NCBI GenBank assembly: GCA_022870745.1 | Contig: CP085323.1 | Span: 2,232,001-2,296,000 of the forward strand | DNA length: 64,000 bases | Origin: Silvibacterium acidisoli | GTDB taxonomy: Bacteria > Acidobacteriota > Terriglobia > Terriglobales > Acidobacteriaceae | Reading direction: 5' to 3' | In this document: piece after piece, positions 1-64,000 of the stretch | Position numbering within the stretch: position 1 is the first letter of the stretch | How the letters are laid out: each line of letters begins with the position of its first letter | Notes under the pieces: generated by a model | The model's input: the letters and a program-made list of their open reading frames with translations, nothing else | Databases searched by the model: none | What the model was told of the DNA's origin: nothing | Made by a program: the position numbers and the translations under genes

Positions 1-399
1 AAACTGACCGGAGGCAAGGGACTGCATGTTGTCGTGCCGGTAAAGCCGCAGCGTACCTGGGCCGAGGTCAAGCAGTTTGCGCACTCGTTCGTCCTCGAGA
101 TTGAAAAGCGCAATCCTTCGCTCTACCTCACAAAGATGACCAAGGCTGCCCGCAAGGACAAAATCTATCTCGACTATTTACGCAACGAGCGTGGAGCCAC
201 GGCTGTAACAGCGTTCTCGCCGCGTGCGCGTGCCGGAGCACATGTCTCCATGCCACTCGATTGGGAAGAATTGAAGATGAGGAAGCTGCCGGTCTTCGAG
301 GTAGTAGATTTTGAGAGATGGAAAAGCCGGCTCAGCCACGATCCCTGGAAGAAGATGCCCTCGCTTAAGCAGAGCATCCCCAAAGAGCTCTTCGAATAG
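1..399 (+). CDS. ligD: LigD-type DNA ligase, C-terminal end of polymerase domain (partial)
   Basis: The reading frame is open from base 1, so the gene starts outside the window and only about 132 C-terminal residues are present. They match the end of the archaeo-eukaryotic primase/polymerase (LigPol) domain of LigD, the non-homologous end-joining ligase that works with Ku. Visible hallmarks are GGKGLHVVVP near the left edge, KDKIYLDYLRN, then RGATAV and SPRARAGAHVSMPL before WEEL. Having the polymerase domain last fits the ligase-then-polymerase order common in Acidobacteria. The stop lies 2 bp from the convergent TolC-like gene. Whether nuclease and ligase domains are present upstream cannot be seen. 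Confidence 0.85.
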   Translation, partial: KLTGGKGLHVVVPVKPQRTWAEVKQFAHSFVLEIEKRNPSLYLTKMTKAARKDKIYLDYLRNERGATAVTAFSPRARAGAHVSMPLDWEELKMRKLPVFEVVDFERWKSRLSHDPWKKMPSLKQSIPKELFE

Positions 400-401
400 G
401 C

Positions 402-1901
402 TTACTTGCCGCCCTGGTACTTTTTATCGGCGCCGAGGAAGTTCTGATACTGGGTGTCGATGATCCCGAGGTTGCGCGCCAGTCCCAGCTTAGCCTGGTT
501 GAACTGGAGCACGCTGCTGACATACTGCGTCTGAGCCTGGGAGAGCGTCGACTGCGCCTGCACGACCGGCAGGTTGTCATCGACACCGGCCTGGAACCGG
601 TCGGTCGTCTGCTCGAGCGTCTTCGTCGCCAGATCTACATTGCTGCGGGAGACCTGCACCAGTTCTGCGGCAGTCTTCAGGTCGAGCATGCTGTCGCGAA
701 GCTGTTGATCGATTTTATTGGTCAGGTCGTGGAACTGGGATTCAAGTTCGTTCTGCTGCGCCTGGGCTACATCGTGGTCGCCGCGAAACTTCGCTTCTTC
801 GAAGATCGGTACGCTCAGGGTGCCGGTCGCGGCAAAGGTCCCGTGGTAAACCTGGCCGACTACGCCGGTGACGCCGTAATTTCCGTTGAACGAAATGCTG
901 GGATACCGCTCGTGCTTCACGGCGCGTTCTTCGTGGTGCGCGAAAAGCATCTGCTGGCGCAGCTGCTGGAAGTCCTGGCGGTTCTTGAAGGCCTGGGCGC
1001 GCGCGTCTTCGATCGTCATCGCTTCGAGGTCAGCGTAGGGCGTGGCGTCGGTCAGCTGAATCTTCTGTTCCGGAGCCAGGCCGATCTGCCGGTTCAGGGC
1101 GATCTTGTCCTTCTCGAAGGCGTTTTGTGCGTTGATCAGCGCCAGCTGCTGGGTCTGATACTGTACCCGGGCGCGCAGCTCGTCGAGGTTGGCGGCTGTT
1201 CCGGCCTTATGCTCTTCGCGAGCTTGAAACAGGAGAGTTTCATCGGTCTTGAGCAGTGCCTGCGCGTAGTCCACCTGCGCCGAGTCGGCAATGGCCTGCA
1301 GGTAGGCGGTACCTACATTCAGAACCACCAGACCGCGCGAGGACTGGGCTCCGTAGTAAGCAGCCCGCTCGTTATACTTCGCGGCTTTCCATGCATCCCA
1401 GCCTGACCAGGTGAAGAGCTGTTGCGAAACGTTGGCCTGCACGACCGTGGAGTTCACCTTCACGATCAATGGAAACTGGGTTGCATCAGAGGCAGGCAAG
1501 CCGAATGCCGTGAGGAATTCCGTGATCAGCCCGGTAGAAAAGCCGCTGGCGGCCAGGTTCGATTGATGGATGCCGTGCTCGCCATGCAGCGAGATATTCG
1601 GCATGAGGTAATTCAGCGCCTGGAGCTTCTCAGCCTCAGCCGTCTTTTCGTTCAGCTGGGCTAGGCGCAGGGCCAGGTTGTTCTCGATCCCGAGCTTGAT
1701 GGCGTCATCGAGCGAGAGGTGCTTGACCTCAGGCGTGACGGCGACTGCCTGCACGCTGCCCAGATAAGCGTTCTGGGCCGAATTGTTCGGATTGGCCTGG
1801 GCCGACGCGCAGGAAACACCGACCGCCGCGGAGAGGCAGAGGCCCGCAAGCCGAGAGGCTAACCTTGACTGGCTTTTATCTGACAAGAATCTTTCCCGCA
1901 A
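402..1901 (-). CDS. TolC-family outer membrane efflux protein
   Basis: Predicted outer-membrane channel of about 499 residues, the usual TolC-family length. It would be the exit duct of a tripartite efflux or secretion system. An N-terminal signal peptide ends near SCASAQA (about residue 35). The body is alpha-helical and Gln/Ala-rich, with two outer-membrane-efflux repeats; typical stretches are LSLDDAIKLGIENNLAL and, late in the protein, DRFQAGVDDNLPVVQAQ. No partner membrane-fusion protein or pump lies next to it, so the substrate is unknown. The start is uncertain: the longest frame begins at TTG 1901, and a second TTG five codons later follows a GGGAAAGA stretch. Confidence 0.85.
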   Translation of the reverse strand: MRERFLSDKSQSRLASRLAGLCLSAAVGVSCASAQANPNNSAQNAYLGSVQAVAVTPEVKHLSLDDAIKLGIENNLALRLAQLNEKTAEAEKLQALNYLMPNISLHGEHGIHQSNLAASGFSTGLITEFLTAFGLPASDATQFPLIVKVNSTVVQANVSQQLFTWSGWDAWKAAKYNERAAYYGAQSSRGLVVLNVGTAYLQAIADSAQVDYAQALLKTDETLLFQAREEHKAGTAANLDELRARVQYQTQQLALINAQNAFEKDKIALNRQIGLAPEQKIQLTDATPYADLEAMTIEDARAQAFKNRQDFQQLRQQMLFAHHEERAVKHERYPSISFNGNYGVTGVVGQVYHGTFAATGTLSVPIFEEAKFRGDHDVAQAQQNELESQFHDLTNKIDQQLRDSMLDLKTAAELVQVSRSNVDLATKTLEQTTDRFQAGVDDNLPVVQAQSTLSQAQTQYVSSVLQFNQAKLGLARNLGIIDTQYQNFLGADKKYQGGK

Positions 1902-2363
1902 CGATCTTTATCCCTGGACAGTCTGGTTCTACCTTAGCCGATATTCCGGAGCGCGGCAGCAAACTGAAAGTGTTCTACGGATTAGAGCATTTCAAACGGT
2001 TGAGGTTGCCAAAGTTTTGATCGAGGCATGGAACGTTCGTATCTCCGGCAGTTGGATGCTCGCGAAATGAAGAGCAACAGACCGTTGCGTCCTGCACATC
2101 GTATCGGGTGAGGTGCCTTCGGGGACGCCGGTAAGTCTATGAAAAGCAAAGGCGCAGCGTGTTCACAGGCGGCGCGTTCCCTGGCCATTGCCGGATTGCA
2201 GTCGCGGGATCTTTTGGCGTTCCCAAGAGGATTGAAACGGTCATCAGGGTTGACGGAGTTGGCGAATCCAGCGCATTTGTTACCAATTTTGCGGAAATGA
2301 TGGGCCGGGTGACAGTCGAAACGCACCATCCGGTCATCGTAGTAGTGGGACGGAGAGAGAAGG
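1902..2363. other. intergenic region between divergent tolC-like and histidine kinase genes
   Basis: About 460 bp without a convincing gene. Open frames on both strands here show no recognisable family. It presumably holds the divergent promoters. GGAGAGAGAAGG directly precedes the kinase ATG at 2364 and can serve as ribosome binding site. No strong inverted repeat was noticed. Confidence 0.4.
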
Positions 2364-3254
2364 ATGAATGCACAGAAGGACATTCGAGTGGCAAACATAT
2401 CGGATCTGCCTTCCGTCGTGCGGAGGGGCAGCGAAAATAAGGAAGAACGCGGCGGGGAACGCGAGCCGGACAACGTCGAGGTGGCGGAGTTCCTGAGAGC
2501 GAACCAGAAACTGATTTCTCTGGGCCAGCTGGCGGCGACCATCGCTCATGAAATCAACAATCCGCTGGAGTCGTTGACCAACCTGCTTTACCTGCTGGAG
2601 CAGGATCAGGGCCTGAGCGAGCGGTCCAAGGGCTACCTGGGGATTGCACAGCGCGAGCTGGATCGCACGGCACAAATCTGCCGGCAGACGCTTCGGTTTT
2701 CGCGCGACACCGGAACACCGGTACCGGTTCACATGGGTGAACTGGTTGAGGAGGTTCTCGTGCTGTTTGGCCGGAAGCTCGCGGCCCGCAAGATCGAGGT
2801 CGTCCGCGAATTCGGACGGATGGATACAGTAGTAGCCTTCCCGGGCGAGATGAGGCAGATCATTACCAATCTCATCTCTAACGCAATTGAGGCGTGTACC
2901 GGTCGCGGAAGGATCATCGTCAGGATTCGCTCCATAGCCAGCCGCCATGGACGCGGACCTGCCGGCCTTCGTCTGAGTGTTGCCGATAATGGTCCCGGCA
3001 TTCCCCCCGAGGTGATTCCTCGCCTCGGCAAGCCCTTCTTCACGACAAAAGGCCAGTCGGGAACGGGGTTGGGGTTATGCGTGACGAAGACAATACTCAA
3101 CTCGCACGGAGGCAGGCTGAGCATTCGCTCCTCCACGGCAAAAGAAACGCACGGTTCCGTTTTCAGCATTTTTCTGCCAGTGCAGTCCCAGGAGCGCGCC
3201 CAGCGAGAACCGGGCCGTGGAAACCTGCAACTGGTGCGGACCAAGGGAAATTAG
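2364..3254 (+). CDS. soluble sensor histidine kinase
   Basis: A 296-residue cytoplasmic histidine kinase of the NtrB/PAS-less type. The H-box with phospho-acceptor His62 reads AHEINNPLE. The N-box NLISNAIEA spans about 169-177, the G1 box DNGPGIP 208-214, a KPFFTTK segment 223-229 and the G2 box GTGLGL 233-238. There is no membrane segment and no sensor domain in the first 40 residues, so the input must come through a partner or a short N-terminal interaction. No response regulator is adjacent, which makes it an orphan. The stop is 4 bp from the convergent DUF3253 gene. Confidence 0.9.
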   Translation: MNAQKDIRVANISDLPSVVRRGSENKEERGGEREPDNVEVAEFLRANQKLISLGQLAATIAHEINNPLESLTNLLYLLEQDQGLSERSKGYLGIAQRELDRTAQICRQTLRFSRDTGTPVPVHMGELVEEVLVLFGRKLAARKIEVVREFGRMDTVVAFPGEMRQIITNLISNAIEACTGRGRIIVRIRSIASRHGRGPAGLRLSVADNGPGIPPEVIPRLGKPFFTTKGQSGTGLGLCVTKTILNSHGGRLSIRSSTAKETHGSVFSIFLPVQSQERAQREPGRGNLQLVRTKGN

Positions 3255-3258
3255 CCGG

Positions 3259-3516
3259 TCAACCGCCGCCGGGTATCCGGAGACGGATCGGACCGTGGGC
3301 AGAGAGGGCATTGACCTCTCTGCCCTTTTGCGTGGCGACCAGTTTTCCCTTCCCGGCCAGCCGGGCGGCAGCGGCTCGAACAGCTTCCATCAGCGTTCTC
3401 CACTCGTTCGGCGCGAGCTTGCGGGCTATCTCCGACGGGCAGATGCTGCGCCCCTTCCGCTCGGCCAGCATGGCGAGAATCGCTTTTTCAATTGCTTCAG
3501 GATCGCGCGCCGTCAT
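3259..3516 (-). CDS. DUF3253 domain protein
   Basis: An 85-residue protein matching the whole DUF3253 family. It has an N-terminal helix ([13 protein letters not shown]), then [26 protein letters not shown] and a C-terminal beta-strand region ending in GPIRLR. The pattern looks like a small winged helix, but the biochemical role of the family is not known to me. It starts at ATG 3516, 38 bp from the divergent tyrS start, so the two share a short promoter region. It converges with the histidine kinase. Confidence 0.8.
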
Positions 3517-3554
3517 CGAGCTACCCCGCCGCTATCCTTATACTGAAAAAGACC

Positions 3555-4796
3555 ATGACAGAATTTCTTCCGGTAGAAGAGCAGCTGGATCTGCTCCAGA
3601 AGGGCGCAGCTGAGATCATTCGCGTCTCCGACCTGCGCGAGCGTCTCGAAAAGTCTCGAAAGACCGGCACGCCGTTGCGTGTAAAGGCTGGTTTTGATCC
3701 GACTGCTCCTGACCTGCACCTCGGCCATACCGTTTTGATGCGCAAGCTGAAGCACTTTCAGGATCTTGGCCACCAGGTCATCTTTCTGATCGGGGACTAC
3801 ACGTCGCTGATCGGCGACCCGACGGGCCGCTCGGCCACGCGCAAGCCGCTCACCCGCGAGCAGATCGACGAAAACGCGAAAAGCTATACCGATCAGGTCT
3901 TCAAGATCCTCGATCGTGACAAGACCGAGGTGCGCTTCAATTCGGAGTGGCTGGGAAAGCTTAGCTTCGAGGACATCATCCGCCTGGCGGCAAAGTTCAC
4001 GGTTTCGCAGATGCTCGAGCGTGCCGAGTTCCACGCCCGCTTCCAGAACGAGCAACCGATCTCGCTGCACGAGTTCCTCTATCCGCTGGCGCAGGGCTAC
4101 GACTCCGTGGCGCTCAAGGCCGACGTTGAGCTCGGCGGCACCGACCAGAAGTTCAACCTGCTGGCCGGCCGCGAGCTGCAGCGCGACTTCGGGCAGGATC
4201 CCCAGATCGTGCTGATGACGCCGATCATCGAGGGTCTTGACGGTGTGCAGAAGATGTCGAAGTCGCTGGGCAATGCCATCGGCATCCATGAGCCGGCAGG
4301 CGAGATGTATGGCAAGCTCATGTCGATCAACGATGAGCTGATGTGGCGGTATTGGACGCTGCTGACCGATCTGCGCCAGTCAGAAATCGACCAGATGCAG
4401 GCCGGTGTCGCCTCCGGCGCGCTGCATCCCATGGAGGCAAAGAAGCGCCTCGCACGGACAATCGTTGCAGGCTTCCATTCGGAAGAAGCCGCGACGGCTG
4501 CGGACGAGAACTGGGCACGTCAGTTTCAGCAGAAGAGCGATGACATTGAAGGTCTCGAAGAGATTTGTCTTGGTGCGCAGGAGATCAGTCGTGATGCAGA
4601 AGGCCGGGTACGTCTGACAAAACTGCTAACGGCGAGTGGTCTCGCGGCTTCTTCGTCGGAGGCTGACCGCAAGATCAAGGAAGGCGCTGTACGCGTCGAT
4701 GGGGAGGTCTTTAAGGAGCCCCACCTTCGCGTCGGTGAATCGGCACGTGTCACGGTGCGCCTCGGCAGACGCGCGAAGGTCATCCTCTTTGATTAA
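3555..4796 (+). CDS. tyrS: tyrosyl-tRNA synthetase (KMSKS/TyrZ-like subtype)
   Basis: Class I aminoacyl-tRNA synthetase of 413 residues that charges tRNA-Tyr. The HIGH signature appears as HLGH at 55-58 in a PDLHLGHTV context, and the second signature is KMSKS at 233-237. A C-terminal S4 RNA-binding domain (about 350-410, ending [12 protein letters not shown]) binds the tRNA. The KMSKS rather than KFGKT form places it in the second bacterial TyrRS subgroup. ATG 3555 is preferred over the longer open frame because the protein begins with the usual [14 protein letters not shown] helix. The stop is 10 bp from the convergent ADOP gene. Confidence 0.95.
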
Positions 4797-4806
4797 TGAC
4801 CTTGCC

Positions 4807-7290
4807 TTACTCCTGCCGTAACGCCTCCATCGGCTCGATCGATGACGCTGCACGTGCGGGTACCAGGGAGGCTACGGAGCCGATGATCAGCAACAGAAGC
4901 GCTACGCCTAAGTACGTTCCCAGGTCGATTGCAGGGACGTGGTAGAGGAAGCTCTTCACCAGCTGTCCCATGAAGAGTGAGATCACCATGCCTGCAACCA
5001 GGCCTGTGCCGATCAGGATGACTCCCTGGCGGAGAATCATGCGGGCTACGCTCTGGCGGGTGGCGCCCAGCGCCATGCGTATGCCGATCTCGTGCCTTCT
5101 GTAGGCGACCAGCTGTGCGAGTACGCCGTAGAGTCCCGCGATGACCATCACGACTGCGAGTCCGGCAAATGATGCCGTGAGATAAAAGCCGAGCCGCTGG
5201 CTGAAGATCTTTTCGTTGACGTTCTCCTGCATGGTGGCGAAGTTGTCCACCGCCAGCGTCGGCGCGGTATCTTTGAAGAGCTTTCTCATGGGTGGTGCCA
5301 CGGGAATAGTACTGCGTGTCTTGACGGTGAAACTTACCATTGTCTTCAAGAGTGCCTGATAGAAGAGTGAAGTCGTTGGGACCTGGCGGTAGGGGATCAT
5401 CGCCAGTGGCTGCACATCGGTGCCGATATTCAAATCTGCCTGGTTGCTCATCACTCCAACCACGGTGAACGGCACAAGCATTCCCGTCTCCTTGCCGCCG
5501 AGGTCGATCTTCTGGTCCAGCGGATTCATTCCGGAGAAATACTTTTTCACAAACGCTTCGTTGACGACGGCAACCCGTGTCGTCGCTCCGGTGTCGTCTG
5601 CGCCGACCATGCGGCCACGCAAGATGGGGGTATTGAATACCTCGCCATATTCGTCGCTCACCGCCGAGATACGCGTGTTGAAGTGCTGGCCCGGTTGCGG
5701 CGGGTGTCCCACGATTTCGAAGCTGGTTGACATGTTCATGCCGGAGAGGGGCGGCGATGTAGCCAGTGCGGCAAGCCGGATGCCCGGCATGCTGCGGATG
5801 CGATCCAGCAGCGACCTGTAGTCTGTTTCCGCAATGGAGACAGGCGCGTGATCGGTTTCCTGGGAGACAGCCATGTTCGAAAAGCCGGCGGAGTCGGCGG
5901 GCATGACCGTGAACGTCGTCACTCGATCGACATCGAAACCGAGTTGCACATGCTGCAGGTTCCAGAAGGTATGAAAGAGCAGGCCGGTGCCGATGAGCAG
6001 CAGTGTGGACAGTGCAACCTCCACCATGACGAGTCCGCCGCTCAGCTTGCCGCTGACCGAGCGCGTGCCGAGCCCTCGCGAAGAAGCCTGCAGAGCGGGT
6101 TGCGGGTTGGTGCGGGATACGATCAGGGCAGGCAGCAATGACGAAAGGATCGTGGTGACAGATGCCGCTGCCGCGAGCAGCAGCACAACTGTCCAGTGGA
6201 TTCGGATGGTGTCCGCGAGCGGGATCGTGTCTTCGGGCAGCTTGCGGATCAACAGCAGCGTAACCTGCGCTAATGCAATACCAAGTGTCGCTCCGAAGAG
6301 GCTGAGCAGCGCTCCCTCGCTCAGTAACTGACGGACCATGCGCCAGCGGCTGGCTCCGAGCGCCGTGCGCACGGCGAATTCCTGCGAACGGCCGAGGCAT
6401 CGGGCGAGCAGCAGGTTCGACACGTTCGCGCAGGCGATGAGCAGCACCAGAACCAGCGCGCATACCAGCGCGAGAAAGACGGGACGCATCTGGCCGGTGA
6501 TGGCCTGCTGGTAGGGCATCGTAGCCAGGCTGAGCTCCGAGGCTTCCTTGGGATTCGCTTTACGGATGCGGCCTACGATGGCGCTCACCTCCGCTTCGGC
6601 CTGCTGGGCGGTCACGTCCGGTTTTCTAAGCGCGACCATACGCTGGAAGTCGTATCCGCGATCGCTCTTCATCTGATCGGTTAACTGCAGCGGCAGCCAG
6701 ATACCGGTCTTCATCGCGGTCCCGTACTCATTGGGAAAGAGAAAGCCGGCGGGCATGACTCCGATCACGGTATAGGGCATGTCGCTAACCTTGATCGTTC
6801 GGCCAACGACGCCGCGGTCGGCACCGAACTGTTGCCGCCACAGCCCTTCCGAAAGCAGAACTACGTGAGGGCCGCCTGGCGAGGCTTCCTCGGCGGTGAA
6901 GGTTCTGCCCAGAATCGGCTGCCCCCCGAGCGTAGGGAAAGTCGTATCACTTACGCGTGGAGCTGCTACACTCACCGAGCCGTTCTTGCCCTGGATCACG
7001 CTCAGGTCGGTCCCGTAGATCCCGAAGCCTTCGAAGCTTTTTGCCTGATCGTGGATGTCCCTGAGATTCAGGTACGAGGTCTGACCAAGCGAGCTGCCGT
7101 CCGAGGGCGCAATGACCATGAGCCGTTCGGCCGCCCTGTAGCCCATGGGCCGCAGCATCACGTTTTCGACGATGGTGTACATGGCGGTATTCGCGCCGAT
7201 ACCGAGGGTGAGGGTAAGGATGGCGAGGGTAGCAAAGCCCCATGAAGACCGCAGCTGACGAAGAGCGAATTTCAGGTCCTGAAGAAGCAT
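4807..7290 (-). CDS. ADOP-type ABC transporter permease (MacB/FtsX, duplicated)
   Basis: An 827-residue permease of the acidobacterial duplicated orphan permease class. It has a first transmembrane helix ([20 protein letters not shown], about 20-40), a MacB periplasmic core domain, an FtsX block, then a second periplasmic domain and a second FtsX block ending PARAASSIEPMEALRQE. It probably acts with an unlinked MacB-like ATPase in export or mechanotransmission; no ATPase lies nearby. It lacks the N-terminal cytosolic helical domain seen in the other ADOP here (54047-56794). ATG 7290 is chosen over TTG 7305 because CCGGAG sits six bases upstream. No PadR gene is adjacent, but a PadR-like palindrome is (7317-7333). 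Confidence 0.9.
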   Translation of the reverse strand: MLLQDLKFALRQLRSSWGFATLAILTLTLGIGANTAMYTIVENVMLRPMGYRAAERLMVIAPSDGSSLGQTSYLNLRDIHDQAKSFEGFGIYGTDLSVIQGKNGSVSVAAPRVSDTTFPTLGGQPILGRTFTAEEASPGGPHVVLLSEGLWRQQFGADRGVVGRTIKVSDMPYTVIGVMPAGFLFPNEYGTAMKTGIWLPLQLTDQMKSDRGYDFQRMVALRKPDVTAQQAEAEVSAIVGRIRKANPKEASELSLATMPYQQAITGQMRPVFLALVCALVLVLLIACANVSNLLLARCLGRSQEFAVRTALGASRWRMVRQLLSEGALLSLFGATLGIALAQVTLLLIRKLPEDTIPLADTIRIHWTVVLLLAAAASVTTILSSLLPALIVSRTNPQPALQASSRGLGTRSVSGKLSGGLVMVEVALSTLLLIGTGLLFHTFWNLQHVQLGFDVDRVTTFTVMPADSAGFSNMAVSQETDHAPVSIAETDYRSLLDRIRSMPGIRLAALATSPPLSGMNMSTSFEIVGHPPQPGQHFNTRISAVSDEYGEVFNTPILRGRMVGADDTGATTRVAVVNEAFVKKYFSGMNPLDQKIDLGGKETGMLVPFTVVGVMSNQADLNIGTDVQPLAMIPYRQVPTTSLFYQALLKTMVSFTVKTRSTIPVAPPMRKLFKDTAPTLAVDNFATMQENVNEKIFSQRLGFYLTASFAGLAVVMVIAGLYGVLAQLVAYRRHEIGIRMALGATRQSVARMILRQGVILIGTGLVAGMVISLFMGQLVKSFLYHVPAIDLGTYLGVALLLLIIGSVASLVPARAASSIEPMEALRQE

Positions 7291-7316
7291 GAAAACTCCG
7301 GACAACGAATGCTCCC

Positions 7317-7333
7317 TTTATACGCGGTATAAA
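7317..7333. promoter_or_regulatory. PadR-like palindromic operator upstream of orphan ADOP gene
   Basis: A perfect 7+7 bp inverted repeat TTTATAC-GCG-GTATAAA lies 27 bp upstream of the ADOP start and about 55 bp upstream of the divergent amino-acid permease. TATA-rich arms around a GCG centre can double as a -10 box. The assignment to a PadR-family protein is inference from the usual PadR-ADOP partnership. Confidence 0.5.
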
Positions 7334-7387
7334 CGCGCTTAGGGTGTCTGAAAACCGGTCGCAATCCCTGTGCGAAGATTGTTCCAC

Positions 7388-8782
7388 ATGGCAGATGCGC
7401 CTTCCTCAGAGCACGGCCTGTCTCGGCAGCTTGGCCTGCGCGATCTTGTTCTGACGCAGATCGTTACCGTCGTCGGCAGCTCGTGGGTCGGGGTGGCGGC
7501 CGGGCTGGGACGAGCCGAAACCCTGATGTGGGTCGCAGCCATGCTGGTCTTCTACGTCCCCATGGCCGGCTCGGTGATCGGTTTGAACCGGGCAATGCCG
7601 CACGAGGGTGGGCTTTACGTCTGGGCTCACCGGGCTTTCGGCGACCTGGGCGGATTTCTCGTGGCGTGGAACCTTTGGGTTTACGGTATGGCGGTTACGG
7701 CCACGATCCTTTACGCGATCCCAACGGAGATAGCCTACATGGTCGGTGCTAAGGCAGCATGGCTGCCGGAGAATCGCCCGGTCTCGGTGAGCATAGTTGT
7801 AGCCGTGGTGCTGCTGGTGGCGCTGGCCGCTGCGCGCGGTCTGGCGCTGGGCAAGTGGATTCACAACGCGGGTGGCATCGCCATGCTGATCGCTTTCGGG
7901 GTCCTTATCCTGCTGCCTTTGTGGGCAGTGCTTCACGGCGAGCACATCACCTGGACGCCCTTCTCCTTTGCGATGCCATCGATGAATCTGCGTTCGCTGG
8001 CGCTCTTCGGGCAGATGCTTTTCGGTGCGCTCTGCGGCCTCGAATACCTTTCGATCCTTGCCGGAGAGGCGCGCAATCCTGACCGCAACATCGGGCTTTC
8101 CGTCTGGATCTCATCGCCGGTCATCTGCGCCATGTTCATTCTTGGAACGGCGTCTGTCATCGCTTTCATCCCGCATGGCCGCATCGACTTTATTGCTCCG
8201 ATTCCGCAGACGATGCGTGCCTCGCTGGGGCAGTCAGGTTTCGGAAACCTGCTGGCTACGGTGGTGATTGTTCTGATTGAACTGCGGCTGATCGCAGCCA
8301 CAAGTTTTCTCTTCACCGGACTCTCGCGTCTGCCCATGACCGTGGGCTGGGATTCGCTGCTGCCGCCATGGTTTTCGCGGTTGCATCGGCGCTGGAAGAC
8401 ACCGACGAATTCGATCCTCTGCACCGCGGCGATTATTTCTCTGATGATCGTGCTGGCCAACGTCGGCGTGCATGCGCAGGAGGCCTTCCAGGTGCTCTCG
8501 AATGCCAGCCTCGCTCATTACCAGCTTGCCTATACGGCCATGTTTGCGATTCCGCTCATCGGCAGTGCAACGCTGCGGAAAGAGCTGCCGGGATGGCTGA
8601 CCGTGACGTCCGTTGTCGGCTTGCTGGCGACGCTTTTCAGCCTTACCATTTCGGTCTACCCCATTGTCGACGTGGTGAATCCCCGGCTGTACGCGACCAA
8701 GATCCTCGGAACCACGGCGATAAGCAACGTCATCGGCCTGGTGTTCTACAGGGTTCGCAATCGCCGTCGCTTCGGGGGATGA
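7388..8782 (+). CDS. APC-superfamily amino acid permease
   Basis: A 464-residue polytopic membrane protein with roughly twelve hydrophobic segments. The N-terminal block has the APC layout: GLRDLVLTQIVTVVG, then NRAMPHEGGLYVWAHRAFGD, which matches the consensus P..GG.Y.W...A.G around helices 2-3. A later segment, FGALCGLEYLSILAGEARNPDRNI, matches the conserved helix 6 region. It is likely a proton- or Na-coupled amino-acid or amine transporter; the substrate cannot be read. ATG 7388 is used because it begins MADAPSSEHGLSRQLGLRDL. A weak GAAG lies upstream. It is divergent from the ADOP gene. Confidence 0.85.
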   Translation: MADAPSSEHGLSRQLGLRDLVLTQIVTVVGSSWVGVAAGLGRAETLMWVAAMLVFYVPMAGSVIGLNRAMPHEGGLYVWAHRAFGDLGGFLVAWNLWVYGMAVTATILYAIPTEIAYMVGAKAAWLPENRPVSVSIVVAVVLLVALAAARGLALGKWIHNAGGIAMLIAFGVLILLPLWAVLHGEHITWTPFSFAMPSMNLRSLALFGQMLFGALCGLEYLSILAGEARNPDRNIGLSVWISSPVICAMFILGTASVIAFIPHGRIDFIAPIPQTMRASLGQSGFGNLLATVVIVLIELRLIAATSFLFTGLSRLPMTVGWDSLLPPWFSRLHRRWKTPTNSILCTAAIISLMIVLANVGVHAQEAFQVLSNASLAHYQLAYTAMFAIPLIGSATLRKELPGWLTVTSVVGLLATLFSLTISVYPIVDVVNPRLYATKILGTTAISNVIGLVFYRVRNRRRFGG

Positions 8783-8798
8783 TTCGGGAGATAACTTG

Positions 8799-9194
8799 AT
8801 GACAGTGGGAGATTTCCGGCGCATCGCTCTCAGCCTCGAAGGCGCCGAGGAAAGCGCGCACATGGGCTCGCCTGATTTCCGGGTGGGTGGCCATATCTTT
8901 GCCACGCTCGCTGCGCAGGATAGAGGCTACGGAAATCTCATGCTCTCACCCGAGCACCAGCAATCGGTTGTCGAGGAGTGGCCGGAGATCTTTCTGCCGG
9001 TTGCCGGGGGATGGGGACGCATGGGAGTGACTCACCTCGTCCTGAAACGGGCGGATGAAGAGATCGCTACCGGTGCGTTGCGCATGGCGTGGAAGCTGCG
9101 CGTCGAGAAGAATGTGAAGAGTAAGACGAAGAAGCGCACCAGGCTTTACGCCTGCTGGGCCTTTCGTTTCTTGTCCTTGCGGCGGGCGCGATAG
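8799..9194 (+). CDS. MmcQ/YjbR-family protein with read-through C-terminal tail
   Basis: A 131-residue member of the MmcQ/YjbR (CyaY-like fold, DNA-binding annotated) family. Family features are TVGDFRRIALSLEGAEE, HMGSPDFRVGGHIFATL and a C-terminal helix ending near RMAWKLRVEK. GGGAG lies eight bases before ATG 8799. The last 16 or so residues are read from DNA that is antisense to the end of the next gene, so the C-terminus looks extended by loss of an earlier stop. Function in the cell is not established for this family. Confidence 0.8.
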   Translation: MTVGDFRRIALSLEGAEESAHMGSPDFRVGGHIFATLAAQDRGYGNLMLSPEHQQSVVEEWPEIFLPVAGGWGRMGVTHLVLKRADEEIATGALRMAWKLRVEKNVKSKTKKRTRLYACWAFRFLSLRRAR

Positions 9195-9559
9195 AACGAG
9201 CTGAAAGAAAAATAGAAAAACAGCACCGTGATCAGTGCATAAACCAGGAAGTGCTGGTGTTCCGGACCGGAATGCCAGTTTGAGCGCAGCTTCCAGGTGT
9301 TCTGAGCGAAGAAGATGCCGAAGATGGCGAAGAAAAGTCCGGTGACTTCCAGCCAGAGCACGCCGCCGGCATGGGCGAAGGGAGTCCAGATGGATGAGCC
9401 GAATTTTTTAGCCTCACGGGCTGCGACCTTGCCGCGTCCCACGTAGGTAGGAGCGTCCTGCTTCATGGAATGAGCAGTTTGTGCGGCGCGGTCGCGCAGA
9501 ATGCCGGATGCGACGCGGACGCCGATACCCACTTTGCGACCAACACGGCTCGGTTCCAT
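9146..9559 (-). CDS. small membrane protein, unrecognised
   Basis: A protein of about 137 residues starting at ATG 9559 (MEPSRVGRKVGIGVRV). The first 60 residues are basic and soluble. They are followed by two hydrophobic helices (LWLEVTGLFFAIFGIFFA and LVYALITVLFFYFSF) and a strongly basic C-terminus, RARRKDKKRKAQQA. I recognise no family; it resembles lineage-restricted acidobacterial membrane proteins. The longer open frame upstream to 9652 looks non-coding. Its 3' end overlaps the convergent MmcQ-like gene by 49 bp. Confidence 0.6.
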   Translation of the reverse strand: MEPSRVGRKVGIGVRVASGILRDRAAQTAHSMKQDAPTYVGRGKVAAREAKKFGSSIWTPFAHAGGVLWLEVTGLFFAIFGIFFAQNTWKLRSNWHSGPEHQHFLVYALITVLFFYFSFSSFYRARRKDKKRKAQQA

Positions 9560-9678
9560 ACTCAAAAGTGTAGCAGTGGAATCCTGATTCGGATTGCCAC
9601 CGTCAAACATCAGAAGTAATGTAAGGAAAACTCGGCCTGAGTCCCCCTGCACGCCGGGGTAGAAACGGAGCGTACCCT

Positions 9679-9969
9679 TTGAACCAAAAATTACGAAACC
9701 TGGTGCAGCAACTGGGCGAGGCTATTCATGAGAGCGTTTCCGAGTCGGAGCATATTGCGGGTGTCGTCAAAGATATTCGCAGCCAGGGATTCGATGTTTT
9801 GCTCATGCTCGAAGCGACGATTGGCCTCAACGAGTTAGAGCAGCAACCGGCAGCGGCTCTGGACTCATCGAATGAGGGTTACGAAGGGAAAGGAACGTTT
9901 ACTCCACAGGACCTGAGCTTCCTGAAGTCTCTGCGCATTGCAGTTGAGGAGCCCGAAGGCAAGCGCTAG
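9679..9969 (+). CDS. conserved small protein, unrecognised, TTG start
   Basis: A 96-residue acidic soluble protein beginning TTG-AAC-CAA; ACGGAG lies about nine bases upstream and supports the unusual start. The N-terminal half is helical (LRNLVQQLGEAIHESVSESEHIAGVV). The middle FDVLLMLEATIGLNELE has the look of a conserved core, and the C-terminus reads FTPQDLSFLKSLRIAVEE. No family is recognised and no neighbour suggests a role; glgC lies 120 bp downstream on the same strand. Confidence 0.6.
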   Translation: MNQKLRNLVQQLGEAIHESVSESEHIAGVVKDIRSQGFDVLLMLEATIGLNELEQQPAAALDSSNEGYEGKGTFTPQDLSFLKSLRIAVEEPEGKR

Positions 9970-10088
9970 CAAGATTTATCCCGCTGTCTCCGGCCTATGG
10001 TACTATCCGCTCGTTTCCGTAACGTGTGGCGGTTGACTCCGCCGCCGCGTAACCAGACGATACGAAGACGAGGAGTGCAACCAGAGCA

Positions 10089-11348
10089 ATGAGAGACACA
10101 CTGGGCGTATTGCTGGCAGGTGGCGCGGGCGAGAGACTTTTCCCGCTTACCAGAGACCGGGCCAAACCTGCCGTTCCGTTTGGAGGGCAATATCGGATCA
10201 TTGATATTACGCTGTCCAACTGCATTAACTCCGACCTGCGTCACGTTTACATCCTCACCCAATACAAAGCGCTTTCGCTGAACCGTCATATCCGCGAAGG
10301 CTGGACCAGCATCGTCGCCCAGGAGCTCGGGGAATTCATCGAGATCCTGTCGCCGATGCAGCGCGTGAGCGCGAACTGGTATATGGGTACGGCCGACGCT
10401 GTCTACCAGAACATCTACTCGATCGGTTCCGAGCAGCCGAAGCATGTGCTGATCCTTTCCGGCGACCACATCTATAAGATGAACTACGGCAAGATGCTCG
10501 AAGAGCACCAGGCTTCGGGTGCGGATGTGACCCTGGCCACGCTGCCGATTCAGCCGAACGAAGTGGATCGCTTTGGTGTGGTCGAAGTGGCTCGCAACGG
10601 CGAGGTGATCGGTTTCCTCGAAAAGCCGAAGACCACCAACCTGCGTTCGCCATTCAATCCGAACATGGTTGACGCATCGATGGGCATTTACCTGTTCAAC
10701 ACCGACGTACTGCTCCCGGCGTTGATGGAAGACGCCGAAGATCCCACGTCAAAGCACGATTTCGGTCACAACATCCTGCCCAACATCCTCGGCAAATACA
10801 AACTTCGTGCCTACAACTTCGTGGACGAGAACCAGAACGGCGAAGCGCTTTACTGGCGCGACGTGGGTACGCTCGATGCCTATTACGAAGCCAACATGGA
10901 TGTGGCTTCGGTTTCACCTGTATTCAACCTGTACGACAACGAGTGGCCGATGCGTACGCGGGTACGCCAGTATCCGCCGGCTAAGTTCGTATTCGGGGAA
11001 CCGGGCCGCACCGGCATGGCGATGAACTCGATCGTTTCGGCCGGCTGCATCGTCTCCGGCTCGGTCGTTCGCAACAGCGTGCTTTCGCAGGATGTCCGTG
11101 TCAACTCCTACTCGGAGCTCGATTCGAGCATCGTCTTCTCGCACGTGAACATCGGCCGCCATTGCCGCATCCGCCGCGCCATCATCGATCGCGATGTGCA
11201 GCTGCCGGAGGGTACGGTAATCGGCTACGACCAGAACGAGGATCGCAAGAACTACTTCGTCACGCCGAGCGGCCTGACGGTAGTGACGCGCGATGCTTCC
11301 CTGTACGAGAACCCGGTCCAAAAGGGCTACACGATCGATCCTGCCTGA
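10089..11348 (+). CDS. glgC: glucose-1-phosphate adenylyltransferase
   Basis: A 419-residue ADP-glucose pyrophosphorylase, making ADP-glucose from ATP and glucose-1-phosphate for glycogen or trehalose synthesis. The nucleotide-binding signature is LLAGGAGERLFPLTRDRAKPAVPF split over residues 8-31, followed by GGQYRIIDI. The conserved GDHIYKMNY metal-binding segment, the FLEKP substrate loop and the left-handed beta-helix C-terminus (SVVRNSVLSQDVRVNS) are present. Length and domain order are standard. It stands alone with its own terminator at 11356-11389. GAGGAG lies 13 bases before the ATG, somewhat distant. Confidence 0.96.
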   Translation: MRDTLGVLLAGGAGERLFPLTRDRAKPAVPFGGQYRIIDITLSNCINSDLRHVYILTQYKALSLNRHIREGWTSIVAQELGEFIEILSPMQRVSANWYMGTADAVYQNIYSIGSEQPKHVLILSGDHIYKMNYGKMLEEHQASGADVTLATLPIQPNEVDRFGVVEVARNGEVIGFLEKPKTTNLRSPFNPNMVDASMGIYLFNTDVLLPALMEDAEDPTSKHDFGHNILPNILGKYKLRAYNFVDENQNGEALYWRDVGTLDAYYEANMDVASVSPVFNLYDNEWPMRTRVRQYPPAKFVFGEPGRTGMAMNSIVSAGCIVSGSVVRNSVLSQDVRVNSYSELDSSIVFSHVNIGRHCRIRRAIIDRDVQLPEGTVIGYDQNEDRKNYFVTPSGLTVVTRDASLYENPVQKGYTIDPA

Positions 11349-11355
11349 TGACCAT

Positions 11356-11389
11356 GAAGGGGGCTGGCTGACCAGTCCCCTTCTTTATT
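11356..11389 (+). terminator. intrinsic terminator after glgC
   Basis: A 12-bp stem GAAGGGGGCTGG / CCAGTCCCCTTC (one G-U pair in RNA) with loop CTGA is followed by TTTATT, 7 bp after the glgC stop. Confidence 0.75.
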
Positions 11390-11626
11390 CCCTCGAGCTT
11401 TGCTGTAAGCCATCCTCTTCTTTTGCGATATTCTCACTCTTTAAACAGGCGGAAGTGTACTGGTTCAAGCCCACGGAACCGGTGCGCAGCAATCTGCGTA
11501 TTGGTTGCCATGAGCGTTGCCGCCACAATGACGTGGGAGATGGATGGATTCCGGTTGATCCGGGGTCGATCGAGAGCAGGGTCAGCGTCCGTTGGGCCGC
11601 GTCCTGTTTCCCAGGAGTCACGCAGT

Positions 11627-12322
11627 ATGGCCTTACGGCAGGGTCCGGAGTCGGGTCAGGGTGGGCAGAGCCGCTGGAGCTCCGCCGCACAGCCGCAGGG
11701 CCGCGCCGAAAAGATCCGTACCGATCACGCCGCCGACATCGACTGGCAGGGAGTTGTACAGCGCTGCCTCGATGGCGATTCGATGGCCTGGGCCGAGCTG
11801 GTGAAGGCTCACCATCGCCGCATCTACGCACTCTGCTATCGTTTCACCGGTTCGCCGCACGACGCCGAAGACCTGACCCAGGATGTCTTCATTAAGGTCT
11901 ACGGCAATCTCTCGGCCTTCGACCTGAGCCGCGGCAGCTTCCAGACATGGCTGACGACGCTTGCGCGTAACCTGCTGGTGGATCACTTCCGCCGCAGCCG
12001 TAACCAGCGTGTGACCGACTCGATGGATGCCGGATGGGACGAGGCTGCAGAGCAGCCGGTTGCAGACCGGCTGATGGCCTCGGGTCCCAATCAGCATGAT
12101 CATGCCGCGCAGCAGGAAATAGCGAAGATGGTGCAGCAGGCATTGACGAAGATCTCTCCGGAGCTGCGTGAAGCAGTGATACTTCGCGATCTGCAGGACA
12201 TGGACTACAAGGAAATTGCGCAGGTTCTGCGCATTCCCGAGGGAACTGTAAAGTCGCGCATCAGCCGCGGGCGAGCGGAACTGGCACGGCTGCTGGAACG
12301 TAATAAAGGACAGGTGGTTTAG
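11627..12322 (+). CDS. ECF-type RNA polymerase sigma factor
   Basis: A 231-residue sigma-70-family factor of the RpoE/SigW class. Region 2 includes LVKAHHRRIYALCYRFTGSP, then DAEDLTQDVFIKVY and a FQTWLTTLARNLLVDHFRR segment. Region 4 (about 165-225) reads LREAVILRDLQDMDYKEIA, then VLRIPEGTVKSRISRGR. ATG 11627 is chosen because AGGAG lies nine bases upstream and the longer frame adds only low-quality sequence. An unusually long Gln/Gly-rich leader of about 40 residues precedes region 2. The anti-sigma gene follows after 2 bp, so the pair is co-transcribed and probably autoregulated. Confidence 0.92.
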   Translation: MALRQGPESGQGGQSRWSSAAQPQGRAEKIRTDHAADIDWQGVVQRCLDGDSMAWAELVKAHHRRIYALCYRFTGSPHDAEDLTQDVFIKVYGNLSAFDLSRGSFQTWLTTLARNLLVDHFRRSRNQRVTDSMDAGWDEAAEQPVADRLMASGPNQHDHAAQQEIAKMVQQALTKISPELREAVILRDLQDMDYKEIAQVLRIPEGTVKSRISRGRAELARLLERNKGQVV

Positions 12323-12324
12323 AG

Positions 12325-13137
12325 ATGTCAGAGCGAAATCCATTCGGAAAGCGGCCCGCAGGCGCATCCTCGGGGCAGAACCCTGGCGGCGCTGTTCGCT
12401 GCGAAGAGTGGGAAGCGATGTTGGCCGACGCGCTCGACGGCCTGCTTACTCCAACCGAGGGCGTGGCCTTCGAGGCTCACAGCCAGGAGTGCAGGCTCTG
12501 TGCCCAGCTGCTGGCCGAGGCGAAGCAGGGGCAGGAGTGGATGCAGTTCCTGCATGTAGAGCCGGAAATGCCGTCGGACATGATGGAAAAGATTCTCAGC
12601 CGCACCAGCGGTGTTGTCGCCGAACGTCCGTTGGCGATACATGGGGCGCCTATTCCGGCAGGCCCGGCAGCGATCCTGCATCTGCCCCGCAGGAAGATGG
12701 TGTGGGATACGCGGCTCATGATGACCGCAGCGATGGCCTTTTTCTCCATCGCGCTTACGTTGAACCTGACCGGCGTCCGTCTCACCGGACTTCGCCTTGC
12801 TGACTTGACGCCGGCCAACATGCAGAACAACCTTACCCGCCAGTTTTACGGTGCGAAGGGCTCAGTGGTTCGTTACTACGACAACCTGCGTTTTGTTTAC
12901 GAGCTGGAATCGAAGCTCCGCGAGCTGCGCCGCGACGAGGATAGCGAAAAGCCTGCTTCGACGCCGGCTGGTGGCGGCGAACAGAAGCAGCAGAGCGCTC
13001 CGAACAAGAACGGCGGCAAGGGCGAGGCATTGCCACCGGTATCCATCAAACCCGGCCAGCAGGTGCTGGCCCTTAACAATCAGGAGAGAATCCTGATCGG
13101 GTCCCCCACAGACCAGGCGGAAAGGAGCTTGGCATGA
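12325..13137 (+). CDS. zinc-finger anti-sigma factor, membrane-anchored
   Basis: A 270-residue membrane-anchored regulator that should sequester the adjacent sigma factor. The cytoplasmic N-terminus carries a zinc-binding anti-sigma pattern: Cys26, then His52-x3-Cys56-x2-Cys59. One transmembrane helix lies at about 131-149 (MMTAAMAFFSIALTLNL). The outer part is a charged helix followed by a Lys/Gly-rich low-complexity stretch. The gene starts 2 bp after the sigma factor, and its stop overlaps the next start (ATGA), so expression is coupled along the operon. The signal sensed is unknown. Confidence 0.88.
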   Translation: MSERNPFGKRPAGASSGQNPGGAVRCEEWEAMLADALDGLLTPTEGVAFEAHSQECRLCAQLLAEAKQGQEWMQFLHVEPEMPSDMMEKILSRTSGVVAERPLAIHGAPIPAGPAAILHLPRRKMVWDTRLMMTAAMAFFSIALTLNLTGVRLTGLRLADLTPANMQNNLTRQFYGAKGSVVRYYDNLRFVYELESKLRELRRDEDSEKPASTPAGGGEQKQQSAPNKNGGKGEALPPVSIKPGQQVLALNNQERILIGSPTDQAERSLA

Positions 13138-14054
13138 ATTGCGCAAATCACCCTGAGGCGGCTGTATCCGCCTATTGCCAGAATTGCGGGAAGCCGCTCT
13201 GCGTGCAGTGCGTGCGTCCGATTGCCGGTGTGATTTATTGCGAGCAGTGCCTCGCCGCCCGGCTTGGAATGGGCGGAGCCCAGAACCCCGGTGGCTATAC
13301 GCCGGGAGCCGGCCAGAACGTGAACGATGCGGTGAATAACTTCGTCTCCTCAATCTCGGGAACCATGCCTCCGGGCAGCTCATCCGGGCCGAATCCGGGG
13401 ATCGCGACGCTGCTTGGTTTCATTCCCGGCGTTGGCGCGTTTTACAACGGCCAGTTTGTAAAGGGTCTGATCCACGTTCTGGTCTTCGTCGTCCTGATCG
13501 GGATCGCCAATCATCACGGGTTCATGGGAATCCTGATTCCGTTCTGGATTCTCTACCAGGTCTTCGACGCGCACCACACCGCCAAGGCCCGCCGCGACGG
13601 CATGCCGTTGCCTGATCCTCTCGGTTTGAATGAGCTTGCCTCTCGTATGGGTATTCCGGGTATGCCGTCGCAGCCGTACCAGGCTCCGCCGCCGGCTGCC
13701 GGACCAGTCGCAGGCTTCACTCCGCCTCCACCGCCGCCTGGATCGTCTTACTCGCCTGGATCTTCCTACTCAGCAGCCGCTTATCCGCCTCCGCCCGTCG
13801 ATCCGGCTTACACTCCGGTGCCGCCGATGGATCCCGCTGATTATCCGACGCCGCGCCGCCATGAGCCAATCGGTGCGATTGTGCTGATCGGCCTGGGTCT
13901 GCTCTTTCTCTTCAATACGCTCGGATTTCTGCGCTTTGACTGGATCGATCACGCGTGGCCGATCTTCATTATCGGGCTGGGCGCGTGGCTGCTGGTGCGC
14001 CGCTCGCGTGAGAGCACGCCGCCGCCACCACCGCCGGCTGGAGGTGCACTGTGA
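13134..14054 (+). CDS. B-box zinc-binding membrane protein with LiaF-like helices
   Basis: A 306-residue protein. Residues 1-40 form a B-box-like zinc ribbon (C3, H6, C15, C18, C23, C26, C36, C39). A TM2-like hydrophobic block follows (IATLLGFIPGVGAFYNGQF, then VLVFVVLIGIA), then a Pro/Ser/Tyr-rich linker of about 80 residues. The C-terminal pair of helices reads IGAIVLIGLGLLFLFNTLGF and WPIFIIGLGAWLLVRR, the pattern of DUF5668/LiaF N-terminal segments. Start and stop both overlap neighbours by 4 bp. It is probably part of the envelope-stress signalling unit; its exact role is unknown. Confidence 0.8.
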   Translation: MNCANHPEAAVSAYCQNCGKPLCVQCVRPIAGVIYCEQCLAARLGMGGAQNPGGYTPGAGQNVNDAVNNFVSSISGTMPPGSSSGPNPGIATLLGFIPGVGAFYNGQFVKGLIHVLVFVVLIGIANHHGFMGILIPFWILYQVFDAHHTAKARRDGMPLPDPLGLNELASRMGIPGMPSQPYQAPPPAAGPVAGFTPPPPPPGSSYSPGSSYSAAAYPPPPVDPAYTPVPPMDPADYPTPRRHEPIGAIVLIGLGLLFLFNTLGFLRFDWIDHAWPIFIIGLGAWLLVRRSRESTPPPPPPAGGAL

Positions 14055-14341
14055 ACTCCTATGTCTTCCTCCATCGCATCAAGGGGCCGGCAATGCTTCT
14101 GGTCTTTGGCATCACGGCACTGCTGAATGAATGGGACATTCTTTCTTACGGCAGAAGCTGGCCCTTGTACCTGATTGTCTTTGGCGTTTTGCAGCTTGCC
14201 GAACGCGCAGCGTTGATGCAGTGGCAGCAGTCTCAGGCTGCGCAGCAGGCGTATGCGGGATGGCCAGCTGCTCCTCCGCCGCCTTCGTCGACCTCGCTCT
14301 CTATCACTCCGCAGCCTCCGCATTCCGGAGAGGAGAAGTAG
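14051..14341 (+). CDS. small LiaI/LiaF-like membrane protein
   Basis: A 96-residue protein starting at GTG 14051 inside the previous stop (GTGA overlap). Two hydrophobic helices, AMLLVFGITALLN and WPLYLIVFGVLQLAERA, match the two-helix LiaI/LiaF-type transmembrane unit that is repeated in both neighbours. The C-terminal 40 residues are Gln/Pro/Ser-rich and likely disordered. It lies inside the sigma/anti-sigma operon, so a role in envelope sensing with its neighbours is likely but not shown. Confidence 0.75.
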   Translation: MNSYVFLHRIKGPAMLLVFGITALLNEWDILSYGRSWPLYLIVFGVLQLAERAALMQWQQSQAAQQAYAGWPAAPPPPSSTSLSITPQPPHSGEEK

Positions 14342-14345
14342 CGCC

Positions 14346-15917
14346 ATGGGCATGCCTCCTTATCCGCCGAGAGACGCCGAACGGCAGGCCCGCGAATATG
14401 CGCGTGCCCAGGCCAGGGCCGCACAGGAGCAGGCACGTGCGCAGCGCCGTTACTGGAGTTATCAGCGCCAGTTGCGCCAGCGGGGATCTGTTGCCAGACC
14501 CCTCCTGCTGATCTCCGTCGGCGTCGTTGCATTCCTCCTTGAGACCGGCAAGCTCAGTTCATCGGCCTTCTGGACCTGGTACAGCCGCTGGTGGCCTGTC
14601 GTCCTCATCGCGATCGGTCTCATCCTGCTGCTCGAGTACTTCCTTGACCGGCGTGATCCTTACAGCGGGCAGCGTGGCGCGGGCGGAGTGGTGTTTTTCA
14701 TCGTGCTGCTGGCCTTTCTCGGCTGGGGAGCACACACCGCGCATCGCTGGGCGCCCTTCAGCAACCAGTTCGGGAGCGATGGCGATGATTTCTTCTCGAT
14801 GCTGGGCGAGGAGCATACCAACGATCTCGACGTGAACACCACGCTGAACGCGGGCGCTACCGTCGACATCCAGAACCCGCGTGGCGATGTGACGGTAAAT
14901 CCTTCCGATGACGGCAGCATGCACGTGCACGCTCACCAGATCGTACACGCGGATTCGGAGAAGAAAGCACAGAAGGTTTTCGACCAGATCAGGCCGCAGA
15001 TCAATGCCTCCGGTAACAGTGGGTCGGTGATTGTTCCGGGACGCGACGGCGTGCGGGTAGACCTGATTGTGAATGTCCCGGCGAAGTCATTTGCCCGCAT
15101 CAATGCGGGACATGGCGACGTGACGGTCAACGGAGTCGCGAACAATGTCGATGTGACCTCCAATCATGGCGACGTGAAGTTCGACAACGTGGGCGGAGAC
15201 GTCCATGCCCGGATGAACCATGGCGATTTTTCCGCTCATCAGGTGACCGGGAACGCTACCGTGGACGGCCATGTGGATGACGTGACTCTTTCGGAGGTGA
15301 AGGGCCAGGCGACGCTCAACGGCGAGTTCTTCGGAGACACCCACCTCGAGCAGATCGGTTCGAATGTGCACTTTCAGACCACACGCACCAACCTCGATAT
15401 TCCGAGGCTCTCGGGCGAGCTGACCATGGACTCCGACGATCTGGATGCGAACCAGATGGCCGGGCCGGTGCGCATTGTGACCCGGTCGAAGAACATCAAG
15501 CTCTCCGATGTCTCCGGCGATGTGCATATCGAGAATAGTGACGGCGACGTTTCGATCAGGGCGGTCTCGCCGCTCGGGAACATCCAGGTGGCGAACAAAA
15601 CGGGCGGCGTTACGGTCAGCCTGCCGGACAACGCAGAGTTCTCAGTGAATGCGAACACCACCCAGGATGACGATCTTGAGACGGACTTTCCGCTGCAATC
15701 CGCGACTACCAATGGACGCCATACTCTTACGGGAACGATCGGCAAGGGAACGGTGACGTTGAACCTGCAGACCACGCACGGAAATATCGAGCTGAGAAAA
15801 GGCGGTTCGTCGGCTCCGCCGGAGCCACCCAAACCGCCTCAGGCACCTAAGACGCCAGAACCGCCGAAACACCTGAAGGTGCCTAAGGTGCCCCCGGTGC
15901 CGCCTGTGGAGCAGTAG
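14346..15917 (+). CDS. DUF4097 beta-strand-repeat membrane protein
   Basis: A 523-residue protein. A basic Arg/Gln/Ala-rich N-terminus is followed by LiaF-like helices (PLLLISVGVVAFLLETGKL, WWPVVLIAIGLILLLEYFL) and a third helix, VVFFIVLLAFLGWGA. From about residue 155 onward it is a DUF4097/adhesin-like beta-solenoid, with repeats such as INAGHGDVTVNG, VTSNHGDVKFDN and IENSDGDVSIRAV. The tail is Pro-rich (PPEPPKPPQAPKTPEPP). ATG 14346 follows the upstream stop by 4 bp. It is the last gene of the sigma operon, and its 3' end overlaps convergent cmk by 35 bp. An envelope-sensing or structural role is inferred. Confidence 0.85.
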   Translation: MGMPPYPPRDAERQAREYARAQARAAQEQARAQRRYWSYQRQLRQRGSVARPLLLISVGVVAFLLETGKLSSSAFWTWYSRWWPVVLIAIGLILLLEYFLDRRDPYSGQRGAGGVVFFIVLLAFLGWGAHTAHRWAPFSNQFGSDGDDFFSMLGEEHTNDLDVNTTLNAGATVDIQNPRGDVTVNPSDDGSMHVHAHQIVHADSEKKAQKVFDQIRPQINASGNSGSVIVPGRDGVRVDLIVNVPAKSFARINAGHGDVTVNGVANNVDVTSNHGDVKFDNVGGDVHARMNHGDFSAHQVTGNATVDGHVDDVTLSEVKGQATLNGEFFGDTHLEQIGSNVHFQTTRTNLDIPRLSGELTMDSDDLDANQMAGPVRIVTRSKNIKLSDVSGDVHIENSDGDVSIRAVSPLGNIQVANKTGGVTVSLPDNAEFSVNANTTQDDDLETDFPLQSATTNGRHTLTGTIGKGTVTLNLQTTHGNIELRKGGSSAPPEPPKPPQAPKTPEPPKHLKVPKVPPVPPVEQ

Positions 15918-16587
15918 TACCAAGCTTTTCCGCAACCAGCGACTCGATGTGCGACAGGACCTCTTCGAGGTCCATGCGCGTCGAGTCGATAACGATGGCA
16001 TCTGAAGCCGGACGCAGCGGCGACTCGGCGCGATTGCGGTCGCGCTCATCACGCTCCCGCAACTCCTTTGAGATGACAGTCTGCGTGACGCCCGAAGTAT
16101 CCGCGCCCGCCTGCTCGTAGCGGCGCTGGCTACGAGCTTCGGGAGACGCATCGAGAAAGAACTTCAGGTCGGCATCGGGAAAGACGACGGTGCCGATATC
16201 CCGGCCTTCCATCACCACTCCGCCGTGGCTGCCCATCTGCTGCTGCAGGCCTACCATCCACGCGCGAATGGCGGGGTGAACGCTTACCTGCGAGGCCGCC
16301 TGTGTGACTTCGACATCGCGGATGCTGCCGGTGACGTCCGCGCCGTCAAGCATCACGCGGTTGCCTGACGGCGTCGGCTCAAGCTCGATGTGGGTCGAAG
16401 CGGATAGCCGCTCCAGCCCTGATGCATCGGCCGGATCGACTTTCTCCGCAAGAGCCTTGAGGGCAAAGGCGCGGTACATGGCGCCGGTTTCCAAATTCAG
16501 CAGGCCGAAGTGCGCGGCGAGGTGCCGCGCTACTGTGCTTTTCCCTGCTCCGGCCGGTCCATCGATGGCGACGATCAGTCGCCTCAT
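15883..16587 (-). CDS. cmk: cytidylate kinase
   Basis: A 234-residue (d)CMP kinase that phosphorylates CMP and dCMP using ATP. The P-loop GPAGAGKST is at 10-18 and the nucleotide-binding LETGAMYRA at about 32-40. GRDIGTVVFPDADLKFFLDAS and a LID-like segment with RDERDRNR follow. The last 15 residues (GTTAPQAAPGAP) extend beyond the usual family end and overlap the convergent DUF4097 gene. Its ATG overlaps the stop of the upstream gene by 4 bp (ATGA), so translation is probably coupled. Confidence 0.95.
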   Translation of the reverse strand: MRRLIVAIDGPAGAGKSTVARHLAAHFGLLNLETGAMYRAFALKALAEKVDPADASGLERLSASTHIELEPTPSGNRVMLDGADVTGSIRDVEVTQAASQVSVHPAIRAWMVGLQQQMGSHGGVVMEGRDIGTVVFPDADLKFFLDASPEARSQRRYEQAGADTSGVTQTVISKELRERDERDRNRAESPLRPASDAIVIDSTRMDLEEVLSHIESLVAEKLGTTAPQAAPGAP

Positions 16588-18758
16588 TCGCCGCTGTCCT
16601 TGGGCTTACGCTTGCCGAACGGCGAGCCGGAACGAGGGCCCGACTTGAATCCGGGCTTCGATCCAAACTTGCCGCCGGGCTTGCCTGCGGATTTGAAGCC
16701 GGGTTTGGAACCGAACTTACCACCCGGCTTCGATCCGAATTTTCCTGCCGGCTTTGCTCCGAACTTCTTCGCGGGGCGACCCTCGGAGCCTGCGCCGAAC
16801 TTCGGCTTGCCACCGAATGCCGGCTTGTCTCCATAGGAGCGCTTGGGCTTATCGCCAAATGCTGGTTTGTCGCCGAAGGAGCGCTTCGGACGGTCGCCAA
16901 AGGAGGGCTTGTCTCCGAAAGAGCGCTTGGGCCTGTCACCGAATGCCGGCCTGCCTGCTCCAGCGGATCTCGGTCTGCCGAAACCACCGCCGCGCTTCTG
17001 GTCGTCTCCGCCTTCGACGCGGCGGGGACGGCTCTCGCGATCACCTGCACCGGGCTTATCGCGGAAGAACGGGCGTTTGCCCTCTTCGCGCGGCTTGCTG
17101 AAGCTGCGGCCTTCGCCACGTCCGGCGCCCGGAGCGGTGCGGCGGGGACGGAACTCGCCACCCTCAGTCCCGCCTTCAGTGCGCGGCCGGAAAGGCTTGC
17201 CAAACGGCTTGCCGAAGGAGCGGTTGCCTCCCTCGCGCGATCCGCCTTCACGGGGGGAGGAGCCGGTCTTGTCGCGGAAGAACGGGCGCTTGCCCTCTTC
17301 ACGCGGCTTGCTGAAGCTGCGGCCCTCGCCGCGCGCTCCACCCTCGGTACGGGGACGATAAGGCCGATCGCCACGCTCGGAAGCGCCTTCGGTACGCGGC
17401 CGGAAGGGCTTGCGGAAGCCGCCCTCTTCGCCACGGCCTGCCGGGCTGCGGCGCGGTGCGCCACTTCCGTAGGGCCTGCGCTCGCCCTGTTCGCCGCCTT
17501 CACTGCGGCGCTGGAACGGCTTGTCGCGGTCGCCAAATGGCTTACGTGCGGGACGATCTCCACCTGCAGCAAAGGGCTTGCGTGCCGGGCGATCTTCGCC
17601 CGTGCCAAACGGCTTACGCGGCGGACGGTCGCCTCCTGCTGCGAACGGTTTGCGGGCAGGCCGGTCGGAGCTGCCCGCTCCAAATGTCTTGCGGCGCGGC
17701 GGATATTCACCACGCGCATTGCGCTTGTCGCCGAAGGGGCGGTCGGAGCTGCCGGTGCGTGCGGGTCGATCCGTTCTCGCGGGACGATCGCCAAAGCTGC
17801 GGGCGGCCGGACGTGCGGGCCGGTCATCTCGGTCACGGCGTTCACGGCCCTCTGACGGACGGCGGTCAAAGCTGCGCGGCTTGTCGCCACCGAGGACAAT
17901 CTCGGTGATCTCTGGCTCTTCCGGCTCCTCGGCGAACTCGGGCAGCGATCCGGCCACATGGAACAGGAGCTGCGCGCCGACGGGAATGACGGCCAGCTGC
18001 CGGGTCGCGGCCAGTCCATTGACGACGTCGCGAGCCTTCGAGCGCGACGTGACCGGAGACAGGAAGGTCTCTACGTCTTCTGCACCGGCGGCCACGACGG
18101 AGTCGAGGTAGAGCGAGACGAGCGCGGAAAGCGCGGTCGACTGCGCCGTTTTATTGGAGATATTCAGGGCTTCTTCGAAGTGGGTCTGCGTCAGCTGCCA
18201 GCTGGTGGGCTCGGTGGCCGAGAAGATCGGCATCACGCGCAGGGTGCTCCACATATCCATCAGGCTGCGGATGACGGCGGATTCGGTGATTTCGCGGCCG
18301 AGCGCGGCCTGCAGCTCGGTGACTTCAAGCGAGGCCTTCTTATCCAGCAGCTTCCAGATCTCGGCGACCAGCGGCGAGGCCTTGGGCGGAACGGTCTTCC
18401 AGTTACGGCCGCCGCGCAGGCTGAAGAGGTAAGGGAAAACCTCGGGAGAGACCAGGAAGTCCGGCTGCTCGGAGAGCGTGCCCAGCAGGTTCAGCGGCAG
18501 GGCAGTCTTCGCCTCGACCATGCGGAACATCAGGCTGGTGGCGTTGTCGATCTGCTCCCGCGCCGGGGTCTCGCTGGGTGCACCGACGGTTGCCTCTACG
18601 AACGAAGGCGCGGGTGTCTGGAACTGGTTACGGCGCGGCAGGAAGAGGCAGAAGCCGACGGTGTTCAACCATTCGGTAGCTTCTTCGAGCGTGAGGACGG
18701 GATTCTGTTTCTGCCGCCACCGCTCGGCGCGCGCTGTCTGGAGCTGTTGGGATGTCAA
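16584..18758 (-). CDS. winged-helix-like domain fused to long Arg/Gly/Lys/Phe-rich disordered tail
   Basis: A 724-residue protein in two parts. Residues 1-285 are folded and predicted helical. Stretches such as LEEATEWLNTVGFCLFLPR, PEVFPYLFSLRGGRNW and a second helical half (SLVSLYLDSVVAAG) resemble the AlkZ-related (YcaQ-like) winged-helix family; this match is from memory and tentative. Residues 290-724 are low-complexity, with repeated KRSFGDKPxFGDxP, GRSFSKPREEGKRPFF and DRPARKPFAAGG units plus many PFRPRTEG elements. Such basic RG/F-rich tails usually bind RNA or drive condensates. The gene overlaps cmk by 4 bp downstream. Confidence 0.7.
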   Translation of the reverse strand: MTSQQLQTARAERWRQKQNPVLTLEEATEWLNTVGFCLFLPRRNQFQTPAPSFVEATVGAPSETPAREQIDNATSLMFRMVEAKTALPLNLLGTLSEQPDFLVSPEVFPYLFSLRGGRNWKTVPPKASPLVAEIWKLLDKKASLEVTELQAALGREITESAVIRSLMDMWSTLRVMPIFSATEPTSWQLTQTHFEEALNISNKTAQSTALSALVSLYLDSVVAAGAEDVETFLSPVTSRSKARDVVNGLAATRQLAVIPVGAQLLFHVAGSLPEFAEEPEEPEITEIVLGGDKPRSFDRRPSEGRERRDRDDRPARPAARSFGDRPARTDRPARTGSSDRPFGDKRNARGEYPPRRKTFGAGSSDRPARKPFAAGGDRPPRKPFGTGEDRPARKPFAAGGDRPARKPFGDRDKPFQRRSEGGEQGERRPYGSGAPRRSPAGRGEEGGFRKPFRPRTEGASERGDRPYRPRTEGGARGEGRSFSKPREEGKRPFFRDKTGSSPREGGSREGGNRSFGKPFGKPFRPRTEGGTEGGEFRPRRTAPGAGRGEGRSFSKPREEGKRPFFRDKPGAGDRESRPRRVEGGDDQKRGGGFGRPRSAGAGRPAFGDRPKRSFGDKPSFGDRPKRSFGDKPAFGDKPKRSYGDKPAFGGKPKFGAGSEGRPAKKFGAKPAGKFGSKPGGKFGSKPGFKSAGKPGGKFGSKPGFKSGPRSGSPFGKRKPKDSGE
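16587..17888 (-). repeat. degenerate tandem repeats encoding the RG/F-rich tail
   Basis: About 1.3 kb of imperfect in-frame repeats. The clearest are three 42-bp units (about 16795-16935) coding for KRSFGDKP plus FGDxP. There are also two copies of a unit coding for GRSFSKPREEGKRPFFRDK (near 17055-17115 and 17270-17340). The low complexity produces long spurious open frames on both strands. Confidence 0.8.
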
Positions 18759-18895
18759 AGAGAACCTTCTTCACCCGGCAATTCTGGCCGGGATTCCATT
18801 TTTGCCTGCCTGCCCGCTCGTTATCAGACGGCGTAAGGCGCAGAAAGGCACTCTCACCAGTATACGGCTCGGCGGTTGCTCGACATTGATCTGCC

Positions 18896-20065
18896 ATGAC
18901 ATCTATTTCACACGCGATATTTCATGCTCTCGATATGGCTGCCATCATGGGCTGGCAGATGTTCTGGGCACTGGTGCTCGGCTTCTGGCTCTCGGCGGTC
19001 ATCCAGGCAGTTGTCTCAAAAGAGGAGATGGGACGGCTGCTTCCGGATGACTCGCCGAAATCCATCACCATTGCCTGTGGACTCGGCGCCGCTTCGTCGT
19101 CCTGCTCATATGCCGCGGTCGCGCTGGCGCGGTCGCTGTTTCGCAAGGGCGCGAATTTCACAGCCGCCATGGCCTTTCAGTTCGCGTCGACGAACCTGGT
19201 GCTCGAGCTGGGAATTCTGCTGGCCGTGCTGATGGGCTGGCAGTTCACGCTGGCGGAGTTTACCGGCGGACCGATCATGATCGCGATCCTCGTGCTTTTG
19301 CTGAAGGCATTTTTAACGCCCCGGCTGGTTGAGGCCGCGAGAGAGCAGGCCGAGCGCGGCCTGCAGGGGCGCATGGAGGGCCACGCGGCGATGGATATGT
19401 CCCAGCACGAGGGAACCATCTGGCAGAGGATGACCTCGGATAAAGGGCGGACGGCGATCAGCCATCTCTTCGTCATGGACTGGGCCTCGCTCTGGATGGA
19501 CATCGGTGGAGGGCTGCTGATATCGGGCGCGCTGGCGGCGTGGGTGCCGGATCGCTTCTGGCAGGGATTCTTTCTCGCCGGTCACCCCATAGCGGCGAAG
19601 CTCTGGGGACCGGTCGCCGGTCCGCTGGTCGCGGTGCTCTCATTCGTCTGCTCGGTGGGGAATGTACCTCTGGCGGCGGTGCTCTGGAATGGTGGCATCA
19701 GCTTCGGAGGGGTCATCGCATTTCTTTTCGCCGACCTCATCATCCTGCCGATCCTGAATATTTATCGGAAGTATTACGGGTTGAAGGTCAGCGGGCTGCT
19801 CTTTGTCCTGTTCTATCTGGCGATGACGCTGGCGTCGCTAGCGGTAGAGTTTCTCTTCGCGGCACTGCACCTCATTCCGCAGCAGAGGCGCGCACAAGTT
19901 GCCGGGATGGCTTTCAGCTGGAATTACACCAGCTGGCTGGATGTTGCCGCGCTCGCGATCGCGGCAATTCTGCTGATTCGATTTCTCAGGACCGGTGGTC
20001 CGGAGATGCTGCGCATGATGGGCTCTTCGTCGCAGGACGAGCACATGCACCACCACCGCGCGTAG
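18896..20065 (+). CDS. ArsP_1/DUF318-family permease
   Basis: A 389-residue membrane protein with about eight hydrophobic helices, of the permease family PF03773 (ArsP_1, formerly DUF318). Members of this family export trivalent organoarsenicals or metals. Two conserved cores are visible: ACGLGAASSSCSYAAVALAR (about 62-81) with FQFASTNLVLELGIL, and the second-half FVCSVGNVPLAAVLWNGG. Cys residues in both cores could bind a thiophilic substrate. The long central cytoplasmic loop carries HAAMDMSQHEG, and the C-terminus is His-rich (DEHMHHHRA), which hints at metal binding. No arsR gene is adjacent. Confidence 0.8.
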   Translation: MTSISHAIFHALDMAAIMGWQMFWALVLGFWLSAVIQAVVSKEEMGRLLPDDSPKSITIACGLGAASSSCSYAAVALARSLFRKGANFTAAMAFQFASTNLVLELGILLAVLMGWQFTLAEFTGGPIMIAILVLLLKAFLTPRLVEAAREQAERGLQGRMEGHAAMDMSQHEGTIWQRMTSDKGRTAISHLFVMDWASLWMDIGGGLLISGALAAWVPDRFWQGFFLAGHPIAAKLWGPVAGPLVAVLSFVCSVGNVPLAAVLWNGGISFGGVIAFLFADLIILPILNIYRKYYGLKVSGLLFVLFYLAMTLASLAVEFLFAALHLIPQQRRAQVAGMAFSWNYTSWLDVAALAIAAILLIRFLRTGGPEMLRMMGSSSQDEHMHHHRA

Positions 20066-20102
20066 ACGCGTGCCCGCGTGGTAAAGTCGTACCCATTCGA
20101 TC

Positions 20103-20453
20103 ATGAGAAACCTTAGGCTGGCGCTGTTGGCATATACGTTATTGCTGGTTGGCTGCTACGACTCACGCAACACCCGCTCTCTTCAGCAGAACACTGCAGA
20201 CGTTACCGCCGCGGCCAAGCGGAGCGCAGGCGCGGTTGCGCGAGGCGTTTTCGAAGGGCTGACACGAAAAGGACCGATCGATCTGAATCGCGCCTCTGCC
20301 GCTGACCTGGGCAAGCTGCCGGGCCTGACCGATGCCGATGTCAAAGCCATCATCAAGGCAAGGCCGTATGACAATACATCGCAGCTTATAAAGCGGCGAA
20401 TCCTTTCGAAGGCAAAGTACAACGCCATCAAGAGCCAGATCGGTGTGAAGTAG
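20103..20453 (+). CDS. helix-hairpin-helix lipoprotein
   Basis: A 116-residue secreted protein with a lipoprotein signal (LLAYTLLLVGC, lipobox LVGC, lipidated Cys about residue 18). A short linker is followed by a ComEA-like helix-hairpin-helix domain, IDLNRASAADLGKLPGLTD then IKARPYDNTSQLIKR. In ComEA such domains bind DNA at the cell surface. Here the domain stands alone on a lipid anchor, so a periplasmic DNA-binding role is possible but untested. It starts 37 bp after the permease stop on the same strand. Confidence 0.75.
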   Translation: MRNLRLALLAYTLLLVGCYDSRNTRSLQQNTADVTAAAKRSAGAVARGVFEGLTRKGPIDLNRASAADLGKLPGLTDADVKAIIKARPYDNTSQLIKRRILSKAKYNAIKSQIGVK

Positions 20454-20489
20454 GGCAGCGAACGACGCGCTTTCTCGGGAGGCCGCCTG

Positions 20490-21107
20490 TCATTCCTGCA
20501 ATTTCGACCATTCTCCGATCGCTACCCGAGCAACGAGGCGTGTACCTCCCTTGCCATCCGGACCGAAGATCAGGGCTTCACCGTCTTTAAGGCCCCCGGC
20601 CTGATTCGGGAAGGCAGCGGTTATGTTGGGCATGTGAGTCACTATGAACGTGTTTTTACCGGCTTCGAAATGCGTAACCGCGGCATGTAGCCATGCTGTC
20701 TGACTGGCCTCCACACCAGACATCGACACTCCATGGTCGCCGAGTTCAGGAACAACAATGGGATTACCGAGCTCAGCGTAGCGAACGGTTTCCAGCGCTC
20801 GAAAAGTTGGGCTGGAATAGACCGCGCCGATCGGTATTCGGAGTTTTCTTAGCGCAACTCCCATCTGCGTGGCTGAATCAATGCCAGCCTGATCGAGCTG
20901 CCGCTCTCCGCTGGAGTTTCCGGAAGCGGCCTCTCCCTGTGCCGGTGGCGCCTGTGGGGCCGAAGCATGGCGCATGACGACAACATATCCGCCTGCCTTC
21001 AGTGCTTCCGTGAGAGATTTACCTTCCAGCATCTGGGCATCCGCCGCTGTGGCCAGTAAACCGATGATGGCTGCCGCGCACCACGATCTCGCCTGAATCC
21101 AATTCAT
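20490..21107 (-). CDS. secreted histidine-phosphatase-family protein
   Basis: A protein of about 205 residues with a signal peptide (SWCAAAIIGLLATAADAQ) and a histidine phosphatase fold. It has VVMRHAS with the phospho-acceptor His in an RHA rather than RHG context, then VYSSPTFRALETVRYA, and a second catalytic His in TFIVTHMPNI. A periplasmic phosphatase role is likely. ATG 21107 is preferred because AGGCAGG precedes it and it places the signal peptide at the N-terminus. An alternative ATG at 21149 would overlap the padR stop as ATGA. It appears co-transcribed downstream of padR. Confidence 0.75.
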   Translation of the reverse strand: MNWIQARSWCAAAIIGLLATAADAQMLEGKSLTEALKAGGYVVVMRHASAPQAPPAQGEAASGNSSGERQLDQAGIDSATQMGVALRKLRIPIGAVYSSPTFRALETVRYAELGNPIVVPELGDHGVSMSGVEASQTAWLHAAVTHFEAGKNTFIVTHMPNITAAFPNQAGGLKDGEALIFGPDGKGGTRLVARVAIGEWSKLQE

Positions 21108-21145
21108 GACCTGCCTACTCGGAGTTGCTTCTTCGATCTTGCAGC

Positions 21146-21493
21146 TCATTCATGAAGGTGATGATCGTGCCCCTCTTCAAACAGCTCCTCGAAGAGTTCC
21201 TTCACCTTCGGCCGGGCTCCGTCCAATGTCTTCTTTCCGGCTCGCGTACCGAAATAGACTTTACGGCTTCGACCGTCAATCCGTGTTGTCTTCGCTTTCA
21301 GCCAGCCACGCTTCTCCATGCTGTGGAGCAGCGGATACATGGTGCCAGGACCGATTTTGTAGCCATGGCGGCGCAGTTCCTTGATCATGCCAAGCCCGAA
21401 GACCCCTTCGGTACAAGCATGGTGGAGCACGTGGATACGGATCAGGCCCGAGAAGGCTTCGGTATCTGCGATTCCTCGTTTCGTAGTCGCCAA
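21146..21493 (-). CDS. PadR-family transcriptional regulator (TTG start)
   Basis: A 115-residue winged-helix regulator. The DNA-binding part reads LIRIHVLHHACTEGVFGLGM, then MYPLLHSMEKRGWLKAK and a wing with RSRKVYFGTRAGKK, all typical PadR. The tail is acidic then His-rich (EELFEEGHDHHLHE), which might bind a metal. The start is TTG 21493, with GAAGAGG upstream. It is divergent from the beta-barrel/membrane cluster at 21604-23395, which it may control, and leads into the histidine phosphatase. Confidence 0.85.
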   Translation of the reverse strand: MATTKRGIADTEAFSGLIRIHVLHHACTEGVFGLGMIKELRRHGYKIGPGTMYPLLHSMEKRGWLKAKTTRIDGRSRKVYFGTRAGKKTLDGARPKVKELFEELFEEGHDHHLHE

Positions 21494-21527
21494 TTCGCCT
21501 CTTCCGTGAATATTACTTCGTTGTCAT

Positions 21528-21545
21528 CTTAAGGAAGGCTTAAGG
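21528..21545. promoter_or_regulatory. paired CTTAAGG direct repeats, candidate operator
   Basis: Two exact CTTAAGG copies (21528-21534 and 21539-21545) are offset by 11 bp, one helical turn, in the gap between padR and the divergent barrel gene. Each contains the 6-bp palindrome CTTAAG. Position suggests a regulator site; this is inference. Confidence 0.3.
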
Positions 21546-21603
21546 TTGAGGGTCTTAGCCTCGATTGTATCGGGTTTCGATAGCACTCCTGGGCAGGTAC
21601 TTC

Positions 21604-22461
21604 GTGAAACCGCGCTGGTCTTATCTACCGCTGATCTTCTTCATGGTTCTGGTATGCAGTCCAAGAGCTCTCCACGCTCAGGGGCCGCCGTACCAGACAG
21701 ACGATCCTGTTCCTGTCGACTATCAACATTTCGAGTTCTATATCTTTGGAGCCGCCGATGGAACGCCGGTTGAAATGGATTCGACTGGCCCGGCTATCGA
21801 GTTCAACTGGGGCGCTGTTCCCAGGGTTCAGCTTCACGCCGTTCTGCCTCTGGGGTCCATCCATCCGTTGAATCATCCGGCTTACAGTCCCCAAGGGCAA
21901 GGGCCGGGCGCTTTCGGCCTGATCGACTCCGAGGTGGGGGTGAAGGTCGCGTTTATTAAGGAGAGCCCGCATTTCCCGCAGGTGGGCATGTTTCCCATGT
22001 TTGAGCTTCCGACCGGCGACTACGATCGCGGCCTGGGAGTCGGCAAGGTTTACTACAAGATTCCTCTGTGGCTGCAGAAGAACGAAGGCGATTGGCTCTT
22101 CGATGGCGGTGCCGGGTATGCAGTCGTTCCGCAGGAAGACTACAGGAACTACGCCTACACCGGCTGGCTGGTAAAACGAAAACTGAACGAGCGGCTTGAA
22201 TTAGGGGCGGAAGTCTTCGCACATGGCGGAGAAGGGATCGCGGCACCACAATTTCAGGCTTCAACGCTCGTTGATGTCGGTGGTTATTACCACTTCAAAA
22301 ATCATCCCGGCGAACAGTTCCTTTTCTGCTATGGCCACTCCGTTGCAGGGCAGACGGAAAACTACGCCTACGTCGGCATGTACTGGACGTGGGGTAAGAG
22401 CGACAAGCCAGATGCTGCCATGCTCTGGCTCAACCGGCCGCGAAACATAAACAGTTTTTAG
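21604..22461 (+). CDS. predicted outer-membrane beta-barrel (phenol MetA-like) protein
   Basis: A protein of about 285 residues with a signal peptide (LPLIFFMVLVCSPRALHAQ) and a body of alternating amphipathic strands ending in aromatic residues. Examples are YQHFEFYIFGAADG, AIEFNWGAVPRVQLHAVLPLG, FPMFELPTGDYDRGLGVG and YAYVGMYWTWG. The pattern resembles the MetA-pathway/transporter barrel family of outer-membrane proteins, but I cannot name a substrate. GTG 21604 is preferred because it puts the signal peptide at the start; TTG 21565 is the longer alternative. It heads a three-gene run with two small membrane proteins. Confidence 0.65.
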   Translation: MKPRWSYLPLIFFMVLVCSPRALHAQGPPYQTDDPVPVDYQHFEFYIFGAADGTPVEMDSTGPAIEFNWGAVPRVQLHAVLPLGSIHPLNHPAYSPQGQGPGAFGLIDSEVGVKVAFIKESPHFPQVGMFPMFELPTGDYDRGLGVGKVYYKIPLWLQKNEGDWLFDGGAGYAVVPQEDYRNYAYTGWLVKRKLNERLELGAEVFAHGGEGIAAPQFQASTLVDVGGYYHFKNHPGEQFLFCYGHSVAGQTENYAYVGMYWTWGKSDKPDAAMLWLNRPRNINSF

Positions 22462-22487
22462 CCCTCACAGTTGGCAAGAGGAAGGTT

Positions 22488-23060
22488 ATGGAAGTTACAT
22501 CTCGATCGCTCTGGACGATCATTCACGGCATGGGTTTCGGAGCGCTTTATCTGCTTGCCTGCTCCGGGCTGCTGGTAGAGCTTCATCGCAGGTTCATCGC
22601 TCGAACGGATTCGGTCACAGTCAACGGCGGTCCTTTTCTGAAGTGGTACCTGATCGCGATGAGCACATGCGCGTGGATCGCGGTGCTGACGGGGACCTAT
22701 GTCGTTTATCCGTGGTACCGTGCAACACCTCCTGCCGGAACGACAGACTTGGCCGGATATCCGCAGAAGCTGCTCATGGCGCACGCAAACACCATCGGAT
22801 GGCATTCGACAGGCATGGAATGGAAGGAGCATGTTGCATGGCTGGTGCCGATTGCGATGACGATGGCGACCAGCGTGGTAATCGAATATGGACGCGATCT
22901 GCGAAATCACACGAAGCTGCGTAACGCAGTGCTGGTTGTCGTTCTGCTCTCTTTCGTTTCCGCAGGCATAGCCGGATTCTGGGGAGCGATGATCAACAAA
23001 TACGCACCGATTACGGGCGGATCGACATTGACCCTGGAAAAAAGTGAGACACGCCGATGA
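22488..23060 (+). CDS. four-helix membrane protein, unrecognised
   Basis: A 190-residue inner-membrane protein with about four helices (FGALYLLACSGLLVEL, YLIAMSTCAWIAVLTGTYVV, VAWLVPIAMTMATSVVIEYG, AVLVVVLLSFVSAGIAGFWGA). Histidines cluster at membrane edges (TIIHGMG, MAHANTIGWH, WKEHVAW), a pattern compatible with heme b or quinone binding. That is speculation. It starts 27 bp after the barrel gene with GAGGAAGG upstream, and its stop overlaps the next start by 4 bp. The family is not recognised. Confidence 0.6.
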   Translation: MEVTSRSLWTIIHGMGFGALYLLACSGLLVELHRRFIARTDSVTVNGGPFLKWYLIAMSTCAWIAVLTGTYVVYPWYRATPPAGTTDLAGYPQKLLMAHANTIGWHSTGMEWKEHVAWLVPIAMTMATSVVIEYGRDLRNHTKLRNAVLVVVLLSFVSAGIAGFWGAMINKYAPITGGSTLTLEKSETRR

Positions 23061-23395
23061 ATGATTCTCATGGATCGAACCCGTCCAAACGGCTTCCGAA
23101 TGGGCCGGGCGCTGCTGCGATTTTCTCCACCGGGCTAGGCGTCTTCGTGCTTGCCTTGCTGGCGATCATTGGAGATCATTCGGCGCCGTTCAAGAAAGCG
23201 ATGATCTTCTATGTGCCAACAGGGCCATTATCGGGAGTAACAACGCTTGCCGTTGCCATTTGGATCGTGTCGTGGATCGGGCTGGATGCGATGTGGAGAC
23301 GGAGCGATTCCAAGGCCTGGGCAATCACAACGGGACTCATCCTCTTCGCCCTGTCATTCTTACTGATGATTCCCGCCGTCGGAGATATCTTCTAG
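23057..23395 (+). CDS. small membrane protein, unrecognised
   Basis: A 112-residue protein with three predicted helices (AAIFSTGLGVFVLALLAII, VTTLAVAIWIVSWIGL, TTGLILFALSFLLMIPAVGDIF). ATG 23057 overlaps the upstream stop (ATGA), so the two membrane proteins are probably made in a fixed ratio and may form one complex. No family is recognised. The stop lies 16 bp from convergent mutL. Confidence 0.6.
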   Translation: MNDSHGSNPSKRLPNGPGAAAIFSTGLGVFVLALLAIIGDHSAPFKKAMIFYVPTGPLSGVTTLAVAIWIVSWIGLDAMWRRSDSKAWAITTGLILFALSFLLMIPAVGDIF

Positions 23396-23410
23396 AGCGA
23401 TAACCCGGAC

Positions 23411-25396
23411 CTAGATACGGTTGAAGGCTTTCTGAATGTCTTTCCAGGAATAACGCAGCGCGATGGGCCTGCCGTGGGGGCAGCTGGTAGGGTGTTCTGT
23501 CCTGGCCAGCTCGGCGAGCAGCCATTCCATGCGCTGGTTGTCGAGGCGGAAGTTCACCTTGATAGCCGAGTGGCAGGCGATTGAAGCGGCAACGCGGGTG
23601 CGTAGCGTACCCATGTTCTCGGCCTGTGCGGGATTGCCTGCCTGCTCGAGAACTTCCATCAGCATGCGCTCCATGCGCGCGCCTTCGAGGCCGATAGGGG
23701 CGGCCTTAACAGCGATTGTGTTCGGACCGAACGGCTCGGCTTCAAAGCCGTTACGCTCAAGTTCTTCCGATATGCCGGAGAAGAGCACCATCTGTTGCGG
23801 CAGCAGATCGATGAGCAGGGGCATGAGCAGGCGCTGTCGCTTCACGCTCTCGACCTCGCGTTCGCGCAGGATCTTTTCAAAGAGCACTCGCTCATGGGCG
23901 ACATGCTGGTCGACGATCCAGAGACCTTCGTCGTTGACTGCGAGGATGAAAGACTCGCGCAGCTGGCCGAGCGGCTTGAGAGAGGCCAGGGAGTTGAGGG
24001 TCGGCGCCTCGCCACCCTCCGGCAGCTCGTTGGTGTCCCACTTCGGTTCGCAGTCGCGGAGGGTTCCGCTGCGCGCCGGCTCGACAGGCATCGGCGCCGC
24101 GGACAAGGGAAATGGAATGTTCTGTTCCTGCGGTGGCAGCACCGGCGAGGTCAGCACCAGGGTTTCGCCGTCGCGTGTCAGAACCGGTTCCGGCTCAGAC
24201 TGGTTCTGCGAGTCAACACCGGGTTCGCCCTGCGCTTCGATATCTTCTTCGCCGGGTGCGGGCGATTGGCGTGGCATGAGCACGGCGGACGCCGTGGGAT
24301 TCGCCGTGAGCGCCGAGAAAAACTCCGCCGCCGGGCGCGCCTTCACCAACGTGTTGCGGATGCTGTCGCGTACAAAGTCGTGGATATAGCTCTGCTGACG
24401 AAACCGCACTTCGGTCTTCGAGGGATGGACATTCACATCCACCTCGTGCGGCGGCATATCGAGAAAGAGCAGCGCGACAGGAAACGACGTCGGCGGAATG
24501 ACGTTGCGGTAGGCCTCGCTGATGGCGTGCAGGATGAGCCGATCGCGAATGAGCCGGTTGTTTACGAAGATGTAGATCGAGTTGCGGTTGAGTTTCTGCA
24601 GCTCAGGCTTCGAGACGAAGCCGGTCACCCGCAGAAATCCGGGGTCTGGCGGCTGATATTCGTCATCGCGCTTCCAGGGCGGAGGCTCGGGCAGCCCAGC
24701 GCGGTCGAAGGGGCGTTCGGCAGTGAGCGGAATCAGCTGCGAAAGCGTGTCGTTGCCGAAGATCTGGTAGATGCGCTCCGATGGCTTGCTGACCGGTGGT
24801 GCGATCAGCAGCGCATGGCTGGCCGAGTGCAGCTCGAAGTGTTTGCCGGGATGCGCCAATGCGTAGTGGGTGACAAGCGCGGTTACGTGTGAGAGCTCGG
24901 TCGACTCGGCACGCAGAAACTTGCGTCGCGCCGGTGTATTGAAAAAAAGATCGCGGATACAGATTGTCGTTCCGGTAGGCAGTCCGGCGTCTTCCACGCG
25001 ATAGATCTTGCCGCCGACGATCTCAATGCGCGTTCCACCGGCTTCGTCTTTCGAACGGGTTTCGAGTTCAAGACGGGAGATAGAGGCGATGGAGGGCAGC
25101 GCCTCGCCGCGAAAACCGAGCGTGGCGATGGAGAGCAGGTCGTCGCTGGAGCGGATCTTTGAGGTTGCGTGGCGCTCGAAGGCGAGCAGCGCGTCATCGC
25201 GCACCATGCCGATGCCGTTGTCCACAATTCGAATAAGCTTGCGGCCGCCGCCTTCTACTTCGACGGAAATGCGCGTCGCTTCGGCGTCGAGCGAGTTCTC
25301 GAGCAGTTCCTTGACGACAGACGCAGGGCGGTCGACCACTTCGCCTGCGGCGATCTGGTTGGCAACCTGGTCGGAGAGTATGCGGATGCGGCCCAT
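23411..25396 (-). CDS. mutL: DNA mismatch repair protein MutL
   Basis: A 661-residue MutL with the GHKL ATPase at the N-terminus. Motif I is ELLENSLDA (E33 and N34), then DNGIGM at 58-63, and GFRGEAL at 93-99. The C-terminal dimerisation/nuclease domain carries DQHVAHERVLFE (496-507), which fits the endonuclease motif DQHA-x2-E-x4-E except for Val in place of Ala. A late CPHGRP motif also supports a nicking-competent MutL of the non-methyl-directed kind. The linker (about 370-450) is Glu/Pro-rich. No mutS lies in the window. It is separated from pyk by a terminator-like hairpin. Confidence 0.95.
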   Translation of the reverse strand: MGRIRILSDQVANQIAAGEVVDRPASVVKELLENSLDAEATRISVEVEGGGRKLIRIVDNGIGMVRDDALLAFERHATSKIRSSDDLLSIATLGFRGEALPSIASISRLELETRSKDEAGGTRIEIVGGKIYRVEDAGLPTGTTICIRDLFFNTPARRKFLRAESTELSHVTALVTHYALAHPGKHFELHSASHALLIAPPVSKPSERIYQIFGNDTLSQLIPLTAERPFDRAGLPEPPPWKRDDEYQPPDPGFLRVTGFVSKPELQKLNRNSIYIFVNNRLIRDRLILHAISEAYRNVIPPTSFPVALLFLDMPPHEVDVNVHPSKTEVRFRQQSYIHDFVRDSIRNTLVKARPAAEFFSALTANPTASAVLMPRQSPAPGEEDIEAQGEPGVDSQNQSEPEPVLTRDGETLVLTSPVLPPQEQNIPFPLSAAPMPVEPARSGTLRDCEPKWDTNELPEGGEAPTLNSLASLKPLGQLRESFILAVNDEGLWIVDQHVAHERVLFEKILREREVESVKRQRLLMPLLIDLLPQQMVLFSGISEELERNGFEAEPFGPNTIAVKAAPIGLEGARMERMLMEVLEQAGNPAQAENMGTLRTRVAASIACHSAIKVNFRLDNQRMEWLLAELARTEHPTSCPHGRPIALRYSWKDIQKAFNRI

Positions 25397-25411
25397 GCCA
25401 GAGTGAAGTCC

Positions 25412-25445
25412 TGAAAATAAGATGGAGACGGCCTGAGCCGTCTCC
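25412..25445 (-). terminator. terminator-like hairpin between pyk and mutL
   Basis: A perfect 9-bp stem GGAGACGGC / GCCGTCTCC with a 4-base loop. Read on the minus strand it is followed by ATCTTATTTTC, so it can end the pyk transcript before mutL. Confidence 0.65.
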
Positions 25446-25477
25446 GATTGTAGCGGGATTCCTTCCGCGGTTTCTGT

Positions 25478-26989
25478 CTACCGGGTGAGAGCTTCTTCGG
25501 TGGTCTTGTCCTTTGTGCTTTCGCCGAGGCGATCGCCAAGAACATGCAGGCGCAGGAAGTTGGTCGAGCCAGACTTGGTGCGGGTTCCGGCGACGATGCC
25601 CACGATGTCCTGCGGGCCGGCGTGGCCATTCTGTTCTAGCAGCGTCTCTGCCATGTCCACCATCGCTTCGGCGGTGTTGGCCTTGGGGCAGCGGATGGAT
25701 TGAACACCCCAGAGCAGGGCCATGCGATTGATGACCGTCTCCACGCTCGACAGCGCGTAGATGGGCGGCTTGGGGCGGTACTTCGAAAGCTGGCGGGCGG
25801 TGGTTCCGGTTTCGGTGAAAACGGCGATGGCGCGAACATCGAGGTCGGAAGCGGCATGGGCCATCGACTCACAGATGGTTTCCGCAACGGAAAGGCGGAC
25901 GTGGGCGGGGCGATTCTTCTTGAAGCTGTCGTCGATGTGCGACTCGGTCTCGATAACGATCTTGGCCATCATCTTGACGGCTTCGACCGGATATTTGCCT
26001 GCGGCACTTTCAGCCGAGAGCATGACCGCATCCGTTCCGTCGTAGACGGCGTTAGCCACGTCGCTGGCTTCGGCGCGCGTCGGGCGGGGATTCTCGATCA
26101 TAGACTCGAGCATCTGGGTCGCGGTGATCACCGGCTTGCGGTAATCGAGCGACTTGCGGATGATCAGCTTCTGGATCGCGGGAACCTTCTCCGGCGGGAC
26201 TTCCACGCCGAGATCGCCGCGGGCGACCATCACGCCGTCGGTGACTTCGAGGATCTCATCGAGGTTGTCGATGGCCTGCGGTTTCTCGAGCTTGGCGACG
26301 ACCCAGGTGTCTGCTCCGAGGCTGGCGATACGGTTCTTGACGATGCGGATGTCTTCGGCGGTGCGAACGAAGGAGACGGCGATGGCGTCGACCCCTGCCT
26401 TGACGACGAAATCCAGGTCGGAGGCGTCCTTTTCAGTCAACGAAGGCACCTTCACCGGGATACCGGGCAGGTTGATGCCCTTCTTTTCACCGAGCAGGCC
26501 TCCATTGATGATCACGCATTCCACGTCGTCGCCGTGGACAGCGATCACGTGCAGCTCAATCAGGCCGTCGGAGAGCAGGATGCGGGTTCCGGGCTCGACG
26601 TTTTCAGCCAGCGTGGTGAAGACGGTAGATACGGTGCGGGCATTGCCCTTTATGTCACGGGGAGTGATGGTGAGCTTTTCACCGGCGACGAGCTGAACGG
26701 GCTTGCCGCCTTCGAGCAGGCCGGTGCGGATCTTCGGTCCCTGCAGATCGGCGAGGATGCAAATGTTCTTCTTTTCCTCGGCGGCGACCTTGCGGACCAT
26801 TTCGATCAATTGAAGCTTTTCCGGCTGTGTGCCGTGAGAGAAGTTCAGACGGGCAACGTCGAGTCCAGCGCGAACCAGCTCGCGAAAAGTGGTTTCATTG
26901 CTCGATGCAGGTCCAAGCGTACCGACGATCTTTGCGCGGCGTACGGGTGCGTCCTGCGCGACCTTTGAATCGGCAAAAGTAGAGTTCAT
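25478..26989 (-). CDS. pyk: pyruvate kinase
   Basis: A 503-residue glycolytic enzyme converting phosphoenolpyruvate and ADP to pyruvate and ATP. The N-terminus reads RRAKIVGTLGPASSN, then GLDVARLNFSHG. The catalytic-barrel signature VARGDLGVEVPPEKV and the magnesium/PEP region KLEKPQAIDNLDEIL are present, as are ITATQMLESMI and the RAEASDVANAV...DGTDAVMLS block. The length is near the bacterial norm, with a short unstructured N-terminal extension of about 18 residues. It appears to be a single-gene unit with its own terminator. Confidence 0.96.
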   Translation of the reverse strand: MNSTFADSKVAQDAPVRRAKIVGTLGPASSNETTFRELVRAGLDVARLNFSHGTQPEKLQLIEMVRKVAAEEKKNICILADLQGPKIRTGLLEGGKPVQLVAGEKLTITPRDIKGNARTVSTVFTTLAENVEPGTRILLSDGLIELHVIAVHGDDVECVIINGGLLGEKKGINLPGIPVKVPSLTEKDASDLDFVVKAGVDAIAVSFVRTAEDIRIVKNRIASLGADTWVVAKLEKPQAIDNLDEILEVTDGVMVARGDLGVEVPPEKVPAIQKLIIRKSLDYRKPVITATQMLESMIENPRPTRAEASDVANAVYDGTDAVMLSAESAAGKYPVEAVKMMAKIVIETESHIDDSFKKNRPAHVRLSVAETICESMAHAASDLDVRAIAVFTETGTTARQLSKYRPKPPIYALSSVETVINRMALLWGVQSIRCPKANTAEAMVDMAETLLEQNGHAGPQDIVGIVAGTRTKSGSTNFLRLHVLGDRLGESTKDKTTEEALTR

Positions 26990-27065
26990 CCATCCCCCAA
27001 CTGCGTTTTTGGCTTTAACGCGTGTGCAAACTACTCAATTTTAAACCTTCAGGAGCGAGCAAAGC

Positions 27066-27956
27066 TCAGGAGTTGGCCTTGGCGCGGAGAGTTACGGGAT
27101 TTTCATCGTTCACCGGCTCGGTAAGACCCGGGATCGGGAAGATCTGCGCATTAAATTCGGCGCCCAGCAGAATGCTGAAACAGACCATGTAGAGCCAGAT
27201 TAAAGTCGCGACCCCGGCTCCCAGCGATCCGTAGACAACCGAGTAGTCCGCATAGCGGGTAAGGTACCAGCCATAGATCAAGGTGGCGAGAAACCAGGTG
27301 ACGGTCCCGAGCAGCGCGCCGGGAATGACCTGGTGCCACTGACGTTTGCGGGGCGTTCCAAAATGATAGATCACGCCGAGGACGACCACGCTGGTCAGCG
27401 TCGCGATGGTCCAGCGGATGATGCGGAACAGGACCAGGAGATAGAAGCGGATCTCGTGGTCGGCATTTTCGACCATCCAGTGCTCGATCGTATGCCCGAA
27501 GGCGACCAGACCGGTGGCAAAGATCATGGGAACCAGCGTGGCGGGAACCAGCGCAATGGCGATCCAGTGTTCCTTGAGCCATCCCCATTCGCCGCGCGGG
27601 AGCAGATAGGCGCGGCGGAAGCCATCCATCAAGGAGAGCATCGTGCCCATGGCGGCGGCGATGGTGATAAAGCCGGAGGTCCAGATGAGGCGAACGGACC
27701 GGGCATGGTTGTTCTGGAAATAGGTCAGGACCAGCGACATGGTGTCGTTGGGCAGAATCTCGGAGAACGCGTTCTTGATGTCGCCGCGGACCGTATCGGT
27801 TTCCGGCGTAAGCGCGAGAAGCGTAGTGATGACGAGCAATGCGGGAAAAACGCTGAGGATGGCGGAGTAAGCGGCTGACTTGGCATTCGTAAAGGCGCCG
27901 TGCCCGAGCGCCTTCCACATGGCCCGGCGCAGATGATGAAACATGCGCATCAGCAT
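27066..27956 (-). CDS. YihY/virulence factor BrkB family membrane protein
   Basis: A protein of about 296 residues with six predicted helices, matching the BrkB/YihY family (once thought to be RNase BN). Recognisable parts are GAFTNAKSAAYSAILSVFPALL, MLSLMDGFRRAYLLPRGEWGWL and the late block YADYSVVYGSLGAGVATLIWLYM then LLGAEFNAQ. ATG 27956 is chosen because AGGAAG lies eight bases upstream; the longer open frame to 28283 runs through the thioredoxin gene in another frame and is spurious. The transport or lipid-related function of the family is unsettled. Confidence 0.88.
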   Translation of the reverse strand: MLMRMFHHLRRAMWKALGHGAFTNAKSAAYSAILSVFPALLVITTLLALTPETDTVRGDIKNAFSEILPNDTMSLVLTYFQNNHARSVRLIWTSGFITIAAAMGTMLSLMDGFRRAYLLPRGEWGWLKEHWIAIALVPATLVPMIFATGLVAFGHTIEHWMVENADHEIRFYLLVLFRIIRWTIATLTSVVVLGVIYHFGTPRKRQWHQVIPGALLGTVTWFLATLIYGWYLTRYADYSVVYGSLGAGVATLIWLYMVCFSILLGAEFNAQIFPIPGLTEPVNDENPVTLRAKANS

Positions 27957-27999
27957 AATCTGAGCTTCCTGACGGCATGCAGGTCTGCCGGTTTCTGCT

Positions 28000-28470
28000 T
28001 TATCCCTTTGCTTTCCACTGGTTGAGGAAATTGGTAACGGAGGCCGGGTCCATGCGGCGCATCGCCTCGAACTCGCCTGCCTTCTGAGAATAAAGGAGCT
28101 TGCCCTGCCGGTCGAGCACGGCCAGTGCCGGAACACCCTTATGCAGCGGAATTTCGTACTTCTCTGCGACATCGGTGTTCTTATCCATGTGGCCGATATC
28201 GACGTGAACCAGGATGAAGCTCTTATCGAGGATCGAAAGATTCGGCTCCTGGTGGAAGTAGATATCCAGGACCTGGCAATCACCGCACCAGTTCCCGCCG
28301 AAATCGAGGATCACCCGCTTATGGGTCCGGGCGGCTTCGTGCAGCGCCTTCGTAATGTCGGCGTGTGCATCGGCGGTGTCTGAATAAATGATGCGTCCCT
28401 GCGCCATGGCAGCCGAGGCGAAGGCGGCGATGAAGAGGGCACAGGCGGCTAGCCGCAGTTTCTGAATCAT
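28000..28470 (-). CDS. secreted thioredoxin-fold protein (WCGDC)
   Basis: A 156-residue periplasmic protein with a signal peptide ending AAMAQG (about residue 24). A thioredoxin fold contains the active site WCGDC at 61-65, within LDFGGNWCGDCQVLD. A cis-Pro lies in HKGVPALAVLD. The CGDC dipeptide is unusual between the two cysteines and is found in thioredoxin_7/DsbD-gamma-like proteins, so a reductase or disulphide-relay role is plausible. ATG 28470 is chosen over the longer frame because CCGGAG precedes it by six bases. It is 43 bp upstream of brkB on the same strand. A perfect 12-bp palindrome lies in its leader. Confidence 0.85.
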   Translation of the reverse strand: MIQKLRLAACALFIAAFASAAMAQGRIIYSDTADAHADITKALHEAARTHKRVILDFGGNWCGDCQVLDIYFHQEPNLSILDKSFILVHVDIGHMDKNTDVAEKYEIPLHKGVPALAVLDRQGKLLYSQKAGEFEAMRRMDPASVTNFLNQWKAKG

Positions 28471-28486
28471 GGATATCTCCGGCGGA

Positions 28487-28513
28487 CCTTGATATCGCTC
28501 CGCGATATCAAGG
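28487..28513. promoter_or_regulatory. perfect 12-bp inverted repeat upstream of thioredoxin gene
   Basis: Arms CCTTGATATCGC (28487-28498) and GCGATATCAAGG (28502-28513) flank TCC. The element sits 17 bp upstream of the thioredoxin ATG, in the gap shared with the divergent phosphatase gene. It may be a repressor operator or an mRNA-leader hairpin; sequence alone does not decide. Confidence 0.5.
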
Positions 28514-28603
28514 ATGACATATATGGAACGGCCCACGCCGGGAAATCGTTTTATAGAGTAACCGGCAGATTCTGAAGCGGTTCCAGAAAGGGTTCACGGT
28601 ACT

Positions 28604-31252
28604 ATGGTTGCGAGTTCCATGAAAACGCGAAATCCATCCCCAAATCTGCTCCGGGCGTTGCTTGCGGTCTATGTGCTGGCGAGCTTCAGCTTCTGGCTGA
28701 CCGGGGTCATAGACATGTGGGATGGAGATCTTCACTGGAACCGCCATATTCAGGCGCCGTTTTCCTGCGACGACGATTCACTGAAGATCGACGAGGTCAG
28801 GCCTGAAGCGAAAAGCGCCGGGCTGGCTACCGGCTTCCGCGTCACCGGCCTGAACGGGGCGCCCAACACGGGAAAGAGCCAGTGGGCCGAGATTGTCAGC
28901 GAAGAGCACCCGGGCGACACCCTCGATGTTGAGTTCGTGCGGCCGGACGGCAGTTCCGGCATGGCGACGGTGACTCTCGTCACGAAGAGGAGAAGCCCGT
29001 CAGGAATCTCGGTCTGGGCTGTTCGCTCCCAAAGATTCCTGATGAGCTCGCTGTTGCCGCTCATCTGCCTGCTGATCGGCTATTGGGTGGTTTTTTCGAA
29101 GCCACTGCTTCGGAATGCGTGGCTGCTGCTGGTGCTGTTGACCGCGCCCAGCGTGATCTGGGTGAATATCGGCTATGCCACCGGCCTCGGGCTGGCGCTG
29201 CGGGCATTCTGGTACAACCTGCTGCAAATGGCGATTGCGCCCGCGCTGATGTTCTTCGGCGTCTACTTTCCGGAACGCTCGCGCATCGACCAGAGGCTGC
29301 CCTGGATCAAGTGGCTGGTCGTCGGCCCGATCCTGATCGGCGCAGTGGCGCTGTTTCCGCTGTTGTATCTGGAATACTTCGCGGCGCCTCCCAATCCGGC
29401 CTTTGCAGGGATCTGCCAGCAGATTGAGAAGATGATCAATGCGCTCAACCTGGCCTGCGTCATCCTCTACCTGATCTTCACGCTCGACAAGCTGCGGTCG
29501 GCGTCGACCGAAGACGCGCGCCGCAGATTGCGCGTGCTGACTACCGGTATGTTCATCGGTGTCGGTTCGCTGCTCTTCGTCTTTGTGCTGCTGCCTCATT
29601 TCGGAATCGACAACAGCGACAGGCCGGTCGACTTCTGGATACGCACCGCGGGCAGCATTCTGTTCACGATTGCGCCTTTCACGCTGGCCTACGTCGTGCT
29701 GGTGCAGCGCGCCATGGATGTGCGCGTGATTGTGCGCACCGGTACACGCTACCTGCTGGCGAAGGCATTCCTGTACGTGGTACAGTCGGCCCTGATTTTT
29801 CTGGCGACCTGGCTGCTTCTGCTGCCGATCTTCTCAAAGAAGCAATCGACCGCCTCTGACGTGGCCGCCGGCGCGGTCTTTCTCATGCTGGTCGTTGGCC
29901 TGCGTCTGGGCCTGGCAAAGCGCGCGCAGGATTGGATCGACCGCAGGTTCTTCCGCGAGGCCTACAACGCCGAAGTCGTATTGAACGAGCTTTCAGACGA
30001 GGTTCGCCGTTTTACCGAGACAGCGCCGCTGCTCGAGACCGTCGTTCGTCGCGTGGCCGAAACTCTGCACGTGGACCAGGTGGCGATGCTGCTGCGCCGC
30101 GGCGAATTCTTTCATCTGCAGCAGTCCATCGGGGTTTCATTCGGATCGAACGGAACGGCGATGCTCAACGCAGGCGCGCTGGTGCTGCCCGCGCAGGCCT
30201 CCGCGGTGCGCTATCTTGCTTCGACGAATGAGCCGGCGAGGCTTTATCGCGACGATCCTGATGCCTGGTACCTGATGGCGGGCATGAGCGAGCGACAGTT
30301 CCTCGACACCATCAACGCCGAGCTTCTGCTGCCGCTGCCGGGGCGCAACCGGCTGATGGGCGTGATGGCGCTCGGTCCCAAGCGCTCGGAGGCTGCTTAT
30401 ACGCAGGCCGATCTGCACATGCTGCAGACCGTTGCTACGCAGACCGGGCTGGCGATCGAGATTTCGGAGCTGGCGCGGTCACTGGCGACCGAGGCAGCGC
30501 AGCGCGAGCGCGTAAATCGTGAGATCGAGATTGCACGCGAGGTGCAGGAGCGGCTCTTTCCGCAGGAGATGCCGCAGTTGCCCGGCGCTACCATCGCGGG
30601 AGCGTGCCGGCCGGCGCTGGGCGTGGGCGGCGACTACTATGACGTCTTCGAGCTGACGGATGGCAGGACAGGCCTTGCGATTGGCGACGTAAGCGGCAAG
30701 GGAATCGCCGCGGCGCTGCTGATGGCCAGCCTTCGCGCCAGCCTGCGCGGCGTCACGCTCGACAACCCGCGCGACTTCGCCAACCTGATGGACAAGGTGA
30801 ACCGGCTGGTTTACGAGGCCTCGGCCTCGAATCGCTACGCGACATTTTTCTTTGCGGCTTACGACCCGAAGACGCGGCAGCTGGATTGCGTGAATGCAGG
30901 ACACAATCCACCCATCATCCTGCGCCGCAGGGCAGATGGAGGCCAGGACGCTATCCGTCTTGAGGCAGGTGGACCGGTGGTTGGTCTGCTGCCCGTGGCT
31001 CCATATACAGAGGAGTCGATCGTGCTTGAGCCCGGCGATGTGCTGCTGCTTTATACCGATGGCATCAGCGAAGCCATGACGCACGAGGACGAGGAGTGGG
31101 GCGAGGATCGGCTGATCGAAGCTGCTTCAAGGGTGCGGGAGCGGCCGGCTACTGAGATTCTTGTCTCCATCTTTGAAGCGGCAGACAGGTTCACCGCCGG
31201 GGCTCCGCAGCATGATGACATGACGCTGCTGGTGCTGAAGCTGGATGACTGA
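28604..31252 (+). CDS. PDZ-membrane-GAF-PP2C (SpoIIE-type) protein phosphatase
   Basis: An 882-residue membrane-bound serine phosphatase. One N-terminal helix (about 17-36) is followed by an extracytoplasmic PDZ-like domain (about 55-130, with SAGLATGFRVTGLNG). Seven or eight helices follow (145-430), then a GAF domain (about 465-630) and a PPM/SpoIIE phosphatase. The metal-binding landmarks are GGDYYDVF at about 673-680, IGDVSGKGIAAAL, YTDGISEAM near 818, and HDDMTLLVLK at the end. Such enzymes usually dephosphorylate anti-anti-sigma factors (RsbU-like), but no STAS or RsbW gene is nearby. ATG 28604 is used; 28619 is an alternative. mfd starts 25 bp downstream. Confidence 0.9.
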   Translation: MVASSMKTRNPSPNLLRALLAVYVLASFSFWLTGVIDMWDGDLHWNRHIQAPFSCDDDSLKIDEVRPEAKSAGLATGFRVTGLNGAPNTGKSQWAEIVSEEHPGDTLDVEFVRPDGSSGMATVTLVTKRRSPSGISVWAVRSQRFLMSSLLPLICLLIGYWVVFSKPLLRNAWLLLVLLTAPSVIWVNIGYATGLGLALRAFWYNLLQMAIAPALMFFGVYFPERSRIDQRLPWIKWLVVGPILIGAVALFPLLYLEYFAAPPNPAFAGICQQIEKMINALNLACVILYLIFTLDKLRSASTEDARRRLRVLTTGMFIGVGSLLFVFVLLPHFGIDNSDRPVDFWIRTAGSILFTIAPFTLAYVVLVQRAMDVRVIVRTGTRYLLAKAFLYVVQSALIFLATWLLLLPIFSKKQSTASDVAAGAVFLMLVVGLRLGLAKRAQDWIDRRFFREAYNAEVVLNELSDEVRRFTETAPLLETVVRRVAETLHVDQVAMLLRRGEFFHLQQSIGVSFGSNGTAMLNAGALVLPAQASAVRYLASTNEPARLYRDDPDAWYLMAGMSERQFLDTINAELLLPLPGRNRLMGVMALGPKRSEAAYTQADLHMLQTVATQTGLAIEISELARSLATEAAQRERVNREIEIAREVQERLFPQEMPQLPGATIAGACRPALGVGGDYYDVFELTDGRTGLAIGDVSGKGIAAALLMASLRASLRGVTLDNPRDFANLMDKVNRLVYEASASNRYATFFFAAYDPKTRQLDCVNAGHNPPIILRRRADGGQDAIRLEAGGPVVGLLPVAPYTEESIVLEPGDVLLLYTDGISEAMTHEDEEWGEDRLIEAASRVRERPATEILVSIFEAADRFTAGAPQHDDMTLLVLKLDD

Positions 31253-31277
31253 GCGACGCTGATAAACTGGGAATGAA

Positions 31278-34200
31278 ATGATCCTCCCATTTGTCCGTGA
31301 ACTACTGGCGGATTTGGAGAATACCCCCGCTTTTGAACAGGCTCGACGGCATCTGGCCCTCGGTCATGGGCGCCGTCGTGTGTCCGGACTCACCTCGACG
31401 GCTCGTGCGTTGTATCTGCCTCTCTTTGCCCGGGCTGCGAACATCCCCGTCATCGTCGTCGTAGCCGACAACAAGGCTGCCGATGCGTTACAGGTAGCGC
31501 TGCGGGCAGGCTGCGAGCTGACCGGCGCCATTCCGTCGAATCGCGTGCTCAAGCTGCCCGCACATGATGTGCTGCCATTTGAGAACCTCTCGCCGCACCC
31601 TGAAGTCCAGGAGCAGCGCGCGGCTACGCTCTGGAAGATGGCGACCGGCGATGCTTCGATTGTGATCGCTCCTGTGGAAGCGGTAGCGATGAAGCTCTTC
31701 TCGCAGTCGTTCTACGGTGGGCTGGCGCAGACGCTGCGCCGTGGCGAAGAAGTGGATGTGGAGACACTGCTCGCTCATCTTTCCAGCGTCGGTTACACCC
31801 CGATGGATATCGTCGAGATGCCGGGCCAGTACACGCGCCGTGGCGGTATTCTCGATGTTTACTCGCCCGAAACCGATCGGCCTGTGCGCTTCGAGTTTTT
31901 CGGCGATGAGATCGAGACCATCAAGAAGTTCGACCCGGAAACGCAGCGCTCTGCCGCGCCGCTCGACGAAGCCCGCCTGCTGCCGCTGACGGAAATTCCG
32001 GTAAGCGAGAAGCTGTTGGCGGCGGTGCATACGCGCCTGAGCGGCACCGATCGCATCGATGCAGGCGACGACGCCGAGCTGGTCGAGCGGGCTGTGACTG
32101 CAGGCGGAGTGACGGTCTTTCCAGGCTGGGAGTTTTTCGCAGGCGTAGCCGGAGCAAACAGCACGCTCTTCGACCTCTTTCCGCGTTGTTCGCTCTTCGT
32201 GGAAGAGCCGGCGATGATCCAGAACCAGATCGAGCGCTGGTGGAACAAGATTGAGCAGCGCCACGACCGGTCGAGCATAGGGTCGCTGATTACGCCGTCC
32301 GATATCTATCTGCAACCGGAGATTCTTTCGGCAAAGCTGAATTCGCACCCCGGCATCGACATCGACCAACTGGGCGCGGTCGATGTTCTGGACGAGGACC
32401 AGACGCTGGGCGAGATCGCCTTTCACTCGCGACCCACGCTGCGCTTTCACGGTTCCATCCCGGCCATGATCGAGCAGATTCGCACCCTGATGACGCAGGA
32501 AGTGCGCATGCTGTTGGTGGCTCCGAACCAGGGCGAAGTGGAGCGGCTGGCGAACCTGCTGCGCGAGTACGAACTGCCGTACCGGCTGGGCAGCCGCCTG
32601 CAACACACCGGCAGCGAAAACATCTACGACGAGACAAGCTATCTCGCGGGCAACCTGCGCACTCCGGTCATCGTTCGCAGCGCGCTGTCGAATGGCGTGA
32701 GCCTGCCCGAGAACAACCTCGTCGTCTTCGGTGCGAATGATTTCTCAGACGATGCTGATGTGACGGCTCGTCCGGCCGCTAAGAAGTCGAAGACCGCTGC
32801 ATTCGTTTCAGATTTCCGCGACCTTACGGTCGGCGATTACGTTGTCCACGTCGAGCATGGCATCGCCTGTTACAAGGGCCTGCGCCAGATCGAACAGGAC
32901 GGCACCATCATCGACTTCATGGTGCTCGAGTTTGCGGAAGAGGCGCGACTCTATGTACCGCTGACGCGACTCGACCTCATCCAGAAATATCGTTCGACCG
33001 ATGCAGGACCTGCGCCGGTACTGAACCGCCTGGGCACGCAGCAGTGGGCGAAGACAAAAGCCCGCGTGCGCAAGGCGATGGAAGACATGGCCGATGAGCT
33101 GCTGAAGCTATATGCGCAGCGCGCTTCGGCGAAGGGCCATTCGTTCAATCCTGACAATGAATTTCAGCGCGAGTTCGAAGATGCCTTCGATTACAACGAG
33201 ACCGACGATCAGCTGAACGCGATCAACGACATCAAGCGCGACATGGAGTCGACGCAGCCGATGGATCGCCTGCTGTGCGGCGACGTAGGCTACGGAAAAA
33301 CCGAAGTCGCCATGCGCGCGGCCTTCAAGGCAGTGCAGGACGGCAAGCAGGTAGCGGTGCTGACGCCGACGACCGTGCTCAGCTTCCAGCACTTTGAGAC
33401 ATTCAAGAAGCGCTTCAAACTCTTCCCGGTTAACATCGAGCTGATCTCTCGCTTCCGCACGCCGAAGGAGCAGAAGGATATTCTCGAACGCACCGAGGCT
33501 GGCAAGGTCGATATCCTCATCGGCACGCACAGGCTCTTGTCGAAGGACCTGAAGTTTCAGGATCTCGGTCTGCTGGTCGTCGACGAAGAGCAGCGCTTTG
33601 GCGTGCGCCACAAGGAACGCCTGAAGCAGATGCGCCGCGAGATCGATGTGCTGGCCATGAGCGCCACGCCGATTCCGCGAACGCTGCATATGTCGCTCGT
33701 GGGCCTGCGCGACATGAGCGTGATCGAGACGCCGCCGAAGGATCGCATGGCGATTCAGACCATTGTGGCGAAGTTCGATGAGAAGCTGGTCCGTTCCGCA
33801 ATTGAGGTCGAGTTGGAGCGAGGCGGCCAGGCTTATTTCGTACACAATCGCGTCGAAACAATCTATGAACTCGCCGCGAAGATTCGTGAACTTGTGCCCA
33901 CTGCACGGGTGATCGTCGGTCATGGGCAGATGGCCGAGGGCGAGCTTGAGAAGGTGATGCTCGCGTTCATGAACCAGGAGTATGACGTGCTGGTGGCGAC
34001 GTCGATCATCGAGAATGGCCTCGATATTCCTCTCGCGAACACGATCATGATCAATCGCGCCGACCGGCATGGGTTGTCAGAGCTGTACCAACTGCGTGGC
34101 CGCGTGGGCCGTTCAAATCGCCGTGCATATTCCTATCTGTTGATTCCACCGGAACAGCAGTTGACTGATGTTGCGCGACGCAGGCTGGCGGCGCTGAAAG

Positions 34201-34838
34201 AGTTTTCCGATCTTGGCGCAGGCTTCAAGATTGCCGCACTCGACCTGGAGTTGCGCGGAGCGGGCAATATGCTGGGCGGCGAACAGAGCGGCCATATCGA
34301 ATCGATCGGCTTCGAGATGTACACGACCATGCTCGAAGAAGCGGTTGGCAAGCTTAAGGGTGAGGAGCGCGTCGAGAAGCAGCCGACGCAGCTCAGCCTG
34401 GGCATCGGCCTGCGCATCGACGAGAGCTACATCGGCGAAGAGAATCAGCGTCTGCGCATGTACAAGCGCATCGCCGGTGTGCAGACGGAGCGCGAGCTGG
34501 AGGATGTGCGCGCCGAGCTCGAGGATCGCTACGGTCCCATGCCGGATAGCCTACGCCTGCTGCTCGATGCGGCGAATCTGCGCCTGGAGTGCGAAGCCAT
34601 GGGCGTGGCGCAGATCGACCGCAAGCGCGAGATGCTCCACATCCGATTCAACGAAGATGCGGGCATCGATCCGGGCAAGCTGATGAAGATGGTGGCGAAG
34701 AACACGAAGCGTGGTGCACAATTCACACCGCAGGGTGTGCTGAAGTACCTGCTTGTCTCACCCAAGCCGGATGACGTCATCACGGAGATCCGCCTGCTGC
34801 TGGATGAGCTCGCTGCGCGGCAGGAAGTCGCCGGATAA
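31278..34838 (+). CDS. mfd: transcription-repair coupling factor
   Basis: A 1186-residue Mfd translocase, which removes RNA polymerase stalled at DNA lesions and recruits UvrA. The order is a UvrB-homology module, the CarD-like polymerase-interacting domain ([17 protein letters not shown], about 517-533), then the RecG-like motor. The motor has Walker [10 protein letters not shown] near 668, DEEQ near 767, [10 protein letters not shown], and [18 protein letters not shown]. The C-terminal TRCF domain ([15 protein letters not shown]) ends the protein. The length is typical. Confidence 0.97.
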
Positions 34839-34870
34839 GATACTGTTTCAATTACAAATTTCGAGGCCTT

Positions 34871-36628
34871 ATGAAACGTACGATATGTTCCACGCTTTTG
34901 ATCGCCGGAGGCATGATGGCAACGACTTTGCAGGCGCAGGCTGCCGATCCGGCAGCGAACTTCCGCCATCTTGCCGATGAATATTTTTCGCAGGTCTATT
35001 ACAAGTTCTCGCCAACAGGTGGAACCGCGGCGGGCCTGCACAAGTACGATCCGATCCTTGAGGATTACAGCAGCGCCGGCGTCGAGAAAGAGATTGCGGC
35101 GCTCAAGCAGTACGAGGCGAAATTCGATGCGGTTTCAGAGACCGGACTCGACCTTAGCACGCAGGGCGACCTGGCCATGGTGCGGAATAATATTCGTGGC
35201 GCCCTGCTGACGCTCGAGACGATTCGCCCGTGGGAGAAGAATCCTGACAACTACTCGAGCGGCATCACCAACAGCGCCTTCGTGCTGATGGAGCGCAAGT
35301 TTGCACCTGCCGATGATCGCCTGCGTTCGCTGATTGCCCGCGAGAAGCAGATGCCTGCCGTCTTCGCCGAAGCGCGGAAGAACCTGAAGAATCCTCCGAA
35401 GATCTACACGGAGATCGCGCTTGAGCAGCTGCCGGACATCATCAGCTTCTTCGAGAACGATGTGCCCTCGGCCTTTACCGACGCGAAGGACAAGGCAACC
35501 ATCGACGAGTTTCACAAGACCAATGCTGCGGTCATCGCCGCGCTGAAGGACTACGAGCAGTGGCTGAAGACCGACCTGCTGCCACGCTCGAATGGCGACT
35601 TCCGCATCGGCGCCGATGCCTTCTCGAAGAAACTGCAGTATGACGAGATGGTCGACACGCCACTGCCAAAGCTGCTCGACATCGCTTATGCCGATCTGCA
35701 TCGCAACCAGGCCGAGTTCGAGAAGATCGCGAAGGAAGTAGACCCGAACAAGACGCCGAAGCAGGTGCTGGCGGAGCTGGCGACGATTCATCCTGCGCCC
35801 GATCAACTGCTGCAGGCGTTTCATGATCGCTTCAATGGAGAGATCGCCTTCATCCACGAGAAGAAGATCATCACCATCCCCTCCGACGTACAGCCGGTGC
35901 TCGAGGAGACGCCTCCCTTCATGCGCGCAACCACGCAGGCTTCGATGGATTCGCCGGGACCGTTCGAGGCGAATTCGAAGACTGCCTACTTCAACGTGAC
36001 ACTGCCCGAGAAGAACTGGACGCAGGAGCACATTGCCGAGCACATGGCAGCATTCAATGTCGGCACGGTCATCAGCACCTCGGTGCATGAAGCATACCCC
36101 GGCCACTATGTGCAGTTTCTGTGGGTGAACCACTCGCCGATGAGCCAGGTGCGTAAGATCATCACCTCGAATACGAATGTTGAAGGATGGGCACACTACT
36201 GCGAGCAGATGATGCTCGATGAAGGTTATGGGCAGCCGGGGGCGGGTGCGAAGGACGAGCACGAGGCACGGCTCGTTAAACTCGGCCAGCTTCAGGATGC
36301 GCTCTTGCGCGACGCGCGCTTCATCGTCGGCATCAAGATGCACACCGGCCAGATGACGCTCGATCAGGCGCAGGATTTCTTCGTGTCCGAGGGCTACCAG
36401 TCGCGTTCGATCGGTTCGATCGAGACCAAGCGCGGCACCTCCGATCCGACCTATCTCTACTACACGCTGGGCAAGCTCGAAATCCTGAAACTGCGGGCCG
36501 ATGTGAAGGAAAAAGAGGGTTCAGGCTTCTCGCTGCAGAAATTTCATGACGATTTCATGCGTCAGGGCGGCGCTCCCATCAAGATCGTAAGAAAGGCGAT
36601 GCTGGGCGACGATTCGCCAACGCTCTAA
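34871..36628 (+). CDS. secreted DUF885 metallopeptidase-like protein
   Basis: A 585-residue exported protein of the DUF885 family. A signal peptide (LLIAGGMMATTLQAQA) covers about residues 9-25. The likely zinc site is HEAYPGH at about 405-411, with a downstream EGWAHYCEQ near 437 that supplies a further Glu and His; DUF885 proteins are treated as gluzincin-like peptidases. A periplasmic or secreted peptidase role is therefore likely, with unknown substrate. The start follows mfd by 32 bp, and a strong hairpin follows at 36645-36676. Confidence 0.85.
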   Translation: MKRTICSTLLIAGGMMATTLQAQAADPAANFRHLADEYFSQVYYKFSPTGGTAAGLHKYDPILEDYSSAGVEKEIAALKQYEAKFDAVSETGLDLSTQGDLAMVRNNIRGALLTLETIRPWEKNPDNYSSGITNSAFVLMERKFAPADDRLRSLIAREKQMPAVFAEARKNLKNPPKIYTEIALEQLPDIISFFENDVPSAFTDAKDKATIDEFHKTNAAVIAALKDYEQWLKTDLLPRSNGDFRIGADAFSKKLQYDEMVDTPLPKLLDIAYADLHRNQAEFEKIAKEVDPNKTPKQVLAELATIHPAPDQLLQAFHDRFNGEIAFIHEKKIITIPSDVQPVLEETPPFMRATTQASMDSPGPFEANSKTAYFNVTLPEKNWTQEHIAEHMAAFNVGTVISTSVHEAYPGHYVQFLWVNHSPMSQVRKIITSNTNVEGWAHYCEQMMLDEGYGQPGAGAKDEHEARLVKLGQLQDALLRDARFIVGIKMHTGQMTLDQAQDFFVSEGYQSRSIGSIETKRGTSDPTYLYYTLGKLEILKLRADVKEKEGSGFSLQKFHDDFMRQGGAPIKIVRKAMLGDDSPTL

Positions 36629-36644
36629 TCTGCATCTCAGCAAC

Positions 36645-36676
36645 ATGGCAGCACAGATCGGCTATTGTGCTGCCAT
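36645..36676 (+). terminator. terminator-like hairpin after DUF885 gene
   Basis: A perfect 11-bp stem ATGGCAGCACA / TGTGCTGCCAT with a 10-base loop, 17 bp after the stop. Only a weak T-rich stretch (CCGTTTGTCTGT) follows, so termination strength is uncertain. Confidence 0.5.
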
Positions 36677-36739
36677 CCGTTTGTCTGTCAGACTGGACAG
36701 AAATCTGCCGTAATCCAATCAAAGCGAAGGACTTCCCGC

Positions 36740-37615
36740 ATGAAAGCAAAGGTACGCAAAGCAGTATTTCCGGCAGCTGGTTTCGGAACCCGTTTTTTGC
36801 CTGCTACCAAGGCCATCCCCAAGGAAATGCTGGCCGTAGTCGATAAGCCGATCATCCAGTACGGCGTCGAAGAGGCGCTGGCCGCGGGATGCGAAGAGAT
36901 CATCATCATCACGGCACGCGGCAAGACATCCATCGAAGACCACTTCGATACCAGCTACGAGCTTGAGGCCACGCTTGAGAAAAAGAATAAGACAGCTCTG
37001 CTCGAGATCGCTCGCAGCGTGTCGAACATGGCGCAGATTTCGTATGTGCGCCAGAAGGAAGCCAAGGGCCTGGGCCATGCTGTACTGATGGCGAAAGAGC
37101 TGGTAGGCAATGAGCCCTTCGCGGTGCTGCTGCCCGACGATGTGATGGACGGCAAGGTTCCCTGCCTCAAGCAGATGATCGACGTCTTCGATGAAACCCA
37201 GTCCTCGATCCTGGCGACGATGGAAGTCGAAGGCCCGGCGATCTCGGCTTACGGTGTGATGGCCGGAACGCAGTCGTCGAAGAATCCGCGCCTGATGGAA
37301 GCGACCGGCATGGTTGAGAAGCCGAAGTTCGAAGATGCTCCTTCGAAGAATGCCATCGTTGGCCGTTATGTGCTGACTCCGGCAATCTTCGACCTGCTCG
37401 AGAAAATTGAGCCGGGCGCAGGCGGCGAACTGCAGCTGACCGACGGTATCCTGGGCCTGCTCAAAACAGAGAAGGTCTACGGTTACAATTTCGAGGGCGT
37501 CCGCCACGATGCCGGTGACAAGCTGGGCATGCTCAAGGCAACGGTCGACTTCGCGCTGAAGCGTGAGGATCTTGGACCGCAGTTCCGCGAGTATTTGAAG
37601 TCGCTTTCGCTTTAG
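36740..37615 (+). CDS. galU: UTP-glucose-1-phosphate uridylyltransferase
   Basis: A 291-residue GalU that makes UDP-glucose for cell-surface polysaccharides. The nucleotide-binding start FPAAGFGTRFLPATKAIPKE (10-29) and the next block MLAVVDKPIIQYGVEEA are diagnostic. EAKGLGHAVLMAKEL and VLLPDDVMDGK carry the catalytic Asp region. ATG 36740 is chosen over the longer frame because the protein then begins MKAKVRKAVFPAAG, and AAGG lies nine bases upstream. A strong bidirectional terminator follows. Confidence 0.96.
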   Translation: MKAKVRKAVFPAAGFGTRFLPATKAIPKEMLAVVDKPIIQYGVEEALAAGCEEIIIITARGKTSIEDHFDTSYELEATLEKKNKTALLEIARSVSNMAQISYVRQKEAKGLGHAVLMAKELVGNEPFAVLLPDDVMDGKVPCLKQMIDVFDETQSSILATMEVEGPAISAYGVMAGTQSSKNPRLMEATGMVEKPKFEDAPSKNAIVGRYVLTPAIFDLLEKIEPGAGGELQLTDGILGLLKTEKVYGYNFEGVRHDAGDKLGMLKATVDFALKREDLGPQFREYLKSLSL

Positions 37616-37652
37616 TCTTTTGTCTTCCCGAATCGGGATGACAAGCCTAACT

Positions 37653-37685
37653 AAAAAGCCCGGACCTAAAGGTCCGGGCTTTTTT
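37653..37685. terminator. bidirectional intrinsic terminator after galU
   Basis: Five A residues, stem GCCCGGACC / GGTCCGGGC around loop TAAA, then six T residues. It can serve galU on the plus strand and the SdpI-like gene on the minus strand. The stem is identical to that at 38007-38038. Confidence 0.9.
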
Positions 37686-37705
37686 GTGGAGCAGAGCATC
37701 GCGGC

Positions 37706-37942
37706 CTACTTCAGCAGTGGAACGCCCAGTAGAAGCATCGCCACAGCAGTCGCGACGGTTCCACAACCGATGATCAGCAGAATCTTCCCGGCCTGGCGGT
37801 TCTGCCTGTACCAGTTTTCGCGGGAGCCGCTCATCGTTTCCGCAGTACGACGGCCGTAGATGTGGTTGGGTGGCACCTTGCCGAGAATCAGGGGAATCGA
37901 AAAGACGATCAGCACCACGCCGACAAGCCCAAAGCCGATCAT
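37706..37942 (-). CDS. SdpI-family small membrane protein
   Basis: A 78-residue membrane protein with two helices (GFGLVGVVLIVFSIPLIL and ILLIIGCGTVATAVAMLLLGV). Between them lies the SdpI-type loop PPNHIYGRRTAETMS, then NWYRQNRQAGK. SdpI of Bacillus is the immunity protein against the SdpC toxin, but most SdpI-domain proteins outside Firmicutes have no known partner, and no toxin gene is visible here. The gene is boxed between two terminators with the same stem, so it is a one-gene unit. Confidence 0.8.
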   Translation of the reverse strand: MIGFGLVGVVLIVFSIPLILGKVPPNHIYGRRTAETMSGSRENWYRQNRQAGKILLIIGCGTVATAVAMLLLGVPLLK

Positions 37943-38006
37943 AGTCGTTCTCCGTTCCTGCCCTGGCTAAGTGTCGCGCGTCATGTCTGCGCGATCAAGC
38001 GCAAAC

Positions 38007-38038
38007 AAAAAGCCCGGACCTTTCGGTCCGGGCTTTTT
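38007..38038. terminator. bidirectional intrinsic terminator after rplI
   Basis: Five A residues, stem GCCCGGACC / GGTCCGGGC around loop TTTC, then five T residues. On the minus strand it ends the rplI operon 14 bp after the stop codon. Confidence 0.9.
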
Positions 38039-38051
38039 ATTTGCGAAAGGC

Positions 38052-38510
38052 TTAGGCTGCGGTTTCTGCGTCGCCCTTGACGGTGACGGAAACGTGAGCG
38101 GTGACTTCGCGGTGCAGCTTGACCGGCACGTGGAACTCACCGACCTGCTTGAGCGGCTCGTCGAGCTGGATCTTGCGGCGGTCGATGTTGAAGCCCTTGG
38201 CTTCGAGCGCCTGCGCGATGTCAGCCGAGGTGACCGAACCGAAGAGGTGATCGTTCTCGCCAACCTTGCGCTCGAAGACCAGAGCGGCTTCGTTGAGCTG
38301 GAGCACGAGCGCTTCTGCTTCGGTCTTTTCCTTGGCGGAGAGGCGCACAGCCTTCGCCTTCATCTGCTCGATGACAGCCTTGTTGGCAGAGGTGGCTTCC
38401 ATGGCCAGCTTTTTCGGCAGCAGGTAGTTGCGGCCGTAGCCGTCGGCTACCTTCACCACGTCTCCGCGGTGGCCGAGGTTGTTTACGTCTTCTTTGAGGA
38501 TGACTTCCAT
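38052..38510 (-). CDS. rplI: 50S ribosomal protein L9
   Basis: A 152-residue L9. The N-terminal rRNA-binding domain reads MEVILKEDVNNLGHRGDVV, then VADGYGRNYLLPKKLA. A long central helix and the C-terminal domain (GSVTSADIAQAL, KGFNIDRRKIQLDEPLK) follow. ATG 38510 is chosen because GGAG lies six bases upstream; the longer frame adds only four residues. It is the last gene of the minus-strand translation operon. Confidence 0.96.
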   Translation of the reverse strand: MEVILKEDVNNLGHRGDVVKVADGYGRNYLLPKKLAMEATSANKAVIEQMKAKAVRLSAKEKTEAEALVLQLNEAALVFERKVGENDHLFGSVTSADIAQALEAKGFNIDRRKIQLDEPLKQVGEFHVPVKLHREVTAHVSVTVKGDAETAA

Positions 38511-38576
38511 TTCAATCTCCAATAAAAGGGGCGCGATGCCCGATTCCCAAGGCGGCGCTACGGCCGCCCGTGTGCA

Positions 38577-38915
38577 CTAGTAGCGCGCGGCGAAAGGCAG
38601 CAACGCGATGTTGCGGGCCTGCTTGATGGCGCGGGTCAGGCGGCGCTGGTGCGTGGTGCAGACACCAGTCAGGCGGCGGGGCACAATCTTGCCACGCTCG
38701 GCCACAAACTGCTGCAGCAGGCGCACGTCGCGGTAGGGGATCGCGTCGATCTTCTCGGTGCAGAACTTGCAGACCTTCTTGCGGCGGAAGAACTTGCGTC
38801 CGCCGGGGCCGCCAGGGCCACCAGAGCGGGGGCCACCCGGGCCGCCGGTGCGAGGTGCGGAAGTGGAGGGCGCTCCACCTTCGTGGGCGCGTTGCGGTGT
38901 TGTTTCGTCAGCCAT
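38577..38915 (-). CDS. rpsR: 30S ribosomal protein S18 with Gly/Pro-rich N-terminal extension
   Basis: A 112-residue S18. The conserved part begins at about residue 40: [51 protein letters not shown]. The first 39 residues are a Gly/Pro/Ser-rich low-complexity extension that makes the protein longer than the usual 75-80 residues. AGGA lies six bases before ATG 38915. It sits between rpsF and rplI as in most bacteria, here without ssb. Confidence 0.95.
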
Positions 38916-39016
38916 GGTATTTCCTATCCTTCATCTGGGCCGGCTTGCCAGCCCGTCGAAAACGAATATTTTTCTGCAGCGATTCAGCATGGGCAGAACC
39001 GCTTTCAACAAACTTC

Positions 39017-39439
39017 TTAAGCGGTGGCTTCTGCCGGAGCTGCTTCAGCCGGAGCAGCTGGGGCTGCAGGAGCTTCAGTGGCCTGCGGCTGGGCGCTCAG
39101 CTTCTTGCGCGTCGCGCGCAGGGCCTTCATCTTGTCGATGCGCTTCTGCTCTTCGTCCATGCGAACGGTGATGAACTTGATGACAGGCTCGGTCACGCGG
39201 AGGCGGCGCTCGATCTCGGCAATCAGCTTGCCATCGGCGTCAACGGTCATCAGAACGTAGTTGCCGTCGTTGAACTTGCGCACGGTGTAGGCCAGCTTGC
39301 GGCGGCCCATCTTTTCGGTCGAGCGAACGCTTCCGCCACCATTGGTGACCGTCTGCTCAAAGCCGGCGATCAGCTTGTCGAGTTCTGCGTCCTCAATATC
39401 AGGACGGACGATGTACATTACTTCGTAAAAACGTGCCAT
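39017..39439 (-). CDS. rpsF: 30S ribosomal protein S6
   Basis: A 140-residue S6. The core ferredoxin-like fold runs from MARFYEVMYIVRPDI through MGRRKLAYTVRKFNDGNYVLM to RRLRVTEPVIKFITVR. The C-terminal 40 residues are Ala/Pro/Glu-rich and probably disordered. ATG 39439 is chosen over an 11-residue upstream extension because it gives the canonical start. It is followed by rpsR and rplI. Confidence 0.95.
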   Translation of the reverse strand: MARFYEVMYIVRPDIEDAELDKLIAGFEQTVTNGGGSVRSTEKMGRRKLAYTVRKFNDGNYVLMTVDADGKLIAEIERRLRVTEPVIKFITVRMDEEQKRIDKMKALRATRKKLSAQPQATEAPAAPAAPAEAAPAEATA

Positions 39440-39513
39440 GCTGCTTCTCTTTTCCCTGGAACGCGGCGGCAATCTGTCACCGTGACCATTCTGAATTCTT
39501 TACTGCTATTCGC

Positions 39514-40143
39514 TTACTCCGCGGGTCCGTTGTCCCTGCGGTTAAATTCGTTCATCGCGGTGGCAATTCCCTGACCCACCGTCACTTCTACTGCCTGCGC
39601 CACGCGGTCGAGAACCTCGTCGAGTGCCGCCAGATCTGCTTTGCGCAGCGGCGCCAGCAGATAATCCTTGCCACGCCGGAATGCGCTTGCCGGACTTCCA
39701 TCCGACCCGACCCCGATGCGGATACGAGCCCAGTCCTCGGAGCGGATCGATCCGTTGATCGACTTTGCCCCGTTATGCCCTGCTGCGCTTCCGCGTTCTT
39801 TCACACGGAACGTGCCCATGGGGAAAGCCAACTCGTCGTACAAAACCAGCATGTCGCGGAGCGGATCGACGCCAAACTCTTCGGCCAGCGCCGCGACGGA
39901 AAGGCCGCTTAAGTTCATGAAGGTTTCCGGCTTCGCCAGGATGACTTCGCGGCCTGCAATCTGAATCTTCGCCGTCAGAGCGCGGCAGCGGCGGTTGGCC
40001 ACCGTAGCGCTATACCGTTCGGCGATCCTGTCGACTGCGAGAAAGCCCGCGTTGTGCGGCGTGAACTGGTACTCGATGCCCGGATTGCCGAGCCCGACAA
40101 CCAGGAACACACCGCTTCGGGAAGCTTCGTTCGCAGTCGGCAA
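39514..40143 (-). CDS. pth: peptidyl-tRNA hydrolase
   Basis: A 209-residue Pth, which releases peptides from peptidyl-tRNA. The family signature VVGLGNPGIEYQFTPHNAGF holds the catalytic His in HNAG. KPETFMNLSG, LYDELAFPMG and GHNGAKSI with the second His region are all present. The start is apparently TTG 40143, 3 bp after the rplY stop; GTG 40110 is an alternative closer to the fold. It lies in the classical rplY-pth pair. Confidence 0.95.
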   Translation of the reverse strand: MPTANEASRSGVFLVVGLGNPGIEYQFTPHNAGFLAVDRIAERYSATVANRRCRALTAKIQIAGREVILAKPETFMNLSGLSVAALAEEFGVDPLRDMLVLYDELAFPMGTFRVKERGSAAGHNGAKSINGSIRSEDWARIRIGVGSDGSPASAFRRGKDYLLAPLRKADLAALDEVLDRVAQAVEVTVGQGIATAMNEFNRRDNGPAE

Positions 40144-40146
40144 GGT

Positions 40147-40827
40147 TTACTTCTTTGCGCCCTTCGCGTCGGCTGCCGGAGCGGCTGCTGCGTCGGTCTT
40201 GCCCTTCTTGACGACTTCGGGCTCGGCCGGGGTCGTGCCTTCGGCCGGTGCTGCTTCTTCCTTGATCGCGACAACGTGCGCAACCGTGGCATCTTCCTCG
40301 TCAAGGAACTTCAGCTTGTCCGAGTGCGGCAGGTCGGAGACGCGGATGGCATCACCAATCTTCAGTTCGGACACGTCGACGTCGATGTGGCTCGGAATAT
40401 CGCCCGGGAGGCACTCGACCGAAACTTCACGCAGCACGTGGTCGAGCAGTCCGCCCTCGTTCTTCACGCCGAACGGGATGCCGATCAGCTGTACCGGAAC
40501 TTCGACGGTCATGGTCTTGTCGAGAGCGATACGCTTGAGATCGATGTGCATGAGCGTGCCCTTGATGGGCTCGTACTGCCAGTCGACGATCATGGCCTTG
40601 GTCTTGGCGGTCGAACCGCTGATCTCGAGGTCGAAGATCGAGTTGTGGCCGGCTTCCGAGTGCAGAATCTTCTGGATCTGCTTGGGGTCGACTTCGATGG
40701 CCACCGCGGGCTCGGAGGCGCCGTAAACCACGGCGGGGATCTTGCCCTTCACGCGTACGCGGCGTGCTGCATTCTTGTTGAACTTGCCCTCGCGGGGCGT
40801 AGCTGCGACAACTTCCTGACTGATCAT
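40147..40827 (-). CDS. rplY: 50S ribosomal protein L25/general stress protein Ctc
   Basis: A 226-residue Ctc-type L25 that binds 5S rRNA. The N-terminal L25 domain has REGKFNKNAARRVRVKGKIP, then VVYGASEPAVAIEVDPK. The C-terminal TL5/Ctc domain includes VPVQLIGIPFGVKNEGGLLD and CLPGDIPSHIDVDVSEL. The last 35 residues are Ala/Lys/Glu-rich. GAAGGA lies seven bases before ATG 40827. The gene lies between prs and pth, the order conserved in many bacteria. Confidence 0.95.
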   Translation of the reverse strand: MISQEVVAATPREGKFNKNAARRVRVKGKIPAVVYGASEPAVAIEVDPKQIQKILHSEAGHNSIFDLEISGSTAKTKAMIVDWQYEPIKGTLMHIDLKRIALDKTMTVEVPVQLIGIPFGVKNEGGLLDHVLREVSVECLPGDIPSHIDVDVSELKIGDAIRVSDLPHSDKLKFLDEEDATVAHVVAIKEEAAPAEGTTPAEPEVVKKGKTDAAAAPAADAKGAKK

Positions 40828-40947
40828 TTTCTTTTCCTTCGGGCACGGGATATTTCCCGCTCCCTTCTCGGCGACCGTTGCGGGCCGCGCACTGTGTCAT
40901 GCAACCAATCGAACTAACAGCACGAAGCCAATAGTCAAAAGCCGCGT

Positions 40948-42015
40948 TTAGTTGAAGAGCGAGCTTACGCTCGTCTCCATGTGAATGCTCTCGATGGTTG
41001 CGGCCAGAAGGCCGGACACCGAGCGCACCTTGATCTTGCTCACCTTCTGCGCTTCTTCGCGCAGAGGGATGGAATCGGTTACAACCAGTTCCTCAAGCCG
41101 GGAGTTCGCGATGCGCTCAATCGCCGGGCCCGACAGAACGGCGTGCGAAGCGCATGCGTAGACCTTGGTAGCGCCCTGCTCAAGCAAAGCGTCTACGGTC
41201 TTTACCAGCGTGCCGGCCGTGTCCACGATGTCGTCGATGATCAGGCAGGTGCAGCCCTTTACGTCGCCGATCACGTGCATCACTTCCGTCACGTTGATAT
41301 CCGTCCGGCGCTTGTCCACAATCGCCAGCGGAGCTCCCATCTTGGTCGCGAAGAAGCGCGCACGTTCCACGCCTCCCGCATCCGGCGATACCACGGTCAG
41401 CTTCGGCAGGTTCAGGTCACGGAAGTAGCTGACCATTACCGGGCTGGCGAACATGTGGTCCACCGGGATATTGAAAAAGCCCTGAATCTGGGCTGCATGC
41501 AGATCCATGAAGAGGGCACGGTTCGCACCGGCCGTCGTCAGCAGATCGGCAACCAGCTTCGACGAAATCGCTACGCGCGGACGATCCTTACGATCCTGCC
41601 GGGCATAGCCGTAGTACGGAACAACCACCGTGATGCGAGCCGCCGATGCACGCTTCAGTGCGTCGATCATCACCAGCAGCTCCACGAGGTGCTGGTCAAC
41701 CGGATAGCAGGTCGGCTGAACCACGAAAACGTCAGCGCCGCGAACGTTCTCAAGCAGCTGGAAGTAAATCTCTCCATCGGCGAAGCGCTGCATCTTGGTT
41801 TCACCAAGCGTAACGCCGATATGCTTGCAGATCTCAGAGGCCAGGGCCCGGTTTGCAGAGCCCGTAAAAATCTTGAAGTGCTTATCTTCACTGTACGAAC
41901 GGCCCTTTTTCTTCTCAGGCTTCGGCTCGTTGTGCGATTTCGATGCGCCCTGTTCTGCTGCTGCTCCTACGCCTTCGGTTACCGGCAATTCCACTACTGT
42001 CGTTTCGTTCTTCAC
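40948..42015 (-). CDS. prs: ribose-phosphate pyrophosphokinase
   Basis: A PRPP synthetase of about 355 residues. Core motifs are FKIFTGSANRALASEICKHI, FADGEIYFQLLENVRGADVF, the flexible-loop YGYARQDRKDRPRVAIS, DLHAAQIQGFF, and the PRPP-binding IIDDIVDTAGTLVKT. GTG 42015 is preferred as start because GGAGG lies five bases upstream; the longer frame begins at GTG 42054 with no ribosome binding site. Even so, about 45 Glu/Lys/Ala-rich residues precede the usual Prs N-terminus. tRNA-Gln and ispE lie upstream in the same orientation. Confidence 0.95.
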   Translation of the reverse strand: MKNETTVVELPVTEGVGAAAEQGASKSHNEPKPEKKKGRSYSEDKHFKIFTGSANRALASEICKHIGVTLGETKMQRFADGEIYFQLLENVRGADVFVVQPTCYPVDQHLVELLVMIDALKRASAARITVVVPYYGYARQDRKDRPRVAISSKLVADLLTTAGANRALFMDLHAAQIQGFFNIPVDHMFASPVMVSYFRDLNLPKLTVVSPDAGGVERARFFATKMGAPLAIVDKRRTDINVTEVMHVIGDVKGCTCLIIDDIVDTAGTLVKTVDALLEQGATKVYACASHAVLSGPAIERIANSRLEELVVTDSIPLREEAQKVSKIKVRSVSGLLAATIESIHMETSVSSLFN

Positions 42016-42117
42016 AAGATCCTCCAAGCTGGTTGGCTGTGGGTTGTCCTGCACATATTTTTCTGGCCTTCTTGCTGCCAGGGCCGACCTGCCGTACGGT
42101 TCGACGGCAATGTTTTC

Positions 42118-42191
42118 TGGCTGGGCGACTAGGATTCGAACCTAGACAAAGTGCTCCAAAGGCACTTGACCTACCGTTAGTCGATCGCCCA
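42118..42191 (-). tRNA. tRNA-Gln (anticodon UUG)
   Basis: A complete 74-nt cloverleaf on the minus strand with encoded CCA. The acceptor stem is TGGGCGA / TCGCCCA, the anticodon stem AAGTGC / GCACTT around loop CTTTGGA (anticodon TTG), and the T arm CTAGG-TTCGAAT-CCTAG. The unpaired-looking T1-G start is typical of tRNA-Gln. It is placed between ispE and prs, as in many bacteria. Its 5' half recurs twice just upstream. Confidence 0.95.
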
Positions 42192-42412
42192 GTACAACAA
42201 AACTCAATCCGCTATGACTCTCGACCCTTCGGCGCGGCCCGATTTTGGCCGCGTCGAACAGAAAGGCACTTGACCTACCGTTAGTCGATCGCCCAGTACA
42301 ACAAAACTCAATCCCGCTATGACTCTCGACCCTTCGGCGCGGCCCGATTTTGGCCGCGTCGAACAGAAAGGCACTTGACCTACCGTTAGTCGATCGCCCA
42401 GTACAACAAAAC
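42161..42412 (-). repeat. 2.4-copy tandem repeat of tRNA-Gln 5' half plus hairpin spacer
   Basis: Units 42161-42264 (104 bp) and 42265-42369 (105 bp, one extra C) are otherwise identical; a third partial unit spans 42370-42412. Each unit carries 31 nt of the tRNA 5' half followed by TTT (copies at 42161-42191, 42265-42295 and 42370-42400). Only the first continues into a full tRNA; the others break in the anticodon loop. Each 70-71 bp spacer contains a 12-bp stem with one mismatch (42228-42258 and 42333-42363) around a 7-base loop. Confidence 0.95.
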
Positions 42413-42420
42413 CTAAGAAT

Positions 42421-43431
42421 CTAACTTGCCGATTCAATCAATGAGGCCCAATATTCCTGCCGCAGGAGGGTTTTTGTCCTTAGCGAGCGGATACCGGCCT
42501 TTGCTAACCGTTGTTCGGCCAGCTCCGCTGCTTCGAGGTTCGGATAGAGGCCGAAAAGGGCCGATCCGGAACCGGAAAGCGCTGCATAGACAGCCGACTG
42601 CTCCGGAGCAAGGTCAGAACCCGTAAGAATGCGCTTGATTTCACCGAGGAGGGGACTTTGTGGGAAAACCACTTCTTCGAAGTCGTTTTCAATCCCGGTT
42701 CGGACAAGCGCGAGAAGCGGATTCCCGGCCAGGCCCCCCGCATTGCGGGAGACACCGGAGGAGTGCGGCTCGCATAATGCAGAAGCGAAGATCCGACTCA
42801 ACCTGTCTAGTCTATCCGACGCCTCCTGGGCGGTCAATGCGGAAGACGCGTGGAGCGCGTCCCAGTCGCGAAAAGCCTGTGGAGTGGAGACCCCAATCTC
42901 GGGTAGCGCGACAATACACCATGTTTGTGGCAGATCGGGCATGGGGTAGACGGCTTCGCCGCGATTCACGCCAAGAACGGATCCGCCGATAAGGAACAGT
43001 GGGACGTCCGAGCCAACCTCCGCCGCGATCTTCAGGCGCTCGCCGGCGGGAAGAAGCGGCGCGCCAAGTGTCTCCAGTTCACGCTCCAGTGCGATCAATG
43101 CGGCGGCGGCATTTGCGGAACCGGCTCCCATGCCGCCCTGAATCGGCAACCGCTTCTCTATATGAATGTGTACCTTAGCAGCGAAGTGGAGAGCGCTCAG
43201 GGCGAGGTCGACGGCTTTAAAGGCGGTGTTGCGGGCATCTGTGGGAACGCGCTCGTTGTTGGTGGTCAGGGTGATGGAAGTTGCCGCCGCCGCCGAAACC
43301 TCAACGGATACCAGGTCATGAGCGTCGAGGGTCTGGTAAAGGGTCGACAGAGCGTGGAAGCCGTCCGGGCGGGTCGGCCCGATGGCCAGGCCCAGGTTGA
43401 TTTTGGAATAGGAACGGACGGTAGTCGTCAT
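42421..43431 (-). CDS. ispE: 4-diphosphocytidyl-2-C-methyl-D-erythritol kinase
   Basis: A 336-residue GHMP kinase of the MEP isoprenoid pathway, phosphorylating CDP-methylerythritol with ATP. It starts MTTTVRSYSKINLGLAI, the IspE N-terminal pattern. The ATP-binding loop is LPIQGGMGAGSANAAAALIA (about 94-113), followed by GSDVPLFLIGGSVLG. The late AALSGSGSALFGLYP matches motif 3. Its stop at 42421 lies 8 bp from the tRNA-derived repeat array. It heads the ispE-tRNA-prs unit. Confidence 0.94.
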   Translation of the reverse strand: MTTTVRSYSKINLGLAIGPTRPDGFHALSTLYQTLDAHDLVSVEVSAAAATSITLTTNNERVPTDARNTAFKAVDLALSALHFAAKVHIHIEKRLPIQGGMGAGSANAAAALIALERELETLGAPLLPAGERLKIAAEVGSDVPLFLIGGSVLGVNRGEAVYPMPDLPQTWCIVALPEIGVSTPQAFRDWDALHASSALTAQEASDRLDRLSRIFASALCEPHSSGVSRNAGGLAGNPLLALVRTGIENDFEEVVFPQSPLLGEIKRILTGSDLAPEQSAVYAALSGSGSALFGLYPNLEAAELAEQRLAKAGIRSLRTKTLLRQEYWASLIESAS

Positions 43432-43501
43432 GCGTTTGTTATTTTAACTTTCCGTATCTGAAACAACGAGTTACAGGCAAAATCGGCTAGACTACCGCTA
43501 C

Positions 43502-45232
43502 ATGAAACAAGTTGCAGCTGTCTCGATCGCCGCAATTCTGTTCTCCTGCGCTGCTTGTGGGCAGGTCAACGCCGGTGCCATCCATGAACAGCCGGTTCGC
43601 ACCAGGCACGCCATGGTGGTGAGCATTCATCACCGGGCGACCGATGCCGGCGTCCAAATCCTTGAAGAAGGCGGGAACGCTGTTGACGCCGCAGTGGCGA
43701 CCGGCTTCGCTCTTGCCGTGGTGCATCCTGCGGCCGGAAACCTGGGGGGCGGCGGATTCATGCTGATTCATCTCCAGGAAAGCGGCAAGGATACCTTCCT
43801 CGACTACCGCGAACGTGCTCCGCAGGCTGCTACCGCGAAGATGTACCTGGACGCGAAAGGCAATCCCATTCCCGATGCCAGCATCACCGGCTACAGGGCC
43901 ATCGGTGTTCCCGGGTCGGTGGCGGGCATGGTCTATGCCGAGAAGAAGTACGGAAAGCTCGGGCTTGAAAAGGTGATGGAGCCGGCGATCCGGCTGGCCG
44001 AGGAAGGGTACGTGCTTTCGGAGGACGAAGCGGCGGCGCTGCATAATCCTCAGCTGGCAAAGTTTCCCGAGTCGCGCAGTCTCTTCCAGCGTAACGGCGA
44101 TTTCTACCGTCCGGGTGAGTTCTTCCGCCAGCCCGAGCTGGCCGAGACACTGAAGACCATCTCCACCGATCCCGACGATTTCTACCATGGACGCATCGCC
44201 AGGAAGCTGGCTGCGGATGTGCAGAAGGGCGGAGGCCTGATTACGACTGAGGATCTCGCGCGCTACTCCGTAAAAGAGCGCGAGCCGCTGACAGGCACTT
44301 ACAACGGTTACACGATCGTAAGTGCGCCGCCGCCTTCGTCCGGGGGCGTGGCACTGATCGAGATGCTGAATATCCTCGAAGGCTACAATCTCGGCCGCTG
44401 GCCGGATCGCTCGCCTGAAGAGATGCACCTGATTGTCGAGGCTTTCCGGCGCGCTTACATGGACCGGATGGATTATCTCGGCGATCCCGATTATGTGAAG
44501 GTTCCGGTCGACGAGCTTACAGACAAGAAGTACGCGGCCTCATGGCGGAAGAGCATCACTGCCGACCAGGCGAGCGCCTCGAAAGACCTGAAGCGGCCTG
44601 AAGGGTTCTTGCCTTCGCCGCCGACCATGGCGGACGTGCGGCATGAGTCGACCGAGACGACGCACTACTCGGTGATGGACGCGGACGGCAATGCGGTCTC
44701 CGTCACGACCACGCTCAACAACGGCTTCGGTTCGGGCGTGACGGCGAAGGGGCTGGGTTTCGTGCTCAACGATGAGATGGATGATTTTGCCGCCAAGCCT
44801 GGCACCGCAAACATGTTTGGACTGGTGCAGGGACCGGCAAACTCGATTGCGCCCGGAAAACGGCCGCTCTCGAGCATGACGCCGACGATCGTGCTCAAGG
44901 ATGGTCAGGTGCGCTTTGTGCTCGGTTCGCCGGGCGGGGGCCGCATCATCACGACGGTCGCCAACATCTTTCTCAGCGTCGTGGATGAAGGGCTGAATAT
45001 CCAGGAGGCGGTCGATGCGCCGCGCTTCCATCACCAATATCTGCCGGACGAGTTGGATGTCGAGCCGGGGCTCTCTGCCGCCACAATGGAGGGCCTGCGT
45101 TCGCTGGGTTACGACGTGAAGGTCGACGGGCACTGGAGCGATGGAGAATGTATCGCGGTCGATCCAAAGACGGGCGAACTCGAAGGCGGACAGGATCACC
45201 GCCATCATTTCGGGAAAGCCGCCGGCTACTGA
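43502..45232 (+). CDS. ggt: gamma-glutamyltransferase
   Basis: A 576-residue periplasmic N-terminal-nucleophile hydrolase that cleaves glutathione and transfers gamma-glutamyl groups. A signal peptide of about 27 residues is present. The large-subunit region has GGNAVDAAVATGFALAVVHP and GNLGGGGFMLIH. Autocleavage is expected before Thr386-Thr387 in ETTHYSVMDADGNAV, making that Thr the nucleophile. Downstream SSMTPTIVLKDGQVRFVLGS and GSPGGGRIITTVANI complete the active site. The gene is divergent from ispE. Confidence 0.95.
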   Translation: MKQVAAVSIAAILFSCAACGQVNAGAIHEQPVRTRHAMVVSIHHRATDAGVQILEEGGNAVDAAVATGFALAVVHPAAGNLGGGGFMLIHLQESGKDTFLDYRERAPQAATAKMYLDAKGNPIPDASITGYRAIGVPGSVAGMVYAEKKYGKLGLEKVMEPAIRLAEEGYVLSEDEAAALHNPQLAKFPESRSLFQRNGDFYRPGEFFRQPELAETLKTISTDPDDFYHGRIARKLAADVQKGGGLITTEDLARYSVKEREPLTGTYNGYTIVSAPPPSSGGVALIEMLNILEGYNLGRWPDRSPEEMHLIVEAFRRAYMDRMDYLGDPDYVKVPVDELTDKKYAASWRKSITADQASASKDLKRPEGFLPSPPTMADVRHESTETTHYSVMDADGNAVSVTTTLNNGFGSGVTAKGLGFVLNDEMDDFAAKPGTANMFGLVQGPANSIAPGKRPLSSMTPTIVLKDGQVRFVLGSPGGGRIITTVANIFLSVVDEGLNIQEAVDAPRFHHQYLPDELDVEPGLSAATMEGLRSLGYDVKVDGHWSDGECIAVDPKTGELEGGQDHRHHFGKAAGY

Positions 45233-45321
45233 CTGTCCTGTAACTGGTCAGTTTCTCGGTGCAGGAAGACTCCCCGGAAGATGAGAAGATAGGGCAGAGG
45301 GGAAACTCCCAGGTCTTATTC

Positions 45322-46140
45322 ATGCTGAAGGTCATCTCGTCTCACGTTTTTCTCCGCAATCGTCTGCATCCGGGTCTGCTTGACAGCCTGCAAAAGTCCG
45401 GCGCGCAGGGCGTGGAACTCTACGCCGCGAAGCAGCACATCGACTACACAAACAGGTCCGAAATTCGGGAGCTTGCGAACTGGTTCGGATCGAATTCGCT
45501 CGAACCTTTCTCGGTGCATGCGCCGCTCTTTCCGGATTTTGAAATGGGCCGAGCCGGCGCACCGTATGTGAACGTGATTCATCCTGAGAAATCGCGCCGC
45601 ATCGACGCCATGGACGAGATGAAGCGCGCGCTCGAGGTGGCGGAGCAGATTCCTTTCCGCTTTATGGTGGTGCATCTCGGCGAAAGGGGCGATGCGTGGA
45701 GTCCGCGCGCGCTCGAGTTTTCGATGACCGCGCTCGAGCATCTGCGCGCCTTTGCGAACCCACTGGGCGTGAAGCTGCTGGTCGAGAACCTGCAGAGCGA
45801 TGTGACGACGCCAGGGCATCTGCTCGAGATTCTCAACACCGGCCACTTCGATGATATTGGCGTATGCCTGGACACGGGGCACGCGCATCTTGGCGATGGT
45901 GTCAGCTCGACATTGACCGAATTGAAGGATCGCCTGCGCTCCTCGCACATTCACGACAATATGGGTGACCGTGATACGCATCTGTGGCCGGGCGACGGCA
46001 CGATCCGCTGGGACGAGGTGTATGAGGGGCTGAAGCTGGCTCCCCACGTGCCCGCCGGAGTGCTCGAAATTCACTATTCGTTCGGGGAGAATCCTGACTA
46101 CGTGACGGAAAGAGCTGCGAAGGCTTTTGAGAGTTTCTAA
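45322..46140 (+). CDS. sugar phosphate isomerase/epimerase-like TIM-barrel protein
   Basis: A protein of about 272 residues of the AP-endonuclease-2/xylose-isomerase-like barrel superfamily. Metal-ligand stretches typical of the fold are HAPLFPDFE, VVHLGER, VENLQSD, CLDTGHAHL and SHIHDNMGDRDTHLWPGDG. The last is a close match to the usual HIHDN...D.H...G.G motif. ATG 45322 is used; a longer frame to 45259 lacks family similarity. The substrate cannot be read, and endonuclease IV activity is not expected at this length. It lies downstream of ggt on the same strand. Confidence 0.82.
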   Translation: MLKVISSHVFLRNRLHPGLLDSLQKSGAQGVELYAAKQHIDYTNRSEIRELANWFGSNSLEPFSVHAPLFPDFEMGRAGAPYVNVIHPEKSRRIDAMDEMKRALEVAEQIPFRFMVVHLGERGDAWSPRALEFSMTALEHLRAFANPLGVKLLVENLQSDVTTPGHLLEILNTGHFDDIGVCLDTGHAHLGDGVSSTLTELKDRLRSSHIHDNMGDRDTHLWPGDGTIRWDEVYEGLKLAPHVPAGVLEIHYSFGENPDYVTERAAKAFESF

Positions 46141-46214
46141 AAATGCGTCTGGTTGTTCGGAATGCCGGATTGGTTTCGCTGTGTAGGCGCGGCCTGAGGA
46201 AAGATTCCACCTCA

Positions 46215-46231
46215 GCGGCTAAAGCCCCATG
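46215..46231. repeat. dispersed intergenic repeat AGCGGCTAAAGCCCCAT
   Basis: This exact 17-bp word also occurs at 50429-50445, and a degenerate copy lies at about 50406-50422. It contains the palindrome GGCTAAAGCC-like core. All copies are intergenic. It looks like a lineage-specific dispersed element. Confidence 0.6.
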
Positions 46232-46300
46232 CTACCGGGAGTCGCATTCGTTCGGGTTTAGACCGGAGATTTTGCAGGTCGAAAGAAACAGGAATTACTT

Positions 46301-47665
46301 ATGTCTGAAGAAGTAAAAAACGAAACAGTATCGGCGAGCGAAGAAAAACCACTCACCACGATTGCGAAGATCGGCGATTACGAGGGCGGCTCCGTCACGC
46401 TGCGCGGATGGCTCTACAACCTTCGCGAGAGCGGCAAGCTGCTCTTTCCCATCTTTCGCGACGGCAGCGGAACCATCCAGGGCATCGTGCCCAAGGCTGC
46501 GGTGAAGCCTGAAGTCTTCGAGGCCATCAAGGGGCTTACGCAGGAGTCGAGCGTGATCGTCACCGGCAAGGTCCGTGCCGACAAGCGCGCGCCCGGCGGC
46601 TACGAACTCGACGTTGAAGACATTGAAGTCGTGCAGCGTGTGCCCGAAGACGTGCCCTTTCCGATCTCACTCAAAGAGCACGGCACCGATTTCCTCATGG
46701 AGCACCGGCACCTGTGGATTCGCACGCCTCGCCAGGCGGCGATCCTGCGCATCCGCGCCGAGATCATCAAGGCGGCGCGTGACTTCTTTGACGATCGTGG
46801 ATTCACGCTGACAGATCCGCCGATTCTTACTCCGGCAGCATGTGAAGGTACGAGCACGCTCTTCCCAGTGGAGTACTTCGGCGATGAAGCCTACCTGACG
46901 CAGAGCGGACAGCTCTACATTGAGAGCACCGCGCTAGCGCTGGGTAAGGTCTATTCCTTCGGGCCGACCTTTCGCGCAGAGAAGTCGAAGACGCGCCGCC
47001 ACCTGACCGAGTTCTGGATGGTCGAGCCGGAAGTCGCCTTCTGCGATCTTGACGGCTTGATGGAACTGGCGGAGAACTTCCTGAGCTTCATCGTCGATCG
47101 CGTGCTGACGAAGCGCATGGCCGACCTCAAGGTCATTCAGCGTGACGTAACCAAGCTCGAAACCATCAAGGCGCCGTTCCCGAAGATCAGCTATGACGAA
47201 GCCGTGAAGATGCTGAACGATGCGCATGCCAAGGGGCTGCTCGAAAATCCTTTCGAGTACGGCAACGACTTCGGATCGCCGGATGAGACGTACATCTCCT
47301 CGCAGTTCGACCGCCCGGTAATGGTGCATCGTTATCCTGCGGCGGTGAAGGCTTTCTATATGGAGCCCGATCCGGAGAACGCGAAATATGCGCTGTGCGT
47401 CGATGTACTCGCGCCCGAAGGCTACGGCGAGATCATCGGCGGATCGCAGCGTATCTCGTCTTACGACCTGCTTAAGAGCCGCATTGAAGAACACAACCTG
47501 CCGCTCGAGTCTTTCCAGTGGTATCTCGATCTGCGCCGTTATGGATCGGTGCCGCACTCGGGCTTCGGCATGGGCATCGAGCGTGCGGTGGCATGGATCT
47601 GCGGACTCGATCACGTGCGCGAAACGATTCCGTTTGCACGCACGCTGAACCGTATCTACCCCTGA
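46301..47665 (+). CDS. asnS: asparaginyl-tRNA synthetase
   Basis: A 454-residue class IIb synthetase. The N-terminal OB-fold reads [19 protein letters not shown], then [12 protein letters not shown]. Motif 2 contains [25 protein letters not shown], here split around residues 222-246, and motif 3 reads [23 protein letters not shown]. The HLTEFWMVE form is characteristic of AsnS rather than AspS. ACAGGA precedes ATG 46301. Arginase follows after 7 bp. Confidence 0.96.
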
Positions 47666-47672
47666 GCTTCAG

Positions 47673-48650
47673 ATGACTGCCCACGACAGACTTCCGGATT
47701 CGCTCAAGGCGCTGCATGGCGGCGTGCAATCGCTGCCGACGCGTCGCATTGAATTGATCGGTGTGCCACTCGATCTCGGAGCTTCACGCCGAGGTGTCGA
47801 CATGGGGCCGTCGGCGGCTCGCGTCGCGGGACTCGAAGCGCGGCTGGAGGCCCTGGGGCATGAAGTTCGCGATGGCGGGAATGTTCACGTCGCCATCGCC
47901 GAAACCGGACAGGTGGGCGATGAGAGCGCCCGCTACCTGCGTGAGATCACCGAGACCTGCACCAAGGCTGCGGAGATGGTCGAGCAGTCACTGCGAGACG
48001 GGCTGACGCCGATCGTTCTTGGCGGCGATCACTCGGTAGCTGCGGGAACTGTCTCCGGTGTTGCGGATTACTATCGCCGCAAGGATCAGAAGATCGGCCT
48101 CATCTGGATCGACGCGCATTCCGACATCAATACGCCGGAATCCTCACCCAGCGGCAATGTGCACGGCATGCCGCTCGCAGCGCTGCTGGGACTCGGGCCG
48201 GAGCCACTTGCAAACGTGCTCGGCTGGTCGCCGAAAGTGTCTCCCGAAAATGTTGTGCTGGTTGGCGTGCGCGACATCGACGCGACGGAGAAGGAAAACA
48301 TTCGCCAGGCTGGTGTGACCGAGGTCTACACCATGCGCGATATCGACGAGCGCGGCATGCGCACGGTGATGGAAGAAGCATTGCGCGCTGCCGGTCGCGG
48401 TACGGCGGGATATCACATCTCACTCGATATGGATTGGATCGATCCCGAGGATGCGCCCGGAGTGGGCACGCCGGTTCGCGGTGGCGCAACCTATCGCGAG
48501 GCGCACCTGGCGATGGAGATCATCGCCGATCATGGACGCATGTTGAGTTTTGAACTGGTCGAGGTGAATCCTGTCCTTGACGAACGCAACCGCACGGCAG
48601 AATTGGCGGTTGAGCTTATTTCTTCGGCATTCGGAAAGAAAATTTTGTAG
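47673..48650 (+). CDS. rocF: arginase
   Basis: A 325-residue ureohydrolase that converts arginine to ornithine and urea. The binuclear Mn site is visible as GGDHS at 117-121, DAHSD at 147-151 and SLDMDWIDP at 250-258. The substrate-specific NTPESSPSGNVHGMPLA loop favours arginase over agmatinase. The N-terminus IELIGVPLDLGASRRGVDMGPSA is also arginase-like. It begins 7 bp after asnS and precedes ddl by 25 bp, so the three may be co-transcribed. Confidence 0.93.
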   Translation: MTAHDRLPDSLKALHGGVQSLPTRRIELIGVPLDLGASRRGVDMGPSAARVAGLEARLEALGHEVRDGGNVHVAIAETGQVGDESARYLREITETCTKAAEMVEQSLRDGLTPIVLGGDHSVAAGTVSGVADYYRRKDQKIGLIWIDAHSDINTPESSPSGNVHGMPLAALLGLGPEPLANVLGWSPKVSPENVVLVGVRDIDATEKENIRQAGVTEVYTMRDIDERGMRTVMEEALRAAGRGTAGYHISLDMDWIDPEDAPGVGTPVRGGATYREAHLAMEIIADHGRMLSFELVEVNPVLDERNRTAELAVELISSAFGKKIL

Positions 48651-48675
48651 AGAGCTTAAGGAAAAAACAGCATAA

Positions 48676-49866
48676 ATGAAGTCGAAACTACGAGTTGGCA
48701 TTTTGTTTGGCGGCCGCAGCGGCGAGCATGAGGTTTCACTGCTGTCGGCCGCTTCGGTTCTTAAGGCGATTGATCGTAGGAAGTATGAAGTGGTTCCCAT
48801 CGGCATCACGAAAGAAGGCCGCTGGGTTACGGCTTCCGACGCGACGCGCCTGCTGAACGGCGAAGCGCACGCCGAGCCGAAGCAGCTTCGCGCTGGCGAT
48901 CCTGAAGCGACCTCGGCTGCCGCGGTTCTCGCGAAAGGCGAGTCGGTGATTGTTCCCCCGGTTCCTTCGCAGGGCGGAACGGGCGCGCTGGTTCCGTTTG
49001 AGACGCAGGCCGCCACTGCTTCCGGGCAGACGCTGAACCTCGACGTCATCTTCCCCGTGCTGCATGGCACCTTCGGAGAGGACGGAACGATCCAGGGGCT
49101 GTTTGAGCTGGCTGGAATCGCTTATGTGGGTTCGGGTGTTCTGGGCTCGGCGACCGGTATGGACAAGGATGTGATGAAGAAGCTCTTCGCTGCCGCGAAG
49201 CTGCCGATTCCGAAGCATGTCTCATTTCTGCGCGCCGATTGGGAAGCGAATAAGAAGAAGACCATCGCAAAGATCGAAGCTGCGCTGAAGTATCCGCTGT
49301 TCGTGAAGCCGGCAAACCTTGGTTCTTCGGTCGGTATCAGCAAAGCGCATGACCGCAAGGAGCTTGGCCCGGCGATTGAGCTGGCTGCGAGCTTCGATCG
49401 TAAGATCGTGGTCGAACAGGGAGTGGGCGGCAAACGAGGTAAGGCTCGTGAGCTGGAAGTCGCGGTCCTCGGCAACGACAAGCCCGAGGTTTCGGTCGTC
49501 GGCGAGATCGTTCCCGGCAAGGAGTTTTACGACTACGAGGCCAAGTATCTGAGCGAGGGATCGATCCCCGTGATTCCGGCGAAGCTTACGAAGCAGCAGA
49601 CGAAACAGATCCAGCAGATGGCCATTGCCGCATTCCAGGCCTGCGACTGCTCCGGCCTCGCGCGCGTGGACTTCCTCATGGACCCCGGCGCTTCGGGCCG
49701 CATCTATCTGAACGAGATCAACACTTTGCCCGGTTTTACGTCCATCAGTATGTACCCCAAGCTGTGGGCTGCTTCGGGAGTGGCTTATCCCAAGCTGATC
49801 GATCGGCTGATTGAGCTGGCACTCGAACGGCGCGCAGAAAAAGATCGCACCAGTTTCAGCCGTTAA
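48676..49866 (+). CDS. ddl: D-alanine-D-alanine ligase
   Basis: A 396-residue ATP-grasp enzyme for peptidoglycan precursor synthesis. The start LRVGILFGGRSGEHEVSLLS is the Ddl signature. VLHGTFGEDGTIQGLFELA holds the second signature, KYPLFVKPANLGSSVGISKA forms the ATP-grasp region, and ARVDFLMDPGASGRIYLNEI with NTLPGFTSISMYPKLW forms the C-terminal metal site. It is somewhat longer than the usual 310-370 residues because of a Ser/Ala-rich insert at about 80-120. Confidence 0.95.
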   Translation: MKSKLRVGILFGGRSGEHEVSLLSAASVLKAIDRRKYEVVPIGITKEGRWVTASDATRLLNGEAHAEPKQLRAGDPEATSAAAVLAKGESVIVPPVPSQGGTGALVPFETQAATASGQTLNLDVIFPVLHGTFGEDGTIQGLFELAGIAYVGSGVLGSATGMDKDVMKKLFAAAKLPIPKHVSFLRADWEANKKKTIAKIEAALKYPLFVKPANLGSSVGISKAHDRKELGPAIELAASFDRKIVVEQGVGGKRGKARELEVAVLGNDKPEVSVVGEIVPGKEFYDYEAKYLSEGSIPVIPAKLTKQQTKQIQQMAIAAFQACDCSGLARVDFLMDPGASGRIYLNEINTLPGFTSISMYPKLWAASGVAYPKLIDRLIELALERRAEKDRTSFSR

Positions 49867-49937
49867 GGAACCTCTTGCGGCTGGATGGTGTCATTAGAAG
49901 ATAGGTAAGCTGACCGCTGAAAGGAAGTTGCCGCGGA

Positions 49938-50390
49938 ATGACTCTGCTCGATGCTCCTGTTTACAACGCCAAGAAAGCACGGCTGATTCGCAATATCACC
50001 ATCGCTTCGGTGGTGGCTGTCGTTGTTCTGGCCATCGCCACTTACATGCTGTGGAACTGGCCGGCGGAGCATCGCGTGAACAACTTCCTCGCGACCGTAG
50101 AAGCCGGAGATATGAATAAAGCCTTCGGCATCTGGAACCACGATCCCGACTGGCAGCAGCATCCCGACAAGTACAAGGATTACGGCTTCGGTCAGTTTTC
50201 CAAGGACTGGGGGCCGTCAGGCGACTACGGCGTCATCAAGTCGCATAACATTGTTGTGGCCAAGACGGTTGGCAATGGCGTGGTAATGGGCGTGGATATC
50301 AACGGCGGCAAGACCCCGATGTTTCTACGCGTCGATCATGCGACGAAGACGATCGGCTTCTCTCCGGTCGAGCTCTATACTGGCCCGTAA
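49938..50390 (+). CDS. single-helix membrane protein, unrecognised
   Basis: A 150-residue protein with one N-terminal helix (ITIASVVAVVVLAIATYMLW, about 20-39). The extracytoplasmic domain has a helical start (HRVNNFLATVEAGDMNKAFG) and then strands rich in Gly and Val. The layout resembles NTF2-like/DUF4878-type folds, but I cannot assign it. AAGGAAG lies about ten bases upstream. A terminator-like hairpin at 50460-50489 follows. Confidence 0.6.
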   Translation: MTLLDAPVYNAKKARLIRNITIASVVAVVVLAIATYMLWNWPAEHRVNNFLATVEAGDMNKAFGIWNHDPDWQQHPDKYKDYGFGQFSKDWGPSGDYGVIKSHNIVVAKTVGNGVVMGVDINGGKTPMFLRVDHATKTIGFSPVELYTGP

Positions 50391-50428
50391 GGGGAGTGGC
50401 AAACCTCAGGGGCTAAGGCCACATTCCG

Positions 50429-50445
50429 AGCGGCTAAAGCCCCAT
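50429..50445. repeat. second copy of dispersed intergenic repeat
   Basis: Exact 17-bp match to 46215-46231. A degenerate relative (CTCAGGGGCTAAGGCCAC) lies 20 bp to its left, and a related GGGCTCAAGCCC hairpin lies to its right. Confidence 0.6.
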
Positions 50446-50459
50446 CCCCACCGGCACCT

Positions 50460-50489
50460 GTAATGTCCGGGCTCAAGCCCGGACATTAC
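50460..50489 (+). terminator. terminator-like hairpin between convergent genes
   Basis: A perfect 13-bp stem GTAATGTCCGGGC / GCCCGGACATTAC with loop TCAA, followed on the plus strand by CGTATTTT. It sits between the convergent orphan gene and fabD. Confidence 0.65.
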
Positions 50490-50503
50490 CGTATTTTGCG
50501 CTG

Positions 50504-51451
50504 TTACGCTTCGAGCGTGGCCAGCGTCTTCTGCAGACTGGCTTCATCTTCCACATTGAGGCACGTCTGGCCGCGGTCGATCTGACGCATCAGGCCGCAG
50601 AGTACCTTGCCCGGACCGGCTTCGATGAAGTGAGTCGGCTGCTGCTCGATCAGCAGGCGTGCCGACTCGACCCAGCGGACAGTTCCCGTTACCTGGCGCA
50701 CGAGCGCATCGCGCAGGGCACCGGCGCCGGTGACCAGCTGCGCATCCACGTTTATAACTACAGGCACCGCAGCGTTTGAGAAATTGATCTCGCCAAGCAG
50801 CGGAGCGAGGCGGTCCTGCGCGGGCTGCATCATGGCGCAGTGGAAGGGGGCACTCACTTTGAGCATCACGACCTTCTTTGCGCCGCGGTCCTTGGCGATG
50901 GCTCCCGCCTTTTCGACGGTCGCTGCCGAGCCGGAGATCACTGTTTGCTCAGGCGAATTGAAATTTGCCGGAGAGGCAACGCCGCCGAGTTCCGCCACCG
51001 CGTCCGCGCATGCCTTCGAAACCTCTTCGGGGCTCATGCCGAGAATCGCAGCCATGCCGCCTACGCCCTCAGGAACGGCTTCCTGCATGAACCTGCCGCG
51101 ATTGCGCACCGCGCGCACGGCGTCAGCAAAGGGAAGCACTCCTGCGGCGACATCGGCTGAATATTCGCCCAGCGAATGACCGGCAACGAAAGCAGGAACG
51201 ATGCCTTTTTCGGCGAGTACGCGCTGTGCGGCGATCGAGACAGTGAAGATCGCGGGCTGCGTGTATTCGGTCAGCTTCAACTGGTCTTCGGGGCCTTCGA
51301 AGCAGAGCTGCGAGAGGGAGAATCCGAGGGCTTCGTCGGCTTCTTCGAAGGTCTGGCGGGCGATGGCGAATTTCTCGACGAGATCGCGGCCCATGCCAAC
51401 GGCCTGCGAGCCCTGTCCGGGAAAAAGAAAGGCGAGCTTTGTTGTACTCAT
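50504..51451 (-). CDS. fabD: malonyl-CoA:ACP transacylase
   Basis: A 315-residue FabD that loads malonate onto acyl carrier protein for fatty acid synthesis. GQGSQ at 12-16 forms the oxyanion side, the nucleophile Ser93 lies in GHSLGEYSA, Arg is in VRNRGRFMQEA, and the catalytic His is in VSAPFHCAMM. The length and order are standard. No other fab genes are adjacent; plsX is about 7 kb away. Confidence 0.96.
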   Translation of the reverse strand: MSTTKLAFLFPGQGSQAVGMGRDLVEKFAIARQTFEEADEALGFSLSQLCFEGPEDQLKLTEYTQPAIFTVSIAAQRVLAEKGIVPAFVAGHSLGEYSADVAAGVLPFADAVRAVRNRGRFMQEAVPEGVGGMAAILGMSPEEVSKACADAVAELGGVASPANFNSPEQTVISGSAATVEKAGAIAKDRGAKKVVMLKVSAPFHCAMMQPAQDRLAPLLGEINFSNAAVPVVINVDAQLVTGAGALRDALVRQVTGTVRWVESARLLIEQQPTHFIEAGPGKVLCGLMRQIDRGQTCLNVEDEASLQKTLATLEA

Positions 51452-51511
51452 GCAGGACTTATTTCAAATGATTTGCGGCTGCATAGGCAAGCCGGAGAGG
51501 ATGCCGAGCGG

Positions 51512-51897
51512 CTATCGAGGCCGTCCAACGAACAGGACATATCCACTGGGATCGGTGATCTCGAAGCCGCGCAGTCTGTCGTGTGTGTCTTCGAGTGAAG
51601 CGCTGAAGGCAGCTCCGCGTCCGGCGAACTCTGTTGCGAGCTTGTCCGGGTCGGTTGCGCCTATGTACGCGTCCCATCGCATTTCAGGGTCGCGTTGTGG
51701 GTTGGGCAGAGGCTCGGCGTCGCCGGATTTCACGAAGAGCATCGCCCCTCGCGTCCGAGAATGGCGAAGAAGGGTTTACTCTCCGGCTGTTGATTCCAGA
51801 TCTCGAATCCGAGTTTGTTGGCATAGAAGGCGATCGTCTGCTCGACATCGCTCACGATAAAGAACGGACACATTCTTTCCAGCGTGGGATCGCTCAC
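51512..51897 (-). pseudogene. VOC/glyoxalase-family gene with a single-base frameshift
   Basis: The gene starts at GTG 51897 behind AGGAGG. The first frame reads MCPFFIVSDVEQTIAFYANK, then LGFEIWN and FFAILGREG, the first half of a vicinal-oxygen-chelate domain. It then runs into a stop. The next frame picks up exactly at ATG 51742 with MLFVKSGDAEP and ends GFEITDPSGYVLFVGRPR, the matching second half. One base is missing at the four-C run 51745-51748. It may be a true mutation or a sequencing error at a homopolymer. Restored, the product would be about 128 residues. Confidence 0.8.
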
Positions 51898-51912
51898 CGG
51901 TCCTCCTTCTCC

Positions 51913-52983
51913 CTATCTTGTTTCCGCAGCGAAGATCATGTGCCGCGCGAAAAACGGCAGCACTTCGGTCACGATGCGCCCATCATCGCCCCAATATGAT
52001 TCGCCCCATGCGCCGTTAAACTCTTCGGCTTCGTGCACGATGCTGAACTCGTTTAGCTTATGCGTTAGGGCCTGGTTTGAATAGACATGGTCCTGGTTCT
52101 GATCGCTGCGCGCCCAGTCGATCTTGAGAGCGCGCAATGACTTCAGATTGTCGGCATACTGAGGAATGAGCGATTCGAGAAAGAAGCCATCGCGCAGGCG
52201 TGCGGTGAGGGCACTGTCGATCACGAGTTTATCGCCGTCGCGATGTGCAGGCAGGTCGATGTAGAGCGGTGGCTTGGCGGGATCGGGTAGAAACGCCTCG
52301 AAGATCGAGGTGAAGATGGTGGAGTAGACGTCCCTCCTCACGTCATCGAGCGAGCGTGCATTCGCCATCAGGTTGAGGTCGGGAAGTGAGTCCATGATGC
52401 GTAATCCGGAACCTGTCCCGACGGGATGCATCGCGTAGACGATTCCAAAAATGTCAGCATGCACCATGCCCATGCGTAATGCGCCATGGGCCGCCATGAA
52501 GTTGCCGGTAATGCCGCGCGAATTGCGTGTGGGCAACGTGCGAAAGTTGGCGTCTATATAGGGGACCACTTCCTGGACCATGTAGTCGTCCCAGTTGCCG
52601 GTAGCGGACGAGTTGACATACCAGCTGCTGCCTATCGGCGTGCTGCCGTCAATGCAGACGAGCAGGAACGGCTGCATGATGCCGGAAGCGATGCTGCGAT
52701 CGAAGATCTGCTGGGCATGCTGCTGATCGAAGATTGCCCGCGAGCTGTTGTCGAGATAGTAGAGGACAGGGTAACGCTTCTTCGATCCGTCATATCCCGC
52801 AGGCAGGTAGATGGCCAGCTTGCGAACGGGGTCGGTGCCGATCTTGCTGTGAGCGAGCGCGGTCGAGTGAATCTCACGGTTCACAAGCTGGCTGGCTGCG
52901 GTTTGCGCGGTGAGCCGCTGGGCACATACAGCAACCATCAACGCGATCAGAACGAAAGACCTGAGCCTGCGAACTGTGTTCAC
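51913..52983 (-). CDS. esterase-D-like alpha/beta hydrolase with lost nucleophile
   Basis: A 356-residue secreted protein with a signal peptide (FVLIALMVAVCAQRLTAQ) and the PF00756-type fold: LAIYLPAGYDGSKKRYPVLY, then YLDNSSRAIFD and VPYIDANFRTLPTRNSRG. Where the family has G-x-S-x-G-G, this protein reads GITGNFMAAHGALRMG, so Phe replaces the Ser nucleophile and Ala-Ala replaces Gly-Gly. The usual C-terminal His context (GGH.W) is also missing (EFNGAWGESYWG). Hydrolysis is therefore not expected. GTG 52983 is chosen because GGAGG precedes it and it overlaps the upstream stop (GTGA). Confidence 0.8.
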   Translation of the reverse strand: MNTVRRLRSFVLIALMVAVCAQRLTAQTAASQLVNREIHSTALAHSKIGTDPVRKLAIYLPAGYDGSKKRYPVLYYLDNSSRAIFDQQHAQQIFDRSIASGIMQPFLLVCIDGSTPIGSSWYVNSSATGNWDDYMVQEVVPYIDANFRTLPTRNSRGITGNFMAAHGALRMGMVHADIFGIVYAMHPVGTGSGLRIMDSLPDLNLMANARSLDDVRRDVYSTIFTSIFEAFLPDPAKPPLYIDLPAHRDGDKLVIDSALTARLRDGFFLESLIPQYADNLKSLRALKIDWARSDQNQDHVYSNQALTHKLNEFSIVHEAEEFNGAWGESYWGDDGRIVTEVLPFFARHMIFAAETR

Positions 52984-53651
52984 GATGCCTCCGTGCAAAA
53001 CGGTTGTGGATGAAAAGCAACCAGCCATATCGGCCACAGCAGCAGCCAGTTTCCCGCGCAGGTGCCTCTGCTGGCGTACCAGGCAAACATGCAGAGCGTT
53101 GTTACGAGTGCGATGGTGAGCACGAAGGGTGACTTCATGCGGAAGCGGGAGAAACTGTGCAGGACGCCGAAGATCGCGGGCACAACAAACAGCAGCAGGC
53201 TGAAGCGCGAGAGCGGCGGCGTTCGGAAGCGGGCGAAGCAGAAGAGGCAGGGCGCGAAGCACAGGGCGATGCTTGCCCAGAGTGTTTTGCGCGAAAGTGT
53301 GCCAACCGCATATCCGCCGATCCACGCCCAGAGGATGAAGAAGACAAAATGGCAGGCAAGCTGCGCGGCATGATCAGGCTTCGAGTGAAGGTGCACAAAC
53401 GTCATGCTGATGACGACCGAGTTGCCCATGAGCAGAAAGCTGTTCGGCAGCGCGATGCCCAGCCCGGCAATCCATGGACGCCAGTCGACTCACGGCGCAA
53501 GCTGCCTGCGTGCGCAAAGGCCCGCGACTTCGACGAAGCCTCGCCACGAAACGAGTCCCGTCTCCTGCAGGTCTCCCAGCACCGCTTCCTGCTCATGCGG
53601 TTCAAGCCACTGCGCGGCAGCTTCCGTCAGCTTCCAGGGAATGCTCGTCAT
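52980..53651 (-). pseudogene. membrane protein gene interrupted by an in-frame TGA
   Basis: ATG 53651 overlaps the padR stop (ATGA). The frame reads MTSIPWKLTEAAAQWLEPHE, then VLGDLQETGLVSWRGFVEVA and RRQLAP, then a TGA at 53490-53492. It continues in the same frame with VDWRPWIAGLGIALPNSFLL and four hydrophobic helices to the stop at 52980. The two halves look like one roughly 224-codon protein of a kind found next to padR genes in Acidobacteria. The downstream half could be re-initiated at ATG 53429. A true nonsense mutation, read-through or sequencing error are all possible. Confidence 0.7.
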
Positions 53652-53977
53652 GGCCGGCCTTCCTCTGCTTCAATAGCCCAGGGAACGCGGCGGCTGGCGC
53701 GCGTTACCGCTTCGTAGAAGGCCTTCGCTTCGCGCACGCCGGCTGGTGTAATTCGCACCATGCGCCGCGCGCGGCCACCGCGCTGCGCAGTGGCGCCACC
53801 CATCCAGGTTTTGAGCAGTCCCTTTTTCTCAAGCCGGTCGATGGTTGTATAGAGAGCTCCGATCGAGCAGGTGCGATCGCTGACCTCTTCCATCTCTTCG
53901 CGAATCGCCGCGCCGTAGGCGTCGTCGCCGAGCGAAGCGGCGGTGGAAAGAACAAGATATTCAAATTCGCCGAGCAT
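53648..53977 (-). CDS. PadR-family transcriptional regulator
   Basis: A 109-residue winged-helix repressor. MLGEFEYLVLSTAASLGDDA leads into YGAAIREEMEE, then IGALYTTIDRLEKKGLLKTW and a wing with RRMVRITPAGVREAKAF, all typical of PadR. Upstream, TTGACA (54010-54015) and TACAAA (53987-53992) are spaced 17 bp on the minus strand. That would place the transcript start within about three bases of the ATG, suggesting a leaderless mRNA. No Shine-Dalgarno is visible. It heads the decaying operon down to 51512. Confidence 0.88.
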   Translation of the reverse strand: MLGEFEYLVLSTAASLGDDAYGAAIREEMEEVSDRTCSIGALYTTIDRLEKKGLLKTWMGGATAQRGGRARRMVRITPAGVREAKAFYEAVTRASRRVPWAIEAEEGRP

Positions 53978-54000
53978 TAGGTCTACTTTGTAGATCTAAT
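53976..54000. promoter_or_regulatory. 25-bp palindrome over padR -10 box and start codon
   Basis: Nested inverted repeat: ATTAG, one base, TCTAC, TTT, GTAGA, one base, CTAAT. Ten base pairs match around the centre at 53988. It covers the predicted -10 element of padR and the first two bases of its ATG. Autoregulation by PadR is the natural reading. Confidence 0.6.
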
Positions 54001-54046
54001 AGCGAATGCTGTCAACGAAAAATTTTCCGGATCCGCTGATTTTTTC

Positions 54047-56794
54047 CTACTGGTGTCGCAACGCCTGCATCGGCTCGATACGCGCTGCTCTGCGTGCCGG
54101 GAAGAATCCGGCTAGAAGAGCAATGGCGAGCAGCAGCAGCGCCGAGCTAATCATGGTCAGCGGATCGTTTGGCCTGATCTCGAAGAGCAGCGCTCCCAGC
54201 AGGTGAGTGAACATCAGGGCCACGCCAATGCCGAGAGCGATTCCGGTGACAGCGAGCCCTGAGGCTTCACCAAGGACTATGCCGAGCACCTGGCCGGTTT
54301 GTGCGCCCAGTGCGCGGCGGATGCCGATTTCGCTGGTGCGCCGGGTCACACTGTAGGCCATGATGCCGTAAATGCCGATCGAGGCGAGTGAGAGCGCGAG
54401 CACGCCAAAGCCTGCGGCAAGACTGGCGAGCAAGCGCTCCTGTTGGATGGTGTCGCCAATTTGCTCGGCCTGCGTGCGGATGTCCATCAGCGGCAGATTC
54501 GGGTCAACGGACCGGACGGCATGCTGCAGTGCGGGCACGAGGCTTGCTGGTTGAATGTGGGTGCGTACTTCGAACATCATCCACCTGCCCGCATGGGGTA
54601 GCTGGCGATACAGCACATAGTAGGTCGGCGGCGGAGGCCTGCGCAGATCGTGATAGCGCGTATCCGCCGAGATGCCGACAATTTGAAATGGCTCCTGGTC
54701 GACAAAGTAATAACCCCGGAATGTTTTGCCGATGGGGTTGCCATCCGGGAAATACTTGCGCGCCAATGCCCGGTTGATAATCGCAACCTTGGGAGATGTC
54801 TCCGTATCCGAAGCATTGAATTCGCGCCCCTCAAGAATAGGGATACCCATCGTTGCGAAAAAGTTCTGACTCACGGAGTTGGTCCACGCCTCGTGGTCGG
54901 CCTTCTCTTCATAGGGCTTATCGAGCCGGATAAAGTCATCTGCCGAAGTCTGGCGTGCGATGAGCGCGTTGTCGGAGAGTGCCACGGATTCCACACCTGG
55001 GAGCGCGGCGATTTCCTCCTCGATCCGGTGAAAGAGTGCAACGTCTTTCGGGCCCGGATAGCTGATCTTCGGCACCTGCAGCCGAAAGAGCAGGAGATGA
55101 TCGGTGCGAAAACCGGGGTCGGTGGAGTCGAGCTTGTGAAGTGTGCGGAGAAAGAGCAGAGCGCCGACGACCAGCAGTGTAGAGAGTGCCACCTGAAAGA
55201 CGACGATTGCCCTGCCCGCAAATCCGCGGCGGAAATGCCCGGCTGTCTGCACGCGATCTTTCAGGCCTGTGTCGGCATCGGTACGCATTGATTTCCACGC
55301 CGGAGCTACGCCAAAGACAAGGCCCGTCAAGATTGACATGGCAGCGGTGAAAGCGAAGATGCGGCCGTCGAGATGTCCATTGAAGATAGGAGGCTGCCAG
55401 GATGAGGTCAGCAAGCCCGGCAATACGTTGCGTCCGAGCCATGCGAGCGCAAGACCTGCTACGCCGCCGATGCATGCGAGCAGCACGCTTTCCGTAAGCA
55501 CCTGCCGCAGGATGCGTTCCCGGCTTGCTCCTAATGCCATGCGTACGGAGATTTCCCGTTCCCGTGCGGTCGATCGGGCCAGCATCAGGTTGGCGATGTT
55601 GGTGCAGGCCATGAGCAGAACAAGACCTGCCAGAGTTGAAAGCACGTAGACCATGCCGTTCAGCTCGCGGCCATTCGCATTCAGTCCCTGGCTGCCATTG
55701 GCCAGCTCCAGGTGGGGGATCGCCTCATGCTTTGCAGGGTCGACCTCCGGCCTTTCCATCGCCTGCAAAATCAAATCAAGCTCAGCCTGAGCCTGTGTAA
55801 CGGAAGCGCTGCCGTTGTGGCGGCCCATGATCTGAACCCACCAGAATTCAGGATCAGCCAGTGCCGAGCTTCTCTGATCTGAAGCCAGCACCGGCTCCAG
55901 GCTGAAAGGAATGAAGAGATCCGGTGAAAGATGCGCGTCTGCCGCACCGGTAAACGAAGGCGGATTCACGCCGACAATGGTGAGCTGTTTTCCGTCCAGG
56001 GTCACGCTCCTGCCGATGGCATTCGGAGAGCGCCCGAAGTATTGCGTCCAGAATGCATTGCTGATCACAGTGACAGCAGCAGAATCGGGGCCGGCGTCGT
56101 CGGCGGGTGTAAGTGCGCGACCCAGGATCGGATGCACTCCCAATACAGAGTAGAAGTTGCCGGAAACCATCTGTGCGGTTGCCGAGATCGCCTCATCGCC
56201 CACTATGGCCGTCAAGCGGTTCGCATCCCTGAAGGCGAAGAGATCCTCGAGGACATGGTTTTCACGGCGCAGCTGCTGGTAAAGGGGATATGGGAACGAT
56301 GAGCCGAAGTCCATTCCGCCGCCAATGGATTTCTTATCGCCGCTGGAGTGATGAACAATATTGTTTGAAGGCGCCGTCCACTGAAAGAGCAGGAGCTGAT
56401 CCGGCTGCTGCACGCTCAGCTTGTCGAACAAGACCTGTTTCGTCAGCGTGAAGATGGCGGTGTTGGCGCCGATTCCGAGCGCCAGTGAGCCGACCGCGAT
56501 GGCGGTGAAGCCTGGGGAGCGGCGCATCATGCGCAGCGCGTAACGCAGGTCGGCCCAGAGATCGTCCCACAGGCGCAGGCCGAGCGAGGCGCGCATGCCG
56601 TCTTTGTGCGTGGCGATGCCGCCGAACTCGATTCGTGCGCGGCGCGTGGCTTCGTCGTGGGGAATGCCCTGCAGCTCTAGGTCTTCAATGTAGCTTTCAA
56701 TATGGAACGCGAGTTCGGCATCCATATCCCGCTCGAGCTTTGAGCGAGAGGTCATGGAGCGGAGCCAGGAGCGGAACCGTGCAGTCAGGCTCAT
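54047..56794 (-). CDS. ADOP-type ABC transporter permease (PadR-coupled)
   Basis: A 915-residue duplicated MacB/FtsX permease. A cytosolic N-terminal helical domain (about 1-80, [20 protein letters not shown]) is followed by the first membrane helix ([20 protein letters not shown]). A MacB core, an FtsX block with [20 protein letters not shown], a second core and a final FtsX block follow, ending [17 protein letters not shown]. Its ATG overlaps the stop of the upstream padR gene (ATGA), the standard PadR-ADOP pairing. No ATPase gene is adjacent. Confidence 0.92.
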
Positions 56795-57120
56795 AGGTTC
56801 TCCGGCGCAGCCTTGAGGATTCCGGCGATTACGCCGGCCATGCGGTCCCAGCTTTCGGTCTCTTCACGAAGCTGCTTCACGCCGGCGGGAGTCAACCGGT
56901 AGTACTTGGCTCGGCGGCGATTTTCCGATTCCCCCCATTCGCTGGTGATGGCCCCGCGGTGTTCCAGCCGGTAGAGGGCCGGATAGAGCGATCCCTGCTG
57001 AATCTCCAGCTGCTGGCCCGAGATCTGCTGGATACGCAGCAGAACGCCGTAGCCGTGGAGCGGTCCTAGTGAGACCGCCTTGAGAATGAGCATGTCCAGG
57101 GTGCCTTGGAGCAGGTCCAT
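56791..57120 (-). CDS. PadR-family regulator coupled to ADOP permease
   Basis: A 109-residue regulator with the acidobacterial PadR start [60 protein letters not shown] and [16 protein letters not shown] follow. ATG 57120 is chosen; the longer open frame to 57336 crosses the operator and yceD start and lacks family similarity. It is predicted to repress its own operon with the downstream ADOP gene through the long palindrome at 57138-57185. Confidence 0.92.
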
Positions 57121-57137
57121 GAGAGAGCCGCCTTCTT

Positions 57138-57185
57138 TCCTTGACTGTCTAGGAGAGTAGCGAGCTTCTCCTAGATCGTCAAGGA
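57138..57185. promoter_or_regulatory. 48-bp compound palindrome upstream of padR-ADOP
   Basis: Inner arms TCTAGGAGA (57148-57156) and TCTCCTAGA (57167-57175) are nested within outer arms TCCTTGAC (57138-57145) and GTCAAGGA (57178-57185), all about one centre at 57161.5. Two more pairs extend to 57135 and 57188. It lies 18 bp upstream of padR and about 100 bp upstream of divergent yceD. Confidence 0.65.
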
Positions 57186-57286
57186 GAGATTTTTCTGGCG
57201 ATCCGCTCGCATGTGCGGTTCTATTTGACCCTGATGGCTCTCCGTCCTTACCCTGTAGATATCCCCACGAGATAACGAGGCCCATC

Positions 57287-57853
57287 ATGCTCATTACCGT
57301 TGCTGACCTTGAGCGCGAGCCGATCGAATTCGCCACCGTGTTCGAACCCGGCGCGATCGAATATGGCGAAGAAGTTTCGCAGAAGGGTGAACTGAAGGCC
57401 GACGGCCGGGCCGATCTGATCGAAGAGACGCATATCGGCGAAACGCGGGGTTCGCGGCAGGTGATCCAGGATATTCGTCTGCGTGCGGACTACTCCGGCA
57501 GGGTGGAAGTGGCCTGTGCGCGATGCCTGGAACCGGTGGTACAGTCCGTGGCCGGCAAATTCGACCTGATTTTTCGTCCGCTGGGCGTCGATGCTGATGG
57601 TTCCGAGCACGCAATCTCAACTTCTGAGACGGAAATCGGTTATTATCAGAATGGCGGTCTTGTGCTGGAAGACGTATTACGGGAACAGGTGCTTCTATCC
57701 CTGCCTGTACGGACGCTCTGCCGCGAAGATTGCAAAGGACTTTGCCCGCGCTGTGGCCGGGATCTGAACTCCGAAACCTGTGACTGCGACACGACTCCGG
57801 TCGATCCGCGGTGGGCAGCGCTTTCAGATCTGGCAAGCCGGATTAAAACGTAA
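57287..57853 (+). CDS. yceD: YceD/DUF177 family zinc-binding protein
   Basis: A 188-residue DUF177 protein; the family is implicated in 23S rRNA/L32 assembly. The middle VACARCLEPVVQSVAGKFDL and the C-terminal zinc-type cluster CREDCKGLCPRCGRDLN, followed by CDCD, are diagnostic. It stands in the conserved yceD-rpmF-plsX order, 75 bp before rpmF. It is divergent from the padR-ADOP operon, with which it shares the palindrome-containing gap. Confidence 0.88.
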   Translation: MLITVADLEREPIEFATVFEPGAIEYGEEVSQKGELKADGRADLIEETHIGETRGSRQVIQDIRLRADYSGRVEVACARCLEPVVQSVAGKFDLIFRPLGVDADGSEHAISTSETEIGYYQNGGLVLEDVLREQVLLSLPVRTLCREDCKGLCPRCGRDLNSETCDCDTTPVDPRWAALSDLASRIKT

Positions 57854-57928
57854 TCTGACGGTCCGCCGGTGCAGCGCCTGAAGCGCTTGAAAATCCGGGT
57901 GCGGATCCAGTAAGGAAAGGAATCAGCA

Positions 57929-58114
57929 ATGCCTAATCCAAAGCGGCGCCACTCCAAGGCCCGCACCTCCAAGCGTCGCGCGCACGATGCGCTTACTTCC
58001 ACGGGGCTTTCCGAGTGCCCGAACTGCCATGAGCGCAAGCTGCCCCATCGTGCCTGCGCCAAGTGCGGCTCCTACAAGGGCCGTGAAGTTCTGGAAGTTA
58101 AGGAAGCCAACTAA
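57929..58114 (+). CDS. rpmF: 50S ribosomal protein L32
   Basis: A 61-residue L32. MPNPKRRHSKARTSKRRAHD is the canonical start, and the zinc ribbon is CPNCHERKLPHRACAKCGSY (4 Cys), so this is the zinc-containing paralogue. AAGGAAAGG lies about ten bases before the ATG. It is followed by plsX after 9 bp, the usual coupling of ribosome and membrane-lipid synthesis. Confidence 0.97.
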   Translation: MPNPKRRHSKARTSKRRAHDALTSTGLSECPNCHERKLPHRACAKCGSYKGREVLEVKEAN

Positions 58115-58123
58115 ACTCTGTCG

Positions 58124-59164
58124 ATGCTGATTGACATCGCGCTCGATGCAATGGGTTCGGACAAGTCGCCGGAGCCAGAACTGCGCGGGGCCATCCTTGC
58201 ATGCCGTCACCTGCCTGTCCGGGTCCACCTGGTAGGGCGGGAAGACGTTCTGAGCAAGGGTCTTCGTGCTGCCCTTGACGGAGAGCGCCTGCCGATTGAG
58301 ATCGTCCACGCCAGCGAGCATATTGGCATGGATGAGAAGGCTGCCAGTGCTGTCCGCACCAAGAAGGACAGCTCCATGCGAGTGGGGCTGAAGCTGGTGC
58401 GCGAAAAGAAGGTCGCCGGTTTCTTTACCGCCGGCAATACCGGAGCCGCCATGGCGACGGCGAAGATGGTGTTGGGCGCGCTGCCCGGCGTCGATCGTCC
58501 CGCATTGGCAATGGTGATGCCGACCCTTACCGGGTCGCCTTCGGTGCTTCTGGATGTCGGCGCGAATGTCGATTGCAAGCCGCAGAACTTCGAGCAATTT
58601 GCCATCATGGGTGAGCTCTATTCAAAGAGCGTGCTCAAGATCAGGCGTCCGCGCGTCGGGGTGCTTTCAGTAGGCGAAGAAGAGGGCAAGGGCAACGACC
58701 TGACCCGCGAAGCTTACGGATTGCTGAAGCAACTGCCGATCAACTTTGTGGGCAACGTCGAAGGCCGGGACATTTACAACGGCAACTGCGACGTGATCGT
58801 ATGCGACGGTTTTGTCGGGAACGTGGCGTTGAAGACCTCAGAAGGGTTGACCCGGCTGGTGCGTGAGATGCTGAAGGAATCGCTGACCACAACGGTCACG
58901 GCCCAGGTCGGCGCATTGCTTTCCCGTAAGGCGTTCAATGCGTTCAAGCGTCGCCTCGATCCTTCGGAGTACGGCGGTGCTCCGCTACTGGGTGTACGCG
59001 GAGTCTGCATTATCGGTCACGGTTCGTCGAATGACCGCGCTATTATGAATGGCATTCGTGTGGCCGCGGAGTTTTCGCAGGCTCGTGTCAACGAGCATAT
59101 TGAAAGTGAATTCAAAGAGAGACCGGTCCTTCCTACGAATGGCCATAGTCTCCCACTGCAGTAA
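58124..59164 (+). CDS. plsX: phosphate acyltransferase PlsX
   Basis: A 346-residue enzyme converting acyl-ACP to acyl-phosphate for phospholipid synthesis. Signatures are [56 protein letters not shown] and [20 protein letters not shown] with [12 protein letters not shown]. It is the last gene of yceD-rpmF-plsX and is followed by a strong hairpin. fabH, which often follows, is absent. Confidence 0.96.
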
Positions 59165-59190
59165 CCTTTTTAAAATCTAAGCGCGTGAAG

Positions 59191-59232
59191 CAAAGACGCC
59201 GCTGTCTCGTCGACAGCGGCGTCTTTGTTTTT
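59191..59232 (+). terminator. intrinsic terminator after plsX
   Basis: A perfect 16-bp stem CAAAGACGCCGCTGTC / GACAGCGGCGTCTTTG with loop TCGTC is followed by TTTTTC. It lies between convergent plsX and the cytochrome gene. Confidence 0.88.
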
Positions 59233-59244
59233 CAGACAGGCTCG

Positions 59245-59727
59245 CTACGGTTTCGGCATAGCGCCCATGGGGTGCTGCGGCCCATCCGGCGGAGCTTTGA
59301 AGGGCGCTGGCATGGTGTTGCCGCGATGGCAGGTGCCGCAGGTGACGACCTTGTTCTCAGGCTTCGCGTCAGGATCGTTGATTGTGGACAGATACTTCTT
59401 GTTGATCTCCATCGTCATAGCGATCATGGTGCGGGCGATTTCTTTGTCAGGCTTGGCGTCGGAGGCGAAGTTCATATGGTGCGTCTTCTCATCCCCGACA
59501 TGGCAGAAGGTGCACTTCACGCCGAGGTCATGCGTGTAGGCGTGCATGTGCTTCATCAACTCTTCGGGATCGATGTCTTTGGGAAACACCTTGAGGTTGG
59601 TCGGCTTAGGCGGCGGCCCATGGTGTTCGCCTCCGCCCGCAGGCGGACCCTGGGCGAATGCAGCAAAGCTGAAAAGTGAGGCGGTCAGGACAAGGGAAGC
59701 AGCGGAAAGACGCCTTTTGCGCAGCAT
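59245..59727 (-). CDS. c-type cytochrome (photosynthetic reaction-centre cytochrome c-like)
   Basis: A 160-residue exported cytochrome. The signal peptide (SLVLTASLFSFAAFAQ) is followed by a Gly/His/Pro linker. Two heme-binding CxxCH motifs are CTFCH at 72-76 and CGTCH at 130-134. The segment KVFPKDIDPEELMKHMHAYT and the distal Met candidates (HHMNF, MIAMTMEINKKYL) match the PF02276-like family, which is common in non-phototrophic Acidobacteria. ATG 59727 is chosen (GAGG nine bases upstream); ATG 59736 is an alternative. It is a likely periplasmic electron carrier with unknown partner. Confidence 0.82.
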   Translation of the reverse strand: MLRKRRLSAASLVLTASLFSFAAFAQGPPAGGGEHHGPPPKPTNLKVFPKDIDPEELMKHMHAYTHDLGVKCTFCHVGDEKTHHMNFASDAKPDKEIARTMIAMTMEINKKYLSTINDPDAKPENKVVTCGTCHRGNTMPAPFKAPPDGPQHPMGAMPKP

Positions 59728-59830
59728 AGGTTCCATCCTCGATGAATTGAAACTGCTTATACGATGCTGCCCGCAATCTTACACGCATGAAGAAAATTCA
59801 GTGAGGAAGCAATCGAACCGTGTGGTCTTG

Positions 59831-60784
59831 TTATTGTGTCTCCGTCGAGGAGACGGATGGGATCGTATTCTTCGGGCTGCGGCCATCCTGCTGCATGCGA
59901 GCGTAGCGAGCCGGTGGCATGCCCACGTGACGGGCGAAGGCGACCGTGAATGTGCTGGCTGAGCTGTAGCCTACGTTTTCGGCAACCTGTTCGATTGCAA
60001 GTTCATGTCCTCGCAGCATTCGCCTGGCCAGCGCCATCCGCCAGGTCAGGAGATACTCCATAGGCGGCAAACCGACGGTGCGATTGAAGCGGGCGAAGAA
60101 GGCCGAGCGCGACAACGCTGCATCGGCAGCAAGCTTCGCCACCGTCCAGGGATATTCGGGGCGGGCATGGATGGCGCGAATCGCGGCCGCGAGGCGCTCG
60201 TCGGCCAGCCCTCGGGCCAGGCCTGGCGCGGATGCAGTATCGTTGCCGCATCGCAGTGCCTCGATCAGCATGACCTCCAGAAGCCGCTGGAGCACAAGAT
60301 CACGCGCTGGACGCCGGGAGCGGGTTTCTCCGCCGATCAACTGCATCAGCAAAGCGAGTCGTGGCTCGCCGCGCGCAATTACGATTTGTGGCAAAAGCGA
60401 TACGAGCAGTTCGGCGTCCGGTGAACCGAAGCTGCAGTGCCCGATCTGCACTCGTGATTCTGCCGGTCCCGCTTCATGGCCCACGCGAAAATGGCCGGCG
60501 CCGATTTCTGTTGGCATTGAAGTGGTTCCGGCCGGTGGTGCATTCAGACTCTCTACGATGAGCTCATGCATGGCAGGAACAAGCACGTAATCGCCAGCCT
60601 CCAGCTTCATCGAGGATTGTCCATCGACGATCATGCGGCAGCCCCCGTCGACGACAGCGCAAAAGAAGGGCTCGCCGGTTCCTTCGCGGTGAACTCTCCA
60701 TGTTCCGGCGCCCTCCACCAGCTTTGAGAAACGGGCGGCAGGTTGCAGCAGCGTCACCACCTCTGCGAGAGGATCAGTCGACAT
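59831..60784 (-). CDS. AraC-family regulator with cupin N-terminal domain
   Basis: A 317-residue regulator. The N-terminal cupin_6-type domain (about 15-190) contains FFCAVVDGGCRMIVDGQ and LEAGDYVLVPAMHEL. Two C-terminal helix-turn-helix motifs follow, AKLAADAALSRSAFFARFNR and AENVGYSSASTFTVAFARHV. It is divergent from an SDR gene, the usual arrangement for an AraC activator of an oxidoreductase. A GACTTTC / GAAAGTC inverted pair (60790-60796 and 60825-60831) in the gap may be part of its site. Confidence 0.9.
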   Translation of the reverse strand: MSTDPLAEVVTLLQPAARFSKLVEGAGTWRVHREGTGEPFFCAVVDGGCRMIVDGQSSMKLEAGDYVLVPAMHELIVESLNAPPAGTTSMPTEIGAGHFRVGHEAGPAESRVQIGHCSFGSPDAELLVSLLPQIVIARGEPRLALLMQLIGGETRSRRPARDLVLQRLLEVMLIEALRCGNDTASAPGLARGLADERLAAAIRAIHARPEYPWTVAKLAADAALSRSAFFARFNRTVGLPPMEYLLTWRMALARRMLRGHELAIEQVAENVGYSSASTFTVAFARHVGMPPARYARMQQDGRSPKNTIPSVSSTETQ

Positions 60785-60882
60785 AGCAGGACTTTCGCAA
60801 AAGAATTGGCGACTGTCAACTATAGAAAGTCTCGCAACTTCGGCATATCTTCAGGCTAGTTGGATCGCATCTGGAGGTGCTC

Positions 60883-61641
60883 ATGTCGAAAATTCTTATA
60901 ACTGGCTGCTCGTCTGGTTTTGGGCTGGATACAGCACTGTTCTTCCTCGATCGCGGCTGGGAGGTGGTAGCGACCATGCGGACGCCGAATGCCGAATTGC
61001 TGCCGAAGTCCGATCGTCTGCGCATTCTGCCGCTCGATGTCACCGATGCTGCCAGCATTTCCCGGGCGGTAGCCGAAGCCGGTGCCATCGACGTCCTGGT
61101 CAACAACGCAGGCTTCGCCGTTCCCTCGCCGGTTGAACTGATCGAACTCGATGCAGCGCGCGCCTTGTTCGAGACCAACACGCTGGGGACACTTGCGACG
61201 GTTCAGGCAGTTTTGCCATCGTTCCGCGAGCGCCGGTCGGGCGTGATTATTAGCGTCTCCTCGTCCACTACGCTAAGGCCGCTTCCTTTGGTCGGCTTGT
61301 ATAGAGCCAGCAAGGCGGCGCTGAATGCCTTCACGGAATCGCTGGCGCTTGAGGTGAAGCCATTTGGCGTGCGCGTACATATTGTGCTCCCAGGACGCGC
61401 GCCCGAAACGAAGTTCGGAGCGAATGCATTCCCGCACCTGCGTGGTCTCGATAATCCGGACTATGCGCCGATGATCGAAAGCATATTGTCCGGGATGCGT
61501 GATACTTCAGGGCCGGTGACTCGTTCGAGCGATGTCTCCGAAGCGATCTGGCAGGCTGCGACGGATCCAGCGGCACCACTTCGCATTGCAGCCGGCGCCG
61601 ATGCCAAGGCCTGGATGGCGGAGGCTCAACAACACGCATAA
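60883..61641 (+). CDS. short-chain dehydrogenase/reductase
   Basis: A 252-residue classical SDR. The cofactor-binding TGCSSGFG is at 7-14, LDVTD marks the adenine-binding Asp, NNAGF lies in strand 4, the catalytic Ser is in VSSSTTLRP, and YRASK at 140-144 holds the catalytic Tyr and Lys. The R in VATMRTP at the end of strand 2 suggests NADP(H) preference. The substrate is unknown. ATG 60883 follows GGAGG by five bases. It is paired divergently with the AraC gene. Confidence 0.9.
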   Translation: MSKILITGCSSGFGLDTALFFLDRGWEVVATMRTPNAELLPKSDRLRILPLDVTDAASISRAVAEAGAIDVLVNNAGFAVPSPVELIELDAARALFETNTLGTLATVQAVLPSFRERRSGVIISVSSSTTLRPLPLVGLYRASKAALNAFTESLALEVKPFGVRVHIVLPGRAPETKFGANAFPHLRGLDNPDYAPMIESILSGMRDTSGPVTRSSDVSEAIWQAATDPAAPLRIAAGADAKAWMAEAQQHA

Positions 61642-61677
61642 GTGCCCGCGCGAGAGGGTGACCTTGCTTTCTCAGAC

Positions 61678-61719
61678 ACGAAACCAACTGTCGGAGCTGC
61701 CTCTGGCAGTTGGTTTCGT
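61678..61719. repeat. 13-bp perfect inverted repeat between SDR and GNAT genes
   Basis: Arms ACGAAACCAACTG (61678-61690) and CAGTTGGTTTCGT (61707-61719) enclose a 16-base loop that itself holds TGCC/GGCA. No T-run follows, so it may be a weak terminator or only a structural repeat. Confidence 0.55.
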
Positions 61720-61792
61720 TGGAAGAGGCTTCTCTCTGGATGTGCTGGTGAGACAGTTGGCATCATTAAGCGCGAAAGCTCAAAATTCAGGT

Positions 61793-62248
61793 ATGAACGA
61801 TCTGGCGATTCGGGTTGCGACTGAACAGGACATTCCTGGGCTTCTTAAGCTTTACCGTGATGCTCGTATCGACGGCGAAGCGGGCTTCACCGTCGAGGAG
61901 GCAGTCGCGCACCTGGCCCTGTTGCGAAGCTACCCATACTTTCGTGTCTTTATAGCTATAGTCGATGAGGTCATCGTTGGTACGTATGAACTGGCGATCC
62001 TGGACAATATGGCGAAGCGTGGCCGGAAATCTGGCGTCGTGGAAGACGTTGCTGTTCATCCAGAGCACCAGGGGCGAGGCATAGGACGCGCCATGATGCA
62101 GCATGCGCTGGATCAATGCCGTCTCGCAGCCTGCTACAAGATGACGCTTTCAAGCAATCTCAAACGTGAGGACGCGCATCGCTTCTACGATTCGCTTGGC
62201 TTCGAAAGACACGGTTACAGCTTCCAGATAGAACCGACGCGCATGTGA
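61793..62248 (+). CDS. GNAT-family N-acetyltransferase
   Basis: A 151-residue acetyltransferase using acetyl-CoA on an unknown amine. The acetyl-CoA-binding segment VEDVAVHPEHQGRGIGRAMM (about 80-99) is canonical (Q-x-x-G-x-G/A). A late FYDSLGFERHGYSFQI closes the fold. ATG 61793 is chosen over the long upstream frame, which crosses the inverted repeat and the end of the SDR gene. No informative neighbour. Confidence 0.88.
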   Translation: MNDLAIRVATEQDIPGLLKLYRDARIDGEAGFTVEEAVAHLALLRSYPYFRVFIAIVDEVIVGTYELAILDNMAKRGRKSGVVEDVAVHPEHQGRGIGRAMMQHALDQCRLAACYKMTLSSNLKREDAHRFYDSLGFERHGYSFQIEPTRM

Positions 62249-62342
62249 TGGAAGACTGAATAGAGAGAGAACGCGGCCATGCGCGGATTCCTCGTATGCT
62301 TAAGGAAGCGCGTCTCGCTCTCCAACTGGCAGCGAGCATGCC

Positions 62343-63107
62343 TTGGTGTTTTGGGAGATCGCCATTCACGCTTCGCTCCTGTTTATCCTGGCCATTGTTT
62401 TCGCCGCCACACTCGTCCGCTCGGCATTCGGATTCGGCGAAGCACTGATCGCTGTACCCTTGTTGGCTCTTTTTATGCCTGTGCAGGTGGCGGCGCCACT
62501 TGCGGTTCTGCTCTCTATCTCGGTCGCTGCAGTGGTAGTGGTACAGGACTGGCGGCATATTCACCTGCGCAGCGCCGCTGGGCTGCTGCTGGCTACAGTC
62601 TTCGGTATTCCCCTCGGCCTGCTGGTGCTGACTTGTGCGCATCAACAATGGGTGAAGGCCGGGCTCGGCATCTTCATCATGCTGTTCGCGGCGTATTCGC
62701 TGCTGTCGCCTGGTACGTTCCGGCTCGATCGTGATAACCGGCCGCTGCTGCTGCTTTCAGGATTTCTGGCAGGGATTCTTGGAGGAGCGTACGGCATGAA
62801 TGGGCCGCCGCTGGTGATCTACGGCTCTCTCCGCAGATGGTCGCCACAGCATTTTCGCGCAACGCTGCATGCCTATTTTCTGCCTGCGAGCATCCTGGGA
62901 ATGATCGGCTACTGGAGTGCGGGTTTGTGGACTCGAACGGTGACGCATGAGTTCTTGTTTTCCGTGCCGGCAATGTTGCCTGCGGTGTTCCTGGGGCGGG
63001 CTATCAATCGCCGCTTTTCCGGCACCGGTTTCCTTAACTATGTTTACGGCGGACTGATGCTGATAGGCGCGATGTTGTTATGGGAGACGCTGACGCATCG
63101 CGCATGA
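62343..63107 (+). CDS. TauE/SafE-family sulfite exporter-like permease
   Basis: A protein of about 254 residues with seven or eight helices. Two-fold repeated TauE/SafE motifs are visible: FAATLVRSAFGFGEALIAVP in the first half and GFLAGILGGAYGMNGPPLVI in the second. The family exports sulfite, sulfoacetate or other small organic anions; the substrate here is unknown. The start is TTG 62343 or GTG 62346, neither with a strong ribosome binding site. Its TGA lies inside the left arm of the palindrome at 63102-63151. Confidence 0.85.
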   Translation: MVFWEIAIHASLLFILAIVFAATLVRSAFGFGEALIAVPLLALFMPVQVAAPLAVLLSISVAAVVVVQDWRHIHLRSAAGLLLATVFGIPLGLLVLTCAHQQWVKAGLGIFIMLFAAYSLLSPGTFRLDRDNRPLLLLSGFLAGILGGAYGMNGPPLVIYGSLRRWSPQHFRATLHAYFLPASILGMIGYWSAGLWTRTVTHEFLFSVPAMLPAVFLGRAINRRFSGTGFLNYVYGGLMLIGAMLLWETLTHRA

Positions 63108-63151
63108 CCTGACCTCCGGGCCTGTGCAAGCGCCCGGAGGTCAGGTCATGC
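63102..63151. terminator. perfect 20-bp inverted repeat between convergent genes
   Basis: Arms 63102-63121 and 63132-63151 are exact complements beginning GCATGACCTGACC, with a 10-base loop. It likely blocks read-through in both directions, but no T-run follows on either strand. The tauE stop codon is part of the left arm. Confidence 0.6.
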
Positions 63152-63156
63152 AGCTT

Positions 63157-64000
63157 CTATTTGACCCTGGTGAAGATGCCGTTGTTTCCAGCCAGAGCCA
63201 GATTCTCTACCAGCACTTCTTTGCCGCTGTTGAGGAATTTGACTCCCCGGCGGGCGACGCCGGTGTTTTCACTGGCGAAGTAGTAGGTGAAGGTATCTCC
63301 CTCCCAATGGGTGAGCTCATAGTAAGCGCTTCGGGGTGGCAGGCGCATGATGAGATGATCATTTTCAACATCTATCTCCAGCTTGTCGTAATACTTGCTC
63401 TCGTAAGTTCCCTTGTAGGCAGACAGGTTGCCAGGATTGGAAGGATTCGATGGCGGCTTAAGTTTTGAGTAGTCAGGCGAAGAGTTCTGTACCTCACGAA
63501 AGCCTTCCTCAAAGATAGGTTGAAAGATAGAGAGGTAGTCATACTGGGCAGCGCCGTAATGGTAGAAGTCCAGGAACGACATGCTGACTGATTCCGGTAT
63601 GCCGATCGGCGTGCCGTTGGTCAGCACCACGATGCCCAACTGCTCGTTCGGCACCAGGTAAATCGCGGTGGCGCTACCCAGGTCGAAGGCGCCGCTATGG
63701 CTGAGCATGGGTGCATGTGTCGACTTATCTTTACCTACATTCCATCCGAGCCCATAGTACCTGTCATCGGGGCATGGTCCAGGTTGCACTGGGCCCGGTA
63801 CTGCGCAGATCTCAGGCTTGTGGGTCTCCTCGAGCGCTGCTTTATCTACTACCTGCTGCCCGTTAAACACGCCGTCAGCTAATTGCATCTGCAGAAATTT
63901 GACGAGGTCACGAACATTGGAGCTCACGCCGCCTGCCGGAGCTTCAGAGTCGGCCTCGCGTACAAACCAGTTGTGGTAAACGCCGTCTTCGCCGCGGAAA
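63157..64000 (-). CDS. serine hydrolase (class C beta-lactamase-like), C-terminal part
   Basis: The frame is open to the right edge, so the gene begins outside the window; about 280 C-terminal residues are present. The fragment shows SSNVRDLVKFLQMQLADGVF, then YGLGWNV and LSHSGAFDLGSATAIYLVPN; the HSG triad is the KTG-box equivalent of PF00144. A C-terminal beta-rich DUF3471-like domain follows (GTYESKYYDKLEIDVEND). The SxxK and YxN motifs lie outside. A periplasmic esterase or peptidase-like role is likely. Confidence 0.82.
   Translation of the reverse strand, partial: FRGEDGVYHNWFVREADSEAPAGGVSSNVRDLVKFLQMQLADGVFNGQQVVDKAALEETHKPEICAVPGPVQPGPCPDDRYYGLGWNVGKDKSTHAPMLSHSGAFDLGSATAIYLVPNEQLGIVVLTNGTPIGIPESVSMSFLDFYHYGAAQYDYLSIFQPIFEEGFREVQNSSPDYSKLKPPSNPSNPGNLSAYKGTYESKYYDKLEIDVENDHLIMRLPPRSAYYELTHWEGDTFTYYFASENTGVARRGVKFLNSGKEVLVENLALAGNNGIFTRVK

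Follow-up and report, generated by a model that had tools for sequence, protein, structure and literature searches.

In Silvibacterium acidisoli, the gap between ispE and prs carries two tandem units in front of an intact tRNA-Gln(UUG) gene, each of which joins a copy of the first 34 nucleotides of the tRNA to a GC hairpin. The array is real, it is shared with relatives and it recurs, and its parts have known relatives. Probably, it arose through the hairpin-associated tandem duplication of a gene end and was later homogenised. The window (i.e., the whole stretch of 64,000 nucleotides that was analysed, contig CP085323.1, positions 2,232,001 to 2,296,000) contains the features listed in Table 1, numbered from its first letter.

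Table 1. The tRNA-Gln locus of the window; the window hairpin is among the 16 sequences used to build covariance model R2
Feature	Positions	Strand	Basis
Unit A, copy of tRNA-Gln positions 1-34	42367..42400	-	34/34 identical to the intact tRNA
Unit A, GC hairpin (P3), dispersed REP-like hairpin family	42334..42362	-	Covariance model R2, 44.8 bits at 42326-42369; pairs covary in relatives
Unit A, tail	42296..42331	-	GGTCGA at 42331-42326 complements TCGACT in the half; RNAalifold consensus plus folds of single units; weak covariation support
Unit B, copy of tRNA-Gln positions 1-34	42262..42295	-	34/34 identical
Unit B, GC hairpin (P3)	42229..42257	-	R2, 44.8 bits at 42221-42264
Unit B, tail (doubles as leader of the intact tRNA)	42192..42226	-	Sequence; one base shorter than in unit A
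Intact tRNA-Gln (UUG)	42118..42191	-	ARAGORN; Rfam tRNA, 59.8 bits
ispE, upstream neighbour	42421..43431	-	ORF; name taken from the earlier note
prs, downstream neighbour	40948..42054	-	ORF; name taken from the earlier note

On the minus strand, the ispE-prs gap (42421 to 42054) consists of the two units followed by the tRNA gene, and each unit proceeds from tRNA positions 1-34 through the GC hairpin to a 35-40-nt tail. Between the first unit (105 nt, 42400-42296) and the second (104 nt, 42295-42192), the only difference is a single G, present in one and absent from the other, in agreement with an earlier note on this DNA that considered the units recent or homogenised. The tandem units, strong hairpins and half copies described in that note are confirmed to within three bases (34/34 copies, units of 105 and 104 nt). 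The sharp boundary that it placed in the anticodon loop is found as well: both copies (31 nt plus TTT) part from the tRNA at position 35, the third anticodon base, where the tRNA has G and the copies have C. Judged by the sequence, a chance origin of the copies is excluded, since 34 exact bases occur twice. A cmscan of positions 41000-43600 against Rfam (E up to 10) returned the tRNA and one chance match only, with no match to RttR (RtT RNA), and the same database searched with 12 loci (E up to 5) gave no family above its gathering score except tRNA. A promoter and terminator scan is uninformative, as it yielded one promoter-like and three terminator-like sites, all on the plus strand, with the array on the minus strand.

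Comparison of the ispE-prs gap across relatives, which the earlier note had named as a check, reveals units of the same layout at the same tRNA-Gln place in 22 genomes from 13 genera of the family. Their occurrence is patchy; most are single, and twice they stand in tandem. The units were traced by a DNA search of 100 relatives, a strict pattern and a unit covariance model (R1). In 20 of the genomes (11 genera), the copy reaches position 34 and the unit is recognised by R1; the tRNA-Gln fragments of G015 and G035 stop at positions 28 and 23, respectively, and have different spacers. The strict DNA pattern matches units in 13 of the 398 family genomes (8 of 79 genera), while R1 added G392, G242 and G125, the last of which holds the second tandem Gln array, again with two units. 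The raw R1 tally (176 of 398 genomes) is not a unit count, because the matches of about 28-38 bits that were read are largely intact tRNAs or dispersed hairpins; the unit count keeps only the 20 genomes with an identified half, plus G015 and G035, with the weaker matches read in part. A 5' fragment is present in the upstream 420 nt of 19 of the 89 usable tRNA-Gln(ttg) loci (alignment scores of 23-34, versus at most 10 in the other 70), loci that were picked by similarity, so that the fraction is no estimate of prevalence. A class-wide scan of 399 genomes (E 1e-7) found five, including that of the window, all within the same family.

Mapped on a prs tree with 63 rows, of which 22 have units, presence and absence require 13 gains or losses, and one close pair disagrees, L015 having a unit and L135 none. 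A prs relative is present in 67 of the 68 fetched loci; the exception, L188, is a dispersed-hairpin locus and not a tRNA-Gln locus. In the loci that were read, about 67-97 nt separate the copy from tRNA-Gln, and the start-to-start spacing is regular (101-125 nt).

The half mirrors the tRNA beside which it lies. In 17 of 19 loci, it differs from its own tRNA at 0-3 of 34 bases, the other two loci holding shorter fragments; the number of differences is 2 in G242, and 1 and 0 in the two units of G125. In G392 (L230), both the D arm and the anticodon stem of tRNA-Gln(UUG) are unusual, and the upstream half is identical to this tRNA (34/34); G326, the sister of G392 on the prs tree, has the usual tRNA-Gln sequence. 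The half of G393 differs from its tRNA at position 16, where it bears the letter common in other genera. The 12 bases that precede the copy agree with those that precede the tRNA at 2-12 positions. Bases -1 to -12 were considered as a part of the repeat and rejected, as they vary among loci; the constant part is therefore the tRNA segment. Left-over tail sequence stands ahead of the first copy in L015 and L128 (12/12 each) and in L127 and L010 (10/12 each). The match between half and tRNA could reflect exchange-driven turnover between copy and gene or a function that requires the match; the data fit both, and the former does so without additional assumptions.

The hairpin is not specific to the tRNA, and R1 also matched places without a tRNA. 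Of 41 genomes, 25 are matched by a hairpin-only model (R2, E 0.01). G011 has 66 such places, G001 has 61 and the window genome eight (G000; two of them are the Gln units), and many other genomes have only a few (1-8). When the hairpin was sought with a strict DNA pattern, one other place in the window genome was retrieved and the Gln units themselves were missed; a covariance model is needed. Like REP elements, the R2 hairpin is a short, multicopy palindrome. No GTAG or CGTC tag was visible at the hairpin foot in 16 aligned members inspected by eye, and the hairpin is hence named only REP-like. The repeat resembles REP elements: it forms short imperfect palindromes, numerous in some genomes, and is reiterated in tandem with flanking DNA. 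Its position near some Y1 genes may correspond to the association of REP elements with RAYT genes. Unlike in REP/RAYT systems, the foot of the aligned members is devoid of the tag and the duplicated flank is a gene end, including half a tRNA.

Y1 transposase genes (PF01797) occur in all seven genomes tested (16 places), and also in five of 14 control genomes. In the 42 kb searched, seven of the 16 Y1 genes have hairpins within about 1.2 kb (E 0.0022 or better). With a cut-off of 24.8 bits, five hairpins fall into four Y1 regions, versus 0.35 expected from the densities in the five genomes concerned; this contrast stems mainly from G011, G005 and one G000 gene, and the link between hairpin and transposase mainly from G011, G005 and G175. 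In G000, G001 and G025, hairpins lie near only one of five Y1 genes; in comparison, 91.6 kb of sequence around 30 tRNA loci in these genomes gave one match. The window genome has a transposase gene of the Y1 (RAYT) type (C1:1030250-1030576) with a hairpin on either side (L395 1001-1694, G000:C1:1030050-1030743). Section 5 of PMC3733652 describes REPs reiterated in tandem along with flanking DNA, and Acidobacteria are mentioned in a cited paper in connection with related transposases. The hairpin may be mobile.

The same layout is found at a protein-coding locus. A pstB-like gene of G005 is followed by two further copies of its final 39 nt, 97% alike, each of which is joined to a REP-like hairpin of the same family. 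The order in hairpin orientation is X-hairpin-tail-X-hairpin-tail-X-gene, as in the window, and the join follows CTCTT (CCTTT in the window). We take the gene to be pstB on the basis of its sequence (last codons KRTEDYITGRFG plus stop). The copies of its 3' end are located at 657-695 and 773-811 of L300 541-811 (G005:C243), with a 72% match at 867-905. The earlier note had placed the boundary of the copies where natural tRNA halves end. Its position in the anticodon loop stands; its meaning as a tRNA half is weakened, given that the same hairpins join the pstB 3' end and that the G015 and G035 fragments end at positions 28 and 23.

In G001, L367 contains a hairpin between exact 50-nt flank repeats. 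Among 17 hairpins located in 30 loci, four have a flank repeat at p = 0, namely L241 (the Gln unit of G005), L247 (a hairpin array), L266 (the pstB case) and L256 (weak); among 34 located in 40 loci, the flank repeat is clear in one and marginal in two. Hairpins with duplicated flanks are a minority, which counts against an origin by duplication. Three units of about 125 nt in G004 (L299 329-688, G004:C17) combine the hairpin with another repeat (CAGGTCCTTCGACTCGC...GCTCAGGATGACA), a relative of which, by eye, forms part of the G015 Gln spacer.

Under the duplication that we favour, a REP-like hairpin of the dispersed family would have lain in the gap before tRNA-Gln. The stretch between the hairpin foot and tRNA position 34 may then have been duplicated, with a junction where the GCCTTT of the tRNA resembles hairpin feet (elsewhere GCCTCTC, GCTTTTC and GCCTTC), possibly through microhomology. 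The outcome would be a copy of the tRNA 5' end outside each hairpin, with the gene left intact, and such are the layout and the junction observed. Unequal exchange between copy and tRNA could alter the number of units (none, one or two) and keep rewriting the copy, so that the half would track its neighbouring tRNA and the leader would drift; this pattern is seen in the loci. A hairpin of the same kind would likewise account for the amplified pstB 3' end in G005. The half most likely has no function as a tRNA half, and a transcript of the unit would just fold into a hairpin structure of its own. The probability assigned to this origin is independent of the link to transposases, because it rests on the layout of the duplication and not on the mover.

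Arrays of gene ends are found at a second tRNA. Across all 46 tRNA places of G000, fragments occur only at Gln and Phe, true neighbouring tRNAs aside, and the same two alone stand out in G025, a single-contig genome (40 distinct tRNAs of 44 places covered). As only these two carry copies, the choice of gene is not random, which counts against the duplication. In the window genome (L060, G000:C1:1543897-1544377), three 114-nt units stand in tandem downstream of tRNA-Phe(GAA), each ending in its 3' half with CCA; the last 26 nt are exact, and a five-base change follows the anticodon stem. Units with a tRNA-Phe 3' half are present in G000, G010, G025 and G015 (among 30 Phe loci, six of which have under 300 nt downstream). 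Each contains, by eye, a complement to part of the tRNA (e.g., GGGCTGCGCTCTAC in G015), and no REP-like hairpin is visible by eye in these units; hairpin and gene-end copying are therefore separable, a further point against the duplication. Away from the main tRNA-Phe match, the 3' part of this tRNA is also partially matched in G013, G015, G022, G031 and G035. In G001, where 12 of 46 tRNAs were covered by the fragment survey, a diverged 39-nt 5' fragment of tRNA-Met lies 118 nt upstream of tRNA-Met (L286, G001:C1:2325312-2325384), with no hairpin visible by eye.

The earlier note knew of no described element of this form; the tyrT-tyrV/RttR region of E. coli is nevertheless a precedent. Next to its tRNA genes stand tandem units of about 178 nt that each include an exact tRNA end: the final 19 nt recur in four extra copies, spaced by 175-178 nt, and a complementary GGGGAAGGAT is visible by eye in the unit. 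In contrast to the window, which has a 5' half upstream of the gene, tyrTV has the 3' end downstream of or between genes, and the window gave no Rfam match to RttR (presumably RF00391). The Gln array resembles tyrTV less than the tRNA-Phe 3'-half arrays do. No 5'-half tRNA arrays upstream of a tRNA were found in a literature search of titles and abstract openings, for which subscription journals were mostly outside the scope.

An alternative to the duplication, which we regard as unlikely, is a conserved cis-acting or processed RNA, whose three-way junction would act on tRNA-Gln maturation, on the ispE transcript or on prs. RNAalifold folds 12 units into the same consensus junction, with arms P1 (half 4-13 and the tail), P2 (half 15-23 and 29-38) and P3 (the hairpin); the 12 rows were chosen from 17, the five more divergent ones being left out. 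In these units, from which the structure was itself derived, 10 of 27 pairs have changes on both sides, and covariation is 0.281 versus 0.175 after shuffling (0 of 500 as high). For 21 distinct rows, in an alignment fitted to the model, the values are 16 of 27 pairs and 0.389 versus 0.169. Moreover, L144 has a compensated change from C-G to U-A in P1, and within g1 the half is conserved while the hairpin and tail drift. The recurrent pairing of tail and half is unexpected under pure drift and counts against the duplication.

However, eight of the 10 covarying pairs in the 12-unit set belong to P3, where any maintained DNA palindrome would show covariation as well. The changes in P1 come from single lineages only, and the competing D stem of the tRNA itself is kept too (97.9% of cells of the halves). 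The statistics for the half-tail helix (P1) are suggestive but weak: shuffling gives p < 0.05 in two of 19 single units, and permuting halves among tails gives p values of 0.10 (positions 3-16), 0.019 (4-14) and 0.07 (one for each lineage); a control stretch gives 0.10. In addition, the units are patchily lost, the best fold of the G392 unit differs from the junction, L025 and L034 have other spacers, and between L125 and L127 the half (4/35 changed) drifts no slower than the rest. The modelled folds suggest that the three-way junction recurs, with a hairpin arm that covaries clearly and a tRNA-half arm that does so weakly. Also unlikely is a structured-RNA family, cis-encoded in this bacterial family, in which the junction, built from the first 34 nt of tRNA-Gln and the REP-like hairpin, must match the local tRNA and would control the maturation or supply of tRNA-Gln (or prs) via competition between copy and gene.

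It is very unlikely that the copies are remnants of integrative elements that used the anticodon loop of tRNA-Gln as an attachment site and left orphan halves behind. Partial tRNA copies are common after integration, including archaeal Gln-TTG, according to a passage of PMC9897764. The boundary in the anticodon loop, the partial copy near an intact gene, as at attR sites, and the diverged tRNA-Met fragment of G001 would all be consistent with such an event. Nevertheless, the array leaves no room for an element: judging by spacing in the loci read, no mobile element or integrase lies between fragment and tRNA, where there are only about 67-97 nt. Unlike orphan fragments of the attR type, the copies are 5' parts upstream of the gene, in tandem and hairpin-linked, and neither their regular 101-125-nt spacing nor the protein-gene case with the same hairpin fits integration.

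A decoy, in which the upstream half in the precursor would compete for the 3' acceptor strand and slow the maturation of the tRNA, is highly improbable. In the predicted fold of the window precursor, the 3' acceptor strand pairs with the outermost decoy at 0.97 and with its own partner at 0.002, equally with one unit or two; the equilibrium model ignores co-transcriptional folding and tRNA tertiary contacts. Among 17 other loci, the decoy is favoured in only six, the tRNA's own strand exceeds 0.8 in six, and neither prevails in five. A conserved decoy switch is unlikely, since the decoy wins in just 6 of these 17 loci. The proposal in the earlier note that the copies alter tRNA processing was rejected on the same ground, the acceptor-strand capture predicted for the window not being conserved in relatives.

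Finally, even though the two units differ by one base only, an assembly artefact or one-off slippage in this strain is scarcely credible; an artefact as the source of the tandem units is unlikely, because the genome is a single contig (5.36 Mb, 99.99% complete) and 21 further genomes have such a layout, one of them also with two units in tandem, while the slippage scar suggested in the earlier note is too simple for a layout that occurs in 13 genera and a half that follows its own tRNA.

The array links REP-like hairpins, the tandem copying of gene ends and tRNA-fragment arrays of the tyrTV kind, which are usually treated apart. If hairpins keep making and homogenising copies of gene ends, this would help to explain both the origin of such arrays and their match to the gene. 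The 22 Gln loci, the four Phe loci and pstB constitute natural replicates for the origin and role of tyrTV-type repeats.
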